NCBI GenBank assembly: GCA_003209655.1
Contig: QCPW01000001.1
Span: 434,001 to 498,000 of the forward strand
Length of the DNA: 64,000 nucleotides
Direction: 5' to 3'
Source: Prochlorococcus sp. AG-442-M23
Lineage (GTDB): Bacteria > Cyanobacteriota > Cyanobacteriia > PCC-6307 > Cyanobiaceae
Notes under the pieces: model-generated
The model's database searches: none
Told to the model about the DNA's origin: nothing
Seen by the model: the letters and a program-made list of their open reading frames with translations, nothing else
Shown: positions 1 to 64,000 of the stretch, piece by piece
How the letters are laid out: every line of letters begins with the position of its first letter
Numbering within the stretch: the stretch's first letter is position 1
Made by a program: the position numbers and the translations under genes

Positions 1-863
1 GTTCCAATACTTTTTTGAAGAAAGGTTTGAATTTTCTCTACTTGTTTAATAGTTTTTTTTGCATATTCTTTATCAATTGAAATTAGACCATCTTGTTCGG
101 GTCTAAACTTTGTAAGGCCGACTGGGACAATGGCTACAGAGAGAACTGTTTTAAAATTTTTTTTATGAAATTTTGCAAGGTCATAGATAGATTTTTCTAA
201 GATTTTACCATCGTTAATTTTCGGGCATATTACTATTTGAGCATGTATTTGGATTGAATTTTGTTTTAACCATTCAATTTGATTAAGAATTTGACTTGCT
301 TTTTTATTTTCTAATAATCTTTCTCTAGTATTTGGATCTGTGGCATGTACCGATACAAAAAGCGGTGATAGTTTTTGAGTGGATATTCTATTCCAGTCAT
401 CTTTGTTTAGATTTGTAAGTGTTAAATATGAACCATATAAAAAACTTAGTCTATAGTCATCATCTTTTACGTAAAGACTTTTTCTTTTTCCATTGGGTTG
501 TTGATCTATGAAGCAAAACGGGCACTTATTATTACATTGTTTAATAGAGTCGAATAATGCATCTTTAAAATTTATACCTAAATTTTCATCTTGATCTTTT
601 TCAATATTGATATTATGAATTTTCTTGTTTTTGTCTAAAACTGAGATATCTAAAATTTCTTCACTAATTAGGATTTGATAATCAATTAAATCTCTTGGTT
701 TCTTTCCATTAATACTAATAATTGAGTCACCTGATTCAAAACCTATTTCTTCAGCAATAGAATTATTTTCAACACTTTCAATTTCTGCTGGATTAATTTT
801 GTAATTTATATTAGGAATTAAAAGATCATTAGAATCCTCTTTATAATTGATTTCTTTCCACAC
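1..863 (-). CDS. Cyanobacterial radical-SAM FeS protein, TIGR03279/DUF512 type (3' end outside window)
   Basis: I read this on the minus strand from a GTG at 863; it stays open to the window edge, so the C-terminus is missing (about 287 codons visible). Residues about 20-60 look PDZ-like, with the phrase GFESGDSIISINGK. A cysteine cluster CNNKCPFC follows at about residues 110-117 (CX3CX2C), the radical-SAM-type iron-sulfur ligand pattern. The order PDZ-like domain, then radical SAM, then DUF512 matches a family conserved in cyanobacteria and annotated as a putative FeS oxidoreductase; its substrate is not known to me. No ATG lies nearby, so the GTG start is the best choice. It is divergent from the DUF3120 gene at 1050. 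Confidence 0.8.
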   Translation of the reverse strand, partial: MWKEINYKEDSNDLLIPNINYKINPAEIESVENNSIAEEIGFESGDSIISINGKKPRDLIDYQILISEEILDISVLDKNKKIHNINIEKDQDENLGINFKDALFDSIKQCNNKCPFCFIDQQPNGKRKSLYVKDDDYRLSFLYGSYLTLTNLNKDDWNRISTQKLSPLFVSVHATDPNTRERLLENKKASQILNQIEWLKQNSIQIHAQIVICPKINDGKILEKSIYDLAKFHKKNFKTVLSVAIVPVGLTKFRPEQDGLISIDKEYAKKTIKQVEKIQTFLQKSIG

Positions 864-1049
864 GATTAAAGGGCCAAACTTTTAACTATATATTTATTGT
901 AAACTTATATAAGACTCAAAGTATATTAAATACTCTTAAAATACTAAAAATGGTTAATTTATTTCAACTATAAGTCTAATAAAATATGTATAGAGCAGTT
1001 TTATTAACCTAGATCTAGATTAATTCAAATATTTTAAAGCCTTAAAGCA

Positions 1050-1817
1050 TTGGAAGAATTAATTACAAAAAAGATAGAAGTCAAAGATAATTTGGAACCT
1101 AGATTTCATGATGAAATTGATATTTTTAAAAGAAATTTCTTATCTCGACCAATTTCTTTAAGATTATGGTCTTCTTTTTTTGTAATTTTGCCAATTTTTG
1201 TTCAAGCACCATGGGTTAGATTCGAACCTATAAGTGCTCTTTGTACGACTTTTATTATTCTTTTAGTGGCATTTTTGCTATCTAGAAAAGAGAAAGATAA
1301 ATGGTTTATTGTCGGTTCCTTATTATTAGGAGTCTCAGGAAGTTGGCTTGGGGGGTGCTTATTTTGGGGCTGGTTAAGTGCTTATCCTATTTTACATATC
1401 CCGGTTGAAGCGGTGGCATTACCTCTTGCTATGGTTGGACTTGGAACAAAATGGAAAATCGGCTCAAGTTTTTATATTTCTTCTTTGTTTGGAACAGCTA
1501 TGACAGATATGGCAATATTTTTTACAGGAATAATGGATCAATGGAAGGAGGTTATCACTGCAGATTCTAGGAATGCTCCATTAATACTTCAGAAAACATC
1601 TGAAAATCTTATTCATTTAAAATCTTTGTCTATTATTATTTTGATGGGCTTGATACTTTGGTTAATATCAAAAGAAATTTTTAATATTGCAATTGCTAAT
1701 TCTGCAAATGGAAAGGCATTTTTAGTATCTAGTTATGTAATTCAAACTACTTTAATTGTTGATGGTATTTTTATTTTCTTGGCGATTATTCAACCAACAT
1801 TTAGTGGGTTGGTTTAA
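1050..1817 (+). CDS. DUF3120-type cyanobacterial integral membrane protein
   Basis: A 255-aa protein starting at a TTG; there is no in-frame ATG until well inside a membrane segment, so the TTG is likely real. A short acidic/basic N-terminus of about 35 residues precedes several hydrophobic segments (about 36-55, 60-78, 88-110, 120-150, 195-215, 235-255). The SRPISLRLW and QAPWVRF phrases fit the cyanobacteria-restricted DUF3120 family, as I recall it. The function is unknown; it should sit in the plasma or thylakoid membrane. Its TAA stop shares one base with the ATG of nadB (TAATG), so the two are probably cotranscribed and translationally coupled. I know of no reason to link it to NAD synthesis beyond that position. 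Confidence 0.7.
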   Translation: MEELITKKIEVKDNLEPRFHDEIDIFKRNFLSRPISLRLWSSFFVILPIFVQAPWVRFEPISALCTTFIILLVAFLLSRKEKDKWFIVGSLLLGVSGSWLGGCLFWGWLSAYPILHIPVEAVALPLAMVGLGTKWKIGSSFYISSLFGTAMTDMAIFFTGIMDQWKEVITADSRNAPLILQKTSENLIHLKSLSIIILMGLILWLISKEIFNIAIANSANGKAFLVSSYVIQTTLIVDGIFIFLAIIQPTFSGLV

Positions 1818-3484
1818 TGTTAAGGCCGCCATTTTCGCAAGAACTGATTTCGATTAATAATTGGGATGTAATCGTTATAGGTGCTGGAGCTGCAGGACTT
1901 ATGACTTGCCTTGAATTACCTGCAAATTTAAGGGTGCTTCTTTTAAATAGAAACACTAGCAAGGTATCTTCTAGTAGATGGGCACAAGGAGGGATAGCAT
2001 CTGTTATTAGGGAAGATGATTCATTTGAACTTCATGCTGATGATACGTTAAAAGCAGGAGATGGACTATGTGATTTTAAAGCTGTAGAAATGCTAGTTAA
2101 AGAAGCCCCAGGTTGTGTTGATAGGTTGCAGAATTTAGGCATGATTTTTGATCAAAGTTCTGATCAACTAGCTACTACTTTAGAAGCAGCTCATTCTCGA
2201 AGAAGAGTCTTGCATGTAAAAGATCGTACTGGAAGAGCATTAGTAGAAGTTTTAGAAGATCATGTTGAAAATAAAAAAAATATTCTTCACTGTAGGGGTG
2301 TAAGAGTAACTGAACTTTTTATTGAAAATCAAGAATGTAAAGGAGTTCAGGTTCTTGATGGGGCGAATTTATATTGGATTCAATCGAGAGCGGTTGTTTT
2401 GGCTACAGGTGGAGGTGGGCATTTATTCACTAATACAACTAATCCTGCTCAATCCTCTGGAGAAGGGATTGCTCTTGCATGGAAAGCAGGCGCTGCAATT
2501 GAAGATTTAGAGTTTGTTCAATTTCATCCAACTGCTTTAAAATTTTATGGGGCTCCTTGTTTCTTGATATCTGAGGCACTTAGAGGAGAGGGGGCCATTT
2601 TAGTCGATAAAAATGGTGAAAGCCCAGTTAAAAATCTTAAAAATCGTGATTTAGCTTCTAGAGACCAGGTTAGTAGAGCAATTATGAAGAATATGCATGA
2701 CAATAATGTAAATCATGTTGGTTTAGATCTTAGGTATATTGATCCAGAAAAAATTGTCGAGCGATTCCCCACAATTTTAAGTCGATGTCAGGATTATGGA
2801 GTTAATCCATTAAATGAGGTTATTCCTGTCGCTCCAGCAGCTCACTATTGGATGGGAGGTGTCAAAACTGATTTGAGTGCTTCTTCTACAAGAAAAGGAT
2901 TATATGCCGTAGGAGAAGTTGCTTCCACAGGCGTTCATGGCGCGAATAGACTTGCAAGTAATTCACTGATGGAATGTCTTGTTTTTGCTAGAAAAATGTC
3001 TTCGATTGTTCTTAATTATCCTTCTAAATTCGAAAAATTAGATAGATCAATCCAAGAGTTAGATATTGAAGATCCGCAAGAAGATCAAATTTCTAAAATT
3101 GCAGAAAAAATTGATGAATTAAGAAAACTATGTTGGTCAAATCTAGGTGTATCTCGAAAAAAGTTAAATATGAGTAAATTTCTTGATACTATTCAAAATG
3201 ATATGGCTCATTTACAAAAAAATTCCTTACTAAACAGTCTTGAAAAAATAAGAATTGATCAAAGAATTAAACTTACTGAACCAAATAGGAGAGCATTGAA
3301 TCTTTTACTTGATTTAAAGAATAGACAAATAACAACTACAACTTTATTAAAAGCTTGTCTATTTAGAGAAGAGAGCAGAGGAGGGCATTATAGAGATGAT
3401 TTTCCAGATAAAGATAAAGATTGGGAATGCCACACTAGACAACAGTTAGATCAAAAAATTCAAAAAAGATTTATTAAAAATTAG
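1817..3484 (+). CDS. nadB: L-aspartate oxidase
   Basis: This 555-aa flavoprotein oxidises L-aspartate to iminoaspartate, the first step of de novo NAD synthesis, passing product to NadA in the cytosol. The dinucleotide-binding motif GAGAAGL lies at about residues 22-28. The family signatures SSRWAQGG, QFHPT, EALRGEGA, AAHYWMGG and HGANRLASNSLMECLVF are all present in order. The C-terminal helical domain (about 430-540) carries the usual ESRGGHYRDDFP ending. Length and motifs agree with a complete succinate-dehydrogenase-family enzyme. The start overlaps the stop of the upstream DUF3120 gene by one base. The last 11 bp overlap the convergent VKOR gene. Confidence 0.95.
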   Translation: MLRPPFSQELISINNWDVIVIGAGAAGLMTCLELPANLRVLLLNRNTSKVSSSRWAQGGIASVIREDDSFELHADDTLKAGDGLCDFKAVEMLVKEAPGCVDRLQNLGMIFDQSSDQLATTLEAAHSRRRVLHVKDRTGRALVEVLEDHVENKKNILHCRGVRVTELFIENQECKGVQVLDGANLYWIQSRAVVLATGGGGHLFTNTTNPAQSSGEGIALAWKAGAAIEDLEFVQFHPTALKFYGAPCFLISEALRGEGAILVDKNGESPVKNLKNRDLASRDQVSRAIMKNMHDNNVNHVGLDLRYIDPEKIVERFPTILSRCQDYGVNPLNEVIPVAPAAHYWMGGVKTDLSASSTRKGLYAVGEVASTGVHGANRLASNSLMECLVFARKMSSIVLNYPSKFEKLDRSIQELDIEDPQEDQISKIAEKIDELRKLCWSNLGVSRKKLNMSKFLDTIQNDMAHLQKNSLLNSLEKIRIDQRIKLTEPNRRALNLLLDLKNRQITTTTLLKACLFREESRGGHYRDDFPDKDKDWECHTRQQLDQKIQKRFIKN

Positions 3485-4409
3485 AATCTCCTGGATAGCC
3501 TGTCTTTATAGCTAATTCATTCAAGTCGCGAGTACCACTAATGATTTCTCCATTTATTTCCCAAGAAGGAAATCCACTTATTCCTTTCGTTTGGCATAGC
3601 TCATACTCATTATCTTTACCATCTTTAGCACATTCAACTACTTGTAATTCTTTGACTGCTTCTTTACCAAATAATTGTTTCTGATCGTGGCAATGAGGGC
3701 ACCAATATGCACTATACATAACAACATTGTTTTCACTTAAAAATTTTGCAAATTTTACCTTCTGGGGAGAGCTTGAAGTGGTAATTATTGGCGATACATT
3801 TTCAGTGGGGCTTGCAACATCAATAGCATTAGAAGGATCAACGTTTGTTGACCAAATTAGGCCCCCCAGCAGGACACTAATGGCTACAATGAAACCTCTA
3901 AAAATCATAGGTTCTCTACTTTCAAACTTTGCTCCAATCATAGAAATTATAAAGATAGAAAACGATAAAATTGCTGAAAGTATACAAAAAAAGCAATATG
4001 CTTGAATCTTAAAAAACATTATATTTATCAATAAAAAGCTAAATGTTGATGACGCACAAGATATTAGAAATACTAACCACCATAAAAACCTATTTAGTGT
4101 TTCTTTTGGGGAAATTAAATTAAGCGAAAGTATTATTGTGATAACTAATATTGATAAATATGTTATTAATCCAGCTAATGAGAGAGGTATATTAACTTGA
4201 TTATTTTCAAATAAAGTACCCCAAGGACTATTTAAAACTGTTTCACAACCATTTTGTATACCTGGGCATGAAAGCGAAGTAAATAGTCCCCAGTTTTTTA
4301 AAGTAATCGAACCAGTGTCAACTATGCCTATAGTGCTAAGAATTGCGATTATAATTTTTGGCCATTTCAAATCTTTTTTATTTCTTCTGTTTAAAGTCTT
4401 AAGGGCCAT
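3474..4409 (-). CDS. Vitamin K epoxide reductase-thioredoxin fusion (disulfide-forming oxidase)
   Basis: A 311-aa membrane protein. The N-terminal VKOR domain has about five hydrophobic segments (roughly residues 17-35, 62-80, 95-110, 115-135, 140-158). It includes a CPGIQNGC pair and a CFFC quinone-site motif at about residues 139-142. After one more hydrophobic segment (about 170-186), a C-terminal thioredoxin-like domain carries the redox motif CPHC near residue 238, followed by a cis-Pro region GFPSW. In this family, quinone-linked VKOR reoxidises the attached thioredoxin domain, which introduces disulfides in lumen/periplasm proteins. Cyanobacteria and plant chloroplasts (LTO1) have this fusion. 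Its 3' end overlaps nadB by 11 bp in convergent orientation. Confidence 0.9.
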   Translation of the reverse strand: MALKTLNRRNKKDLKWPKIIIAILSTIGIVDTGSITLKNWGLFTSLSCPGIQNGCETVLNSPWGTLFENNQVNIPLSLAGLITYLSILVITIILSLNLISPKETLNRFLWWLVFLISCASSTFSFLLINIMFFKIQAYCFFCILSAILSFSIFIISMIGAKFESREPMIFRGFIVAISVLLGGLIWSTNVDPSNAIDVASPTENVSPIITTSSSPQKVKFAKFLSENNVVMYSAYWCPHCHDQKQLFGKEAVKELQVVECAKDGKDNEYELCQTKGISGFPSWEINGEIISGTRDLNELAIKTGYPGDSNF

Positions 4410-4514
4410 ACAAAATGAAAGTTTGTGATTTTCATTATCTATCCTAATATTATCTTGGCATAAGAGTTACATACGAAATGCTTTTTAAATCTTTTAAGTC
4501 TTATTTTTCAAGTC

Positions 4515-5879
4515 GTGAAACAAAATAGTCTCAATGAAAAAGCAAAAAAACTCTCTAAGATTGCATTCAGTCATGTTGGTTGCGAGAAAAATCTTGTTGA
4601 TACTGAACATATGCAAGGCTTATTAGATAAAGAGGGTTATGAAGTTGATAGCAATATAAATGATGCAAATGTTGTAGTTGTAAATACTTGTAGTTTTATT
4701 GAAACAGCTAGAGAAGAATCTATTAGAAAAATTCTAGAATATACAAATCAAGGCAAGGAAGTAATAGTTGCGGGCTGTATGGCGCAGCATTTTAAAGATG
4801 AACTTATAAAAGAAATCCCTGAAATAAGAGGTTTGGTTGGGACAGGAGATTATCAAAAGATAGCCAAGGTTTTAGATAGAGTAGAAAAGGGGGAAATCGT
4901 TAATGAAGTTTCAAAAATACCGGAATTTATTGCAGATGAGGAAATACCTCGTTTTGTAGATAAAAACAAATTTGTTGCTTATCTTCGTATTGCTGAAGGC
5001 TGCAACTATAATTGCGCTTTTTGTATTATTCCTAAGTTGAGAGGTCCTCAAAGAAGTAGAACAATAGAATCTATAGTTTCAGAAGCCAAAAGTCTTGTAA
5101 AGCAGGGTATTCAAGAAATTATATTAATTAGTCAAATAACAACTAATTATGGTCAAGATATTTATGGAAAACCATCATTAGCCAAACTTTTGAATGAGCT
5201 TTCTAAAGTTCAAATTCCTTGGATAAGGATACATTATGCTTATCCAACGGGTTTAACTGATGAAGTTATTAGAGCTTTCAAAGATTCAAAGAATATAGTA
5301 CCTTACTTTGATTTGCCACTTCAGCATAGTCATCCAGATGTTTTGAAGAGTATGAATAGACCTTGGCAGGCTTCTTTGAATGAATCAATTTTGGAGAAAA
5401 TTAGAGAAGAAATTCCATCTGCCGTATTAAGAACTAGTCTCATTGTTGGTTTCCCAGGAGAAAAAAAAGAATATTTTGAACATCTTCTCGAATTTTTGGA
5501 TAGACACAAATTTGATCATGTAGGAGTGTTTATTTTTTCTCCTGAGGAAGGAACTGCAGCTTTTGATTTGCCAAATAAAGTATCCCCAGAGGTTGCAGAG
5601 GCAAGAAAAGATAACGTTATTTCAGTTCAACAAAATATCTCTAAAGATAAAAATCAGTCATATGTTGGTTCAAAAATGAAGATTTTGGTAGAAAAAATAT
5701 CACAAAATAAAGAATTAATTGGTAGGTCGTACAATTTTGCGCCGGAAATCGACGGCAATGTGATTTTATCTATTAATGCTAATAATGATTTGAAAAATTA
5801 TATTGGTAAATTTGTTGAAGCAAATATTTCTTTTGCGGATGAATATGATTTGTATGGAGAGACTATTAAAATTTTGTAG
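4515..5879 (+). CDS. rimO: Ribosomal protein S12 methylthiotransferase
   Basis: A 454-aa MiaB/RimO-family radical SAM enzyme that methylthiolates a conserved aspartate of ribosomal protein S12. The start is a GTG at 4515. The N-terminal UPF0004 domain shows its three cluster cysteines in [20 protein letters not shown] and AGCMAQ; the GCEKNxVDTE form is typical of RimO rather than MiaB. The radical SAM motif CNYNCAFC is at about residues 163-170, and a C-terminal TRAM domain (about 375-450) ends the protein. It stands alone, with a short reverse-strand petL-like ORF just downstream. Confidence 0.93.
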
Positions 5880-5883
5880 TTTT

Positions 5884-5976
5884 TTAAATTAATTTAACTG
5901 CTCTTAAGAGCTTATCTAATGCGAAAGCAGCTCCAAAACCAAAACCAATAAATGCAAAATAGAAAATGATGTTCAT
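5884..5976 (-). CDS. petL: PetL-like 30-residue single-helix protein (cytochrome b6f small subunit)
   Basis: A 30-codon ORF starting ATG at 5976 and ending TAA at 5884. The product begins MNIIFYFAFIGFGFG, forms one hydrophobic helix, and ends with LLRAVKLI. Both the length and the basic Lys/Arg-x-x-Lys-Leu-Ile tail match the cytochrome b6f subunit PetL of plastids and cyanobacteria (a short helix followed by a similar K/R-rich LI end). PetL is a peripheral single-span subunit that stabilises the b6f complex in the thylakoid membrane. The ORF lies in the gap between rimO and a reverse-strand DUF4346 gene, and no competing reading frame covers it. The identification rests on length and end pattern only. 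Confidence 0.6.
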   Translation of the reverse strand: MNIIFYFAFIGFGFGAAFALDKLLRAVKLI

Positions 5977-6040
5977 TAATTTTTTTATTTTTATTTAATT
6001 TAACATCAGATTAAAAGATTAGATTTTTTCGTTTAATTTC

Positions 6041-6427
6041 TTAATCTTGGATGTAGGGTAATTTTTTGTATAAACATTCTTCTGCTTTTTGTAATTCCCG
6101 GCCTAAATATAGAGCATGATCGAATCTGGTTATTAAGTCATTTCTTTTTTCAGTGATCAATATTCCTATTTGTTTCGCACTAATACCTTCAAAAACTTCA
6201 TTGCTAATTCTTTTATTTTGAGAATCGCATTTAATTGGTTCATTTGTTTCTGGGTCAAGCGCATATCCTTCATCATTAATATGATTTAGAAAATGCTCTA
6301 AAATTATTTTATTTTCTTCTAAATCTACTTTTATAATAAAATAACCGTTTGGATCTAAGTCTATATATCGGTTAGATAGATTATTATCAATCTTTATTTT
6401 TTCATCGAAACTTTTACTAGAATCCAT
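6041..6427 (-). CDS. DUF4346-type cyanobacterial protein
   Basis: A 128-aa soluble, acidic protein. Around residues 22-40 it has YIDLDPNGYFIIKVD, then EHFLNHINDEGYALDPETN; a final helical stretch contains HALYLGRELQKAE. This layout resembles the DUF4346 domain found across cyanobacteria and sometimes fused to dihydropteroate-synthase-like proteins. No catalytic motif is evident. I cannot assign a function. It sits alone between petL and the DUF482 gene, on the same strand as both. Confidence 0.65.
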   Translation of the reverse strand: MDSSKSFDEKIKIDNNLSNRYIDLDPNGYFIIKVDLEENKIILEHFLNHINDEGYALDPETNEPIKCDSQNKRISNEVFEGISAKQIGILITEKRNDLITRFDHALYLGRELQKAEECLYKKLPYIQD

Positions 6428-6488
6428 TCTCAGAAGTTAATAAAAAACTATATTACTAATATAATCTTTGGTAAAGCCAAACAATTTT

Positions 6489-7643
6489 TTATTTAAAGGG
6501 TATAGATTTATTTTCAAAATCAATTTCCATCTCGGTTTGTTTATTAACTTCATTTAGCCAAGGATAAATTATATTTTCCATATTTTTGTCAAACCACTTA
6601 TGCACGCTAACGGTGCTTTTTGCAAAGAACCCCCTTCGCCTTTTATGTTTACCACCCGCTCCAGGATCAAACAAATGGATATTATTTTTTATTGCCCATT
6701 CAATTGGCTGGTAGTAGCATAATTCAAAATGTAAATTAGATATTTCTTCTTGGCTACCCCAATATCTACCCCATAAGTTATTTTTATTTTTAACGCACAT
6801 CGACATAGCAAAAATATCGTTCGAATTATTTTTTGATGCGCTAAAAAGTAAAAGATTTTTTTTATTTTCAACAATTTTTTCGAAAAATGTAGATGTTAGA
6901 TATTTACTTCCCCAAACTCCCCACCTCGAACAATGCTGTTCATAAAAATTATGCATTTTTTTGAGGATTTCTTGGTTTATATCATCTTCATTAAAAATTT
7001 TTACTTTAATATCTTGTTTAGTAATTGATTTCCTCTCTTTTTTTATATTTTTTCTCTGATTAGAGTTAAATCTAGAAAGAAAATCATCAAACGTTTCTTC
7101 TCCATTACTTCTCCATTCACTGCTGGAATTTATCCATTCATGGTATCCCAAAGATTTAAGATGGTTTCCCCAGCTTTCATCAATATATAAAAAATTACAA
7201 CTTAAAATTTTGTTTGTAATCGCAAAGCTTTCGATATGGTTTATAAGTAAATTTGTAATTTCTCTCTTATCTTTATTTTTTTTATAAAGAAATTGATATC
7301 CATTTACAGGACTATAAGGACTCATTCCAATTAATTTGGGATAATAATTTAAATTCAGCTCTTGAGCCAATCTTGCAAATGATTGATCAAAAATGAATTC
7401 TCCATAGCTATGGTTTTTTAAAAAGAGTGGAGCAATTCCTAATATTTCTTCATTTTTATAAGCAACAAAATATAGAGACTGCCAACCAGTTTCTCTTGAA
7501 ACACTTTTTGATATTTCAAGGTTTCTAAGCCAGGTCCATTCATAAAAAGGATTATTGAGTTCATTTGCTAATTCATTCCATATCTCCTTGGAGATTTCCT
7601 TAATTGAAAATTTGACTTCAACTTTATGTGTTTTTTGGTTCAT
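6489..7643 (-). CDS. FemAB-like acyltransferase (DUF482 / GNAT superfamily)
   Basis: A 384-aa protein with the pattern of the FemAB-like DUF482 family. It opens with WNELANELNNPFYEWTWL, then ARLAQELNLNYYPKL and SPYSPVNGYQFLY in the first half. The second GNAT-type half has FNSNQRKNIKKERK, HNFYEQHCSRWGVWGSKYL, LWGRYWGSQEE and FDPGAGGKHKRRRGF. Members are annotated as peptidoglycan biosynthesis/recognition proteins and are thought to transfer aminoacyl or acyl groups; the real substrate is not established here. No signal peptide or membrane segment is seen, so it should be cytosolic. It lies 16 bp downstream of the RibD-C gene and could share its transcript. Confidence 0.8.
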   Translation of the reverse strand: MNQKTHKVEVKFSIKEISKEIWNELANELNNPFYEWTWLRNLEISKSVSRETGWQSLYFVAYKNEEILGIAPLFLKNHSYGEFIFDQSFARLAQELNLNYYPKLIGMSPYSPVNGYQFLYKKNKDKREITNLLINHIESFAITNKILSCNFLYIDESWGNHLKSLGYHEWINSSSEWRSNGEETFDDFLSRFNSNQRKNIKKERKSITKQDIKVKIFNEDDINQEILKKMHNFYEQHCSRWGVWGSKYLTSTFFEKIVENKKNLLLFSASKNNSNDIFAMSMCVKNKNNLWGRYWGSQEEISNLHFELCYYQPIEWAIKNNIHLFDPGAGGKHKRRRGFFAKSTVSVHKWFDKNMENIIYPWLNEVNKQTEMEIDFENKSIPFK

Positions 7644-7659
7644 TTATTATTGAATCTAT

Positions 7660-8310
7660 TTAAATTTTTTTGTAATGAACGTGGATTTCATTATTCATTA
7701 AATTTTTAATTGATTTTATTTCCCATAGTCTGTTGAGATTAAAAATCTCATTTGTTTGTTCTGGAGGGATCCATGTATATCTACCTCCAATAATTCGTGG
7801 AATTATTGTAATTTTTATATCTGTTATTAGATCCTCTTTTAAAAATGAATTTATAAGTTTTGCACCTCCTAAAAGCGCTAGATCATTTATTCCTTGTTTT
7901 TTGAGTAAAATTAATGTTTTCCCCCATGAATCTTCGAAAAAGAGTTGTTTCTCGAAGTAATTATTAGACGAATTATCAACTCTACTAGAGCTTATTAGCC
8001 ATCTTCTAATTGGTTGACCAAAGTATTTCCAATTACTGTTAAATTTTTTGCTATTTGAAGCAACTATAGAAATTGGTTGGCTTTTTGATATCTTTACTTC
8101 GTCATTATCATTGAGATTTTTAATTAGGTAAGTTGATTCATGAGCTATTAAAGTACCTAAACCAAAAATAGTGGCATCAACCATTGATAAGTTTTGATTC
8201 AACATTTTTTTGTCTTCTTCGCTTCCAAGATGCGATTCTCCACCTCCAGGAAATGCAATTCTCCCATCAAGACTAGATGCTATAACAATTATTACTCTTG
8301 GGATAATCAA
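7660..8310 (-). CDS. RibD C-terminal-type (DHFR-fold) NADPH reductase
   Basis: A 216-aa stand-alone reductase domain. It opens with IVIASSLDGRIAF, typical of the RibD_C/dihydrofolate-reductase-like fold. It then shows GSEEDKKMLNQ, DATIFGLGT, a central strand ending ALLGGAKLINSFL (nucleotide-binding loop) and IIPRIIGG. In riboflavin synthesis this fold reduces the ribosyl-amino-pyrimidine, but related single-domain proteins act on other pterin-like substrates. The TTG start at 8310 is inferred because no ATG exists near the N-terminus. The start overlaps the TGA stop of the upstream double PTPS gene (TTGA), suggesting coupled translation and perhaps a common pterin pathway. Confidence 0.78.
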   Translation of the reverse strand: MIIPRVIIVIASSLDGRIAFPGGGESHLGSEEDKKMLNQNLSMVDATIFGLGTLIAHESTYLIKNLNDNDEVKISKSQPISIVASNSKKFNSNWKYFGQPIRRWLISSSRVDNSSNNYFEKQLFFEDSWGKTLILLKKQGINDLALLGGAKLINSFLKEDLITDIKITIIPRIIGGRYTWIPPEQTNEIFNLNRLWEIKSIKNLMNNEIHVHYKKI

Positions 8311-9233
8311 GTTTGTGTGACTAAACTATTTTCAAATTTCAACTTCAATGAATTGGTTAACTTTTGATCAACATAAATTTCTGCAGCATTATTTGGGCTC
8401 TCTTGGAGTCTTATTTTGTGTAATGTTGCACCAAGGTTATGTATTGGTTTTTTAAGAATATCAGAAATATATAAAGCTATATTTTCAGCAGTTGGAACAC
8501 AATTATGGAAAAATTCGATGTCTTTATTTAGAAAAGTATGATCTAGTTGTTCAACAACCAAATCATTAATTATCTTTTGGAAGGCAGATAAGTCGCAAAC
8601 CATTCCTGTTCTTTTATCAATTTCTCCTTTTACAGTTATATCGACAAGATAGTTATGACCGTGTCCATTAACTCTGGCACATTTCCCATAGATTTTTTTA
8701 TTTTCATCAAAGGATATCTCTGCTTTTGCAAGTCTATGAGCGGCTGCAAAATGAGTTTGAACTGTTAAAAATGCTTCCATGTTTTTTCCAAAATAATCGG
8801 CCCATAAATTTGGGTTTTCATAAAGCCTTAGACTTGTAAGAGGTAAATCATCCTTTAAACGACTCCAAATGACCTTTACTAATGCTTCAGTTGTCGGAAG
8901 TACACCCTCTTGATTATTAACATTAAATTCAGGCCAGACATCATTTAAAAAACGAAAATCTAATTGTCCAGTAACCTTATCTTTAATAGAGTGTTTTACA
9001 TCAGAGAGATTCAGTACCATTCCATCAGAGTCTAGTTCGCCACCCATTGAAACAATAAGTTCATAATTATGACCATGACCTGGAGCAATACTGCACTTTC
9101 CAAAAAGAGATAAATTTTCTTCTGGGCTTTTTTCAGGAAGCCAATAACGGTGACTAGAACTAAAGCAGGCACGTCTAGTTATGACGCATTCACGTCCTTT
9201 TCCATGTAATGGTTTGGATTGTGTAGAAGTCAT
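8307..9233 (-). CDS. Tandem-domain 6-pyruvoyl/6-carboxy-tetrahydropterin synthase
   Basis: A 308-aa protein made of two PTPS domains, about residues 15-140 and 152-290. Each copy keeps the zinc histidines and catalytic cysteine: domain 1 has SSSHRYW and GKCSIAPGHGHNY, domain 2 has AAAHRLA and GKCARVNGHGHNY. Both also carry the MVLNLSD/MVCDLSA and LDFRFLND/LDHTFLNK strands and the TAE/TTE motif. The GKCxxxxGHGHNY spelling resembles pyruvoyl-tetrahydropterin synthases, while QueD-type enzymes make carboxytetrahydropterin for queuosine. Single PTPS chains are about half this length, so this is an in-frame duplication with both active sites apparently intact. It overlaps the following RibD-C reductase gene by 4 bp. 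Confidence 0.85.
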   Translation of the reverse strand: MTSTQSKPLHGKGRECVITRRACFSSSHRYWLPEKSPEENLSLFGKCSIAPGHGHNYELIVSMGGELDSDGMVLNLSDVKHSIKDKVTGQLDFRFLNDVWPEFNVNNQEGVLPTTEALVKVIWSRLKDDLPLTSLRLYENPNLWADYFGKNMEAFLTVQTHFAAAHRLAKAEISFDENKKIYGKCARVNGHGHNYLVDITVKGEIDKRTGMVCDLSAFQKIINDLVVEQLDHTFLNKDIEFFHNCVPTAENIALYISDILKKPIHNLGATLHKIRLQESPNNAAEIYVDQKLTNSLKLKFENSLVTQT

Positions 9234-9283
9234 ACCTGTCTGCGATAATACTATCTTAAGGTTTTAAATACGCTTTTGTCTTT

Positions 9284-9841
9284 ATGGAAGAATCCATTAT
9301 CGAAAAAACAGTTCATACTATCAAGGGCAGAAGCATATTTTTAATAGGAATGATGGGTTCTGGCAAGTCACAAACTGGGTTGAAGCTGGCTGAATTATTG
9401 AAGTATAAATATATTGATTTAGATTCATTAATAGAGAAGTTGGCAAAAAAATCTATCAATCAAATTTTTAATGATGAAGGAGAAGATAATTTCCGTGAAT
9501 TAGAAGCAAACTGCCTCAAAGAAACTATTAAAATTCCTTCATTAGTAATCTCAACTGGGGGAGGAATAGTTACCAAATCAGAAAACTGGGGAATCTTAAG
9601 ACAAGGAATAATTGCTTGGATAGATCTCGACAAAGATATAGCAATTGAAAGATTGAAAAATGAAATTGAAAACAGGCCACTACTTCAGGGAAAGAATCTT
9701 AATGATTTATATATGAGCATTTTTCAATCTAGAGAAAATTTGTATTCTAAAGCAGATTTAAGAATTCAGGTAAAAAGGGAAAATATTGAAGAAGTTGCTA
9801 TGAAAATAATCAATGCAATTCATAAAGAAATAATTAGTTAA
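9284..9841 (+). CDS. aroK: Shikimate kinase
   Basis: A 185-aa P-loop kinase that phosphorylates shikimate at the 3-hydroxyl in the chorismate pathway. The Walker A motif GMMGSGKSQTG lies at about residues 22-32. The shikimate-binding D-x-D (YIDLDSLIE), the FRELE segment, the glycine-rich STGGGIV and the lid ENRPLLQG all follow in order. Length is normal for the family. It reads away from the PTPS gene, with a 50-bp gap that must hold both promoters. Its last 4 bp overlap the convergent crr7 gene. Confidence 0.93.
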   Translation: MEESIIEKTVHTIKGRSIFLIGMMGSGKSQTGLKLAELLKYKYIDLDSLIEKLAKKSINQIFNDEGEDNFRELEANCLKETIKIPSLVISTGGGIVTKSENWGILRQGIIAWIDLDKDIAIERLKNEIENRPLLQGKNLNDLYMSIFQSRENLYSKADLRIQVKRENIEEVAMKIINAIHKEIIS

Positions 9842-10095
9842 TCTGGTTCAATTCTTACAGCAAACCATTTGATAACGTATCCTAATTTTATTTCTAATTC
9901 ATAAGTACTTTCTAACAAGTCTTCAAAAAAATCTTCTTTGGAATAATCTAGATTTTGATATATTGTTGAAGATTCAACCTTTGTGATCCAATTCTTTAAC
10001 CATATTATTGCTTCTTTTTTTGTTACTATTTTTTCCTTTGAATCTGGCTCTAATAAAACAAAATGATCTGCAGATCTTATTAATGGATTTGACAT
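9838..10095 (-). CDS. CRR7-type protein (chlororespiratory reduction 7, NDH-1 biogenesis)
   Basis: An 85-aa soluble protein. The N-terminus SNPLIRSADHFVLLEP and the C-terminal GYVIKWFAVRIEP resemble the CRR7 family of cyanobacteria and plants. In chloroplasts CRR7 is required for assembly or stability of the NDH-1 complex. The match of the first residues to the family supports the ATG at 10095. That start overlaps by two bases the ATG of the divergent gene at 10094, and the 3' end overlaps aroK by 4 bp, so this gene has no intergenic DNA of its own on either side. NdhO and NdhM are elsewhere in the window. Confidence 0.75.
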   Translation of the reverse strand: MSNPLIRSADHFVLLEPDSKEKIVTKKEAIIWLKNWITKVESSTIYQNLDYSKEDFFEDLLESTYELEIKLGYVIKWFAVRIEPD

Positions 10096-10804
10096 GATAA
10101 AAAGTTTTTTTTGCTTAGTTCTTTATCTAATTATTCAAATGCTTACTATGAACAATGCATTTGCTTTAGGCGAATTAAATGTAAGAGAATTTTTGGATAA
10201 TAGAGAAAATTTATGGCCAGAATTATTTTTGCCAAATTTTCAGCTTTCTGATACCTCAAAAGATTTAGTTTATCCTAATTGGTTTGAAGGTAATTGGCTT
10301 GTTACTTCTCAAGATTTAATAAATGAATCAGAAGAACCTGTTGTTTATGAAGTAAATTTTTACAGGAATAATTTAAATGAAATTGTTGGTAATCGTTCAA
10401 AAAATGCTCAGTCTATTGGAAAGGCAATCTTTGGTGACAAATTGATAAAAGTAGTTAATGATCCACAATCTTTTAATAGTCAAATTACTTATTTAAAAGA
10501 TGATTTCTATATTGATTCAAGAATTACAGGAAGAACTCAAATTCAAGATAATGATATTTTTTTTGCGGACGAATTAGTAATTCAAACTGCTCATAAACCA
10601 GGTGCTTCAAGAGTTAATCAGGTGGAAGCCATAAGCAAATTTAAAAAATGTGATGAGATTAATTCAGAATCTAAAGATAATGAAAAAAAGGATATATGCG
10701 GTTTTCAATATATTGCTTCATATGGATCGAAAGTGGGTGATCCTTCAGTTCATGCAGTAAAAACTAATAAATACAAATTGACTTTTAAATTTATTGGGAA
10801 TTAG
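10094..10804 (+). CDS. Exported conserved cyanobacterial protein (DUF6816-like)
   Basis: A 236-aa protein whose first 25 residues form a typical signal peptide: a basic start, a hydrophobic core CLVLYLIIQML, and an Ala-x-Ala-like end NNAFALG. The mature part begins with a conserved-looking LWPELFLPNFQL and a WFEGNWLVTSQDL strand resembling the lipocalin-like opening of plastid-lumen proteins. It continues as a beta-rich domain. I believe it belongs to the DUF6816 family, but this is from memory of the pattern. Likely location is thylakoid lumen or periplasm. The ATG overlaps the divergent crr7 start, and no later Met would keep the signal peptide. It converges with the GST gene with a 14-bp overlap. 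Confidence 0.6.
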   Translation: MIKSFFCLVLYLIIQMLTMNNAFALGELNVREFLDNRENLWPELFLPNFQLSDTSKDLVYPNWFEGNWLVTSQDLINESEEPVVYEVNFYRNNLNEIVGNRSKNAQSIGKAIFGDKLIKVVNDPQSFNSQITYLKDDFYIDSRITGRTQIQDNDIFFADELVIQTAHKPGASRVNQVEAISKFKKCDEINSESKDNEKKDICGFQYIASYGSKVGDPSVHAVKTNKYKLTFKFIGN

Positions 10805-11516
10805 CACTAAAAATATATTCTTCTAAATTATTTCTCCATATAAATAGATTTTCTAGGTAAGGGTTGTTTATAAATTCTTGGCAACCTTCCCCAGAAAGAA
10901 TAGGCCCTGAAGACTTTGGAAACTTAAGAAGAGACAATTGTGCAGCAATTGCAATATCAGCTATTGTTAAATTATCACCTATTAGATATTTTTTATTAAT
11001 TAATGCTTTTGATAAAGACTCTAATATTTTTTGCAGTTCTAAATTATCTTTAGAAGATAAAACCACATTAGATATTTTACTAAGATTTTTAAAAGGTAAT
11101 TTATCAACTAATCCTTTCACTGAGTTTGGTATCTCGTCTGGAAGTAAAGCACTGCGTAGTTGTGGATTCTCTATTGCAGATTTAATTAGAGCTTTTCTAC
11201 AAGTTGATGCCATCGTAGTATCAGCCCAATCTTCTATTAATTTGCATTGGGCAAACAATAAAGAATCCTCAGGGAAAAGTGGATTTTTATCATTTTTTTT
11301 ATTTATATATTCGCATATAATTGAAGAGTCACTAATAATTTGATCATTATCATCAACAATAATAGGTACTTGTTTTTGACCAGATATTTTGAAGATTTCA
11401 AATTGCCCAATGCCTGGGGTAACTTCTTCAACCCTATATTGTAACTTCTTAGCTTGAAGCGCCATTCTTGTCTTAAGGCAAAAAGCACTATGTCTAAATT
11501 GATATAATGTAATCAT
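10791..11516 (-). CDS. Glutathione S-transferase family protein
   Basis: A 241-aa protein with a thioredoxin-fold N-terminal domain (about residues 1-78) starting ITLYQFRHSAFCLKTRMAL. It contains the cis-proline strand KQVPIIVDDND and the glutathione-gamma-glutamyl-binding SDSSIICEYI. The alpha-helical C-terminal domain (about 85-230) has the N-capping-box-like segment LTIADIAIAAQLS. The position usually filled by catalytic Ser/Cys/Tyr has SAFC, so the substrate class is unclear. It is convergent with the exported protein before it and divergent from the DUF751 gene after it. Confidence 0.85.
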   Translation of the reverse strand: MITLYQFRHSAFCLKTRMALQAKKLQYRVEEVTPGIGQFEIFKISGQKQVPIIVDDNDQIISDSSIICEYINKKNDKNPLFPEDSLLFAQCKLIEDWADTTMASTCRKALIKSAIENPQLRSALLPDEIPNSVKGLVDKLPFKNLSKISNVVLSSKDNLELQKILESLSKALINKKYLIGDNLTIADIAIAAQLSLLKFPKSSGPILSGEGCQEFINNPYLENLFIWRNNLEEYIFSANSQ

Positions 11517-11570
11517 GCTGTTTAATGTTTGTTAAAACTTAGCTAAAAAAGTAATCTAATTGTGGTGCTA

Positions 11571-11780
11571 ATGGGCGAATTCTTCTCAAATGTTGCAAGA
11601 TATCCTAAGTATTTAATTTCTATTATTGCAGGAGGTTTAGTTGCATTACTCGAACCTTTGTTTAAAAATAAATCAAACCCATTAACCTTAGTTGGTTTGA
11701 TATCTTCGGTAATAAGTGCTTTCATAACAGTTTATTTTGTACTACAAGCAATGACAAATCCCATTAACTTAAAACTATAA
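11571..11780 (+). CDS. DUF751/Ycf33-like small membrane protein
   Basis: I place the start at the ATG at 11571 (69 aa), since MGEFFSNVARYPKYLIS fits the family opening better than an upstream GTG at 11562. Two hydrophobic segments (about residues 14-30 and 42-62) flank a short loop LFKNKSNPL. Related proteins in cyanobacteria and algal plastids (Ycf33/DUF751) are small membrane proteins of unsettled function. The stop codon shares its last base with the ATG of rbfA (TAATG), indicating a DUF751-rbfA-hemD operon. Confidence 0.72.
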   Translation: MGEFFSNVARYPKYLISIIAGGLVALLEPLFKNKSNPLTLVGLISSVISAFITVYFVLQAMTNPINLKL

Positions 11781-12178
11781 TGCCTAATAATTACCGGATT
11801 GCAAAAGTTTCATCACTGCTGAAAAAAGAGATAACTCTTATTGTCCAGAATGATTTGGAAAATGATTTATTGAGGAGTAATTTTATTAATATTTCAAAAA
11901 TCGATTTAACAAGAGATTTACAATTTTGCAAGATTTACGTAACTTCAACTGCTGAAGAGGGAATAAGAAAAGAAATTATTGATAATTTAAATCTCGCAAA
12001 AAACTTTATAAGACATACTTTAGGTAAACGAATAGAGATGAGAAGAGTACCCGAAATGACTTTCAAAGACGATACAGTGTTGGAAAAAGGGTTGTCAGTA
12101 CTTAAGCTACTTGAGGAATTGAAAAATCAAAATCAAAATAAAGATTTAAAAGTCGAGAAAAATAATGACAATAGTTGA
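11780..12178 (+). CDS. rbfA: Ribosome-binding factor A
   Basis: A 132-aa KH-fold protein that binds the 30S subunit and assists late maturation of 16S rRNA, especially in the cold. The opening RIAKVSSLLKKEITLIVQNDL, the central SKIDLTRDLQFCKIYVTS and the segment FIRHTLGKRIEMRRVPEMTF(K) are classic RbfA features. The last 20 residues are a charged tail. It starts one base before the end of the DUF751 gene and overlaps hemD by 14 bp, so the three genes are almost certainly one transcript. Confidence 0.92.
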   Translation: MPNNYRIAKVSSLLKKEITLIVQNDLENDLLRSNFINISKIDLTRDLQFCKIYVTSTAEEGIRKEIIDNLNLAKNFIRHTLGKRIEMRRVPEMTFKDDTVLEKGLSVLKLLEELKNQNQNKDLKVEKNNDNS

Positions 12179-12962
12179 TCTTCCTTTATATCAAAAAAAT
12201 ATAATTATTACTCGATCAAAAGATAAGATATCGGATGTAAAAAAATTATTCACCCATAAAGGAGCACAAATATTTGATTTTCCAGCCATTGATGTCGGAT
12301 ATCCAGATGATCTAAATCCTCTTGATGATGCCTTATTCGAAATAAATGATTTTCATTGGATTATTTTTTCTAGTAGTAATGCAATAAAATTTGTAGATGA
12401 GAGATTAAGAAATTTAAATACTTCATTAAAAGATTGTTCTAAGAAAATAAAAATTGCTGTAGTAGGGGAGAAAACTTCTTTAACTCTCTCTGAATTAGGA
12501 ATAGAGGCTGATTTCACGCCTCCTGAATTCGTAGCAGAAAGTTTAATTGAAAATTTTCCGATATCAGGATATGGGCTTAGAGTTTTTTTGCCAAGAGTTC
12601 AAACAGGAGGAAGGAATGTAATTGCTGATGAATTTAGGAATTCTGGTGCACGTGTTGTAGAGGTTGCAGCTTATGAAACAAGATGTCCAGATTCAATTCC
12701 TCGAGAAACAATTAATGCGATCTTAAATAGAAGAGTTGATGCAATGGTTTTTTCAAGTGGTAAAACAGTTTTAAATTCTGCTTTTTTGCTGAAAAAAGAA
12801 TTTGGTGAAGAATGGTTAACATTTCTTGATAATGTAAAGTTCTTAACTATTGGCCCTCAAACCTCAAAAACATGTAAAAAAATTTTTGGCAGAGTAGATA
12901 GTGAGGCTGTTAAATATACCTTTGAAGGCTTGTTGGATGCTGCAATTGATATTTTTAATTAG
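12165..12962 (+). CDS. hemD: Uroporphyrinogen-III synthase
   Basis: A 265-aa HemD protein that cyclises and inverts ring D of hydroxymethylbilane to give uroporphyrinogen III, the branch point for heme, chlorophyll and corrinoids. Visible features include IIITRSKDK at the start, FHWIIFSSSNAIKFV (about residues 63-77), AVVGEKTS, VFLPRVQTGGRNVIADEF, and VDAMVFSSGKTVLN. HemD is poorly conserved, but this strand pattern and length fit. It overlaps rbfA by 14 bp and converges with the SRPBCC gene (8-bp overlap). Confidence 0.88.
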   Translation: MTIVDLPLYQKNIIITRSKDKISDVKKLFTHKGAQIFDFPAIDVGYPDDLNPLDDALFEINDFHWIIFSSSNAIKFVDERLRNLNTSLKDCSKKIKIAVVGEKTSLTLSELGIEADFTPPEFVAESLIENFPISGYGLRVFLPRVQTGGRNVIADEFRNSGARVVEVAAYETRCPDSIPRETINAILNRRVDAMVFSSGKTVLNSAFLLKKEFGEEWLTFLDNVKFLTIGPQTSKTCKKIFGRVDSEAVKYTFEGLLDAAIDIFN

Positions 12963-13425
12963 ATAATTCATGTTTGTAATTTTTTTCTACCAAGTCTCGA
13001 AACCTATCAATATTTGCTTGTAATTCATTAGTTACCATTTTACCCAATATCTTTTCTTCCATAAGTCGAGCAATCATTTTTGGTAATTCATAGGTAATAG
13101 CTAAGGTTACTGACGTTGATTGGTCTCCTTTTGATTCAAAAACGACAGATCCTCGAGTTGGTAATCCTCCTATAGATTCCCATTTCAATTTGCTCCTTTC
13201 AATCCTTTCTGTAATCTGTGCTTTCCATTTAAATTTGAATCCATTAGCCGCTAAAGTCCATTCAGTCAAATCAGGTAAGGTAGATGTTTCTTGATCAACT
13301 GTTTTCACTGATTCAATCCAACTCATCCATAGAGACATAGAATCCAAATCACTCCACGTGTTCCAAACGTTATCTAGTGGAGCATTTACAATTGTAATTA
13401 CTTCATGTTTAAGCCAAGTACCCAT
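12955..13425 (-). CDS. SRPBCC-fold (START/coenzyme-Q-binding-like) protein next to crtQ
   Basis: A 156-aa protein with the SRPBCC lipid-binding fold. A first strand, HEVITIVNAPLDNVWNTWSDLDSM, leads to a central WKAQITERIERSKLKWESIGG and a final long helix. Relatives act as polyketide cyclases or carry hydrophobic ligands. It begins 2 bp after the stop of crtQ on the same strand, so it is surely cotranscribed with the carotene desaturase. A role in handling carotenoid or quinone is reasonable, but inferred from position only. No signal peptide is seen. Confidence 0.78.
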   Translation of the reverse strand: MGTWLKHEVITIVNAPLDNVWNTWSDLDSMSLWMSWIESVKTVDQETSTLPDLTEWTLAANGFKFKWKAQITERIERSKLKWESIGGLPTRGSVVFESKGDQSTSVTLAITYELPKMIARLMEEKILGKMVTNELQANIDRFRDLVEKNYKHELSN

Positions 13426-13427
13426 TG

Positions 13428-14882
13428 TTAGCTAACCGCAAGATTCTTTGCTAATTTAACTTTCTTATTTAGGATTGCTGCTGCTGCAAGATGACCGCTC
13501 ATAGTAGCTCCCTCCATAGAATCAATATAGTCTTGCTTTGTATAACTACCTGCCATAAAGAAATTTGATATTGAAGTTTTTTGGTTTGGTCTAAAAGGTT
13601 CCATACCTGGTGACTCTCTATAAAGTGATTGTGGCACTTGTACTACGTTACTCCAAAGTAATTTAAGATTTTTCGATGAAGGAAATAGACGACGTACCTC
13701 AGAATCAATCTCTTTGGTTATTCTTTCTGTTGATCTACCCATCCAACGATCCCCAGGAGTTAATACACATTGCAGAAGAGATCCCATGCCCTCCTTCTTG
13801 TAATCTACTGGACTTGCTAGAGCTAAATCTGCAAAACAACTAAAAGATGCATCAGCTGAATATAAAAGATTATCTAAACCTCTAGGAATCTGACTTTTGT
13901 TATCATTCTTTAATTCAGTAACCCAACCATCATATCTTAGTTGTATTGTTGCGACTGCGACTGCTCTTAGTTTTTTTAAACCTTCAAATTCTTTAAATTG
14001 ATACCATTCTTTGGGAACTATTTTTTTAATACCAGGCACATCACAAGCAGCAAGAAATGTATCAGCAAAAATAGCTTTAACCCCTTCTGGAGTCGATATC
14101 TTTAGTTGCTTCACAGAGAATGAAGAGGATTCTTTTTGATAAATAATTTCTTCGACTTTATGATTTAGGTGGATTTTGCAGCCTTTCTTTGAGATGTAAT
14201 CAACTATAGGTTGTGTTAGCCATTTATGAGGGGATCCTTTTAAAAGGTTAAGCTTAGACGCTTCAGTTTTAGAGGCAAACATCATAAAAATAGTTAACAT
14301 GCATCTTGCTGAAATATCTTTACAGTTGATGAAACCTAATGCGTAAGCAATCGGATCCCACATCCTTTCAAGACTTCTTATGCTACCGCCATGATTTAAA
14401 AACCATTCTTTAAAGCTTATTTTATCTAATTCTCTAATTATTCTCATTGCACCCTCATAATCTACTAAACCTCTTACTATTGGGCTAGTTCCTAAAGCTA
14501 ATGCATTTCTTAATTTGTCTACCCAAGTAAGTTGTTCTGTAGTGAAAAAAGCTTTCAGTCCGTTAAAGGGAGCTCCTAAAGCAAATCTAAAATCTAAAGA
14601 TTTTAAATTCCCACCATTATTTATGAATAAATGAGTATGCTCTTTTGGAAGCAAATTATCTAATGCTCCAACTTTTTTCATCAGTTTAAATAAATTTGCA
14701 TAGTTGTAAAAAAATACATGTAATCCCATCTCGATATGATTGCCATCTTTATCCTCCCAACTTCCAACTTTGCCTCCCCAAAATGACCTACTTTCATAAA
14801 TCTCAACTTCATGGCCTTCATCAACTAAATTAACAGCTGCTGTTAAACCAGCTAATCCAGAACCTACTATTGCAATTTTCAC
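13428..14882 (-). CDS. crtQ: Zeta-carotene desaturase
   Basis: A 484-aa plant-type CrtQ/ZDS flavoenzyme that desaturates zeta-carotene to neurosporene and prolycopene at the membrane surface. The FAD-binding motif [13 protein letters not shown] is at about residues 7-19, followed by [16 protein letters not shown] and [13 protein letters not shown]. The C-terminal carotenoid-desaturase signature [20 protein letters not shown] is present near residue 445. [10 protein letters not shown] distinguishes it from the phytoene desaturase at 59791, which has [10 protein letters not shown]. The SRPBCC gene follows by 2 bp. A short divergent region separates it from the HesB gene. Confidence 0.93.
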
Positions 14883-14981
14883 TTTTTTACAAAATTATAA
14901 CAAATCAACTTTCTATATTGTTTGTTCAGTGCATGATGTCTCTGAATTTTTTATAGTGTAAGTAAATGATTTTTTGTATCT

Positions 14982-15374
14982 ATGGAAAATGTAAAAATAG
15001 ATGAAAAAATAAATACCTCAGATAACGGTAAAGGAATCTTAATTACGAATGATGCTATTGAACAAATATCTGTTTTAATGAAGAATCAGACTGATAAAAA
15101 AGCACTTAGAGTTGGTGTGAGATCTGGTGGATGCAGTGGTATGAGTTATACGATGGATTTTATTAGGGGTGATGAAATAAATCCTGATGACAAAGTATAT
15201 GATTATTCATTGATTTCAAAACAAACCTTTAAAGTAGTATGCGACCCGAAAAGCCTGTTGTATATCTACGGAATGCAATTAGATTTTAGTAAGGATTTAA
15301 TTGGAGGAGGTTTTAATTTCGTTAATCCTAATGCTTCTCAAACTTGTGGTTGCGGAAGTTCTTTTGCAGTTTAA
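14982..15374 (+). CDS. A-type iron-sulfur carrier (HesB/IscA/SufA family)
   Basis: A 130-aa protein whose core from about residue 20 shows the three invariant cysteines of the A-type family: GGCSGMSY and, after about 60 residues, TCGCGSSF. These proteins bind and hand over Fe-S clusters or iron during cluster assembly in the cytosol. The 18-residue N-terminal extension is variable. The ATG at 14982 is the first in frame. A TPR gene follows 11 bp after the stop and is probably cotranscribed. Confidence 0.9.
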   Translation: MENVKIDEKINTSDNGKGILITNDAIEQISVLMKNQTDKKALRVGVRSGGCSGMSYTMDFIRGDEINPDDKVYDYSLISKQTFKVVCDPKSLLYIYGMQLDFSKDLIGGGFNFVNPNASQTCGCGSSFAV

Positions 15375-15385
15375 AAAAAATATAT

Positions 15386-15814
15386 ATGACAGATGATATT
15401 AATCCAATTGAATCTGCTTTCAATGCAGCTTTATCAAGATATCAAGATGGTCAAGAGTTGATAGCCATTGCAGAAGATTTTCAAAAAATTATTCAACAAT
15501 TACCTAATCACTTTGCAGCTTGGACTTGCCTGTCTTGGATACAACTTTTATTAAAGAATAATGAGGAGGCATTAGCAGCTGCTAGACATGCGGTTCGATT
15601 AAATCAGCAAGATCCTCAAGCAAGAATGAATTTGTCTTTAGCACTTTTGGCTACAAATAATAAAGGTGTTAGAGAACATGTTGAATTAATTAAAAAAATG
15701 GCAATGATGATGCCTGATGTAAAGAATGATTTAAAGGAGTCTGTTGAAGATGGCTTTAAAAGATATCCAAATTGGCCAGAATTAATCAAAGTAAATAAAT
15801 GGTTGGAATTTTAA
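15386..15814 (+). CDS. Small TPR-repeat protein
   Basis: I start this at the ATG at 15386 (142 aa), 11 bp after the HesB-family stop; the longer open frame would run into that gene. Residues about 15-110 form three TPR-like helix pairs, with typical spacing of small and large residues (for example FAAWTCLSWIQLLLKNNEEALAA and DPQARMNLSLALLAT). The end FKRYPNWPEL is compact and acidic. TPR proteins mediate protein contacts; the partner is unknown. The next gene starts only 1 bp later, so it sits in a HesB-TPR-LpxB-like run. Confidence 0.75.
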   Translation: MTDDINPIESAFNAALSRYQDGQELIAIAEDFQKIIQQLPNHFAAWTCLSWIQLLLKNNEEALAAARHAVRLNQQDPQARMNLSLALLATNNKGVREHVELIKKMAMMMPDVKNDLKESVEDGFKRYPNWPELIKVNKWLEF

Positions 15815-15815
15815 A

Positions 15816-17006
15816 TTGTCCAGAATTTTACTATTAAGTAATGGACATGGGGAAGATTTATCAGGTAGTTTGCTAGCCAAATATTTAGTAAATAAAGGAT
15901 ACCTCGTTGATGCGCTTCCAATCGTAGGTGATGGCGAACATTACAAAAAAATAAATATAAGAATCATTGGTAAAACTAAAAAATTTAAGACTGGTGGTAT
16001 TGGTTACAATTCTCTCAAAGGAAGAATGCTTGAAATATTTGGGGGGCAAATTACTTATTTATTAAAAAAATTATATTTATCTTACAAATTAAGAAATAAA
16101 TATGATTCTTATTTTGTTATTGGAGATATAGTCCCTATTTTTTTTGCATGGTTTGCAAAAAAAGATTTTTTTATATATTTAGTCGCATATTCGAGTCATT
16201 ATGAGGGAAAATTGAAATTACCTTGGCCTTGCAAATATTTTTTAATATCTAAATATGCAAAAAAAATATATGCTCGGGATTTTTTAACAGCAAATGATTT
16301 AACTCAACAATTAAGAAAACGAGTTTCTTTTTTTGGTAATCCATTTATGGACAAATTTTCATTTTTTGAAAATAAATTAAAGACCCTCTCTTTTAATGTT
16401 GGATTATTTCCTGGAAGCAGATTTCCTGAAATTTTAGATAATTTGCAAAAGATTCTAGAAGTTTTAGAGACAATGTCTGGTTTGAAATATTTTGAGAATG
16501 TAAAATTTGATTTCGCCATAGTAAATGCTCTCACACTGGACAAAATTAGGCATATACTAATTCAAAGAAAATGGATTGATAGAGAAAAAACAATAAAAAA
16601 TGGCAGTTTAATATTCAAATATGGATTTATTACAATTAAAATGAATTGGAATAAGTTTGAAGAAATATTGTGGAGAAGTAAGTTTGTTATTAGTATGGCT
16701 GGAACTGCTACAGAGCAAGCCATCGGATTAGCTAAGCCGGTTATTCAAATTGAAGGACAAGGTCCTCAATTCACTAAATCTTTTGCAGAAGCTCAAAGAA
16801 GATTACTTGGTAAATATGTTTTTTGTGCTACTAATTATAAAAATAAGAAAGATCAAATTAATCAGACCATTAATCTTATTCTTAAAGTTATTTATCTTAT
16901 AAAGATAGACAGTAAATTTTTGAGTTCTTGCCTTGAAAATGCAAATCTAAGAATAGGAGACAGTAAAGCATGTACTAAAATAATAGACGATATAGAAACG
17001 TCATGA
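15816..17006 (+). CDS. Lipid-A-disaccharide-synthase-related protein (TIGR03492 type)
   Basis: A 396-aa GT-B-like protein starting at a TTG immediately after the TPR stop. The first strand ILLLSNGHGEDLSG is characteristic of a cyanobacterial/plant family distantly related to LpxB. Later come SYFVIGDIVPIFFAWF, FFGNPFMDKF, GLFPGSRFPEI and, in the nucleotide-binding half, SMAGTATEQAIGLAKPVIQIEGQGPQF (read as two adjacent motifs). True LpxB builds lipid A; cyanobacteria such as Prochlorococcus are thought to lack canonical lipid A, so the acceptor is unknown. The 89-aa membrane protein follows 3 bp later. Confidence 0.8.
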   Translation: MSRILLLSNGHGEDLSGSLLAKYLVNKGYLVDALPIVGDGEHYKKINIRIIGKTKKFKTGGIGYNSLKGRMLEIFGGQITYLLKKLYLSYKLRNKYDSYFVIGDIVPIFFAWFAKKDFFIYLVAYSSHYEGKLKLPWPCKYFLISKYAKKIYARDFLTANDLTQQLRKRVSFFGNPFMDKFSFFENKLKTLSFNVGLFPGSRFPEILDNLQKILEVLETMSGLKYFENVKFDFAIVNALTLDKIRHILIQRKWIDREKTIKNGSLIFKYGFITIKMNWNKFEEILWRSKFVISMAGTATEQAIGLAKPVIQIEGQGPQFTKSFAEAQRRLLGKYVFCATNYKNKKDQINQTINLILKVIYLIKIDSKFLSSCLENANLRIGDSKACTKIIDDIETS

Positions 17007-17009
17007 TAA

Positions 17010-17279
17010 ATGACTAATGAGAACTCAAAAACAAGTTTTAAAGAAATTATTGATAATTTTTTATTGATAAATTTGTTTGTTGTAATTTTTTTTGCAGTAT
17101 TTTTTATTTTTGCAGTCATTATGCAGATAAATGGAATATTTATTTTCCTGAATTTCATTCAGAATATTTGGAATCCTCTTATAGTTCCACTAATCACAAT
17201 TTTAATTGTAAGTTCTTTAGTTAATGGAATTAATTCTTGGTGGAGGCGTAAATGGCTTTCTCAAGAAGAGGATATTTGA
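17010..17279 (+). CDS. Small two-helix membrane protein of unknown function
   Basis: An 89-aa protein with a soluble start of 15 residues, two hydrophobic segments (about residues 18-42 and 55-70), and a basic end NSWWRRKWLSQEED. It starts 3 bp after the LpxB-like gene and likely shares its transcript. I do not recognise a family. Its last 50 bp overlap the 3' end of the convergent TIGR01777 gene, so one of the two C-termini is under double coding constraint. Confidence 0.55.
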   Translation: MTNENSKTSFKEIIDNFLLINLFVVIFFAVFFIFAVIMQINGIFIFLNFIQNIWNPLIVPLITILIVSSLVNGINSWWRRKWLSQEEDI

Positions 17280-18162
17280 ATTTATACATTTTTTCTTTCA
17301 GTTTTATACTCGTTACCTTTTGTCCTTCTAGAACTAATTTGGCACCATCTCCTAATAATAATTTAAGTATTGTTCCAGGTACTGGGACTAAATCTGGTCT
17401 ATTTAAGCATCTCCCTAAAGTCTTAGAGAAATCTTTCATTAATACTGGATCCGGAGCAACTGCATTAAATACCCCAGAAAATTGTTTATCTACTAATGCT
17501 TTAATAATTAATTCACATAAGTCTGTTCTATGAATCCAACTAATCCATTGCTTCCCATCTCCAATTGGACCTCCTAATCCAACTTTAAATACAGGAAGCA
17601 TTTTCCCTAGTGCCCCTCCTTCTGCTTCTATGACTATTCCAATCCTGAAAATTACTAATCTTGAAAAAAAAGGTTTAGCGTTGGCAACTTTCTCCCATTT
17701 TTTGCAGAGGTTAGCTAAAAAATCTTTACCGCCATTACTATTTTCATTAAATTCTTTAGTTAAACTTGTCCCATAAAAACCTATGGCTGAGCCATTTATG
17801 ATTACTTTTGGATTAATTTTGTATTCTTTAAGAGTTTCCATCAAAAACTGAGTTGAATTAATCCTACTTTTTTCAATCTTTTCTTTTTGACTATCAGTCC
17901 ATTTTTTATCTGCTATTGGTTCACCTATTAAATTAATTATCCCTTCAGAATCTTTTAGATTAATTAACAGATTTTCCTCGCCCCAATTTTGTTTTTTTGA
18001 CAGATCCAATTTAAGAAACTTAAATTTCTCAAGTGGAACATTTATTTTCAAATTATTAATATTTTTTCTACTAATAATACAAATTTCATGCCCTTCTTTG
18101 AGCAAAGCTGGGACTAATTCTTTCCCCACAAATCCTGTACATCCAAGTAGCAAAAGACGCAT
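17230..18162 (-). CDS. TIGR01777-family epimerase-like SDR protein
   Basis: A 310-aa extended SDR protein. The NAD-binding start LLLGCTGFVGKELV is at about residues 4-17. Typical family phrases follow: IINLIGEPIADKKWTDSQKEKI (read in parts), NGSAIGFYG, LVIFRIGIV, QWISWIHRTDL and VFNAVAPDPV. The C-terminal DUF1731 segment has PGTILKLLLGDGA. Members (E. coli YfcH, plant GC1/SulA) have no firmly established reaction; the plant and cyanobacterial versions are linked to division or plastid biology. It is convergent with and overlaps the small membrane gene by 50 bp. Confidence 0.88.
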   Translation of the reverse strand: MRLLLLGCTGFVGKELVPALLKEGHEICIISRKNINNLKINVPLEKFKFLKLDLSKKQNWGEENLLINLKDSEGIINLIGEPIADKKWTDSQKEKIEKSRINSTQFLMETLKEYKINPKVIINGSAIGFYGTSLTKEFNENSNGGKDFLANLCKKWEKVANAKPFFSRLVIFRIGIVIEAEGGALGKMLPVFKVGLGGPIGDGKQWISWIHRTDLCELIIKALVDKQFSGVFNAVAPDPVLMKDFSKTLGRCLNRPDLVPVPGTILKLLLGDGAKLVLEGQKVTSIKLKEKMYKFKYPLLEKAIYASTKN

Positions 18163-18299
18163 GTTTTTAGTTAAGTAATCATTTAACGTTATTAAATTTT
18201 TTTATCGATTGTAATTTTTATCATGTAATCAATTTAAAAAAAATAAAGCAAAAAAGTTTTTGTATAATAGATTTGATATTTAATAGAATAAATCTAATT

Positions 18300-18542
18300 A
18301 TGACTGAGTCTACACCTCAAAATCCTCTTAAAAAAGGTATTTTAGTCTATTTAGATAAAGATGTATATTCATCAAGTATTGAATCATTGGCAAGTGATGA
18401 AGATTTACCTAGTTATGTGTTTGAAGGCCCTGGAGAAATTTTGTGTGTTAAAGAGGAATATGCTCAGGTCAGATGGCGTAGACCTGTCCCAGATGTCTGG
18501 TTTAAATTAGATCAACTAAAAGAATATATAGTTGCAGAATAA
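18300..18542 (+). CDS. ndhO: NDH-1 subunit O
   Basis: I choose the ATG at 18300 (80 aa, MTESTPQNPLKKG), since the upstream in-frame residues from 18273 are not family-like. NdhO is a small soluble subunit of the cyanobacterial/plastid NDH-1 complex on the stromal side. The core KGILVYLDKDVYSSS, LPSYVFEGPGEIL and YAQVRWRRPVPDVWFKLDQL match the family closely. An A/T-rich stretch of about 140 bp separates it from the divergent TIGR01777 gene. Confidence 0.92.
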   Translation: MTESTPQNPLKKGILVYLDKDVYSSSIESLASDEDLPSYVFEGPGEILCVKEEYAQVRWRRPVPDVWFKLDQLKEYIVAE

Positions 18543-18546
18543 TTAT

Positions 18547-19224
18547 TCAGGAAATAATACATTTTTTATCATAAGCCATTTTTGATTGGATTCTTTTTGC
18601 TTCTTTCATCATTTCTTTACCATCAAATAAATAATCATCTACATATCCTTGTGTGTACCTATCCAGTTCTGATAATGCATCTTTAACTTGAGAAAAACAG
18701 TGATAAAGATCTAAACCTAGAGAAGATATTGAATTGGGTACAGATATTGACTTGTAGAGTTTATCAACTTTTTCAATTTTTTTTTGGGAAAGAGTTATGT
18801 AACTGCAGAAGTTATTCATCAATTCTTCATCATATGGATCAGCAGATAGTTCTTTTATTTGTTGACTAAAAGGTTTGATTATTTGGCTAATAAATCTATT
18901 GGTTGGAATATAAATATTTTTAATCCAATTTTTAACTTCATTATCTTTTATTGTTGAACTATATTTTTTTTTATTTACTTTTTCTTCCCAATTTTCATTT
19001 CTAAAATTAGATAATTGTTGTGCAGAAAAAAGGGTTTTATCATATTTCTCTTTTTTTAAGGGATCATTGAGTGTTTCCCATGCAACTTGTATTGCAATAA
19101 ATCTATCTTTTTCCCCTCCTATATCGGGATGATGTTTTTTTACCAAGCGACGATATGAAGATTTAATTTCGCTTTGCGTTGCATCTTTTTTTAAACCTAA
19201 TTCTTCATAATGATTTTTAATCAT
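18547..19224 (-). CDS. J-domain (DnaJ-like) protein
   Basis: A 225-aa protein with an N-terminal J domain at about residues 4-65. It has NHYEELGLKKDATQSEIKSS, the invariant HPD tripeptide (KKHHPDIGG), and TLNDPLKKEKYD. No Gly/Phe region or zinc fingers follow, so it is a type-III J protein that would recruit Hsp70 (DnaK) to a specific client. The C-terminal 150 residues are helical with no motif known to me. Converges with ndhO (4-bp gap) and is followed on the same strand by nothing upstream except cysK, 15 bp away. Confidence 0.85.
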   Translation of the reverse strand: MIKNHYEELGLKKDATQSEIKSSYRRLVKKHHPDIGGEKDRFIAIQVAWETLNDPLKKEKYDKTLFSAQQLSNFRNENWEEKVNKKKYSSTIKDNEVKNWIKNIYIPTNRFISQIIKPFSQQIKELSADPYDEELMNNFCSYITLSQKKIEKVDKLYKSISVPNSISSLGLDLYHCFSQVKDALSELDRYTQGYVDDYLFDGKEMMKEAKRIQSKMAYDKKCIIS

Positions 19225-19239
19225 ATCTAATCCCCATTT

Positions 19240-20208
19240 TTACAAATAACCGTCTTGTCTTGCTTTAATTAAAGAATTTGATTCAAACATTGCTGTGGAT
19301 AAATATCTCTCACCAAAACTTGGAAGGATCACAATTAATCTTTTGTTAATAAGTTCTTCCCTTTGGCTAATTTTTATTGTTGCTGCTAGAGCAGCGCCAC
19401 TACTAATCCCTGATAAAAGACCCTCTAAACGAGCTAGTAATCTCCCATAGTAAAACGCATCATCATCATCTATCTTTATAATTTCATCTATTAATTCGGT
19501 ATTAAGTACTTTAGGAATGAAGCCTGCGCCAATCCCTTGTATTGAGTGGGAGCCTGCTTTTTCGCCTGAAATAACAGCACTTTTTGCTGGCTCAACTGCA
19601 TATATTTTGCAATTTGGATTAACTTTTTTTAAAAATCGAGCACATCCAGTGATGGTTCCTCCGGTACCAACTCCAGTTACTAATCCATCAACATTTTGAT
19701 TTGATTGTTCCCAAATTTCTCTAGCTGTTGTCCTTTCATGAATATCTGGATTAGCGAGATTTTCAAACTGATTAAACTGAAAACTATTTGAAATACTTGA
19801 AGATAATTCATTAGCTAAATCTAATGCCCCTTTCATTCCTTCTTCGCCCGGAGTAAGTTGTAATTCCGCACCATATGCGCGAAGCATTGCCCTTCTTTCA
19901 ATACTCATAGTATCAGGCATAGTTAATATCAATCTATAGCCCTTAGCTGCAGCAACCATTGCTAAAGCTATACCAGTATTTCCACTTGTTGCTTCAATCA
20001 AGGTTGTTTCTTTGGGTGATATTAATCCATCTTTTTCAGCTGAATTTATCATCGAGTATGCTATACGATCTTTAACAGATGCAGATGGATTGAAACTTTC
20101 AAGTTTTGCTATTATTTCAGGGTGACACTTACAGAAATTTTTTATACGATCTAATTTAACTAAAGGTGTTTTACCAACTAAAGAAGTAATATCATTAGCA
20201 ATTTCCAT
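19240..20208 (-). CDS. cysK: Cysteine synthase A (O-acetylserine sulfhydrylase)
   Basis: A 322-aa PLP enzyme that makes cysteine from O-acetylserine and sulfide. The opening ITSLVGKTPLVKLDRI, the PLP-lysine motif PSASVKDRIAYSMI (Lys at about residue 47), the substrate loop EATSGNTGIALA and the phosphate-binding GTGGTITGCARFL are all intact. The C-terminal SGISSGAALAA is also standard. Length is normal. It precedes the J-domain gene by 15 bp on the same strand and may be cotranscribed with it. Confidence 0.95.
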   Translation of the reverse strand: MEIANDITSLVGKTPLVKLDRIKNFCKCHPEIIAKLESFNPSASVKDRIAYSMINSAEKDGLISPKETTLIEATSGNTGIALAMVAAAKGYRLILTMPDTMSIERRAMLRAYGAELQLTPGEEGMKGALDLANELSSSISNSFQFNQFENLANPDIHERTTAREIWEQSNQNVDGLVTGVGTGGTITGCARFLKKVNPNCKIYAVEPAKSAVISGEKAGSHSIQGIGAGFIPKVLNTELIDEIIKIDDDDAFYYGRLLARLEGLLSGISSGAALAATIKISQREELINKRLIVILPSFGERYLSTAMFESNSLIKARQDGYL

Positions 20209-20361
20209 GAAAAAGTCTACAAAAATAAATTTGTTTATTCTAATAGTAATTGCATATATCGATCTTTTAGAAAAAAAGTTTTAATTGAACTTAATTTCAA
20301 AACAACTTCTTAGAAAAGATTGTTCTATAGTTTGTTTATAATTAATTATTTAGGATTTTTT

Positions 20362-20631
20362 ATGTATTCTCTTGAAATAAGCCTCAGATATTCTCCTTTC
20401 CCACTTTCAATCCAGAAGAGAAATTATGATGATGTTAAAAGAATCTATGATGAAATCAAAGATTTCATGAATGGAAATAACCAAACCTCGACTTTAATTG
20501 AATTGAGTTGTGAAAAAGTTCAAGATAAATTGATTACTGTTCTTGCCAAAGAAGTTATTTCTGTTCAGATATATGAAAAGTCTGCAGTAGCCGGTGGTTC
20601 AAAAAGACCGGGATTTTCTTTAGATATTTAA
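20362..20631 (+). CDS. UPF0367-like small cyanobacterial protein
   Basis: I place the start at the ATG at 20362 (89 aa, MYSLEISLRYSPFPLSIQKR), because the preceding in-frame residues are hydrophobic and not family-like. The opening, the middle LIELSCEKVQDK, the VISVQIYEKS strand and the end GSKRPGFSLDI fit the UPF0367 family of cyanobacteria as I know it. No function is established. The ABC ATPase begins 1 bp after its stop, so the two are cotranscribed. Confidence 0.72.
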   Translation: MYSLEISLRYSPFPLSIQKRNYDDVKRIYDEIKDFMNGNNQTSTLIELSCEKVQDKLITVLAKEVISVQIYEKSAVAGGSKRPGFSLDI

Positions 20632-20632
20632 T

Positions 20633-21316
20633 ATGATAGGTATTGATAATACTTCCCTAGATCAAGTACCGAAAGTAACTTTTCAAAATGTAAGCTTTTC
20701 ATGGCCAGGAAAAAAACAGCTTGTGATAAATAATTGTAGTTTTTCTATTAATAAACAAGGTTTATGGATGATTGTAGGTAAAAATGGAAGTGGGAAGAGT
20801 AGCTTGCTAAAACTAATAACTGGACTTCTTAAGCCAAGCAATGGAGTTATAAATAATTCAGCTAATTTTGGGATGGTTTTCCAAAATCCTGATCATCAAA
20901 TTTTAATGCCAAACTGCAGGAGCGAACTTCTTTTAAATATTAATCAAAAGTTAAGTAGAAAAGAAATTACTAATAAAATTGATATTGCACTCAAAAAAGT
21001 TGGATTAACTGGATTTGATAAAAGACCGATTCACACTTTAAGTGGTGGTCAAAAACAACGATTAACTATTGCTTGTTGCCTAATTGGTGACAAGAATTTT
21101 ATTCTTATGGACGAGCCTACAGCTTTATTGGACAGCTCTAGTCAATTAAAAATTTTAAAAATAATTAGAGATCTTACAAATAATAAAAAAAATCCCTTTA
21201 CTGTTTTATGGATTACACATCGTTTAGAGGAATTAATTTATGCAGATGCAGTAGCAGAGATGAAGAATGGAAATTTGTCAGATTGGCAGAAACCATTAAA
21301 CTTTCAATATAATTAG
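20633..21316 (+). CDS. ABC transporter ATP-binding protein (EcfA/CbiO-like)
   Basis: A 227-aa nucleotide-binding subunit. Walker A GKNGSGKSS is at about residues 46-54, the Q-loop in GMVFQNPDHQILMP, the signature LSGGQKQR near 137, and Walker B ILMDEPTALLDSS with a following His switch WITHRLEEL. The FQNPDHQ Q-loop is typical of energy-coupling-factor ATPases (cobalt, biotin, other vitamins). No membrane partner gene is adjacent, so the substrate cannot be told. The UPF0367-like gene lies 1 bp upstream; tRNA-Asn follows by 48 bp. Confidence 0.85.
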   Translation: MIGIDNTSLDQVPKVTFQNVSFSWPGKKQLVINNCSFSINKQGLWMIVGKNGSGKSSLLKLITGLLKPSNGVINNSANFGMVFQNPDHQILMPNCRSELLLNINQKLSRKEITNKIDIALKKVGLTGFDKRPIHTLSGGQKQRLTIACCLIGDKNFILMDEPTALLDSSSQLKILKIIRDLTNNKKNPFTVLWITHRLEELIYADAVAEMKNGNLSDWQKPLNFQYN

Positions 21317-21364
21317 GGATTACCTCTTGTCATAAGGGACATGTAGGAGTTAAATTTCTTATAT

Positions 21365-21436
<72 letters not shown>

Positions 21437-21461
21437 TTCAATTTAAGATAATATTAACTTT

Positions 21462-21488
21462 AAGACCCAAAATAGGGTCTTTTTTTTG
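21462..21488 (+). terminator. Rho-independent terminator of tRNA-Asn
   Basis: An inverted repeat AAGACCC / GGGTCTT with loop AAAATA is followed directly by a run of T. It lies 26 bp after the tRNA. A TTTAAGA heptamer is repeated just before and inside it (21442-21448 and 21459-21465). Confidence 0.85.
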
Positions 21489-21496
21489 AAAGTAAT

Positions 21497-22348
21497 ATGC
21501 CATCATATTTCCCCCTACTCCCTTCAATATGTCTACACTCTTTAAATAAAGAAATAAAATCTTCTACGACATTATTGAATAATACTAATAATTTAAAAGA
21601 ATTTAATCAATCAAGAAAAAATCTTAAATCTATATATATTGGAACATACAAATTGTCTGGGTTGATTTGGGAGCTCATTTCGATAAAAAAGTGCAAATAT
21701 GGTGAGTTTTTTGATATTACAAGAAATGCTATTAATGTAAAATCAAATCAAATGGTTGTTTCGCTTTTTAAAATACAAGATGAGTTTCCAACATCTTCAC
21801 GCATTCTCCCAAAACCAGATTCATTACGAGTTGATTCATCCCCAGTAGCTGAAAGAGTTTCACTTAACTATCACTTTGAAGGCACAACAACAAGTTATCT
21901 AGGAGAATATCCCTATGAAATGGCTAACATTGATAAGGGAAGTTTTTGGTCTTTCGATGCTCTTAAAGAAATTCCTATTACAAGCAAAAGTGTTAAAAGT
22001 TTCTTGATTTTAATGAATATAAATCGTGATGCTGAAAAGCAGAGCGAAGTTAATTTGGATATTTATAATCCTCACCAAAAAGATGAATCTTTGCATTGGA
22101 AAGCTCGCCAAAACAGTTTTACAGTTATTAATCTAGAAGAAATAAATAAGGCCTTAAATTCTGAAAAAATCCATAAAACATTTTTCATTCAATGTAAAAG
22201 TTGTAATTTTATCCCTATGTTCTTAAGTGTGGATTTTAACAATAAGCAACTCTCCCTCGAACATACCCATCCACCTCATTCATTATTATGGGGTCGAGAC
22301 AGACTTAAAGTCATTAAACTATTAAAGGATAGATGGATCATAAAATAA
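21497..22348 (+). CDS. Unrecognised 283-aa protein at the tRNA-proximal edge of the variable region
   Basis: A complete ORF beginning 9 bp after the tRNA terminator. No domain is recognised and there is no signal peptide or membrane span. The middle has PKPDSLRVDSSPVAERVSLN and EGTTTSYLGEYPYEMA. The last 110 residues read as alternating strands (KSFLILMNI, SEVNLDIYNP, SFTVINLEE, TFFIQCKSC, PMFLSVDF), suggesting a beta-sandwich, and end with LEHTHPPHSLLWGRDR. It overlaps the next gene by 16 bp in a different frame, so the two are translated together. The tail resembles in layout the end of that next protein, hinting at a common beta domain. Confidence 0.6.
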   Translation: MPSYFPLLPSICLHSLNKEIKSSTTLLNNTNNLKEFNQSRKNLKSIYIGTYKLSGLIWELISIKKCKYGEFFDITRNAINVKSNQMVVSLFKIQDEFPTSSRILPKPDSLRVDSSPVAERVSLNYHFEGTTTSYLGEYPYEMANIDKGSFWSFDALKEIPITSKSVKSFLILMNINRDAEKQSEVNLDIYNPHQKDESLHWKARQNSFTVINLEEINKALNSEKIHKTFFIQCKSCNFIPMFLSVDFNNKQLSLEHTHPPHSLLWGRDRLKVIKLLKDRWIIK

Positions 22349-23160
22349 AGTCTTTTTTTAAAAAAAATATACCTGGACCTTTAAGAAATATTTTTTCTGT
22401 TATTTACAATAGAGGATCTAATCCTTATAGCTCAAAGAGTAGTATTTTTTCTCAAGTAAATATTTCTGATTTTTTTGTTTGGAATCCTCACGTTGAAAAG
22501 ATTGATTTTATTGCAGAAAATATTAGAGCTTTGTTTACAGGAGAGAATGTAGAGGTTCTTCATTGTTTTAAATTTTTCTCGCATGAAGGGGAATTTCTTA
22601 GTGAAGAAAAATATAAAAGTAATGACTTCTTCTCCCGAATACCATTAAATGGTCCTCCAAAATCTTCGTTTTATAGTTCATTTATTCACTATATTGAGGC
22701 TGAAAAAAGCTTTCATAAGCTAGTAAAAATTTTCTTTAAAAACAAGCTTTTTTTTGGTGAACAAAACAGGGGTTATTGTATTTATTATCCAAAAAATTCT
22801 CTTGTCGGATCAGCTGTTCATGGGAACTTTGGAGGAATTGCAAGTAAAGGCAAAAATCTTTTAGCTAGACAAAGATTATTTCACCTATACACCCCTGTTT
22901 ATAAATTTGAATCTCATAATAGTTATGATTTAGTTTTTAATAATCCAACTTCTTCTAAAATAAATATACAAATAATTTTAAATAAAAACTCAGAAGAAAT
23001 TCACCACTTACAAATTAATTCTTTAGGAACAAAAAGTTTTAAATTAGAAAATTTTGCTGGAAGTATAACTTTCAGATCAAAACTCCCAATTTGCAGACCT
23101 TTATTATTCAAAAATGTGAATGGATTAAAATCAGTTAATTTTGATGTTTTACATACCTAA
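22333..23160 (+). CDS. Unrecognised 275-aa protein, coupled to the preceding gene
   Basis: It starts at an ATG inside the end of the previous gene (16-bp overlap). The N-terminus is basic (DHKIKSFFKKNIPGPLRN), without a clear signal peptide. The central part carries GEQNRGYCIYYPKNS and AVHGNFGGIA. The C-terminal 90 residues look like beta strands (YDLVFNNP, KINIQIILN, EIHHLQINS, KSFKLENF, SITFRSKL, PLLFKN, SVNFDVLHT). I recognise no family. A plausible terminator at 23279 ends the pair. Pairing and overlap with its neighbour suggest a complex or a shared pathway step. Confidence 0.6.
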   Translation: MDHKIKSFFKKNIPGPLRNIFSVIYNRGSNPYSSKSSIFSQVNISDFFVWNPHVEKIDFIAENIRALFTGENVEVLHCFKFFSHEGEFLSEEKYKSNDFFSRIPLNGPPKSSFYSSFIHYIEAEKSFHKLVKIFFKNKLFFGEQNRGYCIYYPKNSLVGSAVHGNFGGIASKGKNLLARQRLFHLYTPVYKFESHNSYDLVFNNPTSSKINIQIILNKNSEEIHHLQINSLGTKSFKLENFAGSITFRSKLPICRPLLFKNVNGLKSVNFDVLHT

Positions 23161-23278
23161 ACTTGTTTATTTTTTAATCAAATATGCTCATCAATAGAAA
23201 GTTTTATGTCTTAAGACATTCCAATTATTAGAAAGATAATCCCTCATTATAATTATTTACTTTAATCGATATATTGCT

Positions 23279-23300
23279 AAATCCCTATTTTGGATTTTTT
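23279..23300. terminator. Possible intrinsic terminator between convergent genes
   Basis: AAATCC and GGATTT flank the loop CTATTTT, and the right arm runs on into six T residues. The stem is short and A/T rich, so this is weak, but it is placed correctly after the 21497-23160 gene pair. Confidence 0.45.
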
Positions 23301-23430
23301 GATTGCTTGGCGAAATTAATTATTAGAACCAGTACAGATTATTTAAATTCTGATTCCTCATAACTCGAATACTTTATAGTGTTAGTTTACATTTAATTAA
23401 GTCATAAAGGAAATGATAATTTCGCTTGAT

Positions 23431-24636
23431 TTAATTGGAGTACAAGTGTTCATATAAAAACCTGTGTCCCTCTTCATTGAGATGTCCATCATAACCGTAA
23501 TAAAGAATATTATTACAATTTTCTTTTGAACAATCTTTATTTTGATTGTATTGAGATATGTGTATCTTCATTGGTTCAAATAGATCAATAAAATTTTTTC
23601 CAATATCATTTTTTAATTTTTCTTTTAATCCAGTTAGGGTTAATTCTGTGTGGATTGGGACATTATATTGGTAACTTGTTCTGCCAGGAAAATTTTCTCC
23701 TTTAAAACTAAATGGAGAAGGTATATAAATGAAGCGAATTTTAGAATTTCTTTTAGTAGCTTCTTCTATCATATTTTTTACATCATTTAAAACTATTTCA
23801 TATGATTCTTTGTACACTTTATCCCAACATTTATAAGGTAGGGAAAAATATAGATAATCAACTAATAACGGAGATAATTTATCTTTATTATCCTTTAAAA
23901 ATTGACATTTATTATTATCTTTTGAGTAATTTAACCAAAAATCTTGGTGAGGTTTTTTATGTTTTTGTGATAAATAAACTTTTTGCAATTTTTGTAAGGT
24001 AAACGATTTTTTCATAAAATATTTAATAATACTTTTATAATATTTTTGATCTAAAGCTGTTTCTTGCTTATTAAAGGAAAAATATCTAGACCCATAACTA
24101 GGTGTAAAATCGTTTGCGAAAAGATAAATATCATACTTACTATTATTTGCATTTATAGCTTTTATCGATTTTAAATATTGCTCAGTATTCCAAGAAGCAT
24201 AACCAAAGCCATATGCTTTAATAACTGTTTTATCATTATTAATTAATCCATAAACTGTTTTTTCATATTGAATTTCATCTGCTTGAATAAATGAATCACC
24301 AATTAAAAAGAGATTAAATTTATTTTTTGCAAACTTTTGACTTATTGATTTCTTATTAACTCTCCCTCCAAAATTATCAGTATAAGATATAGTTTCATTT
24401 ATTATTGGATAGTCTTCGGTTCTAATTCTTGTAGAGATAGTATTAGGGCAGGAACCATATCTAAATTTAATTTGATTTAGTTTTAAGTTTTCACAGTATG
24501 AGTTGAAATTTTTTTCTAAAATATACTTTGCGTAGTATATTCTTAACCTAGGGGGAATTTCAAAAATAATTAGACAGGAAAAGAATATCAATCCTAATAG
24601 TATGAGAAATTGAGTCTTTAATTGTTTAAAATACAT
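23431..24636 (-). CDS. SGNH-hydrolase-like membrane-anchored protein
   Basis: A 401-aa protein with one N-terminal hydrophobic segment (about residues 9-27) that would anchor it, leaving the rest outside the cytoplasm. The SGNH blocks are visible: FLIGDSFIQAD (block I Ser), GFGYASWNTEQYL (block II Gly), FANDFTPS (block III Asn), and DGHLNEEGHRFL near the end (block V Asp/His). The DGHxN..GH ending is like AlgX-type and glycan O-acetylation proteins. It therefore probably hydrolyses or transfers acyl groups on a surface sugar. It faces the 21497-23160 pair convergently and is divergent from the leader ORF at 24968. Confidence 0.7.
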   Translation of the reverse strand: MYFKQLKTQFLILLGLIFFSCLIIFEIPPRLRIYYAKYILEKNFNSYCENLKLNQIKFRYGSCPNTISTRIRTEDYPIINETISYTDNFGGRVNKKSISQKFAKNKFNLFLIGDSFIQADEIQYEKTVYGLINNDKTVIKAYGFGYASWNTEQYLKSIKAINANNSKYDIYLFANDFTPSYGSRYFSFNKQETALDQKYYKSIIKYFMKKSFTLQKLQKVYLSQKHKKPHQDFWLNYSKDNNKCQFLKDNKDKLSPLLVDYLYFSLPYKCWDKVYKESYEIVLNDVKNMIEEATKRNSKIRFIYIPSPFSFKGENFPGRTSYQYNVPIHTELTLTGLKEKLKNDIGKNFIDLFEPMKIHISQYNQNKDCSKENCNNILYYGYDGHLNEEGHRFLYEHLYSN

Positions 24637-24967
24637 ATTTGAGTTAGGAGATCAAATTTATATGAGTGGAACTGTAGATTATTTATTAAAAAAGTAGTAT
24701 CCATATTAATACCATAATTTTAATTCAAAGTCCTAACCAAAACTTTTTCCTGCACTATTACAGAAAATGTTCCATTAAAAATTACTGAAGAAGCACAATA
24801 ATAATTTTTAAAAAGTATTTCCTAAAAAAATTTTGTTTGAAATTGTTTATTGTTTTTCTCTTAAAAAAAATATACTTCGTAAACTTTTAAGTCTAATTAT
24901 TTAATTCTATGTTTTCATAGTCATCTATAAATATTTATTCAGTACTATTAGAATAGAAGGAGGGACT
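24637..24967. other. A/T-rich divergent intergenic region (331 bp)
   Basis: It lies between the SGNH gene and a short leader ORF and must hold both promoters. The only clear element is the strong Shine-Dalgarno sequence AAGGAGG at 24957-24963, 4 nt before the ATG at 24968. No ORF over about 15 codons is convincing. Confidence 0.6.
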
Positions 24968-25036
24968 ATGATTTGTAATCGCAAGATAATCTTTTTTATC
25001 GCTATGTTTATAATAGAAATATATTCAATTGAATAA
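24968..25036 (+). CDS. Putative 22-residue leader peptide coupled to the next gene
   Basis: The ORF opens with ATG at 24968, preceded by AAGGAGG at a 4-nt spacing, unusually strong for this A/T-rich genome. It has 22 codons giving a basic then hydrophobic peptide (MICNRKIIFFIAMFII followed by EIYSIE). The stop TAA shares its final A with the ATG of the gene at 25036 (TAATG), so ribosomes ending here can restart directly. The gene at 25036 has no SD of its own other than what lies inside this ORF. It could be a translation-coupling leader or a small membrane peptide; there is no homology evidence. Confidence 0.45.
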   Translation: MICNRKIIFFIAMFIIEIYSIE

Positions 25037-25998
25037 TGGATAAGGTGTTTGCTTTTGGAGGACCCAAAAACTGGAATGCTGATAAAAAACAAAGTATTGA
25101 TTTAATAGATAGAATAATTCTTGATGGAAATTACATACACACATGTTATGACTATGGAGGCCATCTACAATTTGTTAGAGATGCAGCAATAAGGAATAAT
25201 AAGAAATTAAAGTTAATTTTAAAATGCTATCTTAACTACCCAGATATAAATAGCATTAGAAGAAGATCATTATATGAACAAATATATAGAGTTAAAAAAA
25301 TTCTTAATGTTGAAAATGAAATTATTATACAAATTTCATCAATCAATTCTTCGCGTGATTTTTTCGTTTCAAATTTAAATAAATTTCTAAACTTAATGTT
25401 TAATGATTTCTCAATAAAAACAATACTTTTGGAGTCTTTTCCTGCATCTGAAAAGTTTATTAAACAAGCAATAATAAGAATGAAAGAAGCTCAAATTTCC
25501 TCTGGTTTAGGAAATATTATCCAATTAGGAGTCACTTCATATGAAAACAATAGTTTGATAGGTTTTACACAAGAAATGAGAAATTTTATAACTAAAAATT
25601 CACTCTTATTTGCTCCTATGCGAGTAATGGGTTCAAAAATGAATAGTAAGGAAATTATGGAAGCTAAGGCAAAACTAAAATTGGATATGCAATATGCCGG
25701 CTTTTTTAGAGCAATAACTTCAGTATCAAATATAAATCAATACAAAGATTTAATGAACTTTTCAAATCAAAATCTATCAGTTTTTAGAAAAAGTGAAGTA
25801 CTTTTTCTAAATCATAAAAATACTTGTAGGAAGGATGCAAGAACTCCATATATCCCTTTATATAAAGGACATATTACTGCTACATTTGCTAGGTTCAGAT
25901 ATCTACTGGCAGCTATTTTTAGAAATTTAATATATATTACTCAAGGTAAAAGAAGCATATCCACTATTACTTATATCTATCCCCCAGGTTTTTTATAA
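25036..25998 (+). CDS. Aldo/keto-reductase-like protein with altered catalytic residues
   Basis: A 320-aa protein whose layout suggests an AKR TIM barrel. GGNYIHTCYDYGG-like segment (residues about 33-42, NYIHTCYDYG) aligns with the family FDTADxYG, LKLILKC with the catalytic-Lys strand, TILLESFP with the LLLHxP strand, and IIQLGVTSYENN with the GVSN strand. In this alignment Tyr and Lys of the tetrad are kept, but Asp is replaced by His and His by Glu. The C-terminal 60 residues are basic and unlike AKRs (FARFRYLLAAIFRNLIYI). The function may therefore be non-reductive. It is translationally coupled to the 22-codon ORF upstream. Confidence 0.5.
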   Translation: MDKVFAFGGPKNWNADKKQSIDLIDRIILDGNYIHTCYDYGGHLQFVRDAAIRNNKKLKLILKCYLNYPDINSIRRRSLYEQIYRVKKILNVENEIIIQISSINSSRDFFVSNLNKFLNLMFNDFSIKTILLESFPASEKFIKQAIIRMKEAQISSGLGNIIQLGVTSYENNSLIGFTQEMRNFITKNSLLFAPMRVMGSKMNSKEIMEAKAKLKLDMQYAGFFRAITSVSNINQYKDLMNFSNQNLSVFRKSEVLFLNHKNTCRKDARTPYIPLYKGHITATFARFRYLLAAIFRNLIYITQGKRSISTITYIYPPGFL

Positions 25999-26193
25999 AT
26001 AATTTGATTTACATCCCACCCGTGCAGTTTACGTTTAATATTTAAAAAATAGATAAAGAGCATTAAAAAAATTAATAGAGTTTTTTTAGGTTTATGAAAA
26101 ATTTAATTTGTGTTGATTAGCAGTGATAATTAATAGACCACTTTATTTCTTAGATTATATTCATTAGGTCAATGCTGTTTCATTCAAAATTAT

Positions 26194-26240
26194 CTCGCCT
26201 GAAGAGTCCAATTTAAGACTCAAAATAAATCTAGACTTTT
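26194..26240 (+). repeat. Candidate decayed copy of the tRNA-Asn 3' end and terminator
   Basis: Bases 26194-26218 match 21424-21448 (tRNA-Asn T-stem, acceptor 3' strand and flank) at 20 of 25 positions, and all five differences are transitions. The core gagtccaatttaaga differs by one base from gagttcaatttaaga. The match resumes (ctcaaaata against cccaaaata) if 17 bp between two TTTAAGA repeats in the tRNA copy are skipped, which is the terminator sequence. This is what an old attachment-site duplication would look like. I found it by eye; no statistics were run. Confidence 0.5.
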
Positions 26241-26265
26241 AAATGGTGCTTTTTTATTTAACTAA

Positions 26266-27291
26266 TTAAAATTTTATAAAATTGGATGATTTAACGTTAT
26301 TCTTTAAGAGGATTTCTATGATTTCATTAACCTTTAATCTTTTAGTATTATTAGAATTATAATCTAATGAATCGGAAGAGATTTCTTTGCTTTTTATGTG
26401 ATAGTTATCATAATCTAACCCCCTTTTATCAGGGGGTACTTTAAAGAATTTGCCCATATCCTCTACCCTTGCCATTTCTTCTCTTGATATAAGAGTTTCA
26501 TATAATTTTTCACTATGCCTGGTTCCAATTATTATATTCTCTTTTTTATAATTAAATATTTCTTTTAATGCTATTACAAGATCACCAATAGTACATGCCG
26601 GAGATTTTTGAACAAAAATATCTCCATTTAATCCCTTATCAAAAGCGTATAAAACTAGGTTGACAGCATCTTCTAAACTCATTAGATATCTTGTCATTTT
26701 TGGATTAGTAATTGTTATGGGTTTGTTTTTTTTGATTTGATCGATGAATAAGGGAATTACAGAACCTCTTGAACAAATTACATTCCCGTAACGTGTAGCA
26801 CAAAATATGCCTTTTTTATGATTAAGCAAAGATTGCGAAAGCATTAATTTTTCCATCATTGCCTTTGAGAGACCCATTGCGTTAATTGGATAAATAGCTT
26901 TATCAGTACTTAAAAATACAACTTTTTTAACATCTCTATATAAAGAAGCCTTTAAAATATTTTCTGTTCCTAGAACATTTGTTTTAAATGCCTCTAAGGG
27001 AAAAAATTCACAAGAGGGTACTTGCTTTAAAGCCGCTGCATGAAAAATATAATCAACATTTAGACAAGCATCAGATATACTTTTGAAATCTCTAACATCA
27101 CCAATAATAAAAGAAATTCTAGAGTCATTTAATTTTTTTCTCATTAAATATTGTTTGTTTTCATCTCTACTAAATATTCGTATTTCTTTAACATTAGTCT
27201 TAAGCAGAAGTTCAGTAAATGTACTCCCGAATGATCCTGTGCCTCCAGTTATTAATATTACCGAATTTTCAATACTTTTACTTTGAATCAT
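26266..27291 (-). CDS. UDP-GlcNAc 4,6-dehydratase/5-epimerase-like (FnlA/CapE/WbjB type)
   Basis: A 341-aa SDR enzyme of the polysaccharide-biosynthesis (CapD-like) group. The NADP loop GGTGSFGSTFTELLL is at about residues 16-30, FSRDENKQYLMRKKL follows, then AALKQVPSCEFFPLEA and STDKAIYPINAMGLSKAMMEK carrying the active-site region. The C-terminal ISREEMARVEDMGKFFKVPP and DKRGLDYDNY are typical of FnlA/CapE, which convert UDP-GlcNAc toward UDP-L-FucNAc precursors, more than of PseB. No FnlB/FnlC partners are seen in the window. The closest candidate reductase is the RmlD-like gene at 30332. Confidence 0.8.
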   Translation of the reverse strand: MIQSKSIENSVILITGGTGSFGSTFTELLLKTNVKEIRIFSRDENKQYLMRKKLNDSRISFIIGDVRDFKSISDACLNVDYIFHAAALKQVPSCEFFPLEAFKTNVLGTENILKASLYRDVKKVVFLSTDKAIYPINAMGLSKAMMEKLMLSQSLLNHKKGIFCATRYGNVICSRGSVIPLFIDQIKKNKPITITNPKMTRYLMSLEDAVNLVLYAFDKGLNGDIFVQKSPACTIGDLVIALKEIFNYKKENIIIGTRHSEKLYETLISREEMARVEDMGKFFKVPPDKRGLDYDNYHIKSKEISSDSLDYNSNNTKRLKVNEIIEILLKNNVKSSNFIKF

Positions 27292-27531
27292 AATTTATTC
27301 ATCCAAAATGCTGAGATTCCTTTAACTGCTTTTATTCATTCTAAAGGTTGATAGACCCTTTCTTTTGTCAATCTACCAATATCTCAAGACCTATTAATTT
27401 TGTTACAGAAATTTTGTTAAATCTTTATTATTCTTATGATATTCTTTTAGGATGAATAATAAATTAAATTTATAAATTCTTTTAGGTATTTAAAATCTTG
27501 AAATTCATAAATTAAATAAGCATTTAGATCT

Positions 27532-29037
27532 ATGATAATTATTAAGCCTAATAATGAATGGAAATCATATATCAAATTTACAGATAAATATATTAATTAT
27601 AATTCTGTAAATAAATATACTATTAGTCATTTTTTTCTTCATCCAATAAGACCACTTATTCAAACAAATAGAATTTTATTAAATTTAAAGAAAATTTCCT
27701 TATTGTATAAGTTAAGGCTTAGAGCAAATTTTTATATTAATTTTTTAACTATTTTTTTCAATATTTTTAAAAGTAATAATGAAGGAATAATATTAGAGAA
27801 TAAAAAAGAAATTTATAAAAAAAATTATGATGTTGTTTTTATTACACACCTTGTAAATGAAAAACAATTTGATTCATCAGTTGATAATTATTATGGGGAT
27901 TTAATAAATTACACTAGCAAAAAAGGTCTTTCTGTATTACTAATTTTTATACCTCATATAAAATCAAATAAAAAAAAATTAATTAAATATCTTAAAAAAC
28001 AGAAAGGCCACGATTCTTACTTTCTTGACGAAAATATTATAAGCTTTAAAGCAAAATCAAGGACCTTAATTTCATTACTTAGAGGAAGGCGAAAGTTTCT
28101 TGAAATATCAAGAAATATATCTGGTTATAATAGTAATCTTGCTCTCTATACTGCAGAATCTTTTTTATCTAAAAATAATTATTTTAATTATATTTATGGA
28201 TTGCAAATTGGAGATATTATTAAAAATACTAAATCTAAAAATATAGTAACGACATTTGAAGGTCATAATTGGGAAAGATTATTTTATTATTTTTCTCGGA
28301 AAAATAATCCTTCTATAAACTGTATAGCATTCCAACATACAATAATTTTCAAATACCAGCATTCTTTAACTAGATTATTAAGAAAAGAATATAATCCGGA
28401 TTTTATTTTATCTTCAGGAGATATTTCAACATTTTTTTTAAAAAAAAGAATATCAAAAGAAATTATTATTAAAACATTAGGTTCTCCAAAATCAATTTCC
28501 TTAAAAAATAATCAAATAAATGTAAGTAATAAGATATTATTCCTTCCTTCAGGTGATCAAAAAGAAGTTAATTTTTTTACAAAATTTGCTTATAAATTTG
28601 CCAAGAAATATCCAGAATTAAAAATTTTAATAAGATTTCATCCCTTAATTATTGATAAAAACTTTATCAATAAATTTCCAAAAATTATTAACTTTAATAT
28701 AAGCAATTCTGAAATTGAATATGATTCAAAAGAAAGTAGATACGTGATTTATTCAACAAGTACAGCAGTTTTTGAATCAATAGCTTTAGGTTGTATACCA
28801 ATAAGATTATATTGGAACTCGTCGAATGACTTATCCGATCCTCTTTGGCAATTAAAATCAAAATTGATTAAAACTATAAAATCTGAAGTTGATCTTTTTG
28901 AAATCATACGTAAAAATCAATATTCTGAGAAAACTGAAGATAAATTAAATAAAAATTTTTTGAAGCTAAATCAGGATTTGGAGCAATTAAAGTTTAAATT
29001 AAAAAAATCAGTTTTATATAATATTTTAAAAAAATAA
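27532..29037 (+). CDS. Probable GT-B glycosyltransferase / capsule-type polysaccharide protein
   Basis: A 501-aa soluble protein without membrane segments. The C-terminal half shows GT-B-like features: FEGHNWERLFYYF, IAFQHTIIFKYQHSL, DFILSSGDIS, a strand KILFLPSGDQKEV, ILIRFHPLI (the HP motif), and YSTSTAVFESIALGCIPIRL, the typical nucleotide-sugar-binding end found in capsule polysaccharide and polysialyltransferase-like proteins. The N-terminal 200 residues are lysine- and asparagine-rich and not recognised. The codons are extremely A/T rich. A family-2 glycosyltransferase starts 3 bp later, so they act in the same glycan pathway. Confidence 0.65.
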   Translation: MIIIKPNNEWKSYIKFTDKYINYNSVNKYTISHFFLHPIRPLIQTNRILLNLKKISLLYKLRLRANFYINFLTIFFNIFKSNNEGIILENKKEIYKKNYDVVFITHLVNEKQFDSSVDNYYGDLINYTSKKGLSVLLIFIPHIKSNKKKLIKYLKKQKGHDSYFLDENIISFKAKSRTLISLLRGRRKFLEISRNISGYNSNLALYTAESFLSKNNYFNYIYGLQIGDIIKNTKSKNIVTTFEGHNWERLFYYFSRKNNPSINCIAFQHTIIFKYQHSLTRLLRKEYNPDFILSSGDISTFFLKKRISKEIIIKTLGSPKSISLKNNQINVSNKILFLPSGDQKEVNFFTKFAYKFAKKYPELKILIRFHPLIIDKNFINKFPKIINFNISNSEIEYDSKESRYVIYSTSTAVFESIALGCIPIRLYWNSSNDLSDPLWQLKSKLIKTIKSEVDLFEIIRKNQYSEKTEDKLNKNFLKLNQDLEQLKFKLKKSVLYNILKK

Positions 29038-29040
29038 TTA

Positions 29041-29928
29041 ATGATAGATTTAAAAAATTTAACAATTATTATTCCAAGCTTATTGTCAAATATTAATATA
29101 AGGTGGATAGAACAGGTTAATACTTTTAACCAGAATAAAATAAATATAATTATTTCTCTACCTCCAAATCTAAGTAAAAAAAATAAATTTATAAATAAAT
29201 TTGACAAAGAAATATTAATTATCAGATCTGATAAAAGAGGTCAAGTCAGTCAAAGACAATATGTTTATAAATTTGTCAAAACAAATTATTTGATGCATAT
29301 GGATGATGATATTTTTATAAGTATCAAAAATTTAAAAATCCTTTTAAACCAATTTGAGAATTTGCCCTCTAACTCATCAATAGTCCCAAGATTTATTATT
29401 GAAAATGACAATAATAAAGAAATATTTTTAATAAAATATATCAAAAATTTTTTGATTTTTAATCATATAAATCCAAGACCAGGGACTATTTCAAAATCTA
29501 CTTTTGAAGTTTCACATAATTTTTCTTTTTATTCAAATAATCCATTTGAAAAAGTTGATTGGATACCAGGCGGTATTTCTTTAATAAGGAAAGAGCATGT
29601 TATTAAAAACCAATATTTTAATTTTGAAGGTAAGGCTTTTTGTGAAGATCTAATTTATAGTAACTTGTTAAAAAAAAATGGTATTCAATTATTTATCAGT
29701 AACAAATCCTTTTTTAAAACAATACAAAAAAAATATACTGATCTTAATATCCAAGATTTTATTGAGTTTATAAAAAACGATTTCAAAGCAAGAAATTATT
29801 ATAGAAAAGTTATAGACAACCCTTTATCTTTATTTTTGATTGCTTATTTCATTTTAATTATCAATTATTTTTTAAGAAAAATAATAATAAATTTCAAATC
29901 TTTTTTGAAAAAAATTTTTAGATATTAA
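29041..29928 (+). CDS. Family-2-like glycosyltransferase with C-terminal membrane helix
   Basis: A 295-aa protein with a GT-A opening LTIIIPSL, a GQVSQRQYV segment, and an acidic metal site YLMHMDDDIF at about residues 83-92 (DDD in place of the usual DxD). Next come VDWIPGGISLIRKEHV and FCEDLIYSNLLKKNG, where the ED pair is the likely catalytic base as in other GT2 proteins. The C-terminal segment LSLFLIAYFILIINYFL would anchor it in the plasma membrane. It follows the GT-B gene by 3 bp. Confidence 0.75.
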   Translation: MIDLKNLTIIIPSLLSNINIRWIEQVNTFNQNKINIIISLPPNLSKKNKFINKFDKEILIIRSDKRGQVSQRQYVYKFVKTNYLMHMDDDIFISIKNLKILLNQFENLPSNSSIVPRFIIENDNNKEIFLIKYIKNFLIFNHINPRPGTISKSTFEVSHNFSFYSNNPFEKVDWIPGGISLIRKEHVIKNQYFNFEGKAFCEDLIYSNLLKKNGIQLFISNKSFFKTIQKKYTDLNIQDFIEFIKNDFKARNYYRKVIDNPLSLFLIAYFILIINYFLRKIIINFKSFLKKIFRY

Positions 29929-30331
29929 TTAAAATTTTTAAAAAGATTTATACTATAAAAATTCTATGAAAACTAAAATATATTAAATTATTTATTTTTG
30001 ATATTGTTGAATTTTTTACTAATGTTTCGATTTCTTTAGATTATGAATATCAAGAAATTATAATATTTGATGTTAAAGATAGATAATAGATAACTTTACT
30101 TAAGTTAATTAGTATATAAAGTGATTTTAATTGAATAAATCCTACAAATAATTTATGAAAGTGCTAGGGAATTGGTAATTAAAATAGGAAGAAAAAATCA
30201 ATATATAAATACTAATAATTTCAAAATTTAAGTAGGATTATTTAACTAATAAAATAGAAGTAAATATATTTTTGTATGATGTTAATGACTAGATGTCTTT
30301 TTAATACTATAAATTGAATATAGGGTGTTTT
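29929..30331. other. A/T-rich gap with a possible coding remnant (403 bp)
   Basis: The gap lies between the convergent GT2 and RmlD-like genes. Plus-strand bases 29970-30086 form an open frame of 38 codons without a start, reading FTNVSISLDYEYQEIIIFD in its second half, whose composition looks like protein. It may be a degraded gene end. No RNA or repeat was recognised. Confidence 0.35.
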
Positions 30332-31225
30332 TTAGTTTTTTAAAATACTTTCAATTTGATTTTCAATAGTTAAATTTTGATTTTTGATTGCTTGAGTTAA
30401 TTTTTTATTAGATAAACCCATAGATTTGGGTCTCCTAGTAAGATCTGATCTTTCATTGATAGAACCTGGTAAGATCGAATGGGAGGGTATATTTAACTTA
30501 TTACAAAGAAGTTTTCCAAAGTCAAATTTAGATATTTTTTTATCTGAGGAAATATTAAATATTCCAGAACAATTTTTTTCTAATAATTTATGTACATAAA
30601 AAGACAAATTTTTTCCACTTACTGGAGTAAAAAATACATCCTTATATAGCTTTATTTTTTTATTATTTATAGCTGATTCTTCAATCCAATCGCTAAACGA
30701 ATTCTTATGGGAAGGACCATATCCAAAAAAATTTGTTCTACAAATAATTGAGGATTTACAATTACTTAACACTTCTAATTCACCTTCATATTTAGATTTG
30801 GCATAAATATTTACAAGTCTTACTTCATCTTCTTCCGAATATAAAATATTTTTATTATCAAACAAATGATCTGTAGATATGTGTATTAATTTCGTATTGG
30901 TGATACTACATGCACTTGATATTATTCCAGGAAGATAAGAGTTAAGTCTGTATGCTTCAAAAGGTTTCCTCTCACATTCTTCTACATTAGTTAATCCTAT
31001 GCAATTTAATACTATATCAATTTCATAAGAATCTAATGTTTTTTTTACTGAATTTTTTGAAAAAAGATCTATTTCAATGGATTCTAAACCCATATAATTT
31101 ATACAGGATTTATTTTTAGTGATATAGATTTGATATAAATCTTCAACTCTTTTGACCCATAAATAAGCTAATAAGCTTGAGCCACCAAGAATAAGTAATT
31201 TTTTTTTCTTTTTTAGTGATTTCAA
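30332..31225 (-). CDS. RmlD-like NDP-sugar reductase (SDR)
   Basis: A 297-aa SDR protein of the RmlD substrate-binding family. The nucleotide loop LILGGSSLLAYLWV is at about residues 11-24, followed by LNCIGLTNVEECERKP and the lysine-tyrosine site NIYAKSKYEGE (YxxxK). It ends with STDHLFDN, GPSHKNSFSDWI and GIFNISSDKKISKFDFG. Family members reduce dTDP-4-keto-L-rhamnose, but related ones reduce other 4-keto sugars. No RmlC epimerase is in the window. A partner of RfbA/RfbB (37.1-38.0 kb) or of the FnlA-like enzyme is possible. It is 1 bp downstream of the ABC exporter gene. Confidence 0.75.
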   Translation of the reverse strand: MKSLKKKKKLLILGGSSLLAYLWVKRVEDLYQIYITKNKSCINYMGLESIEIDLFSKNSVKKTLDSYEIDIVLNCIGLTNVEECERKPFEAYRLNSYLPGIISSACSITNTKLIHISTDHLFDNKNILYSEEDEVRLVNIYAKSKYEGELEVLSNCKSSIICRTNFFGYGPSHKNSFSDWIEESAINNKKIKLYKDVFFTPVSGKNLSFYVHKLLEKNCSGIFNISSDKKISKFDFGKLLCNKLNIPSHSILPGSINERSDLTRRPKSMGLSNKKLTQAIKNQNLTIENQIESILKN

Positions 31226-31226
31226 T

Positions 31227-33032
31227 TTATAAATTCTCAGAAGATAAGTGCTTATCTAATTCTTCAAAACTTACATTCTGAATATTTTGGTTTTTAAAAT
31301 AGTAAATTCTATCGCAATGTTTTAATGTTTTTAACCTATGAGAAATAAGAAAAACTGTATATCCAATATCATCTTTAAATAAGTTATTTATAATTTTTTC
31401 TTCGGTATTTATATCTAAAGCACTTGTTGCTTCATCTAAAAAAAGGATTTGAGGTTTTCGATAAATTGCTCTTGCAATAGCAATCCTTTGAATTTGTCCT
31501 CCACTAAGTTGAATACCTCTTTCTCCAACATTGGTTTCATAACCAAATTTAGTTTTTTCAATAAATTTATTAATCTCAGAAAATTTTGCAGCATTAATTA
31601 CTCTTTGCAAATCAATTTCTTTTTTATTGATACCAAAAGCAATGTTTTCTGCAAATGATTTATTTTGTAAATAAATCTTTTGTGGTACATATCCTATAGA
31701 TTTTTGCCATTTGATTAAATTTCGTTTATTTTTTAAACTACTTATCAATTTTCCATCTAGAAATATTTCCCCATTATTAGGCTCTAATAATCCCAATAAA
31801 ATACTTGTTAGTGTAGATTTTCCACAACCCGTTCTTCCAATTAACCCAATTTTGTCTCCCTTTTTTATTTCTAAATTAAGATTTGATAAAAGGGGCTTTT
31901 CATTTGGATAGCAAAAACTAATGTTTTTCAATTCAAATTTCTCCTTAAATAAATAACCTTTGACTGAGATATTTTCTTTATTAAATTTATTAGAAATAAG
32001 TAAATTCTTAACCCTCTGCACACTTGCTTTATGTCCTTTTATAACTGCATAAGAACTATATATCAGTTGCATACTTGGTAGAAGTTTTTGTGATGCTAAT
32101 GCAAAGATTCCTAATGAAGTAATTGCAAGCATATTATTTTCAATATCAAATGAGAAAATAATTCCAAGAACACTTATAAAAATTATTCCTAATGCTTCTA
32201 GAACAAATTTTGGGTAGATAGTTATAAAATTATTCTCTGCTCTTAATTTTCTTAAAGGCTTATCTTTATTATTGTATTCAGTTAAAGCAATTTTTTGATT
32301 TGAATATAAAATAACCTCTTTAATAGAATCTAAAGTCTCTTGTACTATTCTAATTTGATCAGAAGCGGCTTTTGTAATTTGAAAACTATTACTAACTAAT
32401 TTTTTATTTGCTCCTTTACCAACAAATATATAAGAAATACCAAAAACTATTATCGAAATAGAAGCAACTCTAAAATCAATAATTATTAAAGTTGTGATTA
32501 TAAAAGACGAAATTATTAATCCAGTAATAATTTGATTTACAGCGCTTAAAACAACAATGGTTCTTTGTATATCTTCTAGAACAGCCGTAATTATTAAGCT
32601 GCTATTAAGACTAAGATGATAATTATATGGCTTATAAATAGTATTGCTGAATAAACTGAAACTTAACTCATTGCCTAATTGAGCAGTTACTTGATTTATT
32701 TTCTTTATATTAAGTAGCCTTAAACACAGATTTAAAACGTTAGCTAAAATAAGTAGAAAACCACTAATTACAATTGGTCTATAAAAATTTGTAAATTCCA
32801 TTAAATAGCTTAAAAATATATAATTATTTACCTTTTCAGGATCTGCTAGCATGTTAAGAAATGGTATTACTGAAGAGATAGCTACAACTTCTGAAAAGCC
32901 GCAAACAAGCATTAAAAGTAATAAATTTAGAAGTTTAATCTTATTTTTTCTTGAAATAAACTTATAAAGCCACTTTAAAAGAGAAATTATATTTTCTTGT
33001 GAATTCTTTTTAGAGAGATTACTAACCATCAT
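31227..33032 (-). CDS. ABC exporter (MsbA/PglK type, TMD-NBD fusion)
   Basis: A 601-aa half-transporter. Residues about 20-330 hold six hydrophobic segments of an ABC type-1 exporter; residues 360-590 are the ATPase with Walker A GRTGCGKST, Q-loop YVPQKIYL, signature LSGGQIQR, Walker B ILFLDEATSALD and switch LISHRL. The combination and context (nucleotide-sugar and glycosyltransferase genes all around) resemble PglK-like flippases that move lipid-linked oligosaccharide across the inner membrane. It works as a homodimer, or possibly with its relative at 41633. The RmlD-like gene follows by 1 bp. Confidence 0.82.
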   Translation of the reverse strand: MMVSNLSKKNSQENIISLLKWLYKFISRKNKIKLLNLLLLMLVCGFSEVVAISSVIPFLNMLADPEKVNNYIFLSYLMEFTNFYRPIVISGFLLILANVLNLCLRLLNIKKINQVTAQLGNELSFSLFSNTIYKPYNYHLSLNSSLIITAVLEDIQRTIVVLSAVNQIITGLIISSFIITTLIIIDFRVASISIIVFGISYIFVGKGANKKLVSNSFQITKAASDQIRIVQETLDSIKEVILYSNQKIALTEYNNKDKPLRKLRAENNFITIYPKFVLEALGIIFISVLGIIFSFDIENNMLAITSLGIFALASQKLLPSMQLIYSSYAVIKGHKASVQRVKNLLISNKFNKENISVKGYLFKEKFELKNISFCYPNEKPLLSNLNLEIKKGDKIGLIGRTGCGKSTLTSILLGLLEPNNGEIFLDGKLISSLKNKRNLIKWQKSIGYVPQKIYLQNKSFAENIAFGINKKEIDLQRVINAAKFSEINKFIEKTKFGYETNVGERGIQLSGGQIQRIAIARAIYRKPQILFLDEATSALDINTEEKIINNLFKDDIGYTVFLISHRLKTLKHCDRIYYFKNQNIQNVSFEELDKHLSSENL

Positions 33033-33097
33033 TTTTTAAATATAGAAAAAAAGTTATTATTAAACTTTTTTATAAAAATAAACTTTACAAAAAATAT

Positions 33098-34759
33098 TTA
33101 AAGGCTTATTTGATTTAATACCCAATTATTAAGTTGTTTTAATCCAACTATAATTTCTACTCCCTGAGCCGCCTCATCATTTTTGTTAACAAATCCAGAT
33201 GAGTCATAATAACAACTTGGTTTTTTTAAAACTTTAGAGATCAAAGGTGTAGAAGTAAATGGCATAGCGATAGAAATATTAGTTTTTTTTATTAAATCAT
33301 AAGGAGAAGTTTCATTTGGGATTATTAGAACATTACTTTTATCAGCAATAGACTCTATGAATTTTTTGTAACTAGGATGAGCTTTATTTGTTTTGAAATC
33401 TGATTTTGATTTAAAGCATAAGGTAATATTATTTTCTTCACATACAAAAAGAATATCTCTAAGAAAAGGTAAACAATTTTTAGGGACATAATGTTCGATA
33501 GGAGGTGAAATACTTTTATACATAGAATCTCGTACAGGAGGCACATCAAAAACTGAAATTGTCCTATTAGGTAATTTAAAGTTTTCTGATAATTCTTTAT
33601 TGTGTAAACATATAGGTCCTGAAAGTGAATAAGAAAAAGGTTTTTCTATAAAATTTTTATATATTTTTAATTGATATTTATTCCAAAAAACATAATTAGG
33701 CCAATTCAAATTTCTATATCTAAAAGAAATAGGAGGTATTATTCCATTTTTATTTTTCATTGTCATATCGTTTGCTGAATAATAGTAAAAAATTATTTCT
33801 GATCTTTTTTTCTCGGCAATAAATGTCCAAATTGGTCTAAATATAAATGCATTGTGAAATAAATATGATTTTGCAAGAAACTTTTTTTTCTGCATACTAC
33901 AAACCTTTGCAAAAAATAATTCACTTAATAAAAAAGTACTAGTCAATTTATTAGAAAAAATATTTATTGGGAAATAGATAATCTGAGAAAATAAGAAATA
34001 GACCGAATTAAATATGTCTAGCCATGATGAAAGATATCCAAAAGGGTATCTTTGATATTCTAGGGTCATATTATGATCTAATTTTCTTTGTTTTATATTT
34101 ATGTCATGTTTGAATAATATTTTTTTTTGGCTATAAAATTTACCTCCAAAATAGTTAAAACATTGACAATTTGATTCTCTTTGGAATTTAATTGGTAATT
34201 TTTCTAAAGATAGTCCAAGAAAATAAGCATCACATTTTTTTATATTTTCTTTCTTAAGCTTATTAAAAATATTCCTTATGATATAACTGACAGCTTCTTT
34301 AACTCCATTAAGGAATTCAAATAAAATTAATATTCTCCAAAGTGTTAGGCAAGAAAAATGATTTACTTTAAAACCATTTTTTTCTAGTTTTATTATGTAT
34401 TCCCAAGGTAATGCATATGTTAAGGTCTCACCGTCCTTGATCGCTTTAAACAATACTCTTTGTAAACTAAATTTGTTGCAGTATAGTAATCGTGAAACTA
34501 CAAATTGCCTTAAAGAATAATTTAAATTGAAGTTTGTTTTATTTAAAAAATTTTCTGATTTTGAATTACTTTTGATATTAATTTTAGATAACTCTATAAA
34601 TAATTGGTTCAAAAAATCTACACCTAGTTTATTTTTTGTTTTTTCATATCCTCTCATATATAACCTTGTATTCTTTCTGGCAATTTTTGATAAAGATTTT
34701 TTTAAAAAAGGTATTCTCAAAAAAAACTTAAAATTCCTGGAAATGTAATATGGAAACAC
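33098..34759 (-). CDS. Probable surface-carbohydrate GT-B-type protein
   Basis: A 553-aa protein upstream of the ABC exporter, 65 bp away. Its C-terminal half has HNAFIFRPIWTFI, NWPNYVFWNKYQLKIYKNF, SGPICLHNKE, ISVFDVPPVRDSMY and a final block IPNETSPYDLIKKTNISIAM followed by LKKPSCYYDSSGF. The last part resembles the nucleotide-binding end of surface-carbohydrate biosynthesis proteins (polysialyltransferase/GT-B-like). I cannot place the first half (basic, with no membrane span). It is probably a glycosyltransferase that acts before the exporter. Identification is by pattern only. Confidence 0.5.
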   Translation of the reverse strand: MFPYYISRNFKFFLRIPFLKKSLSKIARKNTRLYMRGYEKTKNKLGVDFLNQLFIELSKINIKSNSKSENFLNKTNFNLNYSLRQFVVSRLLYCNKFSLQRVLFKAIKDGETLTYALPWEYIIKLEKNGFKVNHFSCLTLWRILILFEFLNGVKEAVSYIIRNIFNKLKKENIKKCDAYFLGLSLEKLPIKFQRESNCQCFNYFGGKFYSQKKILFKHDINIKQRKLDHNMTLEYQRYPFGYLSSWLDIFNSVYFLFSQIIYFPINIFSNKLTSTFLLSELFFAKVCSMQKKKFLAKSYLFHNAFIFRPIWTFIAEKKRSEIIFYYYSANDMTMKNKNGIIPPISFRYRNLNWPNYVFWNKYQLKIYKNFIEKPFSYSLSGPICLHNKELSENFKLPNRTISVFDVPPVRDSMYKSISPPIEHYVPKNCLPFLRDILFVCEENNITLCFKSKSDFKTNKAHPSYKKFIESIADKSNVLIIPNETSPYDLIKKTNISIAMPFTSTPLISKVLKKPSCYYDSSGFVNKNDEAAQGVEIIVGLKQLNNWVLNQISL

Positions 34760-35061
34760 TATTTTACTAGAATTTATTATTTAACATTATAACTATTGTG
34801 AAGTCTTAACTCAAAATATGAAGGATAAAAAGAAGTCTTTCTTTTTGCATTCTCTTGAGAATAAACTTCTTCTTAGTGAATAAGGATAATAACTTTTTTG
34901 TTAAAAAATATCTTAAATCCTTTTAGGATATAATTTGGTATAGAAAAAAATTTTAGAATAAGGTTTTTTAATAAAATAGGAAGAATAATATGTATTTTAG
35001 AAATATAATTTATTAGTATTTTTAGCAATATTTATAATAATACATTATTTTTTTATTCTTT
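34760..35061. other. A/T-rich gap between minus-strand genes (302 bp)
   Basis: It holds a 21-codon plus-strand ORF starting near 34818 (MKDKKKSFF...) with no ribosome site, and a palindrome ATTCTC-TT-GAGAAT. I see no RNA gene or recognised repeat. Confidence 0.5.
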
Positions 35062-35775
35062 TTATTTTATACAAATCCAACCTTTAAAACATATATTTGT
35101 AAATATATATTCAATATCTTTGAAGCCAGCTCTTTCAAACATTTCCTTATTTCCTCTATCAGAAAATGGTTCCAAAACACCTGCTAAAGATCTACTTTTT
35201 GTAAAGATTTCTTCTGGCTTAAAACCTTTTTTAATCTTGTATTCATTATAAACATGTGTATTTAAGTCCTGAAATCTAGCATCAAATCCTCTTGTTTTTT
35301 CAAAAACAAAGAATGCGCCACCCCAATTTAAACTTTGATAAATTTTATTTACCAATTCTTGTCTTACACTTGGTAATATAAACTGCAAAGTATAGTAAGC
35401 AGTAATAATTGATGCTTTTTTGAGATCTATATTAAGTACGTTTGCACATTCAAAATTTAAATTCTCAGGTTTTTTGTATTTTCTTTTTTTTGCCTGATCT
35501 ATCATTTCTGGGATAATATCAATACCATAATAATTAATATTTTTTTGGTAATGCCGAGATTCAATTTTTTCTAATAAGGAGCCAGTAGAACATCCAATGT
35601 CATAAATATTATTGGGAGTTAAATTAACAAAAAAATCGGCATAAGAAGATATTAGATTCTGGCCGAATTCATATCCAGGAACTGATTTAGCAATATGGTC
35701 ATCGAACGTTTTCACAGTATCTCCACCAAAATCCCATGAACTTATATTTGTTTTTATATTATCACCTGCATCCAT
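35062..35775 (-). CDS. CmoA-like SAM-dependent methyltransferase
   Basis: A 237-aa class-I methyltransferase. Motif I YDIGCSTGSLLEKI is at about residues 58-71. The segments FDDHIAKSVPGYE, YGIDIIPEMIDQAKKRK, TLQFILPSVRQELVNKIYQS and LNWGGAFFVFEK follow the order and spelling of CmoA closely, as does the SRSLAGVLEP region where CmoA keeps an arginine for carboxy-SAM. CmoA makes carboxy-S-adenosylmethionine from SAM and prephenate for tRNA uridine-34 modification. No cmoB is nearby; the gene lies inside a glycan cluster, so a sugar-related role is possible. Confidence 0.7.
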   Translation of the reverse strand: MDAGDNIKTNISSWDFGGDTVKTFDDHIAKSVPGYEFGQNLISSYADFFVNLTPNNIYDIGCSTGSLLEKIESRHYQKNINYYGIDIIPEMIDQAKKRKYKKPENLNFECANVLNIDLKKASIITAYYTLQFILPSVRQELVNKIYQSLNWGGAFFVFEKTRGFDARFQDLNTHVYNEYKIKKGFKPEEIFTKSRSLAGVLEPFSDRGNKEMFERAGFKDIEYIFTNICFKGWICIK

Positions 35776-36012
35776 TAAGCTTTTTTATTTTTAAATAGTA
35801 TGCAATTATATCATATGTAAAATATTAGAGTTATTTTTTCTAATCTTTTTTATAAACTATGCGATGGTTAAAAAATCTACAAAAATCCTGAGGCAATAGA
35901 ATTTATCGTAAATAATCCTTAGTTAATTTAATAATATTCCAAATATCCTTTAAAAATTTTTATATTGTCGGAGATTCTCTCTCTATTTATTTTTTAAAAT
36001 CTTTTATCTAAT

Positions 36013-37083
36013 CTATTTTTTCTGTCCAATTCTATAGCCCGAATAGCCAGATTTTTGCATAATTGAATCGCTCCATTCAAGATTATCAAGATACCAATGA
36101 ATAGTTTTCTTTAAACCATCTTCAAAAGTCATTTTAGGAGTCCAACCTAACTCTTTTTGTATTAAATTTGAATTTATAGCATATCTTTTATCATGCCCCG
36201 GCCTATCTTCAACATTTTTAATGAGATCTGCATGAGGGAATTTACTTGGTTTAACCATATCAAGAATATTACAAATTTGAAGTTGAACCTCTTTATTAGT
36301 TTTCTCTCCAAAACCCCCTATACAGTAACTCTTACCAACTTTTCCTCTTTCAGCCAATAGTAATATAGCTTCTACATGATCTTCGACATATAACCAATCT
36401 CTAATATTTAAACCATCACCATAAAGTGGGATACTTTCTCCTCTAATGCCTTTTAAGATACTTAAAGGAATAAGTTTTTCTGGAAATTGATATGGGCCAA
36501 AATTATTACTGCAATTTGAAATTATAGTAGGCAATCCATAAGTATGATACCAGCTTTGTACTAAGTGATCACTGGATGCTTTGCTAGATGAATATGGACT
36601 GCGGGGGGAATATTTAGTATTTTCGTCAAATTTTCCATTCAACCCTAAAGATCCGAAAACCTCATCTGTGCTTATATGAATAAATCTGAATAATTTTTTT
36701 TTAATATCACTTATTGTTTCCCAATATGCTCTTGAGGCTTCAAGTAAATTAAATGTTCCTATTATGTTACTCTCTATAAAATTTAAAGGGTTATCAATTG
36801 AACGATCAACATGACTTTCAGCTGCTAGATGTATTATCAAATTCGGACTAATTTCTTTTACTACTTTCTCTAATATCTCTTTGTTTCTTAAATCTATTTT
36901 TAAGAATAAATGTCGTAATTTATAATCCTCTGAATCTTTTATCCAAGATAAGTCACTTGCGTAGCCCATTTGATCGAAGTTATAAACAACCCAGTCTTTT
37001 TCTTGTAGCAACTTTCTGATTAAGTTTCCCCCAATAAAGCCAGCTCCTCCTGTAACTATTACTTTATATTTATTTTTTTTCAT
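36013..37083 (-). CDS. rfbB: dTDP-glucose 4,6-dehydratase
   Basis: A 356-aa SDR enzyme that converts dTDP-glucose to dTDP-4-keto-6-deoxyglucose. The NAD loop GGAGFIGGNLIRKLL is at about residues 11-25. The signatures HLAAESHVDRSI, FIHISTDEVFGSL, and active-site SPRSPYSSSKASSDHLV (YxxxK) are complete. The end segment RPGHDKRYAINS is also typical. RfbA lies directly upstream on the same strand (about 85-bp gap), making the two the entry to dTDP-deoxysugars for this cluster. Confidence 0.93.
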   Translation of the reverse strand: MKKNKYKVIVTGGAGFIGGNLIRKLLQEKDWVVYNFDQMGYASDLSWIKDSEDYKLRHLFLKIDLRNKEILEKVVKEISPNLIIHLAAESHVDRSIDNPLNFIESNIIGTFNLLEASRAYWETISDIKKKLFRFIHISTDEVFGSLGLNGKFDENTKYSPRSPYSSSKASSDHLVQSWYHTYGLPTIISNCSNNFGPYQFPEKLIPLSILKGIRGESIPLYGDGLNIRDWLYVEDHVEAILLLAERGKVGKSYCIGGFGEKTNKEVQLQICNILDMVKPSKFPHADLIKNVEDRPGHDKRYAINSNLIQKELGWTPKMTFEDGLKKTIHWYLDNLEWSDSIMQKSGYSGYRIGQKK

Positions 37084-37169
37084 ATGATAATTAAAATTTA
37101 GTGATTATTTTGAAAGTAATTAAATCATAAAAAATATTAACTCAAAGTCGTTATGATTATGATATTTTT

Positions 37170-38042
37170 TTATTTTAGTAAATTTAATAAATAATCTCCG
37201 TATGTACTTTTAGACATTTCTAAGGCTAAATTTTTTAATTGTTTATTATCTATAAAACCTGATTTCCATGCTGTTTCTTCAGGCGATCCAATTTTTAAAC
37301 CCTGTCTTCTTTCTAATGTTCTTATAAAAGTGCCAGCTTCTTGTAGCGAGTCAAATGTTCCAGTATCAAGCCAAGCCATTCCTCTTCCAAGTACTTTCAC
37401 TTTCAAATTTTTTTCAAGGAGATACTTTTTATTAATATCTGTAATTTCCAATTCGTTCCTATTTGAGGGCTTAAGATTTTTAGCGTAATTAATAACTTCA
37501 TTATTATAAAAATAAAGCCCAGTCATTGCATAATTACTTTTTGGATTATTAGGTTTTTCAATGATATCAATAACATTCTTAGTATTTTCATCAAAATAGA
37601 TTATTCCATATCTTGTTGGGTCACTTACAGGATAAGCAAAAACAGTTGCATAATCTTTATCTTTGTTAGCATCATTTAAATCATTTTCAAAATTATTTCC
37701 ATAAAAAAGATTATCACCAAGAATCAATGCAACATTACTATTGCCTATAAATTCCTCTCCTAACAAGAATGCCTGTGCTATGCCTTCTGGCTTAGGCTGA
37801 CTCTTATAATCAATTCTTATTCCCCATTGTTTTCCATCACTAAGGAGACTTTTAAAAGAATCCATATGATATGGAGTACAAATTATCAATATTTCATTTA
37901 TTCCAAAACTCATAAGTGTCGAGAGAGGATAATAAATCATGGGTTTATCATAAATAGGCATCAGTTGCTTGCTTACAGCTTTTGTTAGGGGAGATAATCT
38001 TGTTCCAGCACCTCCTGCAAGAATGATTCCTTTTCTAGTCAT
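37170..38042 (-). CDS. rfbA: Glucose-1-phosphate thymidylyltransferase
   Basis: A 290-aa nucleotidyltransferase making dTDP-glucose from dTTP and glucose-1-phosphate. The nucleotide-binding start ILAGGAGTRLSPLTKAVSKQ (residues 6-25), YDKPMIYYPLSTLM, LILGDNLFYG and IEKPNNPKSNYAMTGLYFY, and AWLDTGTFDSL are all family hallmarks. The length is normal. It is the first gene of the rfbA-rfbB pair and divergent from the SDR gene at 38228. Confidence 0.95.
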   Translation of the reverse strand: MTRKGIILAGGAGTRLSPLTKAVSKQLMPIYDKPMIYYPLSTLMSFGINEILIICTPYHMDSFKSLLSDGKQWGIRIDYKSQPKPEGIAQAFLLGEEFIGNSNVALILGDNLFYGNNFENDLNDANKDKDYATVFAYPVSDPTRYGIIYFDENTKNVIDIIEKPNNPKSNYAMTGLYFYNNEVINYAKNLKPSNRNELEITDINKKYLLEKNLKVKVLGRGMAWLDTGTFDSLQEAGTFIRTLERRQGLKIGSPEETAWKSGFIDNKQLKNLALEMSKSTYGDYLLNLLK

Positions 38043-38227
38043 ACTTTAAATTAAAAAATAATAAATAAAATTATAAATTTTATGAGCTATTTTCATTATA
38101 AGACAAATCCTTTTTTAGAAAATATATAAAAATAATATCCTTAGATTTTAAAATTAAATCTAAAAAATATTAATTTTTTTAATCTAAAGTTATTATAAAA
38201 AGAAGACTAAAGATAAATTAATAAAAA

Positions 38228-39046
38228 ATGAAATTGTCTATTTATGGTTCTACAGGTTTTATAGGAAGTAATTTTTTAAAAATTTATCCAAATAATATTG
38301 AAATTAAAAGAGGTAATTTAAAACCAGAATCGCAAGATATTCTTTATTTTATTTCTACTGTTCATAACTACAATGTATTTGATGATATTACAAAAGATGT
38401 AAAAGTAAATTTAGAATTGCTATGTAAAGTTTTAGAAAATTGTAAATCAAATAATTTTACTTTTAACTTTATAAGTTCTTGGTTTGTATATGGTAAAACA
38501 AATAATTTACCAGTTAATGAAATGCAAAATTGTAATCCAAAAGGCTTTTATTCAATTACAAAAAAATGTGCGGAAGATTTATTAATTTCTTTCTGTAATA
38601 CATTTGGTGTTAAATATAGAATAATTAGATTATGTAATGTCGTTGGGAAAGGTGATAAAGGTGCTTCATCAAAAAAGAATGCGATAACATGGATGATAAA
38701 TAGAATTAAAGAAAATAAACCTGTAGATCTATATGACAAAGGTGAGGTATATAGAGATTATTTACACGTTCATGACGTTTGCAACGCAATAGACTTGATT
38801 TGCAAAAAAGGTAATATAAATGAAATATATAATGTAGGATCAGGTAAACCTACAACTATCAAATATCTTATTGAATTATCTAAGAAAATTACTAATTCAT
38901 CTTCTGAAATTAACTATATAAATCAACCAGCATTTCATGAAAAAGTTCAAAATAAAGATTTTTGGATGGAAAATAAAAAAATAAAAGAACTTGGTTTTAA
39001 TCAAGTAATTTCTTTAGAGCAAATAGTAGAAGAGTTATGTCAATAA
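38228..39046 (+). CDS. NAD-dependent epimerase/dehydratase-type SDR (probable 4-keto sugar reductase)
   Basis: A 272-aa short-chain enzyme. The nucleotide loop is SIYGSTGFIGSNFLKIY (about residues 4-20). The active-site phrases are FISSWFVYGKTNN and NPKGFYSITKKCAEDLL (YxxxK kept). Downstream are YRDYLHVHDVCNAIDL and IYNVGSGKPTTIKYLIEL. Its 3' end is only 3 bp from the convergent ColD-like 3-dehydratase gene. In 3,6-dideoxyhexose pathways a 3-dehydratase is followed by such a reductase (for example CDP-paratose or abequose synthase, or ColC), so I infer that role. Confidence 0.7.
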   Translation: MKLSIYGSTGFIGSNFLKIYPNNIEIKRGNLKPESQDILYFISTVHNYNVFDDITKDVKVNLELLCKVLENCKSNNFTFNFISSWFVYGKTNNLPVNEMQNCNPKGFYSITKKCAEDLLISFCNTFGVKYRIIRLCNVVGKGDKGASSKKNAITWMINRIKENKPVDLYDKGEVYRDYLHVHDVCNAIDLICKKGNINEIYNVGSGKPTTIKYLIELSKKITNSSSEINYINQPAFHEKVQNKDFWMENKKIKELGFNQVISLEQIVEELCQ

Positions 39047-39049
39047 AAC

Positions 39050-40252
39050 TTATAAGTTAATTAAGTTTTTTTCTGCTTCTTTAATCTTATTTATTAAAAA
39101 GTCAAGATTTTCTTTAGGTTGTCTATTATGTGATCCTAATAATATCCCAGATTTCATCACTTCATCGCTTACTTCAAAAGAGCCAAAGCTATCCCACTTA
39201 AACTTTTTGGATACTGGTTGTCTCATAATGTTACCAGTGAAAATTGTTCTGGTTTGTATACCCTCTTTTTCAAGAAATATTTGCATTTCTTTTCTTTTAT
39301 TTGCTAATTTCCCTTGTAATAATAAAGGAAATGCAAGCCATCCAGTTTTTACATTACTATAAGTGCTGGGGATATAGAAATTATCTGAATCATCAAGATT
39401 ATTTTTTAAATAAGAGAAATTTTTAATTCTTTTTTCTATATTGATATTTAATTTTTTCAGTTGAACAAGTGCAAAAGCTGCTGAAAGTTCGGAAGGCAGG
39501 AAATTATACGCAACATCGTCAAATATGTATTTATCGTCATAGTACATGTCATCTATTTTTACATTGAATCTTCTTTCATAGTCTTCAGAATTGGAATATA
39601 GGGAAGATCTTCTTCCCCATCCTCTTAATGAGAGTGCTATATCAAAGTTTTTTTTATCATTGAAACATGTCATTCCTCCAAATCCTGCTCCAGTTATCAC
39701 ATGTGAGGCGTAAAAACTTGTAGTCGAAATATCTGACCAATTTGATAGCGAAGATTTATAGGAATAACCAATTGTATCAGCAGAATCCTCAATTATTTTT
39801 AAATTATTTTCTCTAGCAAAATTATATATTTCTTCCCAATTCGCGACATTACCTATAAGATTTGGAACACAAATAGCTGAAACATTTTCTAAATCAATTT
39901 TTTTTAAAATATCAGTATTCAATTGTAATGTGTTTCTATCTACATCAATAAAGTAAGGTATTAATCCACTTTGAACCAAGGGAGAAACAGTAGTCGAAAA
40001 AGTTAAAGCAGGAGTTATTACCTTTGATCCTTTTTTTAGTTGTAAAGATAATATTCCAATCAAATTTGCTGATGATCCACTGTTTACCATTAGCCCATAT
40101 TTTTTATTAAAAATCTTTGCTACATTATCTTCTAATTCTTTGACTTTAGGTCCATCCATTAAGGCTAATCGACTTTCCTTTAAAACTTTTGTCACTTCGG
40201 AAATTTCTTCATCAGAATAACTAGCTTCTGCATAATATATTTTCTTATTCAT
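39050..40252 (-). CDS. ColD-like NDP-4-keto-6-deoxysugar 3-dehydratase (aminotransferase fold, Lys replaced by His)
   Basis: A 400-aa member of the DegT/DnrJ/EryC1/StrS family. The core has NSGSSANLIGILSL (cofactor phosphate), TPALTFSTTVSPL, IIEDSADTIGYSY, and the cofactor site SFYASHVITGAGFGGM at about residue 185-200. Transaminases have Lys where this protein has His (SFHAxKNIT against SFYASHVIT). This swap is the mark of PMP-dependent 3-dehydratases such as ColD and RfbH/E1. The segment that carries Fe-S cysteines in E1/RfbH here reads WGRRSSLYSNSEDYERRF without Cys, so it resembles ColD. It would remove the 3-hydroxyl of a 4-keto-6-deoxyhexose. Confidence 0.78.
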   Translation of the reverse strand: MNKKIYYAEASYSDEEISEVTKVLKESRLALMDGPKVKELEDNVAKIFNKKYGLMVNSGSSANLIGILSLQLKKGSKVITPALTFSTTVSPLVQSGLIPYFIDVDRNTLQLNTDILKKIDLENVSAICVPNLIGNVANWEEIYNFARENNLKIIEDSADTIGYSYKSSLSNWSDISTTSFYASHVITGAGFGGMTCFNDKKNFDIALSLRGWGRRSSLYSNSEDYERRFNVKIDDMYYDDKYIFDDVAYNFLPSELSAAFALVQLKKLNINIEKRIKNFSYLKNNLDDSDNFYIPSTYSNVKTGWLAFPLLLQGKLANKRKEMQIFLEKEGIQTRTIFTGNIMRQPVSKKFKWDSFGSFEVSDEVMKSGILLGSHNRQPKENLDFLINKIKEAEKNLINL

Positions 40253-40361
40253 GAAGTATAAAAATCAATAATTTCCATTCTATTAAAACACAATATGAAT
40301 AATGATAATATGTTTTCAAAACAACTCTTTTTTTAGGGTAAATAATTAAATTTGTTTTCTA

Positions 40362-41504
40362 ATGTATCAAAAAATTAAAAACAAACTAAGATTTAATAGA
40401 TTTACAAGGAAAATAAGATTTAAAAATAGAATTTCTGCAAGTGAGGCTTGTACTTATTGGCTTAAAAGTAATAAAAATAAATTTATTTATGAGGGCAATA
40501 ATATAAATTCTTTTGAATTGAATATTACTTCAGTTGATAGTAAAGAAATTCCTTTATCTCTTAGTTGGGCAAACCCATTAATAACACGGCCAAGATTTAT
40601 ATATTCTTTGAATAACGTAGTTGTTTCACCTGCCGAATCTCATATTTATTTTTGTGATCTCGACAAATCTTCATCGGATCTTGGGTCAAAGTTTGACTGT
40701 AATAAATTATCTATATTTGATTTTTATAAAAAAAATGAACTTTTAGAGGCGAAAGAAATTCCTGGTAATATTCTTCACCTTGGTATTTCATCTAACCCTT
40801 CAAATTTTTATCATTGGTTACATGAAATATATGCAAGAATAATAAGAATTCAGAAAAACTATAATATTGACAAATTTGATTTTTATATTATGCCTGCATT
40901 GATGCATAAATATCAGAAGGAGGCATTAGATTTGCTAAAAGTTGATTCTAGAAAAATAATAAGTGATAACGCTTTTTATAGATGCACTGGCAACTTAGTT
41001 ACTGCTAATATAGATAATATTGTTTCAGGAATTGATTTAAGAAACTTTTTTTGGGCAAAAAACAACAAACAAATCGATCAATCCAAAAAATATTTTTTAG
41101 ATAGAGACGCTAATAGTGGTTTACAAAAAAGAGAACTTGTTAACTTTGATAAATTTAAATGTAAGTATGAAGAATCAGGATTTGAATTTATAAAACCTGA
41201 GAAAGTCTCATTTGAAAAACAAATTGACTTATTTTTGTCCGCCAAAGGTGTTGTTGGTGTAAACGGATCAGCTTTTAGCTTATCTACTTTAATGAATAAC
41301 GACTCAAAAGTTGTAGAAATATTCCCTAAAAGTTTTGTTGATCCTGCAATCTCAAATATTTGTGCACCTGCAAAGTTGAAATATGGATTTTATATTGAAG
41401 ATTCATATAGACCTCAAAATGAAAACAATTGGGATAGAGATGCAAATGCAAAAATAAATGCTGATTTAATTGATCACGATAAAATAATTAAATTCTTTAA
41501 CTAA
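40362..41504 (+). CDS. Glycosyltransferase family 61-like protein (DUF563)
   Basis: A 380-aa protein with the GT61 landmarks. The central NFYHWLHEIYARIIRI (about residues 147-162) matches the FYHWL start of the domain, and FYIMPALMHKYQKEALDLL follows. The C-terminal part has KYFLDRDANSG, SFEKQIDLFLSAKGVVGVNG and SAFSLSTLMNNDSKVVEIFP, the typical G-x-HG-A-like end in modified form. GT61 enzymes transfer pentoses or GlcNAc to glycans. No membrane segment is seen. It reads away from the 3-dehydratase gene and converges with the ABC exporter gene. Confidence 0.78.
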   Translation: MYQKIKNKLRFNRFTRKIRFKNRISASEACTYWLKSNKNKFIYEGNNINSFELNITSVDSKEIPLSLSWANPLITRPRFIYSLNNVVVSPAESHIYFCDLDKSSSDLGSKFDCNKLSIFDFYKKNELLEAKEIPGNILHLGISSNPSNFYHWLHEIYARIIRIQKNYNIDKFDFYIMPALMHKYQKEALDLLKVDSRKIISDNAFYRCTGNLVTANIDNIVSGIDLRNFFWAKNNKQIDQSKKYFLDRDANSGLQKRELVNFDKFKCKYEESGFEFIKPEKVSFEKQIDLFLSAKGVVGVNGSAFSLSTLMNNDSKVVEIFPKSFVDPAISNICAPAKLKYGFYIEDSYRPQNENNWDRDANAKINADLIDHDKIIKFFN

Positions 41505-41632
41505 CCTAATTCATAAAGGCTAAGATCTATAAGTACTAATTTTGAATAAAATATTTTATTTTTTGAATTGATAAAATAAATAATTACTTTTCTTATTTAT
41601 TTTGAGAAATTAACTATTTAGTAATATTATTT

Positions 41633-43393
41633 TTAGTTTTTTTTGTATTTAGATTTGTATTCATTAATGTTTTGGTACTTAATTAATTTTTTATTTTTTA
41701 TTTCTAGGATATAATCACAATTCTCTAATGTTTGTAATCTATGTGCAATCATAATTACTGTATTTTTAGGATCATTATTAATTATATTCCTCAGAATGTT
41801 TTTTTCAGTTTCTGAATCTACTGAACTCGTTGCCTCATCAAGTATAAGCAAAGAATGTTTTTTATAAAGTGCTCTAGCTATTGCTAATCTCTGTTTTTGG
41901 CCTCCACTTAAGTTAACTCCATTCTCCCCAACAAAAGTTTTAAGTCCGTTTCTAAGAGAATTTATTAGTTCTCGTAACATTGAAATATTAACTACTTTAT
42001 TCAATAAGGAATAGTCGATTCTAGATTTTGATTTTCCAAAAACTATATTTTCTTCAATACTTCTATCTAATAAAAAATAATCTTGAGGAACACTAGATAC
42101 TGATAATCTAAAACGTCGAAAAAGATTAGAGTTCATTTTATTCCCATCTATGAAAATATTGCCAGAATTAGGTTTTATTAAGCCTAACATTATATCTATA
42201 AAAGTTGACTTTCCAGTTCCGGTTTTCCCAACAATACCAATAACTTCTCCTCTCTTTATCTCTAAGTTGATATTTTCTAAAACTTGATTTTCTTTGTATG
42301 AAAAACTAATATTTTCTAATTTAATTTTATTTTTCATTTCAAAAATATTGACTAATTTATCTCTTGAATTATTTTTATATTTTTTAGACTCTTCTAAAAG
42401 TTTTACTACTGAATAGACACTTAATTTTTCTTGTCTTATTGTATATAAAGAACTGAATGTTTTTTGAAAAAGAGGTAACAATTTCTGAAGTCCTAATATA
42501 AAAGCAACACTTTTTGATAAGTAGTTATTAAAGTCAATCCCTGATAAATACATAAATATAATTGATATCACAAGCACTGATAGTATTAATGATTCCATTA
42601 TGTATCTTGGAACCTCTGAGATAGTAGCAGATTTGTTTGAAGCTAAAATATTTTCAATATTGTTTTTATCGTATTCTTTAATAAAAAATTTATGTGAATC
42701 ATCTAAAATTATCTGTCTAATAAAACCTAAAGATTCCTGAACAATTCTTATAATATTTTTTCTAGTTTCAAAAATTATTTTCCCATATAGATCAACATAC
42801 TTTTTTGTAGATATTGATGCAATTAAATAAAATAGAGATGATAAAGTAATAATGAAAAATACAATTCTAAAATCAATAATAAATAATGAGGTAGTAATTC
42901 CTAAAATACTAAGAACAGAAAGACTCATTCTCATAAATTGAGATATTACAACTAGAGAGGAGTCAAGTTGCTGGATCTGAGAACTAATTAATTGACTAGA
43001 ATTTGTACTTAAATGATATTCATAATCGCGATATAAAATTTCTTTATATAATTTCTTACCCAATTCAATTTTTAGATCTCCATTAAAATCATTAATTATT
43101 TTTATAGAAAAAATCTTTATAAATCCAGATAAAAATATTATCATCAAAAATAAAAAAGATATAAATAAAAACAATCTTTCAGTTTGTTGAATATTAAAAA
43201 AATTCGAAGTTTTTCTTAATAAGTCTACTTCTAATATTTTATTTGGATTACTAACAAAAGATATAAAAGGAACCATAATTCCTATCGTCATAAATTCAAA
43301 TAATGAATTTAATAGGATAATTATTGATATAAAAATAAATTTTCTTTTTGTATTTTTATTTAAATATGAAATGAGTTCAAATATTTTAATCAA
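41633..43393 (-). CDS. Second ABC exporter (MsbA/PglK type)
   Basis: A 586-aa TMD-NBD protein. Six hydrophobic segments cover about residues 18-310. The ATPase holds Walker A GKTGTGKST, Q-loop SVPQDYFLLD, signature LSGGQKQR, Walker B LLILDEATSSVDS and switch IAHRL. Segment order and phrases such as EGVNLSGGQ-like NGVNLSGGQKQRLAIARALY make it a paralogue of the exporter at 31227. Having two such exporters in one cluster suggests two substrates, or a heterodimer, in glycan or lipid-linked sugar flipping. It is the last recognisable glycan gene of the region. Confidence 0.82.
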   Translation of the reverse strand: MIKIFELISYLNKNTKRKFIFISIIILLNSLFEFMTIGIMVPFISFVSNPNKILEVDLLRKTSNFFNIQQTERLFLFISFLFLMIIFLSGFIKIFSIKIINDFNGDLKIELGKKLYKEILYRDYEYHLSTNSSQLISSQIQQLDSSLVVISQFMRMSLSVLSILGITTSLFIIDFRIVFFIITLSSLFYLIASISTKKYVDLYGKIIFETRKNIIRIVQESLGFIRQIILDDSHKFFIKEYDKNNIENILASNKSATISEVPRYIMESLILSVLVISIIFMYLSGIDFNNYLSKSVAFILGLQKLLPLFQKTFSSLYTIRQEKLSVYSVVKLLEESKKYKNNSRDKLVNIFEMKNKIKLENISFSYKENQVLENINLEIKRGEVIGIVGKTGTGKSTFIDIMLGLIKPNSGNIFIDGNKMNSNLFRRFRLSVSSVPQDYFLLDRSIEENIVFGKSKSRIDYSLLNKVVNISMLRELINSLRNGLKTFVGENGVNLSGGQKQRLAIARALYKKHSLLILDEATSSVDSETEKNILRNIINNDPKNTVIMIAHRLQTLENCDYILEIKNKKLIKYQNINEYKSKYKKN

Positions 43394-43962
43394 ATACTTA
43401 AGCTTTCTTATCTAAATATATTTTAAGTGAAGTATATTAAATGGCAATATTTCTTCCTTAAAAGAAAATAATCTGATTAAAAAAACCTTATTTTAAAATG
43501 ATCAAAATGTATAAATATACCAAATTTAACTATAAGTAAAAATTTTTTATAACTATAATTTTAGACCTATTAACTTATGTCTAACCTTTTTGCTCACATA
43601 GTTCATGAAATTTCTTATTTTTGTGAAAAGTCCTTTTCTGAAAAAATATTACTAGAATTTTGACCATAAATTTTAATTCAAAAAAAGAAAAAAAATGAAA
43701 GCATTAAGATTTATATTTTATACTTTTTATTTAATAAGTATAAAAGAGGATAGTCTTTATTAATGTTTAAAATATATGGAATAGTTGATTTAAATATTTA
43801 TTGATTATTAAAAAGTGATTTACTTATATTTTAAAATGGTTTTATATAACTAAAAAAATTTTTTTCTAAATACTATTATCAAATTTCTCTAATTAATTTC
43901 ATGTTTTCATTTTTATAGAGAATATATTTTCATTGTTTTACAGATAAATTGTAAAATAATAA
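43394..43962. other. A/T-rich gap at the right edge of the glycan cluster (569 bp)
   Basis: No RNA or repeat is recognised. Two very short plus-strand ORFs exist: 43577-43663 (28 codons, MSNLFAHIVHEISYF...) and one starting near 43694 (22 codons, MKALRFIFYTFYLIS...), the second preceded by an A-rich tract. Neither has an obvious ribosome site. The gap may be a breakpoint of the variable region. Confidence 0.45.
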
Positions 43963-44322
43963 TTAGTCATCCCACATGTCTTGTTTATCTTTTTCGATAC
44001 TATTTTTTTCAAGCAATTCTAATCTATGTTCCTTTGAATCTTCTTCAAAAACTTTTAATCTTTCTTTGTTTTCATATTTTTCTTGAATTTCAAGAATCAT
44101 AATTTCAAATTGATCTCCATAAAAATTAGACATTTCTTTCCATGCTTCCATTTCTTCCTCTTCACCTATTGTGTCATTTATTTGATGGCTGATAATTTCT
44201 AGAACAAATTCTTTCAACTCTTTATGACTCATAGATTCAACTTTTTTCTGAGCATAAATTTCTTTTAGATGTTGGAGCTGTTTTTTAGTTAAATCAGCAT
44301 ATGTAATTGATTTCTGTTTCAT
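43963..44322 (-). CDS. Unrecognised acidic helical protein
   Basis: A 119-aa protein with very high Glu/Lys content. Its sequence is almost entirely predicted helix, with a coiled-coil-like end (FEIMILEIQEKYENKERLKV). It starts MKQKSITYADLTKKQLQHLK. It has no cysteines, signal or membrane segment. I know no family for it. It stands alone, with 423 bp of A/T-rich DNA before rpaA and 569 bp on the other side, and could belong either to the core or to the variable region. Confidence 0.55.
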   Translation of the reverse strand: MKQKSITYADLTKKQLQHLKEIYAQKKVESMSHKELKEFVLEIISHQINDTIGEEEEMEAWKEMSNFYGDQFEIMILEIQEKYENKERLKVFEEDSKEHRLELLEKNSIEKDKQDMWDD

Positions 44323-44745
44323 GAATATTGAGATTGTTCATAACACTTTCATATTAATTATCTTGAAAAAAATATCTATTCACTAAATTTTATAATATTA
44401 ACTTAATGAAAATACTAATTTAAAAAAATAAAGTATTTCAATTTTAACGCTAATAATAATCGGAATTTGATAATGCTAATAATTTTAAAACCCTAAATTT
44501 TGTTAGGATTGTTTTGATTTATTTGCTGATTTACATTGAAATATTAAGCAATTCTTAAATAAATCGAAAGAATTTATAAAATTTAACTTTTATTTTTAGC
44601 GTATTTTTCCTCCAAACAACTTGAAATCACTATTTTTTTTGATTGTAATTACTCATTAATGTTTTTACAGTAAGTCTGCAATAAATACAAATTATTGAGA
44701 GAATCGTATTACAAAAAACTTACTTTAGTTTAAAAGCAAAGAAAT
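44323..44745. other. Long A/T-rich region upstream of rpaA (423 bp)
   Basis: It separates divergent genes and should contain the rpaA promoter and 5' leader. Visible details are two copies of GCTAATAAT (44449-44457 and 44475-44483, 26 bp apart) and a small inverted repeat CCTAA/TTAGG at 44492-44507. No ORF of note. Confidence 0.5.
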
Positions 44746-45528
44746 ATGAAAATTTCAATCCTCTTAATAGAAGATGATCGTGATATGCGTGAATTGGTAG
44801 CGGGACATCTCGAGCACTCTGGCTTCGATGTTCAAAGAGCTGAAGATGGAATTAAAGGTCAAGCCTTGGCACTTCAGTATTCTCCAGATTTAATTCTTTT
44901 GGATTTGATGCTACCAAGTGTTGATGGCTTAACTTTATGTCAGAGACTAAGAAGGGATGAGAGGACTTCAAATATTCCAATTTTAATGATTACAGCTTTA
45001 GGTGGATTAAAAGATAAAGTGACTGGATTTAATTCTGGAGCTGATGACTACATAACAAAACCTTTTGATCTTGAAGAATTACATGTTCGTATAAAAGCAT
45101 TACTAAGAAGAACTAATAGAGCACAATTGAATTCAACTAATCAACAAGAAATTTTAAATTATGGTCCCTTAACTCTTGTTCCAGAAAGATTTGAGGCTAT
45201 TTGGTTTGAATCCCCTGTGAGGCTAACTCATTTAGAATTTGAACTACTTCATTGCCTACTACAAAGGCATGGACAAACTGTATCACCTGCTCTCATTCTA
45301 AAAGAAGTTTGGGGTTATGAGCCTGATGATGATATAGAGACAATTAGAGTTCACGTTAGACACTTAAGAACAAAATTAGAGCCCGATCCTCGCAAACCAA
45401 TATATATAAAAACCGTTTATGGAGCAGGATATTGTCTTGAATTGCCTTTGGGAGATCAAGTTGACGGAGCTAGCCAAGAATTTTCAGATTCCAGAAACTC
45501 AACTTTAATCAATACAGCATTTGAGTAA
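44746..45528 (+). CDS. rpaA: Response regulator RpaA (OmpR family)
   Basis: A 260-aa two-domain regulator. The receiver (about residues 3-118) has the acidic pocket EDD, the phosphate acceptor in LILLDLMLP (Asp near 53), and the conserved Thr and Lys (MITALGG, ITKPFD). The winged-helix DNA-binding domain is about 145-235, with [40 protein letters not shown] and [15 protein letters not shown]. These phrases closely match the cyanobacterial RpaA, the output regulator of the circadian clock phosphorylated by SasA. The C-terminal 25 residues are a polar tail. It is convergent with holB (2-bp gap). Confidence 0.88.
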
Positions 45529-45530
45529 AT

Positions 45531-46490
45531 TTATAAATCTTCCATAGCTATCTTTAGTAAAGCTACTTCCCAAGCTAATCTTGGCTGAATAAAATTTTTG
45601 AGATTTAGTTTCAAATCTTCGAGTTTTATAATTATGTTTTTGTTCTTAGTTTTTTCCCAGTATTTTTTTTGTAAAAAATTAATTAAAAAAATCTGTTGAT
45701 CAAATTCCAATTCTTCAGATATCATTTGTGAAATTTTAAATATTTCTAAAGTATCATTTAGAGGAAAGTCTAAATAATCTTTGATTTCTTCGGGTAATTC
45801 TTTCCATATTTTTATATTATGCATTATTTTACCTGGAGAGCCATTTGCGAAATGAATCAAATCTTCTAAGTTTAATTCTTTATCAGTATTTTCTATGAAT
45901 GAATCTGAACTATTTTTTAAAAAAAACTTAATTTGTTTGTATGAAAAAGGTTTAAATCTTATAATTTGACATCTAGATATTATAGTATCTAAAAGAGAGT
46001 TTAATCTTGATGTTAATAGAACAAATATGCCGTTAGTAGGTTCCTCAAGTGTTTTTAATAGACAATTTGATGCGGCCTCATTTAAAAGGTCTGCATCAAC
46101 AATCAATACGATTTTTTTGTCTGATTCAATAGATTTTTGAGATAGAAAATTCTTTATATTTCTAATTTGCTCAATTCTTATTGTTTCTTTTTTATTTTTT
46201 GAATGCGCAGATTCCGAACGATTTATAAGACCGCCTTTAAAAATATACGTGGGCTCGATTAATAAAAAATCAGGATAATTGTTATCTTTAATTCGTTCTT
46301 CAATATTTAAATTAGGTGAATATTGATTGAAAATTTCTTTAATAAATTGAATAGCTGTTTGTTTTTTACCTATACCTTCAGGACCATAAAAAATATAACC
46401 ATTAGAAAATTTTTTTCTTTTGAGTATGCTTTCTAGATGTTCATTTACTTCTTTAGTGATTAAAAGGTTATCAGTTTTTAAGTAATTCAT
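45531..46490 (-). CDS. holB: DNA polymerase III delta' subunit
   Basis: A 319-aa clamp-loader AAA+ protein. The P-loop GPEGIGKKQTAIQFI is at about residues 35-49, followed by a NEAASNCLLKTLEEP sensor region and RLNSLLDTIISRCQIIRF, which is diagnostic of delta'. The C-terminal helical collar is poorly conserved, as usual. It is required for loading the sliding clamp at replication forks. It starts 7 bp after tmk ends on the same strand, so tmk-holB share a transcript. Confidence 0.9.
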   Translation of the reverse strand: MNYLKTDNLLITKEVNEHLESILKRKKFSNGYIFYGPEGIGKKQTAIQFIKEIFNQYSPNLNIEERIKDNNYPDFLLIEPTYIFKGGLINRSESAHSKNKKETIRIEQIRNIKNFLSQKSIESDKKIVLIVDADLLNEAASNCLLKTLEEPTNGIFVLLTSRLNSLLDTIISRCQIIRFKPFSYKQIKFFLKNSSDSFIENTDKELNLEDLIHFANGSPGKIMHNIKIWKELPEEIKDYLDFPLNDTLEIFKISQMISEELEFDQQIFLINFLQKKYWEKTKNKNIIIKLEDLKLNLKNFIQPRLAWEVALLKIAMEDL

Positions 46491-46497
46491 TTTTTAT

Positions 46498-47127
46498 TTA
46501 TGAAAATTCTTTTAACAATATTTCTTTAATCTCATTAGAAATAGTATTAATATTTTGCTTTGCAGATATTACTTTCCAATTTTTTTCTTTAGCAATTAGC
46601 TGAAAACCTGCATTGACTTTTTGCAAAAATTTTATACCTTCAGATTCAATACGATCAGGTACTAAATGTTTTCTACGTAAAACACTCTCATTAGCAGAAA
46701 TCTCTAGAAAAATAGTTAGGTCTGGTTTCTTTCCTTGACAAACAATTGATTCGATCTTTTTGATGGTTTCTATATTTATATTTCTTCCATATCCTTGATA
46801 TGCAAGTGTAGAGTCGGAAAATCTATCGCTAATTACCCAGTCTTCGTTTTCTAATGCTGGAGAAATTATTTTAGAAACATGTTCTGCTCTATCAGCTGAA
46901 TAAAGTAATAATTCAGCGAGTGGAGAAGGTTTATTATTGTTATTATTATCAAGTATTAAATTTCTAAGTTTTTTACCTAACAGGCTTCCTCCAGGTTCTC
47001 TAGTTTTTACTAATTTTGAATTTTTTTTCATAAGGCCACTTTTTGGTAGCCATTTTGAAATCTCTTCAATTTGGGTTGTCTTACCACAACCATCTATTCC
47101 TTCTATGACAATAAATTTACCTTCCAT
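46498..47127 (-). CDS. tmk: Thymidylate kinase
   Basis: A 209-aa kinase converting dTMP to dTDP. The P-loop [16 protein letters not shown] is at about residues 8-23, followed by [13 protein letters not shown] (dTMP-binding Arg), the DR motif [16 protein letters not shown], and the lid region [11 protein letters not shown]. Length and motifs are standard. It starts directly after the stop of the copper ATPase gene (adjacent bases), so it belongs to the ATPase-tmk-holB operon. Confidence 0.93.
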
Positions 47128-49425
47128 TTAATCTAAAGATAAAGCATTTATTACAACTGTTATGGAACTTGTCGCCATCAATAATGCCGCTATTGATGGT
47201 GTTAAAAGAATGCCATATTTGGGAAATAGAACACCTGCAGCTATTGGTATTGCTATTAAGTTATAGCCAAAAGCCCAAAAGATATTTTGTTTAATTTTTC
47301 TAATTGTTCTTTTCGCAAGAGTAAATGCATAAGGTAACCCAGATAGCTGATCTCCCATTAATACAACATCTGCATTTGCTTTTGCAATCTGGGTACCTGA
47401 ACCAACGGCGATTCCTAAGTTGGAGGCAGCCAAAGCAGGAGCATCATTAATACCATCTCCAATCATGGCAACTTTATTGTTTTTCTTTAAATCTTGAATA
47501 ATTTGTAATTTCATTTCTGGAAGAAGATCCCATTTTAATTCATCTTCTTTACTACCTAATTGTTGAGCTAAATGTACTACAGACTCTCTTCTATCTCCAC
47601 TTAAAATATTAAGCTTGTAATTATCCTCCCTCAATTTTTGAACAGAACTTATGGAATCTTCTCTTAATAAATCTCCTAGTAAAATAAATCCAACTAATGA
47701 ACAATTTATACTGACTCCAATTACTGAATAGGATTTGTATTCTTCAGTTTCTAATTTTTTCTTAGATTCTCTATCAATAATTACTCCTTTGCTAGATAAC
47801 CATTCTATGCTTCCAATATCGATTACTCCATCAATCGACTCAAGATCTCCTGAAATTCCTCTACCAGATTCTGTATGTATTCTTTTGATTGGAAGTAAAT
47901 TAAGATTTTGTTTTTTCGCTTCTTTAACTAATGCACTAGCGATGGGATGTCTGCTTTGACTTTCTAGACTTGCAGATATCTTTAATAGACGTAAATTATC
48001 ATCACTATTTATATAGTCAATTATAAAAGGCTCTCCTTTTGTTAAAGTTCCTGTCTTATCAAAAATAATATGATTGATTTTGGATGCCATTTCTATTTTG
48101 TCTCCTCCTTTAAATAAAACCCCCTTTTTTGCAGCTTTCCCTGAAGCGACAGTTATGACGGTGGGAGTAGCAAGACCCAGTGCACAAGGACAGGCTATTA
48201 CTAAAACAGCAATTGAGAGTTGAATGGCTAAACTTAAAAAATTTTCAGCATTACTACCTAAAGAATTATGTAGTGAATGGTTTGATGAGGTTATTAATTC
48301 ATGATGATTATGTATCAATAAATCTGGCCAAATTAGTTTTGCGTATTTCCACCAAAAAAAGAAGCTTGAAGTTGCCATGAAAAGTACCAAGTATGTAAAT
48401 TTACCTGCAATTTGATCTGCAATTCTTTGAATGGGTGGTTTATTATTTTGGACTGATTCAATTAGACTTACTAATTTCGCGAGAGAGGTTTCATCTCCGA
48501 CTTTTGTAACTTTTAATCTTAATGTTGAATTTAAATTTAATGAGCCATTGAGTAAATGTTCTCCTGCTTTAACATTGATAGCTTTAGATTCACCCGTTAT
48601 GTGAGAAACATCTATGGATGAATTTCCCTCAATGACAATGCAGTCAGCAGGTATTCGATCCCCAGCTAATAATTGTATTTCATCTCCAGTTTTTAAAGAA
48701 TTAACTCTTACTGATTTAACTTTGTTTCCTTTTAAATAAATCCTTGCCATTTCTGGTTGTAGATCTAATAATTCGCCAATTGATGAACCAGTATGATACT
48801 TTGCTCTTTCTTCTAGAAAACGTCCAATTAGTATAAACCCTAGCAACATTACTGGTTCATTAAAGAAACAAGGAAAACCAGTGGATGGGAACATTAATGA
48901 TAAAAGACTTGTTAAGTAAGCACTGGTTACACCCAGAGCTACTAAAGAATCCATATCTGGTCGATTTTTTAAAAAGGATCTAAATCCTTTGATTAAAATT
49001 TCTCTTCCGGGAAATAATAAAGCTGTGGTGGAAAGTAAAGCATGAAAGAACAAATTACCCAATATTGGTAAGTTTAAATAACCTCCCTCTGCTAGATGCC
49101 CTAATCCTGAAAATAATAAAAGTATGATGGCGAAATTAAGTTTCTTCCATTCATTAATCCATTTCTTTTTTTTTTCTAATTGAACTTTATTTACTTTTTT
49201 CGAAAAATCATTTATGTATATCTTTGAAGGGAATCCGTTTTTTTGAAGGTTTTCTAAAACCTGATCCATATTTTGAAAAGTTTTATTAGTTTCAAAATAT
49301 GCACTTTCAGTGAGTAAGTTTACAGAGACCTTTTCAATGCCATCGAAATTTTTTAATATATTTTCCACCGTGCTAACACAACCTCCACATTTCATTCCAG
49401 ATATATTTATTTGAACGCTTTTCAT
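47128..49425 (-). CDS. Copper-type P1B ATPase (PacS/CtaA-like)
   Basis: A 765-aa heavy-metal pump. A single N-terminal HMA domain has GMKCGGC (CxxC near residues 13-16). The membrane part carries the CPCALGLATPT metal-site motif. Phosphorylation uses DKTGTLTKG, and the actuator has HITGESKAI, the SRHPIASAL helix and GDGINDAPALA. The CPC plus this hinge pattern indicates Cu(I). Cyanobacterial CtaA/PacS supply plastocyanin and cytochrome oxidase or export copper; which one this is cannot be told. It heads the operon with tmk and holB and is divergent from ycf3. Confidence 0.88.
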   Translation of the reverse strand: MKSVQINISGMKCGGCVSTVENILKNFDGIEKVSVNLLTESAYFETNKTFQNMDQVLENLQKNGFPSKIYINDFSKKVNKVQLEKKKKWINEWKKLNFAIILLLFSGLGHLAEGGYLNLPILGNLFFHALLSTTALLFPGREILIKGFRSFLKNRPDMDSLVALGVTSAYLTSLLSLMFPSTGFPCFFNEPVMLLGFILIGRFLEERAKYHTGSSIGELLDLQPEMARIYLKGNKVKSVRVNSLKTGDEIQLLAGDRIPADCIVIEGNSSIDVSHITGESKAINVKAGEHLLNGSLNLNSTLRLKVTKVGDETSLAKLVSLIESVQNNKPPIQRIADQIAGKFTYLVLFMATSSFFFWWKYAKLIWPDLLIHNHHELITSSNHSLHNSLGSNAENFLSLAIQLSIAVLVIACPCALGLATPTVITVASGKAAKKGVLFKGGDKIEMASKINHIIFDKTGTLTKGEPFIIDYINSDDNLRLLKISASLESQSRHPIASALVKEAKKQNLNLLPIKRIHTESGRGISGDLESIDGVIDIGSIEWLSSKGVIIDRESKKKLETEEYKSYSVIGVSINCSLVGFILLGDLLREDSISSVQKLREDNYKLNILSGDRRESVVHLAQQLGSKEDELKWDLLPEMKLQIIQDLKKNNKVAMIGDGINDAPALAASNLGIAVGSGTQIAKANADVVLMGDQLSGLPYAFTLAKRTIRKIKQNIFWAFGYNLIAIPIAAGVLFPKYGILLTPSIAALLMATSSITVVINALSLD

Positions 49426-49545
49426 ATTTTTTTTGAAATGAAAGAATATTAATGCTTAATTTTATTCATAATTATAATAATAAATGTTATAGAATTTTTA
49501 AATAGTTGATGTTTAATTGACTAATTTAATTTTATTAAAAAAAAA

Positions 49546-50067
49546 GTGCCAAGTAATCAGAACAGAGACAATTTTATTGATAAAGCTTTTACTGTAATAG
49601 CTGAATCTATTGTTAAGATCATGCCAATTGCTGAAAAAGAAAAAAAAGCTTATATATACTATCGAGACGGATTGGCTGCTCAAAATAATGGCGATTATTC
49701 AGAAGCTTTGGAATACTATAAAGAAAGTTTATTACTAGAAGAAAATAAAATTGATAGAGGAGAAACTTTAAAAAATATGGCAATAATTTATATGAGTAAT
49801 GGAGAGGAAGATCTTTCAATAGAAACTTATCAAAAAGCCTTAGTTGAAAATCCAAAACAACCATCCTGTCTTAAAAATATAGGTTTAATTTATGAAAAAA
49901 GGGGAAGATACGCTGAACAGAATGGTGATTTAGATCAAAGAGATATTTGGTTTGACAAAGCTGCAGAAGTTTGGTCTAAGGCAGTGAGGCTTTATCCAGG
50001 TGGATATCTAGATATTGAAAATTGGTTAAAAACTTCTGGTAGGAGCTCAATTGATATTTATCTTTGA
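49546..50067 (+). CDS. ycf3: Photosystem I assembly protein Ycf3
   Basis: A 173-aa TPR protein that assists assembly of photosystem I on the thylakoid membrane. The N-terminus [18 protein letters not shown] is distinctive for Ycf3. Three TPR units follow: [41 protein letters not shown], and [19 protein letters not shown] (about residues 36-140). Its end [21 protein letters not shown] is also family-specific. The start is a GTG at 49546, preceded by A/T-rich DNA. It is convergent with radA with a 7-bp gap. Confidence 0.94.
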
Positions 50068-50074
50068 AATTTCG

Positions 50075-51433
50075 TTAAACTTTCTGTTCTAAAACATAAT
50101 TCATGGCTTCGTTTATGTCAGAAATTTCTTTGATATGAATTAGACTTTGAAAATTATCTTTAATTTCAAAAGTTGTTTTAGGTATCAAAATATTTTTAAA
50201 ACCTATCCTTATAGCCTCATCAATTTTTGCACGAAGATTATATGCCTGCCTTACCTGACCACTTAAACCTAATTCTCCAATATATGAACAATTTTTTAAA
50301 GGCGGAATATTTTTTAAGCTTGATAATATTGATATTGCAACACCTAAATCTGAAGATGGGTCATTTATTTCAAAGCCTCCTCCTGTGGCTATATAACAGT
50401 CATATTCTGATAATTTAATACCGACATGTTTTTCTATGACTGCTAATATCTGATGTAATCTATTGATGCTAATTCCAGTTGTTGTTCTTCTAGGGTTATT
50501 GTAGAAAGTTTTATTCACCAAAGCTTGAATATCTACAGCAAATGGTCTAGATCCTTCATTTGTTATTGTGGTTGTGACACCAGATATATGTTCTTTATTT
50601 GTGAAGATTGAACTAGGGTTGGAAACTTCTTCTAAACCATTTTCAAACATTTCGAAGATTCCAATTTCAAAAGTTGATCCAAACCTATTTTTTATACCTC
50701 TTAGTAATCTATGTGAGGCAATATTATCTCCCTCAAAATTAAGTACAACATCCACTAAATGTTCTAAAGTTTTTGGTCCTGCAAGAGCTCCTTCTTTAGT
50801 TACATGGCCGATTATCAATAACGCTACATTATTAGCTTTAGCGAGTTTCTGAAGTTCGGATGAACAAGTTCTTACTTGGGAGACAGATCCTGGAGAACTT
50901 TCCATTTCATCATTATAAATAGCTTGGATACTATCAATAATCGCAAAACTAGGTTTAATTTTTATAATCTCTTCGATAATTAAAGATAAGTTAGTTTCTG
51001 CATAAATTTTTAGATCGAGGCTGTTTTGATTTAATCGTTCCCATCTTATTTTTACTTGTTCCAAAGATTCTTCTGCAGTTATATACAAAACTTTTTCATT
51101 GAGGGATATTATTCCTGCAGATTGAAGCACTATTGTACTTTTACCAATCCCTGGTTCTCCCCCAAGTAAAACTATAGATCCTGGTACTATTCCACCACCG
51201 AGAACTCTATCAAATTCTCTAAAACCACTCGTAAATCTTGATATTGTATCTATTTCTATTTCATTAAAGAGCTTAGAATTTTTACTTTCGGTAATATTTG
51301 TTGTTTTAGCTCTTGGTTTTTTCTTTTCTTCAATGATTGTATTCCATTCATTACAATTTATGCATCTACCAAAGTATTGAGAAGTTTCAGATCCGCAATT
51401 TTGACAAATAAAAGTCGAAAATTTATTAGACAT
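50075..51433 (-). CDS. radA: DNA repair protein RadA (Sms)
   Basis: A 452-aa RecA-like branch-migration protein. The N-terminal zinc finger CQNCGSETSQYFGRCINC is at about residues 10-27. The ATPase has Walker A GGEPGIGKST and the RadA-specific KNRFGST. The C-terminal Lon-protease-like domain (about 280-450) contains ATGGGFEINDPSSDL. All parts are intact. It is involved in recombinational repair. It is divergent from rpaB with about 105 bp between. Confidence 0.93.
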   Translation of the reverse strand: MSNKFSTFICQNCGSETSQYFGRCINCNEWNTIIEEKKKPRAKTTNITESKNSKLFNEIEIDTISRFTSGFREFDRVLGGGIVPGSIVLLGGEPGIGKSTIVLQSAGIISLNEKVLYITAEESLEQVKIRWERLNQNSLDLKIYAETNLSLIIEEIIKIKPSFAIIDSIQAIYNDEMESSPGSVSQVRTCSSELQKLAKANNVALLIIGHVTKEGALAGPKTLEHLVDVVLNFEGDNIASHRLLRGIKNRFGSTFEIGIFEMFENGLEEVSNPSSIFTNKEHISGVTTTITNEGSRPFAVDIQALVNKTFYNNPRRTTTGISINRLHQILAVIEKHVGIKLSEYDCYIATGGGFEINDPSSDLGVAISILSSLKNIPPLKNCSYIGELGLSGQVRQAYNLRAKIDEAIRIGFKNILIPKTTFEIKDNFQSLIHIKEISDINEAMNYVLEQKV

Positions 51434-51539
51434 TTAATTTTAAATTAGATTGACGAACTAATATGTTTGGGATATTGCCCCTCTACAAGTTAGATTGGTT
51501 AAAAGATAAATTCTCTTACTGATTAGCTAATAGAAACAA

Positions 51540-52286
51540 ATGGCTGTATCTAGTCAAACAAAAGAAACAATTCTTGTCGCTGATGACGAGGCGAGTATTA
51601 GAAGAATTCTTGAAACTCGTCTCTCAATGATTGGTTACAAGGTTGTAACCGCTTGTGATGGTAAAGAAGCATTAAAATTGTTCAAAGACTACGATCCTGA
51701 TTTGGTGGTACTCGACGTTATGATGCCAAAATTAGATGGTTATGGTGTTTGTCAAGAATTAAGAAAAGATTCTGATGTCCCGATTGTCATGTTGACTGCG
51801 TTAGGAGATGTAGCAGATAGAATTACTGGATTAGAATTAGGCGCTGATGATTATGTCGTTAAACCATTTAGTCCAAAAGAATTAGAGGCTAGGATTAGGT
51901 GTGTACTAAGACGAATAGATAAGGAACAACTTCCTGGTATGCCTAATTCAGGTTTAATTTTGGTCACGGATATAAAAATTGATACAAATAGAAGACAAGT
52001 CTTTAAAAGTGATGAAAGAATCAGATTAACTGGAATGGAATTCAGTCTTTTAGAGCTTTTAGTCAGTCGATCAGGAGAGCCATTTAGTCGAGGAGAGATT
52101 TTAAAAGAAGTTTGGGGTTACACGCCTGAAAGACATGTAGATACAAGAGTAGTGGATGTTCATATATCTAGATTAAGATCAAAATTGGAAGCTGATCCTG
52201 CAAATCCTGAATTAATTCTCACAGCAAGAGGAACGGGATATCTTTTTCAGAGAATAGTTGATCTATCTCCATTTGATAATAAATAG
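51540..52286 (+). CDS. rpaB: Response regulator RpaB (OmpR family)
   Basis: A 248-aa regulator. The receiver shows the acidic pair VADDEASIRRILETRLS, LVVLDVMMP (phosphorylated Asp near residue 59), LTALG and VVKPFSP. The winged-helix domain has RLTGMEFSLLELLVSRSGEP, LKEVWGYTPERHVDTRVVDV and LILTARGTGYLFQRI, matching RpaB (ycf27) of cyanobacteria, which represses high-light genes at low light and is paired with histidine kinase Hik33/NblS. The plsX ATG follows the stop codon without a gap, so the pair is coupled. RpaA is only 6 kb upstream. Confidence 0.92.
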   Translation: MAVSSQTKETILVADDEASIRRILETRLSMIGYKVVTACDGKEALKLFKDYDPDLVVLDVMMPKLDGYGVCQELRKDSDVPIVMLTALGDVADRITGLELGADDYVVKPFSPKELEARIRCVLRRIDKEQLPGMPNSGLILVTDIKIDTNRRQVFKSDERIRLTGMEFSLLELLVSRSGEPFSRGEILKEVWGYTPERHVDTRVVDVHISRLRSKLEADPANPELILTARGTGYLFQRIVDLSPFDNK

Positions 52287-53633
52287 ATGGAAAAATATTC
52301 TTCTAATAAAAAGTCTAGAGCTATAAGAAGATTAGTTATTTGGTATAAAAGAAATTCTGCTGTAACTTCAATAGTTGATACTGCGGCTAATTCTGCCTCC
52401 ACAGCAAGTAATGTGGCGGGTAACGTAGCAGGAAATGTAGTCTCTAGTGCTGAATCAGTTGTTAATACTGCAACCAGCGTAGTTTCAAATGCTAGTTCAA
52501 TTGCAAAGAATACATTGCAGCCATTAGTTTTTGATCCTTTAAAAAGGTTGCAAAATAATGATAACTTGATAAACAAAAAAGAGGTATTAAATTCTGAGAG
52601 GATTTGGATCGCAGTTGATGGTATGGGTGGTGATTATGCACCTGTACCCATTTTGGAGGGTTGCCTTGATGCTATTAGTAGATTCCCAATAAATATAAAG
52701 TTTGTAGGAAAAATTGAAAAAGTTAGATTTGAAGCTGAAAAAGTTGGTTTATTAGATTTATTGGAGAAAGAAATTGATAACAATCGTCTTGAATTAATAG
52801 ATAGTGGAGACCCCATAGGAATGGATGAAGAGGCGACTTCAGTAAGAAAGAGAAGAGATGCAAGCATAAATATTGCTATGGATTTAGTTAAAACTAATAG
52901 GGCAAAAGCAGTTTACTCCGCAGGCAACTCAGGTGCTCTTATGGCATCTGCAATATTCAGGATCGGGCGACTAAAAGGTATCGAACGCCCTGCAATAGGA
53001 GCATTGTTTCCAACAAGAGATCAAACTCGACCTGTATTAGTTTTGGATGTTGGAGCAAATACTGATTGCAAGCCATCTTATCTGCATCAATTTGCTCTTC
53101 TTGGTAATATTTATGCCAAGGATGTTTTACAAATAAAAAAGCCACGAATTGGTTTATTAAATATTGGAGAAGAAGAATGTAAAGGTAATGATTTGTCTTT
53201 AAAAACATATGAATTACTTTCTAATGAAAAAAGTTTTAATTTTGGGGGTAATTGTGAAGGAAGAGATGTTTTGTCTGGAAATTTTGATGTAGTCGTATGC
53301 GACGGTTTTACAGGTAATATATTACTTAAATTTCTTGAGTCAGTTGGAGGAGTTTTATTGGATATATTAAAATCTGAACTGCCAAGAGGAAGAAGGGGTA
53401 AGGTTGGTTCTGCTTTTTTAAAAAGTAATTTACTAAGGATTAAAAAACGGTTGGATCATGCTGAACATGGAGGAGCATTATTGCTTGGTGTAAATGGTAT
53501 TTGCGTAATTGGACATGGTAGTAGCAAGTCTTTATCTGTTGTAAGTGCTCTGCGTTTGGCTCACTCCGCGGTAAATCATAATGTAATGGAAAATTTAAAT
53601 CAGCTTCAAAAGCTTCAAGTTTTAAATTCTTAA
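52287..53633 (+). CDS. plsX: Phosphate acyltransferase PlsX with N-terminal extension
   Basis: A 448-aa protein; the catalytic PlsX domain begins at about residue 106 (IWIAVDGMGGDYAP) and contains SAGNSGALMA, VLDVGANTDCKP, LNIGEEECKGN and VVCDGFTGNI. It transfers acyl groups from acyl-ACP to phosphate, giving acyl-phosphate for phospholipid synthesis. The first 105 residues are extra: a basic start, then an Ala/Ser/Val/Asn-rich stretch with heptads VVSSAES, VVNTATS and VVSNASS at residues 51-71. A TTG at codon 94 could be an alternative start. The ATG abuts the rpaB stop. FabH follows 53 bp later. Confidence 0.92.
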   Translation: MEKYSSNKKSRAIRRLVIWYKRNSAVTSIVDTAANSASTASNVAGNVAGNVVSSAESVVNTATSVVSNASSIAKNTLQPLVFDPLKRLQNNDNLINKKEVLNSERIWIAVDGMGGDYAPVPILEGCLDAISRFPINIKFVGKIEKVRFEAEKVGLLDLLEKEIDNNRLELIDSGDPIGMDEEATSVRKRRDASINIAMDLVKTNRAKAVYSAGNSGALMASAIFRIGRLKGIERPAIGALFPTRDQTRPVLVLDVGANTDCKPSYLHQFALLGNIYAKDVLQIKKPRIGLLNIGEEECKGNDLSLKTYELLSNEKSFNFGGNCEGRDVLSGNFDVVVCDGFTGNILLKFLESVGGVLLDILKSELPRGRRGKVGSAFLKSNLLRIKKRLDHAEHGGALLLGVNGICVIGHGSSKSLSVVSALRLAHSAVNHNVMENLNQLQKLQVLNS

Positions 53634-53686
53634 AACATATTTTGTCAGATTTATGTTTGACTTATATAAGTAATTAGACAACTCTT

Positions 53687-54694
53687 TTGGAAGAAATAAA
53701 TTTAAATCAAATCGGAGTCTCATTTAAGGGCAGTGGAAGTTATGTGCCAAATCAAATTCTTACTAATCAGGATATAAGTAAGAAAGTAGATACTAGTGAT
53801 GAATGGATAAAATCGAGAACAGGTATATCTCAGAGAAGGATATCTGGGTTAGATGAAGATGTAAGTCAAATGGGTTATGAAGCGGCATTAGCAGCAATTA
53901 AGATGACTAAATGGGATTTAGATACAATTGATTTAATAATTTTAGCCACTTCAACCCCAAATGATTTATTTGGTTGTGCGCCTAATATTCAAGAAAAATT
54001 GGGTGCAAATAATGCTGTAGCTTTTGATTTGACAGCTGCATGCAGCGGTTTTTTATTTGCGGTAATAACAGCTTCTCAATTTTTAAAAACAGGAAGCTAT
54101 AAAAGAGCTTTAGTTATTGGCTCTGATCAACTATCAAGCTATGTAGATTGGAATGACAGAAAAAGTTGTATCTTATTTGGAGATGGAGCAGGGGCTATAG
54201 CAATGGAAGCAACAAATGAGTTTGATAATTTAATTGGATTTGACATGAAAACTGATGGGCAAAGAGGTTGTTTTTTAAATCTTTCATCTCAAAATAATCA
54301 AGAGGTAATTGTTGATAATATTAATTATTCAAATGGTGGTTTTTCTTCAATTACAATGAATGGTCAGGAGGTATATAAATTTGCAGTTAGAGAAGTGCCG
54401 TTAATTATTGAAAATTTATTTAAAAAAACTAACTATACTTCAGAGAAAATTGATTGGTTGTTGTTACATCAAGCTAATCAAAGAATATTAGATTCTGTCG
54501 GAGATAAACTAAATGTCTCGAAAGGAAAAATTCTAAGTAATTTGAGTGACTATGGAAATACCTCAGCTGCAACAATTCCCTTAATACTTGATGAGGCTGT
54601 AAGAAATAAGAAAATTAAACAAAATGATATTATTGCAACTAGTGGCTTTGGCGCTGGGTTAAGTTGGGGTGCAGCCCTTATTCGCTGGGGTTAA
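53687..54694 (+). CDS. fabH: 3-oxoacyl-ACP synthase III
   Basis: A 335-aa condensing enzyme that starts fatty-acid synthesis from acetyl-CoA and malonyl-ACP. The catalytic Cys lies in TAACSGFLFA, the His in LLHQANQRILD, and the Asn in YGNTSAATIP; SRTGISQRRI also fits. The start is a TTG at 53687, chosen because the next residues (EEINLNQIGVSFKGSGSYVP) include the family first strand and no ATG lies before it. It belongs to the plsX-fabH-fabD-plsC run. Confidence 0.94.
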   Translation: MEEINLNQIGVSFKGSGSYVPNQILTNQDISKKVDTSDEWIKSRTGISQRRISGLDEDVSQMGYEAALAAIKMTKWDLDTIDLIILATSTPNDLFGCAPNIQEKLGANNAVAFDLTAACSGFLFAVITASQFLKTGSYKRALVIGSDQLSSYVDWNDRKSCILFGDGAGAIAMEATNEFDNLIGFDMKTDGQRGCFLNLSSQNNQEVIVDNINYSNGGFSSITMNGQEVYKFAVREVPLIIENLFKKTNYTSEKIDWLLLHQANQRILDSVGDKLNVSKGKILSNLSDYGNTSAATIPLILDEAVRNKKIKQNDIIATSGFGAGLSWGAALIRWG

Positions 54695-54708
54695 AAAAAA
54701 ACTTTATT

Positions 54709-55605
54709 ATGACAGTAGCTTGGGTTTTCCCTGGACAGGGCTCACAAAAAATTGGAATGGCAAATAAGATCATAAATTTGCCAAATGCAAAAGATAGATT
54801 TAATTACACCTCTAAAGTATTCGGAAAGAATTTGTTTGAAATTTGTGAACAAGTTTCGGAGAACAATAATCTTCATGAAGACCTAAACAATACTAAGAAC
54901 ACGCAAATTTGTCTTTTTTTGGTTGAGTCTGTTTTATTAGATTCCTTAAAGGAAAATGGTTTTAAACCGAACTATATTGCTGGTCATAGTTTAGGTGAAA
55001 TCACAGCTTTATATTGTGCCGGTGTTTTATCTTTTATAGATTCTGTATTACTCATAAAAGAAAGATCCAAATTAATGGCAGAAGCTGCAAAGGGATCAAT
55101 GGCAGCATTAATTGGTTTTGATAGAAAAGAACTGGAGTTTTTGGTCGAGGAGATTGATGAACTGGTAATAGCAAATGATAATAGTGATTCTCAAGTTGTC
55201 TTATCAGGAAGCGAAAAGGCTTTAGATAATATTTCAAAACGTATTACTTGTAAAAGATTTCTTAAACTTAATGTTTCAGGTGCTTTTCATTCACCATTTA
55301 TGAAAGAACCATCAATTAAATTTTCAAAATATTTGGATAATATTGAATTTAAGCATCCTAATTTTCCTGTTATCAGCAATTCTCATCCTTCACTATCTAA
55401 TGATCCTAAGGAATTAAAAGATAGATTAAAAAATCAAATGTGCAATGGTGTTAGGTGGCGGGAAACTATGAATTTAATGGCAGAAAATAGTGATCTCCAT
55501 ATTGTAGAGATTGGCCCTTCAAATGTATTAGGAGGCTTAGGAAAAAGGCATTTAAAGGAAGTAAAGATTTCTCAAGTTTCTTCTGCGGATCAAATTAACT
55601 ATTGA
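54709..55605 (+). CDS. fabD: Malonyl-CoA:ACP transacylase
   Basis: I choose the ATG at 54709 (298 aa, MTVAWVFPGQGSQ), since the longer open frame reads into the end of fabH. The active-site serine is in the GHSLGEI pentapeptide, the substrate Arg in KERSKLM, and the His in SGAFHSPFM. Together with the opening FPGQGSQ these define FabD. It loads malonate onto ACP for FabH and the elongation enzymes. It is 14 bp after fabH and 3 bp before plsC. Confidence 0.95.
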   Translation: MTVAWVFPGQGSQKIGMANKIINLPNAKDRFNYTSKVFGKNLFEICEQVSENNNLHEDLNNTKNTQICLFLVESVLLDSLKENGFKPNYIAGHSLGEITALYCAGVLSFIDSVLLIKERSKLMAEAAKGSMAALIGFDRKELEFLVEEIDELVIANDNSDSQVVLSGSEKALDNISKRITCKRFLKLNVSGAFHSPFMKEPSIKFSKYLDNIEFKHPNFPVISNSHPSLSNDPKELKDRLKNQMCNGVRWRETMNLMAENSDLHIVEIGPSNVLGGLGKRHLKEVKISQVSSADQINY

Positions 55606-55608
55606 TTT

Positions 55609-56229
55609 ATGAAAACTAACTTTTTTCAAATAATAATCTACCAATTCGTAAGTAAAGTAATTATATTTCCTATTTATAAATTCCTTTTTAGAGGAGTTTT
55701 AATTGGGAGAAAAAATATTCCAAAAAACGGGTCCTTTATATTGGTATCTAATCATGGATCCTTGCTTGACCCGCCTTTATTAGGTCATGCTGTTGGTCAC
55801 AATATAGCTTTTATGGCTAAGTCAGAACTTTTTGGAATCCCATTACTTGGCTTTATCATCAAAGCTTGTGGAGCTTATCCTGTAAAAAGAGGCATGGTTG
55901 ACAAAAATACTATTAAAATTGCATGTGAAAAATTATCAAATAATAATAGTATTGGAATTTTTATTGACGGAACTCGTCAAAAAGATGGTCGTGTAAACAA
56001 GCCAAAACAAGGAGCAGCACTTTTAGCAACTAAGAACCAAAAATTGATGTTACCAGTTGCAATTATTAATTCACATAGATTAGTTAGATTCAAATCTTTT
56101 ATTCCAATTTTTACAAAAATAGTTATTAGAGTTGGAAAACCTATTAAACCTCCCAAAGTTTCATCAAAGGATGATTTATTAACTTTAACAAGCTATTTGC
56201 AGGAATCTATAAATAATATGCTTGATTAA
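55609..56229 (+). CDS. plsC: 1-acyl-sn-glycerol-3-phosphate acyltransferase
   Basis: A 206-aa membrane-associated acyltransferase. One hydrophobic segment near residues 10-30 precedes the HX4D motif SNHGSLLDP (about 48-56) and the acceptor motif IFIDGTRQKDG, where the family usually has FPEGTR. It adds the second acyl chain to make phosphatidic acid. It is the last gene of the rpaB-plsX-fabH-fabD-plsC series, which links a light-responsive regulator to membrane-lipid synthesis by position. It is convergent with tsaB (4-bp gap). Confidence 0.9.
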   Translation: MKTNFFQIIIYQFVSKVIIFPIYKFLFRGVLIGRKNIPKNGSFILVSNHGSLLDPPLLGHAVGHNIAFMAKSELFGIPLLGFIIKACGAYPVKRGMVDKNTIKIACEKLSNNNSIGIFIDGTRQKDGRVNKPKQGAALLATKNQKLMLPVAIINSHRLVRFKSFIPIFTKIVIRVGKPIKPPKVSSKDDLLTLTSYLQESINNMLD

Positions 56230-56233
56230 AATT

Positions 56234-56887
56234 TTAGTTAATTGGGGATATTGGATATAATGGAAGGACTTTAATCCATGAATTGAAATTATGATTTTGT
56301 GAATTGATATCAGACAAATTTAATAACTCTTTTAGTTCTTCCATTTCATTATATTCAGCTTGAAAAGAACATTCTTTATCTTTTAACTCTTCAAATATTT
56401 TTGGTATTAATTTTTCTTTTATATTTATAATTTTTTTGGTTTTTTCTGAAATAAAGATTTCATATTGTCCCGCAATATATCCTCTTCTCTTTAACTTTTT
56501 AAAAATCCAAAACTTCTTTTTATGTGAATATATACTATTTTTTATGGCAATTCTTTTTGCCATTAATTCAAAAGAACTAAAGCTATCTAATGAGCAATTG
56601 ATTTGCTGAGAAAGAGTTCTCGCTAATACAACTATTTGTCTTGAAGCATTAAAATTAGCTGGGCCTATACTTACAGATATTTTATTAATTTTTTGAAAAT
56701 TCTTTTTTTTAATAAACTTTGTAAAATCAACTATTAAGTTATTACATAAATCTTTCTCGAATTTTTTTACGAAGAAATTATCAGTTAACTTATTTTTATT
56801 TTCTCTATAAGCGAAGCCAAAAGAATTATCAGTACTATGTATTGCTAGGGTTAATTGGTCTGAATTTTTTTTAAAATCGTAAGACAT
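56234..56887 (-). CDS. tsaB: TsaB-like (YeaZ) tRNA t6A synthesis protein
   Basis: A 217-aa ASKHA-fold protein. The opening LTLAIHSTDNSFGFAY is the phosphate-1 strand of the family; KISVSIGPANFNASRQIVVL corresponds to the conserved S/TGPGSFTGLR helix, in modified form. TsaB partners TsaD in threonylcarbamoylation of tRNA A37. The spelling is diverged (GPANFNASR rather than GPGSFTGLR), as in other picocyanobacteria, I believe. It is 6 bp after ycf34 on the same strand. Confidence 0.78.
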   Translation of the reverse strand: MSYDFKKNSDQLTLAIHSTDNSFGFAYRENKNKLTDNFFVKKFEKDLCNNLIVDFTKFIKKKNFQKINKISVSIGPANFNASRQIVVLARTLSQQINCSLDSFSSFELMAKRIAIKNSIYSHKKKFWIFKKLKRRGYIAGQYEIFISEKTKKIINIKEKLIPKIFEELKDKECSFQAEYNEMEELKELLNLSDINSQNHNFNSWIKVLPLYPISPIN

Positions 56888-56893
56888 CTACCT

Positions 56894-57145
56894 TTAAACA
56901 GGTAATTCTAAACCAGGCTTACACTTAGACCATTTCCCAATTTCCTCTATAAAACTAGAACAAGATTGAACATCCCAATCAGTTTTATATTCACCGTCTG
57001 AATCTTTTTGTATACTTACGTGAATGTAAGGTTTTTTTGCTTTAAAATTAGGTGAATTGCAAATGTTATCAACACCATGATTATTTTCAACATCATGATA
57101 CGTAATACATCTATCAACCCACTTACAGTTAATGCAAATGCACAT
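56894..57145 (-). CDS. ycf34: Ycf34 iron-sulfur protein
   Basis: An 83-aa soluble protein whose first residues are MCICINCKWVDRC, giving cysteines in the CxCxxC...C arrangement that binds an Fe-S cluster in the cyanobacterial Ycf34. It is linked to photosynthetic electron-transport regulation in Synechocystis. Later come HGVDNICNSPNF and WDVQSCSSFIEE. The start at 57145 is fixed because the cysteines lie at the extreme N-terminus. That start overlaps the divergent nucleotidyltransferase gene by 14 bp. Confidence 0.88.
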   Translation of the reverse strand: MCICINCKWVDRCITYHDVENNHGVDNICNSPNFKAKKPYIHVSIQKDSDGEYKTDWDVQSCSSFIEEIGKWSKCKPGLELPV

Positions 57146-58379
57146 AATAAAGAAAGAAAATCAGAAAAATAACTTCTTAACTGATCATACACTAATAAAT
57201 AATGAAATAGATAGAAGTATAAAACTTTATAAGTGGGGATTTATTATCTCTTCTTTACCTCCTGGATCTTTCTTGGTTGGCGGTTATATAAGAGATCTTA
57301 TTCTAGGGAGATTAAACTCAAATGTTGATGTAGATATTATAGTCCCTCAAAATGCTATGGAGATTGGCAAAAAGATTGCCGAGAATTTTAAAGGTAAATT
57401 TATTATTCTTGATGAGAGTAGAGATGTTATAAGAATCATTTTTAAACATATAACAATTGATATAGCAGTCCAAATTTCTCATTCTATTGATACTGATCTG
57501 CTTAGCAGAGATTTTTCAATGAATGCAATAGCTTTTTCTTTCGAGAAGAAATTATTAATTGACCCATTAAATGGAATAAAAGATATTCAACTTTCTTTGC
57601 TGAGAACTAATTCAAAACAGAATTTAATTGATGATCCATTGAGAATTTTAAGATGCTTTCGTTTTGTTTCTCAATTAAATTTCAATATCGATGAAGAATT
57701 ATTAGGTTTTATAAAAAAATATAGAAATCACTTGAGACAGGTAGCTAATGAAAGAATTAATTATGAAATACAGAGAATAATAAGAGGGAAAAATGCCGCT
57801 TCAACAGTTCAATTAATTAATAAATTGAAGATTTTTGATTATATACAATCAAAAAGAGATTTGATATTTATTGATTTAGAAAAGATTAATTTTGAAAAAT
57901 TAAATGAACTTGAAAGAAAGCAATTTTTACCCTTATTTTTTTTATTTCAAATTTTAGATGAAGTTTCTTTAAAAGAACTTAAATTCAGTAAATCTGACAT
58001 TTTAAAAATCAAGCTATTAAGAAAATGGAAAATCATATTAGATAAAAAAAATATTTATGACTTAACTGAAAAAGAAAGATTTGATTTGCATAAAGAATTA
58101 GAAACTATCTTACCTGCTTTTATTCTTACATTGCCACAAAAATTTTATATGGATTGGATTACAAGATGGAGAGATAAAAATGATAAATTATTCCATCCAT
58201 CAAATTTTATAAGTGGAGATGCTGTAAAAAAGTATTTAAAAATTAAGGATGGACCTCTTCTAGGCAAGCTAATTAATTATCTGTCCAGAGAACTTGCTTT
58301 TAATCGATTGGATAATTTTGATGAAGCTATTTATAAAGGAAAGCAATGGATTAAACAAAATGCGCCAAAATGTGATTAA
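57132..58379 (+). CDS. CCA tRNA nucleotidyltransferase / poly(A) polymerase family
   Basis: A 415-aa class-II nucleotidyltransferase. The catalytic head has FLVGGYIRDLILGR (about residues 49-62) and the metal pair VDVDIIVP, then LSRDFSMNAIAF, DPLNGIKDI, and DPLRILRCFRFVSQL. It adds or repairs tRNA 3' CCA, or tails RNA. The CCA of tRNA-Asn in this window is not encoded, so such an enzyme is needed. The ATG at 57132 lies inside ycf34 on the other strand; no other ATG, GTG or TTG is available before the catalytic domain apart from the Met at codon 3, so the 5' overlap appears real. Confidence 0.88.
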   Translation: MQMHIIKKENQKNNFLTDHTLINNEIDRSIKLYKWGFIISSLPPGSFLVGGYIRDLILGRLNSNVDVDIIVPQNAMEIGKKIAENFKGKFIILDESRDVIRIIFKHITIDIAVQISHSIDTDLLSRDFSMNAIAFSFEKKLLIDPLNGIKDIQLSLLRTNSKQNLIDDPLRILRCFRFVSQLNFNIDEELLGFIKKYRNHLRQVANERINYEIQRIIRGKNAASTVQLINKLKIFDYIQSKRDLIFIDLEKINFEKLNELERKQFLPLFFLFQILDEVSLKELKFSKSDILKIKLLRKWKIILDKKNIYDLTEKERFDLHKELETILPAFILTLPQKFYMDWITRWRDKNDKLFHPSNFISGDAVKKYLKIKDGPLLGKLINYLSRELAFNRLDNFDEAIYKGKQWIKQNAPKCD

Positions 58380-58438
58380 ATACACATAGCTTAGTTTTGT
58401 TTAAAAGTTCTGACTTCAAATTATTATTTTAAAAATTT

Positions 58439-58858
58439 ATGAGCATTCGTATTTACATTGGCAATTTACCACAAGGATTTAATCCAAAAGAGTTTGATGG
58501 CATTTTAAAATCAGTATCTGATTCTATTAGATTTAAAGCTGTTTTTGATAAAGAAACAAAAGAGTGCAGGGGATTTGGTTTTGCTACAACAAATAACGAA
58601 AAAAATGCAACTTTGATAATTGAAAAACTTAATGGTTTGGAATTTAATGGTTCTAAATTACGCGTTGAGCTTTCAGAGAAGAAAGATTCTTCTACAAATA
58701 AAAGAAATAATTTAGGTTCTAATAAAAATAAAAAGAGCAAAAATTTTAAGAAGATTGTTCATAGTGATGCCCCTAATCTTGAGGCTCCTGATCCTAGATG
58801 GGCTGGAGAACTCTCAAAATTAAAAGATTTATTAGCTAATCAGAAAACTCTAGCTTAG
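58439..58858 (+). CDS. RRM-type RNA-binding protein
   Basis: A 139-aa protein with one RRM at residues 2-80: RNP2 is IYIGNLP and RNP1 is CRGFGFATT. The rest is a basic, low-complexity tail (SSTNKRNN..., KNKKSKNFKK) ending with DPRWAGELSKLK, a phrase seen in picocyanobacterial RBPs. Such proteins bind mRNAs, often under cold or light stress. Its stop is adjacent to the end of convergent crtB. Confidence 0.88.
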   Translation: MSIRIYIGNLPQGFNPKEFDGILKSVSDSIRFKAVFDKETKECRGFGFATTNNEKNATLIIEKLNGLEFNGSKLRVELSEKKDSSTNKRNNLGSNKNKKSKNFKKIVHSDAPNLEAPDPRWAGELSKLKDLLANQKTLA

Positions 58859-59767
58859 TTATTTGATTCTTGAGATTAAAAAAGATATTGGGATTTCAAA
58901 AGCCTTGACAGAATTTTTTACGAAAGCTCTATTATTAAAAACATCATAATCTAATCTTTCAATAGAATCTAAAATTCCTCTGTAAAGCCGTAAAGATGTC
59001 CATACTGGCCACCTCGCATCAGCGGAAAGCCATTTTATGCCATCTTCAGATTTTTTGAACCAATCTCTTGCTCTTGTTAGCTGAAAGTTCATAAGCAATC
59101 TCCATTGATTATTAATTTCCCCTTTCATTAACTCTTCTTCAGAATAATTAAATTTTTTTATGTCTTCTTGAGGTAAATAAATTCTACCTCTTTGTCTATC
59201 TTCTCCTACATCTCTTAAAATGTTAGTAAGTTGATTAGCTATTCCCAATGATATAGCTGCTTCTGATGGGTCAGGTGTATTGCTCCAGGGGGCTGAAGTG
59301 TATGCACTGTCAATTCCCATTACATTTTGCGTCATCAAGCCAACTGTCCCTGCTACTCGATAACAATAAAGTTTCAATTCAGAAAAACTATCATATCTAA
59401 ATTTGTTAAGATCCATTCTTTGCCCTTCAATCATATCTAAATATGGTTGTATTTCTTGGGGGAATTTTTGAATTGTGTCGTACAGAACCGCATCTAAATC
59501 TGATTGTATTTTCCCCTCAAAAACATTTTTTGTGTTTTCTTCCCATTCATTTAAGTTATCAGAAAGTTCATCAGAGGATTTGGTTGAAGCTTCAAGGCTA
59601 TCCATTATTTCATCTGTTCTCCTGCACCAAACGTAAATTGCCCATATAGCTTTTCTTTTTTCGACAGGTAATAAAAGAGTTCCTAAATAAAAGGTTTTAG
59701 CCCACTTCTGAGTTTCTTCCCGGCATACTTCATATGCTTTATTAAGTTGAGACAATGAATTTTTCAA
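58859..59767 (-). CDS. crtB: Phytoene synthase
   Basis: A 302-aa squalene/phytoene-synthase-fold enzyme that condenses two GGPP to 15-cis-phytoene, the first committed carotenoid step. The two Mg-binding motifs are CRRTDEIMDS (about residue 48-57) and NILRDVGEDRQRGRIYLP (about 182-199). Also present is AGTVGLMTQNVMG. It follows crtP by 23 bp on the same strand, so crtP-crtB form an operon. Confidence 0.95.
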   Translation of the reverse strand: MKNSLSQLNKAYEVCREETQKWAKTFYLGTLLLPVEKRKAIWAIYVWCRRTDEIMDSLEASTKSSDELSDNLNEWEENTKNVFEGKIQSDLDAVLYDTIQKFPQEIQPYLDMIEGQRMDLNKFRYDSFSELKLYCYRVAGTVGLMTQNVMGIDSAYTSAPWSNTPDPSEAAISLGIANQLTNILRDVGEDRQRGRIYLPQEDIKKFNYSEEELMKGEINNQWRLLMNFQLTRARDWFKKSEDGIKWLSADARWPVWTSLRLYRGILDSIERLDYDVFNNRAFVKNSVKAFEIPISFLISRIK

Positions 59768-59790
59768 AAAGCTTTTTTTATTTTAATGTT

Positions 59791-61251
<1,461 letters not shown>

Positions 61252-61297
61252 CTAAAGTTAGAACATTATAGTTTTTTTTGTTGATTATTTTTAAATT

Positions 61298-61645
61298 ATG
61301 GAAAAAATGCTTTTAAAATCAACTACTAGGCATGTCAGGATATTTACTGCTGATGTAGTTAATAACAATTTACAATTTCATCCTAATAAATTAACTCTTG
61401 ATTTAGATCCAGATAATGAATTTATTTGGAATGAAGAATCTTTAAAAAAAGTAAATGACAGGTTTGCTGAACTTATTAAGTCGAGAGATGGAAAAAATTT
61501 AGATGATTATGAACTTCGTAAAGTAGGTTCTGAACTTGAAGGTTTAATAAAATATTTGCTTCAAAATGGTTTAATAAGTTATAACCCAGAATGTAGAGTC
61601 ATGAATTATTCAATGGGTTTGCCTAAGACCAAGGAAGTATTGTGA
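61298..61645 (+). CDS. ndhM: NDH-1 subunit M
   Basis: A 115-aa peripheral subunit of the cyanobacterial NDH-1 complex. It opens [19 protein letters not shown], then [18 protein letters not shown], and ends with [16 protein letters not shown], all specific to NdhM. The complex runs cyclic electron flow and respiration in the thylakoid membrane. The stop overlaps the GTG start of the DUF3172 gene by 4 bp (GTGA). Confidence 0.94.
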
Positions 61646-62265
61646 ACAAATACCCAAACAGAGGTTCCAGAAGAGGCCCTACCAGAAATTCTTACTCCCC
61701 AAATTCAAGAGAAGGAGATAATTATTCACAGAGAAGTAGAAGATTATCACCTTCTAATGCTGAACAAAAAAATAATTTCAACACTGGAACAATTGCTGTA
61801 CTTGCTGGAGTTTTGATTTTAGGAGTAGGAATTGGAAGTGCTATTACTAGTACGACAGATGGAGGACAGGGTAATATAGCCAGCCAACAACAATTAGATA
61901 TGGCAGTTCCAGACCCAGAATTTTGTAGACAATGGGGTGCAAGCGCTTTTGTAATTGATGTAGAGATGTATACAACTTTAAATCCCTCAACTAGTTTTGT
62001 TACACAACCTGCACTTCAGCCTGGTTGTGTTATTCGAAGGGAGAATTGGACAGTGTTACAAAAACAAGGAGCTATAAGTAATGAAGATGTTAGAGAGTGT
62101 AAGCAAAGAATGAATACTTTTGCTTACATTGGTTCAATAAGAGATAAGCCTATTGTTAAATGCGTTTATCAGACTGATGTAAATGAGAATAAATTTATCA
62201 TCAAGGGCGATGGACAAGCAGAAGACGGAGGTGTGGGGATTAATAAGGAAGCAATTCAATTTTAG
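61642..62265 (+). CDS. DUF3172-type membrane protein coupled to ndhM
   Basis: A 207-aa protein starting at a GTG that overlaps the ndhM stop. The first 50 residues are polar and Arg/Ser/Asn-rich ([17 protein letters not shown]), followed by a single hydrophobic segment [19 protein letters not shown] (about residues 50-68). The C-terminal domain has [20 protein letters not shown] and [12 protein letters not shown], matching the cyanobacterial DUF3172 family as I recall it. Function unknown; position and coupling suggest a link with NDH-1 or the thylakoid membrane. It is convergent with the LysR gene with a 2-bp gap. Confidence 0.72.
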
Positions 62266-62267
62266 AT

Positions 62268-63215
62268 TTAGTTCATTTGCCTTAATGGGCTTTCAGAACT
62301 TGCAAATTGAGGTAATATGTTTTTTTTAAAAGCTTCTGAAGCTCTTGAAGTATATCTTGATGGATTTGTAATTAATTTAAGCTCTCTTTTAACCTCTAAA
62401 TCAGTTAAAAAGGGTTTGTGAATCGTCCCACCTGCTAGTTCTCTTTCAATTGAAACAACAGGTAAAAAAGAGGCTCCTAGGCCGGACTGAACTGCATTTT
62501 TAATTGCTTCAAGGGAGTTTAACTCCATTTCAATTTTTAATCTTTGAATATCAAGACCAGAATCTTTTAAAAGTTTATCAACCACTTTTCTGGTTGTTGA
62601 TTGAGAATCCAATGTGACGAAATTAAGTTTATATAAATCTTCTTTCATAAGTTCTTTCTTACTTGCAAGTGGGTGCTTTATTGGTAATACAAGAGCTAAT
62701 TCATCAGTCGCGTATGGGATCACTTCTAATAAATTTTCTAGATCGGCTGGTAATTGGCCTCCAATAATAGCTAAATCAATCTGACCATTCGCTACACTCC
62801 AACCCGTTCTTCTAGTACTATGCACCTGAAGTTGGACAGATACATCAGGATACTTTTGACGAAAAATTCCAATCATCCTTGGCATTAAGTAGGTACCTGT
62901 AGTTTGACTGGCACCAATTATGAGTGTTCCACCTTTTAAACTATTTAAGTCTTCAATAGCTTTACAAGCTTCATCACATTGATTCAAAATTCTTTCACAA
63001 TAATCAAGTAAAAGCTTACCTGCTTCAGTTAAAAGCGCTTTTCTTCCACCTCTATCAAAAATTGTTATTTCAAGTTGTTTTTCTAAATTTTGAATTTGTA
63101 AGCTGACAGCTGGCTGAGTTACATATAACAAATCTGCAGCTTTCTTAAAACTTCCTTGAGCTGCAATAGCTTTTAATATTCTTAATTGATCAAGAGTAAA
63201 AGGTAATTCTGGCAT
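62268..63215 (-). CDS. rbcR: LysR-type regulator (RbcR/Ycf30-like)
   Basis: A 315-aa LysR regulator. The winged helix is at about residues 3-62, with [20 protein letters not shown] and [19 protein letters not shown]; the effector-binding domain begins near 93. The full-length similarity of phrases such as [20 protein letters not shown] and [23 protein letters not shown] resembles RbcR/Ycf30 of cyanobacteria and red-algal plastids, a carbon-fixation regulator; this assignment is from memory. It is divergent from the NnrU-type gene with 83 bp in between, where an inverted repeat of LysR-box type sits (63246-63263). Confidence 0.8.
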
Positions 63216-63245
63216 TAATTATGCCTATTATGTTGATAATAATTC

Positions 63246-63263
63246 TAATACCTAAGAGTATTA
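63246..63263. promoter_or_regulatory. Candidate LysR-type operator
   Basis: TAATAC and GTATTA form a perfect 6-bp inverted repeat around CTAAGA. It includes the ATAC...GTAT pattern often seen at LysR binding sites (here with a spacer of 6). It lies in the 83-bp gap between the LysR gene and the divergent NnrU-like gene, so it could control both. Inferred from pattern and position only. Confidence 0.42.
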
Positions 63264-63298
63264 TTGTTAATAACTAATAACTTGAATTTTGAAATTAT

Positions 63299-64000
63299 AT
63301 GGAGACTCACAAAACTTCTTTAATAATTTTAGTAATGATATTAATTTTCGCAATTATTCATAGTGGGGGTGCTGCTTTAAGAAGTAAGGGAGAAGCCATT
63401 ATGGGAGCGCGATTATGGAGATTATGTTTTGTTTCTTTAAGTTTGCCTTCCGCTTTCATATTAATTAGTTATTTTTTGGCTCACAGATATGATGGAATCA
63501 GATTATGGAATTTTCAAGGAAATAATTATGTATTTTTGTTTGTTTGGATATTGACCGCTATAAGTTTCTTATTTCTTTATCCTGCAACATATAATTTATT
63601 GGAAATTCCATCAATATTTAAACCAGAAGTAAGAATTTATGGAACTGGAATAATGCGTATTACAAGACATCCCCAGGCGTTTGGACAAATAATTTGGTGT
63701 GTTGCACATACATTATGGATCGGTTCATCGTTTACATTTATAACTTCCTTAGGGCTAATTTTTCATCATCTTTTTGCGATATGGCACGGTGATAAGAGAT
63801 TAGAAATTAAATTTGGTGAAGAATTTTATAAGTTCAGAAATAGTACTTCAATAATACCCTTTGCTGCAGTCTTGGATGGTCGACAACAAATTAAAGTAAA
63901 AGAATTTTTTAAATTTTCGCAACTTGGGATATTAATAGCAATTGCAGTAATTTGGTGGTCTCATAAATATATAAATATTGCTGTTACAACATTTAATTCA
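63299..64000 (+). CDS. NnrU/Z-ISO-like membrane protein (3' end outside window)
   Basis: The frame from ATG at 63299 stays open to the window edge (234 codons). About six hydrophobic segments are visible (roughly residues 8-22, 45-62, 75-95, 125-150, 150-165, 205-225). The family phrases are FAIIHSGGAALRSKGEAIMG, GIMRITRHPQAFGQIIWCVA and FHHLFAIWHGDKRLEIKFGE. Plant 15-cis-zeta-carotene isomerase (Z-ISO) is a NnrU-family protein that needs heme; its histidine-rich segments resemble those here. It may thus isomerise zeta-carotene between CrtP and CrtQ. The C-terminus is missing. Confidence 0.75.
   Translation, partial: METHKTSLIILVMILIFAIIHSGGAALRSKGEAIMGARLWRLCFVSLSLPSAFILISYFLAHRYDGIRLWNFQGNNYVFLFVWILTAISFLFLYPATYNLLEIPSIFKPEVRIYGTGIMRITRHPQAFGQIIWCVAHTLWIGSSFTFITSLGLIFHHLFAIWHGDKRLEIKFGEEFYKFRNSTSIIPFAAVLDGRQQIKVKEFFKFSQLGILIAIAVIWWSHKYINIAVTTFNS

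Follow-up and report, generated by a model that had tools for sequence, protein, structure and literature searches.

Recurrent insertion at the tRNA-Asn gene of Prochlorococcus and a probable decayed gene-less mini element

We analyzed a window of 64,000 nucleotides (the whole stretch under study) from Prochlorococcus sp. AG-442-M23 together with the corresponding loci of 115 relatives. The tRNA-Asn gene is a recurrent hot spot, at which foreign DNA, including tiny gene-less elements, inserts and leaves scars. In the window, integration at the 3' end of this gene has probably occurred more than once. A mini element of ~190 bp (26017-26207) would have inserted first and then decayed, and a 4.58-kb block with four genes (21438-26016) would have inserted later between the mini element and the tRNA. 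The initial annotation had proposed one 4.7-kb inserted block that left a single decaying partial duplicate of the tRNA 3' end. Insertion at the tRNA and the decaying duplicate are supported, but there are two scars (R1 and R2) instead of one, and 26017-26207 is set apart from the block as an element of its own.

In the proposed mechanism, the tRNA-Asn 3' end serves as a recurrent integration site for tyrosine recombinase elements, with the crossover falling within the last 12 tRNA bases. Each insertion would rebuild the tRNA end with its own terminator and move the previous tRNA end, together with its terminator, outward to remain as a scar, and scars would therefore be older with distance. 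The features of the window are as follows.

21364-21437, plus strand: intact tRNA-Asn (GTT), by ARAGORN and Rfam (RF00005)
21426-21437, plus strand: putative crossover core CGCCCGGGGAGT, the last 12 bases of tRNA-Asn, defined by the relatives' copies
21438-21490, plus strand: terminator immediately 3' of tRNA-Asn (hairpin -10.7 kcal/mol, z -2.2)
21497-22348, plus strand: block gene A, open, 283 aa, without family match
22333-23160, plus strand: block gene B, 275 aa
23431-24636, minus strand: 401-aa open reading frame without family match, initially labelled SGNH-like
25036-25998, plus strand: 320-aa open reading frame without family match, initially labelled AKR-like
26017-26028, plus strand: R1, decayed core CACCCGTGCAGT, marking the mini element's left end and the putative right border of the block
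26029-26195, plus strand: mini element interior, with a terminator-like stretch, a putative former iteron zone and the left arm of R2
26196-26207, plus strand: R2, decayed core CGCCTGAAGAGT, the remnant noticed initially and the putative older border, facing the polysaccharide genes
26208-26260, plus strand: right flank of R2, a putative former tRNA terminator whose stable hairpin is gone (z -0.16)
43963-44322, minus strand: DUF7326 gene, the first conserved gene past the variable zone

Downstream of tRNA-Asn, 62 of the 115 genus loci carry duplicates of the tRNA's terminal 12 bases, 80 in total and none on the opposite strand; 63 of the 80 match the core at 11 or 12 bases. For 47 of these remnants the right flank was found directly at an intact tRNA in another genome, demonstrating precise insertion, while 33 are without such an empty-site counterpart. 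At a threshold of 80% identity the 80 remnants have 46 distinct left arms, and many of them are related by descent. A separate word count over the 115 loci and the window gave 63 occurrences versus 0 on the other strand, and shuffled words in the same count gave a mean of 1.1 on the plus strand, with one shuffle reaching 32. A TTTTT run lies within 60 nt after 57 of 63 remnants, compared with 1629 of 5000 random positions. In the relatives' copies, similarity to the tRNA is generally confined to its 12 terminal bases, and the left arms of these copies are not tRNA sequence and are alike among elements (TCA phasing, iterons). In 101 relatives' loci the DUF7326 gene lies between 117 bp and 12.6 kb from tRNA-Asn; here the distance is 22.5 kb. 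A further scar was sought near the distal end of this zone (43.4-43.9 kb), and none was recognised.

Candidate enzymes are present at some of these loci. An integrase related over its full length to that of one relative (G081) was found by tblastn at 4 of the 115 loci, G081 included, and in three of the four the distal scar follows it at 0.47-0.70 kb. In a Pfam search, one of 91 genomes had an integrase at the tRNA-Asn locus. The viral contigs gave no match to the G081 integrase in a scan that finds close relatives only, and no contig scanned contained the exact 23-base tRNA end; among phage records the best-ranked match to this integrase had 28% identity. No relaxase or conjugation gene appeared when the four ORFs of the block, along with six proteins from the G081 element, were put through a general Pfam scan.

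The block begins directly at the tRNA end and extends to the mini element. The right flank of the intact tRNA (21438-21490) resembles the right arms of the relatives' elements, with none of 400 controls equally good, and this terminator is best read as a right arm that the newest insertion would have delivered. The Rfam scan reported nothing beyond the tRNA-Asn. The block's genes had been described as unrecognised or degenerate; family matches are indeed lacking, but all four reading frames are open (275-401 aa), and neither Pfam nor NCBIfam bears out the SGNH-like and AKR-like labels. Genes A and B form a pair: in 5 of 150 other genomes, their relatives are found next to each other (35-46% identity for gene B). 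There the pair lies elsewhere, in some cases beside sugar- or surface-type genes; its neighbours include a sugar dehydratase (L242), a cytidylyltransferase (L244), a GtrA-type membrane protein (L243), a methyltransferase (L240) and a pseudouridine synthase (L241). The 401-aa frame has no relative in the 150 other genomes at E 1e-5, and an AlphaFold model of it alone was uninformative (pLDDT 37.7). The 320-aa frame has weak relatives (25-30%) in 2 of the 150 genomes, and a PDB search with it returned nothing significant. As the initial annotation had anticipated, tblastn (E 1e-8) detected none of the four genes in the 115 relatives' stretches, which span 0.8-20 kb, and the FnlA-like gene of two relatives (L127 and L144) follows the tRNA at ~0.86 and ~1.1 kb.

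The arrival of the block as one site-specific element, by the same route as the mini element, is what we infer, and its integrase would have acted in trans or been lost. The earlier statement that the block holds no integrase holds up, as none of the four ORFs has a Pfam match and the genome's PF00589 matches all lie outside the window. At the inner border, 26013-26028 matches the tRNA 3' end at 13 of 16 positions, a similarity that had been overlooked. However, no left arm could be detected at R1, where 281 of 400 controls did equally well, and the right flank of R1 is weak when taken by itself (equalled by 11 of 400 controls, or by 55 of 400 when mean scores are compared). A right end belonging to the block itself is therefore unproven. 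An alternative accepts R2 and the mini element as real but explains the block by homologous recombination, or by a build-up from several events that have since decayed, in place of a single site-specific insertion. The undetectable left arm of R1, the absent integrase and the location of the A-B pair elsewhere in other genomes speak for this alternative, while the arm-like flank of the tRNA and the start of the new DNA exactly at the tRNA end, like the relatives' insertions, argue against it. We consider it a possible but clearly less favored account than recurrent site-specific integration.

The outer scar, R2, is where chance similarity in A+T-rich DNA has to be weighed. As initially noted, 26194-26218 agrees with 21424-21448 at 20 of 25 positions and all five mismatches are transitions. 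In an ungapped search of both strands of the window, it is the top non-self site for this 25-mer, which was picked post hoc, and the best score among 200 Markov windows and 1000 shuffled queries was 18. By contrast, in gapped alignment with a 53-nt junction query, R2 scores 29, below an opposite-strand site (16880-16899) with 30. Of 300 dinucleotide-shuffled queries, 63 attain 29 somewhere in the window. Because the two tests disagree, the evidence from the window sequence alone is ambiguous, and it is the relatives that settle the reality of the match. When the gapped test was restricted to the intergenic region 25999-26266, 2 of 2000 shuffles were as good as R2.

An ungapped weight matrix built from the relatives' sites (-40 to +24) ranked the tRNA first, 26017 second and 26196 fifth of 127,848 positions, with negative scores at both 26017 and 26196. 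With core and right arm 26196 ranked second and 26017 fourth, and with left arm and core 26017 ranked third and 26196 sixteenth. Using nhmmer with a profile of the relatives' sites, neither scar was listed even at E 50, a further point in favor of chance.

Against chance, each flank of R2, with the core excluded, outperforms all 400 controls, and R2 is thus supported on both arms. Its right flank is closest, among the relatives' flanks, to the tRNA-Asn terminator of L124, and the earlier proposal that the match continues into the tRNA's own terminator across a 17-bp skip is not the best reading. DNA common to the window and L144 starts at ~26250. Moreover, with the cores left out, none of 500 shuffles and none of 986 other segments of the window aligned with the relatives' gene-less mini elements as well as the 167-bp interior 26029-26195 did. 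Chance similarity is thus rejected for R2 and the mini element as very improbable. That a tRNA gene was duplicated in tandem and decayed in place, without any insertion scar, would account for the resemblance of R1 and R2 to the tRNA 3' end, but is hardly credible given that the relatives' copies mostly share just the 12 terminal bases, have non-tRNA left arms alike among elements, lie on one strand and represent precise insertions in 47 of 80 cases.

Owing to the homology of its interior to the relatives' elements and the support for R2, 26017-26207 is read as a separate, decayed, gene-less mini element. It spans 191 bp, has a decayed core at each end, contains no ORF longer than 14 aa, and aligns end to end with four relatives' elements (123/188); 26029-26090 is predicted to fold at -7.9 kcal/mol (z -2.3). 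When the genome that contains the window was searched with a 189-nt mini-element query, nothing was found at E 1e-8, and the window copy is therefore visible only in direct alignments. In three relatives the mini element is 86-90% alike and the adjoining host gene 94-95%; with the element less alike than the host gene, this comparison gives no support for horizontal spread.

The kind of system is already known from tRNA-anchored islands and microCIMEs. In Streptococcus, microCIMEs and CIMEs include pieces of 130-220 bp that lack genes but carry attachment sites; these pile up by accretion, the most decayed lying furthest from the target gene, and CIMEs at a tRNA-Lys gene of S. agalactiae are cited in the same article (PMC7563491). 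Like microCIMEs, 26017-26207 is gene-less, within this size range and has cores at both ends. Those found in S. salivarius differ in lying at protein-gene 3' ends beside ICEs/IMEs (PMC7563491); our elements target tRNA-Asn, we identified no conjugation gene, and 12 of 17 mini elements sit directly at the tRNA. Tycheposons of Prochlorococcus are described as 4-200 kb in size with seven tRNA targets; they share with the present loci a tRNA border, cargo and, in some relatives' elements, a tyrosine recombinase (PMC10872708). The block lies at the lower size limit of tycheposons but differs in being without a recombinase (PMC10872708). It is at most possibly a tycheposon remnant, and we do not class it as a tycheposon because a tyrosine recombinase is absent from it. 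A marine cyanobacterial tRNA-Met island carries pseudo-tRNA copies (five, 36 bp) and a putative P-SS2 phage attachment site (PMC2784084). It resembles our case in its repeated partial tRNA copies and differs in the tRNA, in an identity of 36-53 bp against a 12-bp core here, and in nearby transposase genes (PMC2784084). The 283-bp attP of ICEMlSym(R7A) has five IntS arm motifs of roughly 10 bp (TGKTGGTATC), some of which resemble units of the relatives' elements, whereas the 11-bp units here are arranged in tandem, keep a nearly constant spacing to the core and vary from one element to another (PMC11963761). The pattern of 11-bp iterons and 10-bp-phased TCA triplets around the core may be new. 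A search of one open-access library with one spelling found no paper joining Prochlorococcus, genomic islands and tRNA-Asn.

It is tempting to speculate, although we hold it doubtful, that the gene-less mini elements are themselves mobile and form a MITE-like class for tRNA-integrating elements. Each would possess a complete attachment site (the 12-bp core, left-arm TCA triplets every 10 bp and 11-bp iterons ~92 bp before the core) and be moved in trans by whichever integrase reads its iterons, the sequence of which varies from element to element. If so, accretion at tRNA-Asn would be driven largely by elements without genes.

Together, one decayed match has led to a probable order of insertions. 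Throughout the genus, tRNA-Asn acts as a general point of entry for new genes, here beside a surface-polysaccharide region. The 80 attachment sites, 47 of them with empty-site counterparts, allow a base-by-base reading of the core, the phased arm triplets and the element-specific 11-bp iterons. Should iteron sequence correspond to integrase type, which element moves which would become predictable.

The window (G000:C1:434001-498000, from a genome of 1.63 Mb in 27 contigs, 97.8% complete) is Prochlorococcus-like, since Prochlorococcus records are the nearest named matches to its ABC-transporter ATPase gene. A variable zone follows the tRNA-Asn 3' end, with these features around it:

20633: ABC-transporter ATPase gene, labelled ecfA in this analysis
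21364-21437: tRNA-Asn, the sole tRNA call of ARAGORN within the window
44746: OmpR-type response regulator, probably RpaA, beyond the zone together with the DUF7326 gene (43963)

The zone between tRNA-Asn and the DUF7326 gene spans 22.5 kb, and from 26266 to ~43400 its genes are mostly of sugar/polysaccharide type.

The initial annotation proposed that 26194-26218 is a tRNA-derived remnant of 21424-21448, and the likeness is as claimed: 20 of 25 bases are identical and all five mismatches are transitions. As an ungapped 25-mer, it is the top non-self place in the window, and neither the 200 Markov windows nor the 1000 shuffled queries gave more than 18. In gapped alignment with a 53-nt query, the place scored 29 and was outscored by 16880-16899 on the opposite strand (30). 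The proposed shuffle control thus gave a split answer: the ungapped word beat all controls, whereas 63 of 300 shuffled queries attained 29 over the whole window; in the intergenic stretch only, 2 of 2000 were as good. Since gapped shuffles often equal the match, the window sequence by itself does not decide whether it is meaningful. A second likeness to the tRNA end, absent from that annotation, lies at 26013-26028 (13 of 16 bases). We refer to the decayed copies of the 12-base tRNA core at 26017-26028 and 26196-26207 as R1 and R2, respectively.

We turned to relatives. Among 151 genus genomes including the window's own, the ATPase gene and tRNA-Asn were matched in 125, and post-tRNA DNA (0.8-20 kb) was retrieved for 115 of the 124 relatives. 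The tRNA-Asn is present in all 115 stretches, and just one of them (L153) has an additional tRNA, a tRNA-Ala. In the loci displayed, the post-tRNA DNA is unlike between most genomes, diverging from the last tRNA base on, often with another terminator. Across 101 loci, the tRNA and the DUF7326 gene lie between 117 bp and 12.6 kb apart. The word CGCCCGGGGAGT, with at least 11 of 12 bases matching, occurs 63 times on the tRNA strand and never on the opposite strand of the 115 loci and the window; shuffled words gave a mean of 1.1 copies, with 32 for a single shuffle. A profile made from these 63 copies (E up to 1) found 80 copies in 62 of the 115 loci and none on the opposite strand, with core identities of 12 (45 copies), 11 (18), 10 (13) or fewer (4). 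For 47 of the 80, another genome carries the right-hand DNA (matched over at least 120 bp) directly at its intact tRNA, which gives natural before-and-after pairs. The tRNA-Asn 3' end is thus well established as an insertion hot spot. Separately, window positions 35027-35068 (42 bp) resemble, on the opposite strand, post-tRNA DNA of six relatives (L169, L145, L192, L189, L179 and L125; 81-83%), where the counterparts sit ~900-1700 or 4400 bp past the tRNA, just ahead of scars recorded there.

With the core excluded, the R2 left arm, the R2 right flank and the tRNA-Asn right flank each scored better than all 400 composition-matched window segments. The R1 right flank was weak (11 of 400 controls equal; 55 by mean score) and the R1 left arm was unsupported (281 of 400; 112 by mean score), so the right end of the adjoining block (21438-26016) is unproven. 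The tRNA's terminator folds with z -2.2 and the stretch past R1 weakly (z -2.3), while the former terminator of R2 has lost its fold (z -0.16). The proposed remnant is real, with the correction that it is one of two scars.

Core-to-core intervals (n=80) include 17 of 169-257 bp, the next larger being 454 bp. These gene-less mini elements have a longest ORF of 45 aa, 12 of the 17 directly adjoin the tRNA, and most carry a repeat of period 10 to 12, five being without a clear one. The R1-R2 spacing of 179 bp falls within this size class. The R1-R2 interior, cores excluded, matched the element at L217 with a score of 92, compared with at best 61 in 500 shuffles over the 17 elements and 59 in 986 other window segments. 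It also matched the elements at L205, L220 and L224 (0 or 1 of 500 shuffles equal), and the remaining 13 weakly or not at all. The window copy aligns core to core, with 123 (L217), 127 (L220), 115 (L205) and 108 (L224) identical bases of 188. R1 and R2 thus enclose a decayed mini element, in which no clear 11-bp repeat can now be seen. Searched against 266 genomes, the L217 element matched at 10 places in 8 of them, nine at the tRNA-Asn locus (its own counted) and a tenth (G236, L256) of ambiguous position; it had no match in the window's own genome at E 1e-8. Streptococcus salivarius microCIMEs are gene-less elements of 130-220 bp lying farthest from the target gene (PMC7563491), the same order as in the window.

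The prediction that relatives lack the block is borne out, as none of its four genes was found in the 115 stretches. The tRNA does lie near the FnlA-like gene in two relatives (~0.86 kb in L127, ~1.1 kb in L144), and sequence common to the window and L144 starts at ~26250, immediately right of R2. Among 150 other genomes, five contain a relative of gene A (21497), which in every case adjoins a relative of gene B (22333; 35-46% identity), and the two are a conserved pair. As far as these loci (L240-L244) extend, the five pairs are not near tRNA-Asn; their neighbours encode a methyltransferase (L240), a pseudouridine synthase (L241), a sugar dehydratase (L242), a GtrA-type protein (L243) or a cytidylyltransferase (L244). 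The window members (21497-23160) have no Pfam or NCBIfam match, and a conserved EHTHPP motif stands at the end of gene A. The 320-aa ORF (25036) has weak relatives in 2 of the 150 genomes and the 401-aa ORF (23431) in none. The block likely came in by the same route as the elements of the relatives.

A Pfam search of 91 genomes, the window's own included, placed an integrase at the tRNA-Asn locus in one, G081. Its element (L164:6254-14317, contig 3, reverse orientation) measures 8.0 kb from tRNA to scar and encodes a tyrosine integrase, a serine invertase, a T5orf172 protein and a zinc-ribbon protein that weakly resembles primases. Using this integrase, tblastn against the 115 loci found full-length relatives undetected by Pfam at L143, L137 and L184 (35-37% identity) and a partial match at L120. 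Away from tRNA-Asn, a tyrosine recombinase with an open frame of ~390 aa occurs in many searched genomes (G000:C3:123743-124198, L236, in the window's own). Another region of this genome (G000:C5:124184-142436; L234, L235) contains, besides two tRNA-Pro (TGG) calls, six tRNA-Pro-like 3' stretches on a single strand, each with GGTTCGAATCC and several followed by terminator-like T runs; three of five checked had 11- or 12-bp tandem repeats ahead, a count made without a control.

At the attachment sites, TCA is favoured 5' of the core at -43, -33, -23 and -13 (25, 28, 19 and 10 of 46 non-redundant arms), and a TCA pair at 10-bp spacing occurs in 48 of 80 copies and 27 of 46 arms (control, 1.5%). 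Tandem direct repeats with a period of 11 (exact run of at least 9) precede the core in 36 of 80 copies (control, 0.3%), beginning 89-95 bp ahead of it in 32 of the 36, and their unit varies from element to element. TTTTT follows within 60 nt in 57 of 63 word copies, compared with 1629 of 5000 random positions and 112 of 116 tRNAs themselves. The repeat was not seen in the integrase-bearing G081 element; the integrase-bearing L143 and L137 elements do have it. Repeat units such as TGCTGGTGATG are similar to the integrase arm motif TGKTGGTATC given for ICEMlSym(R7A) in PMC11963761. We infer that these iterons serve as arm sites for the recombinase or for its directionality factor. Insertion of this kind is already known; the finer features of its attachment site may be new.
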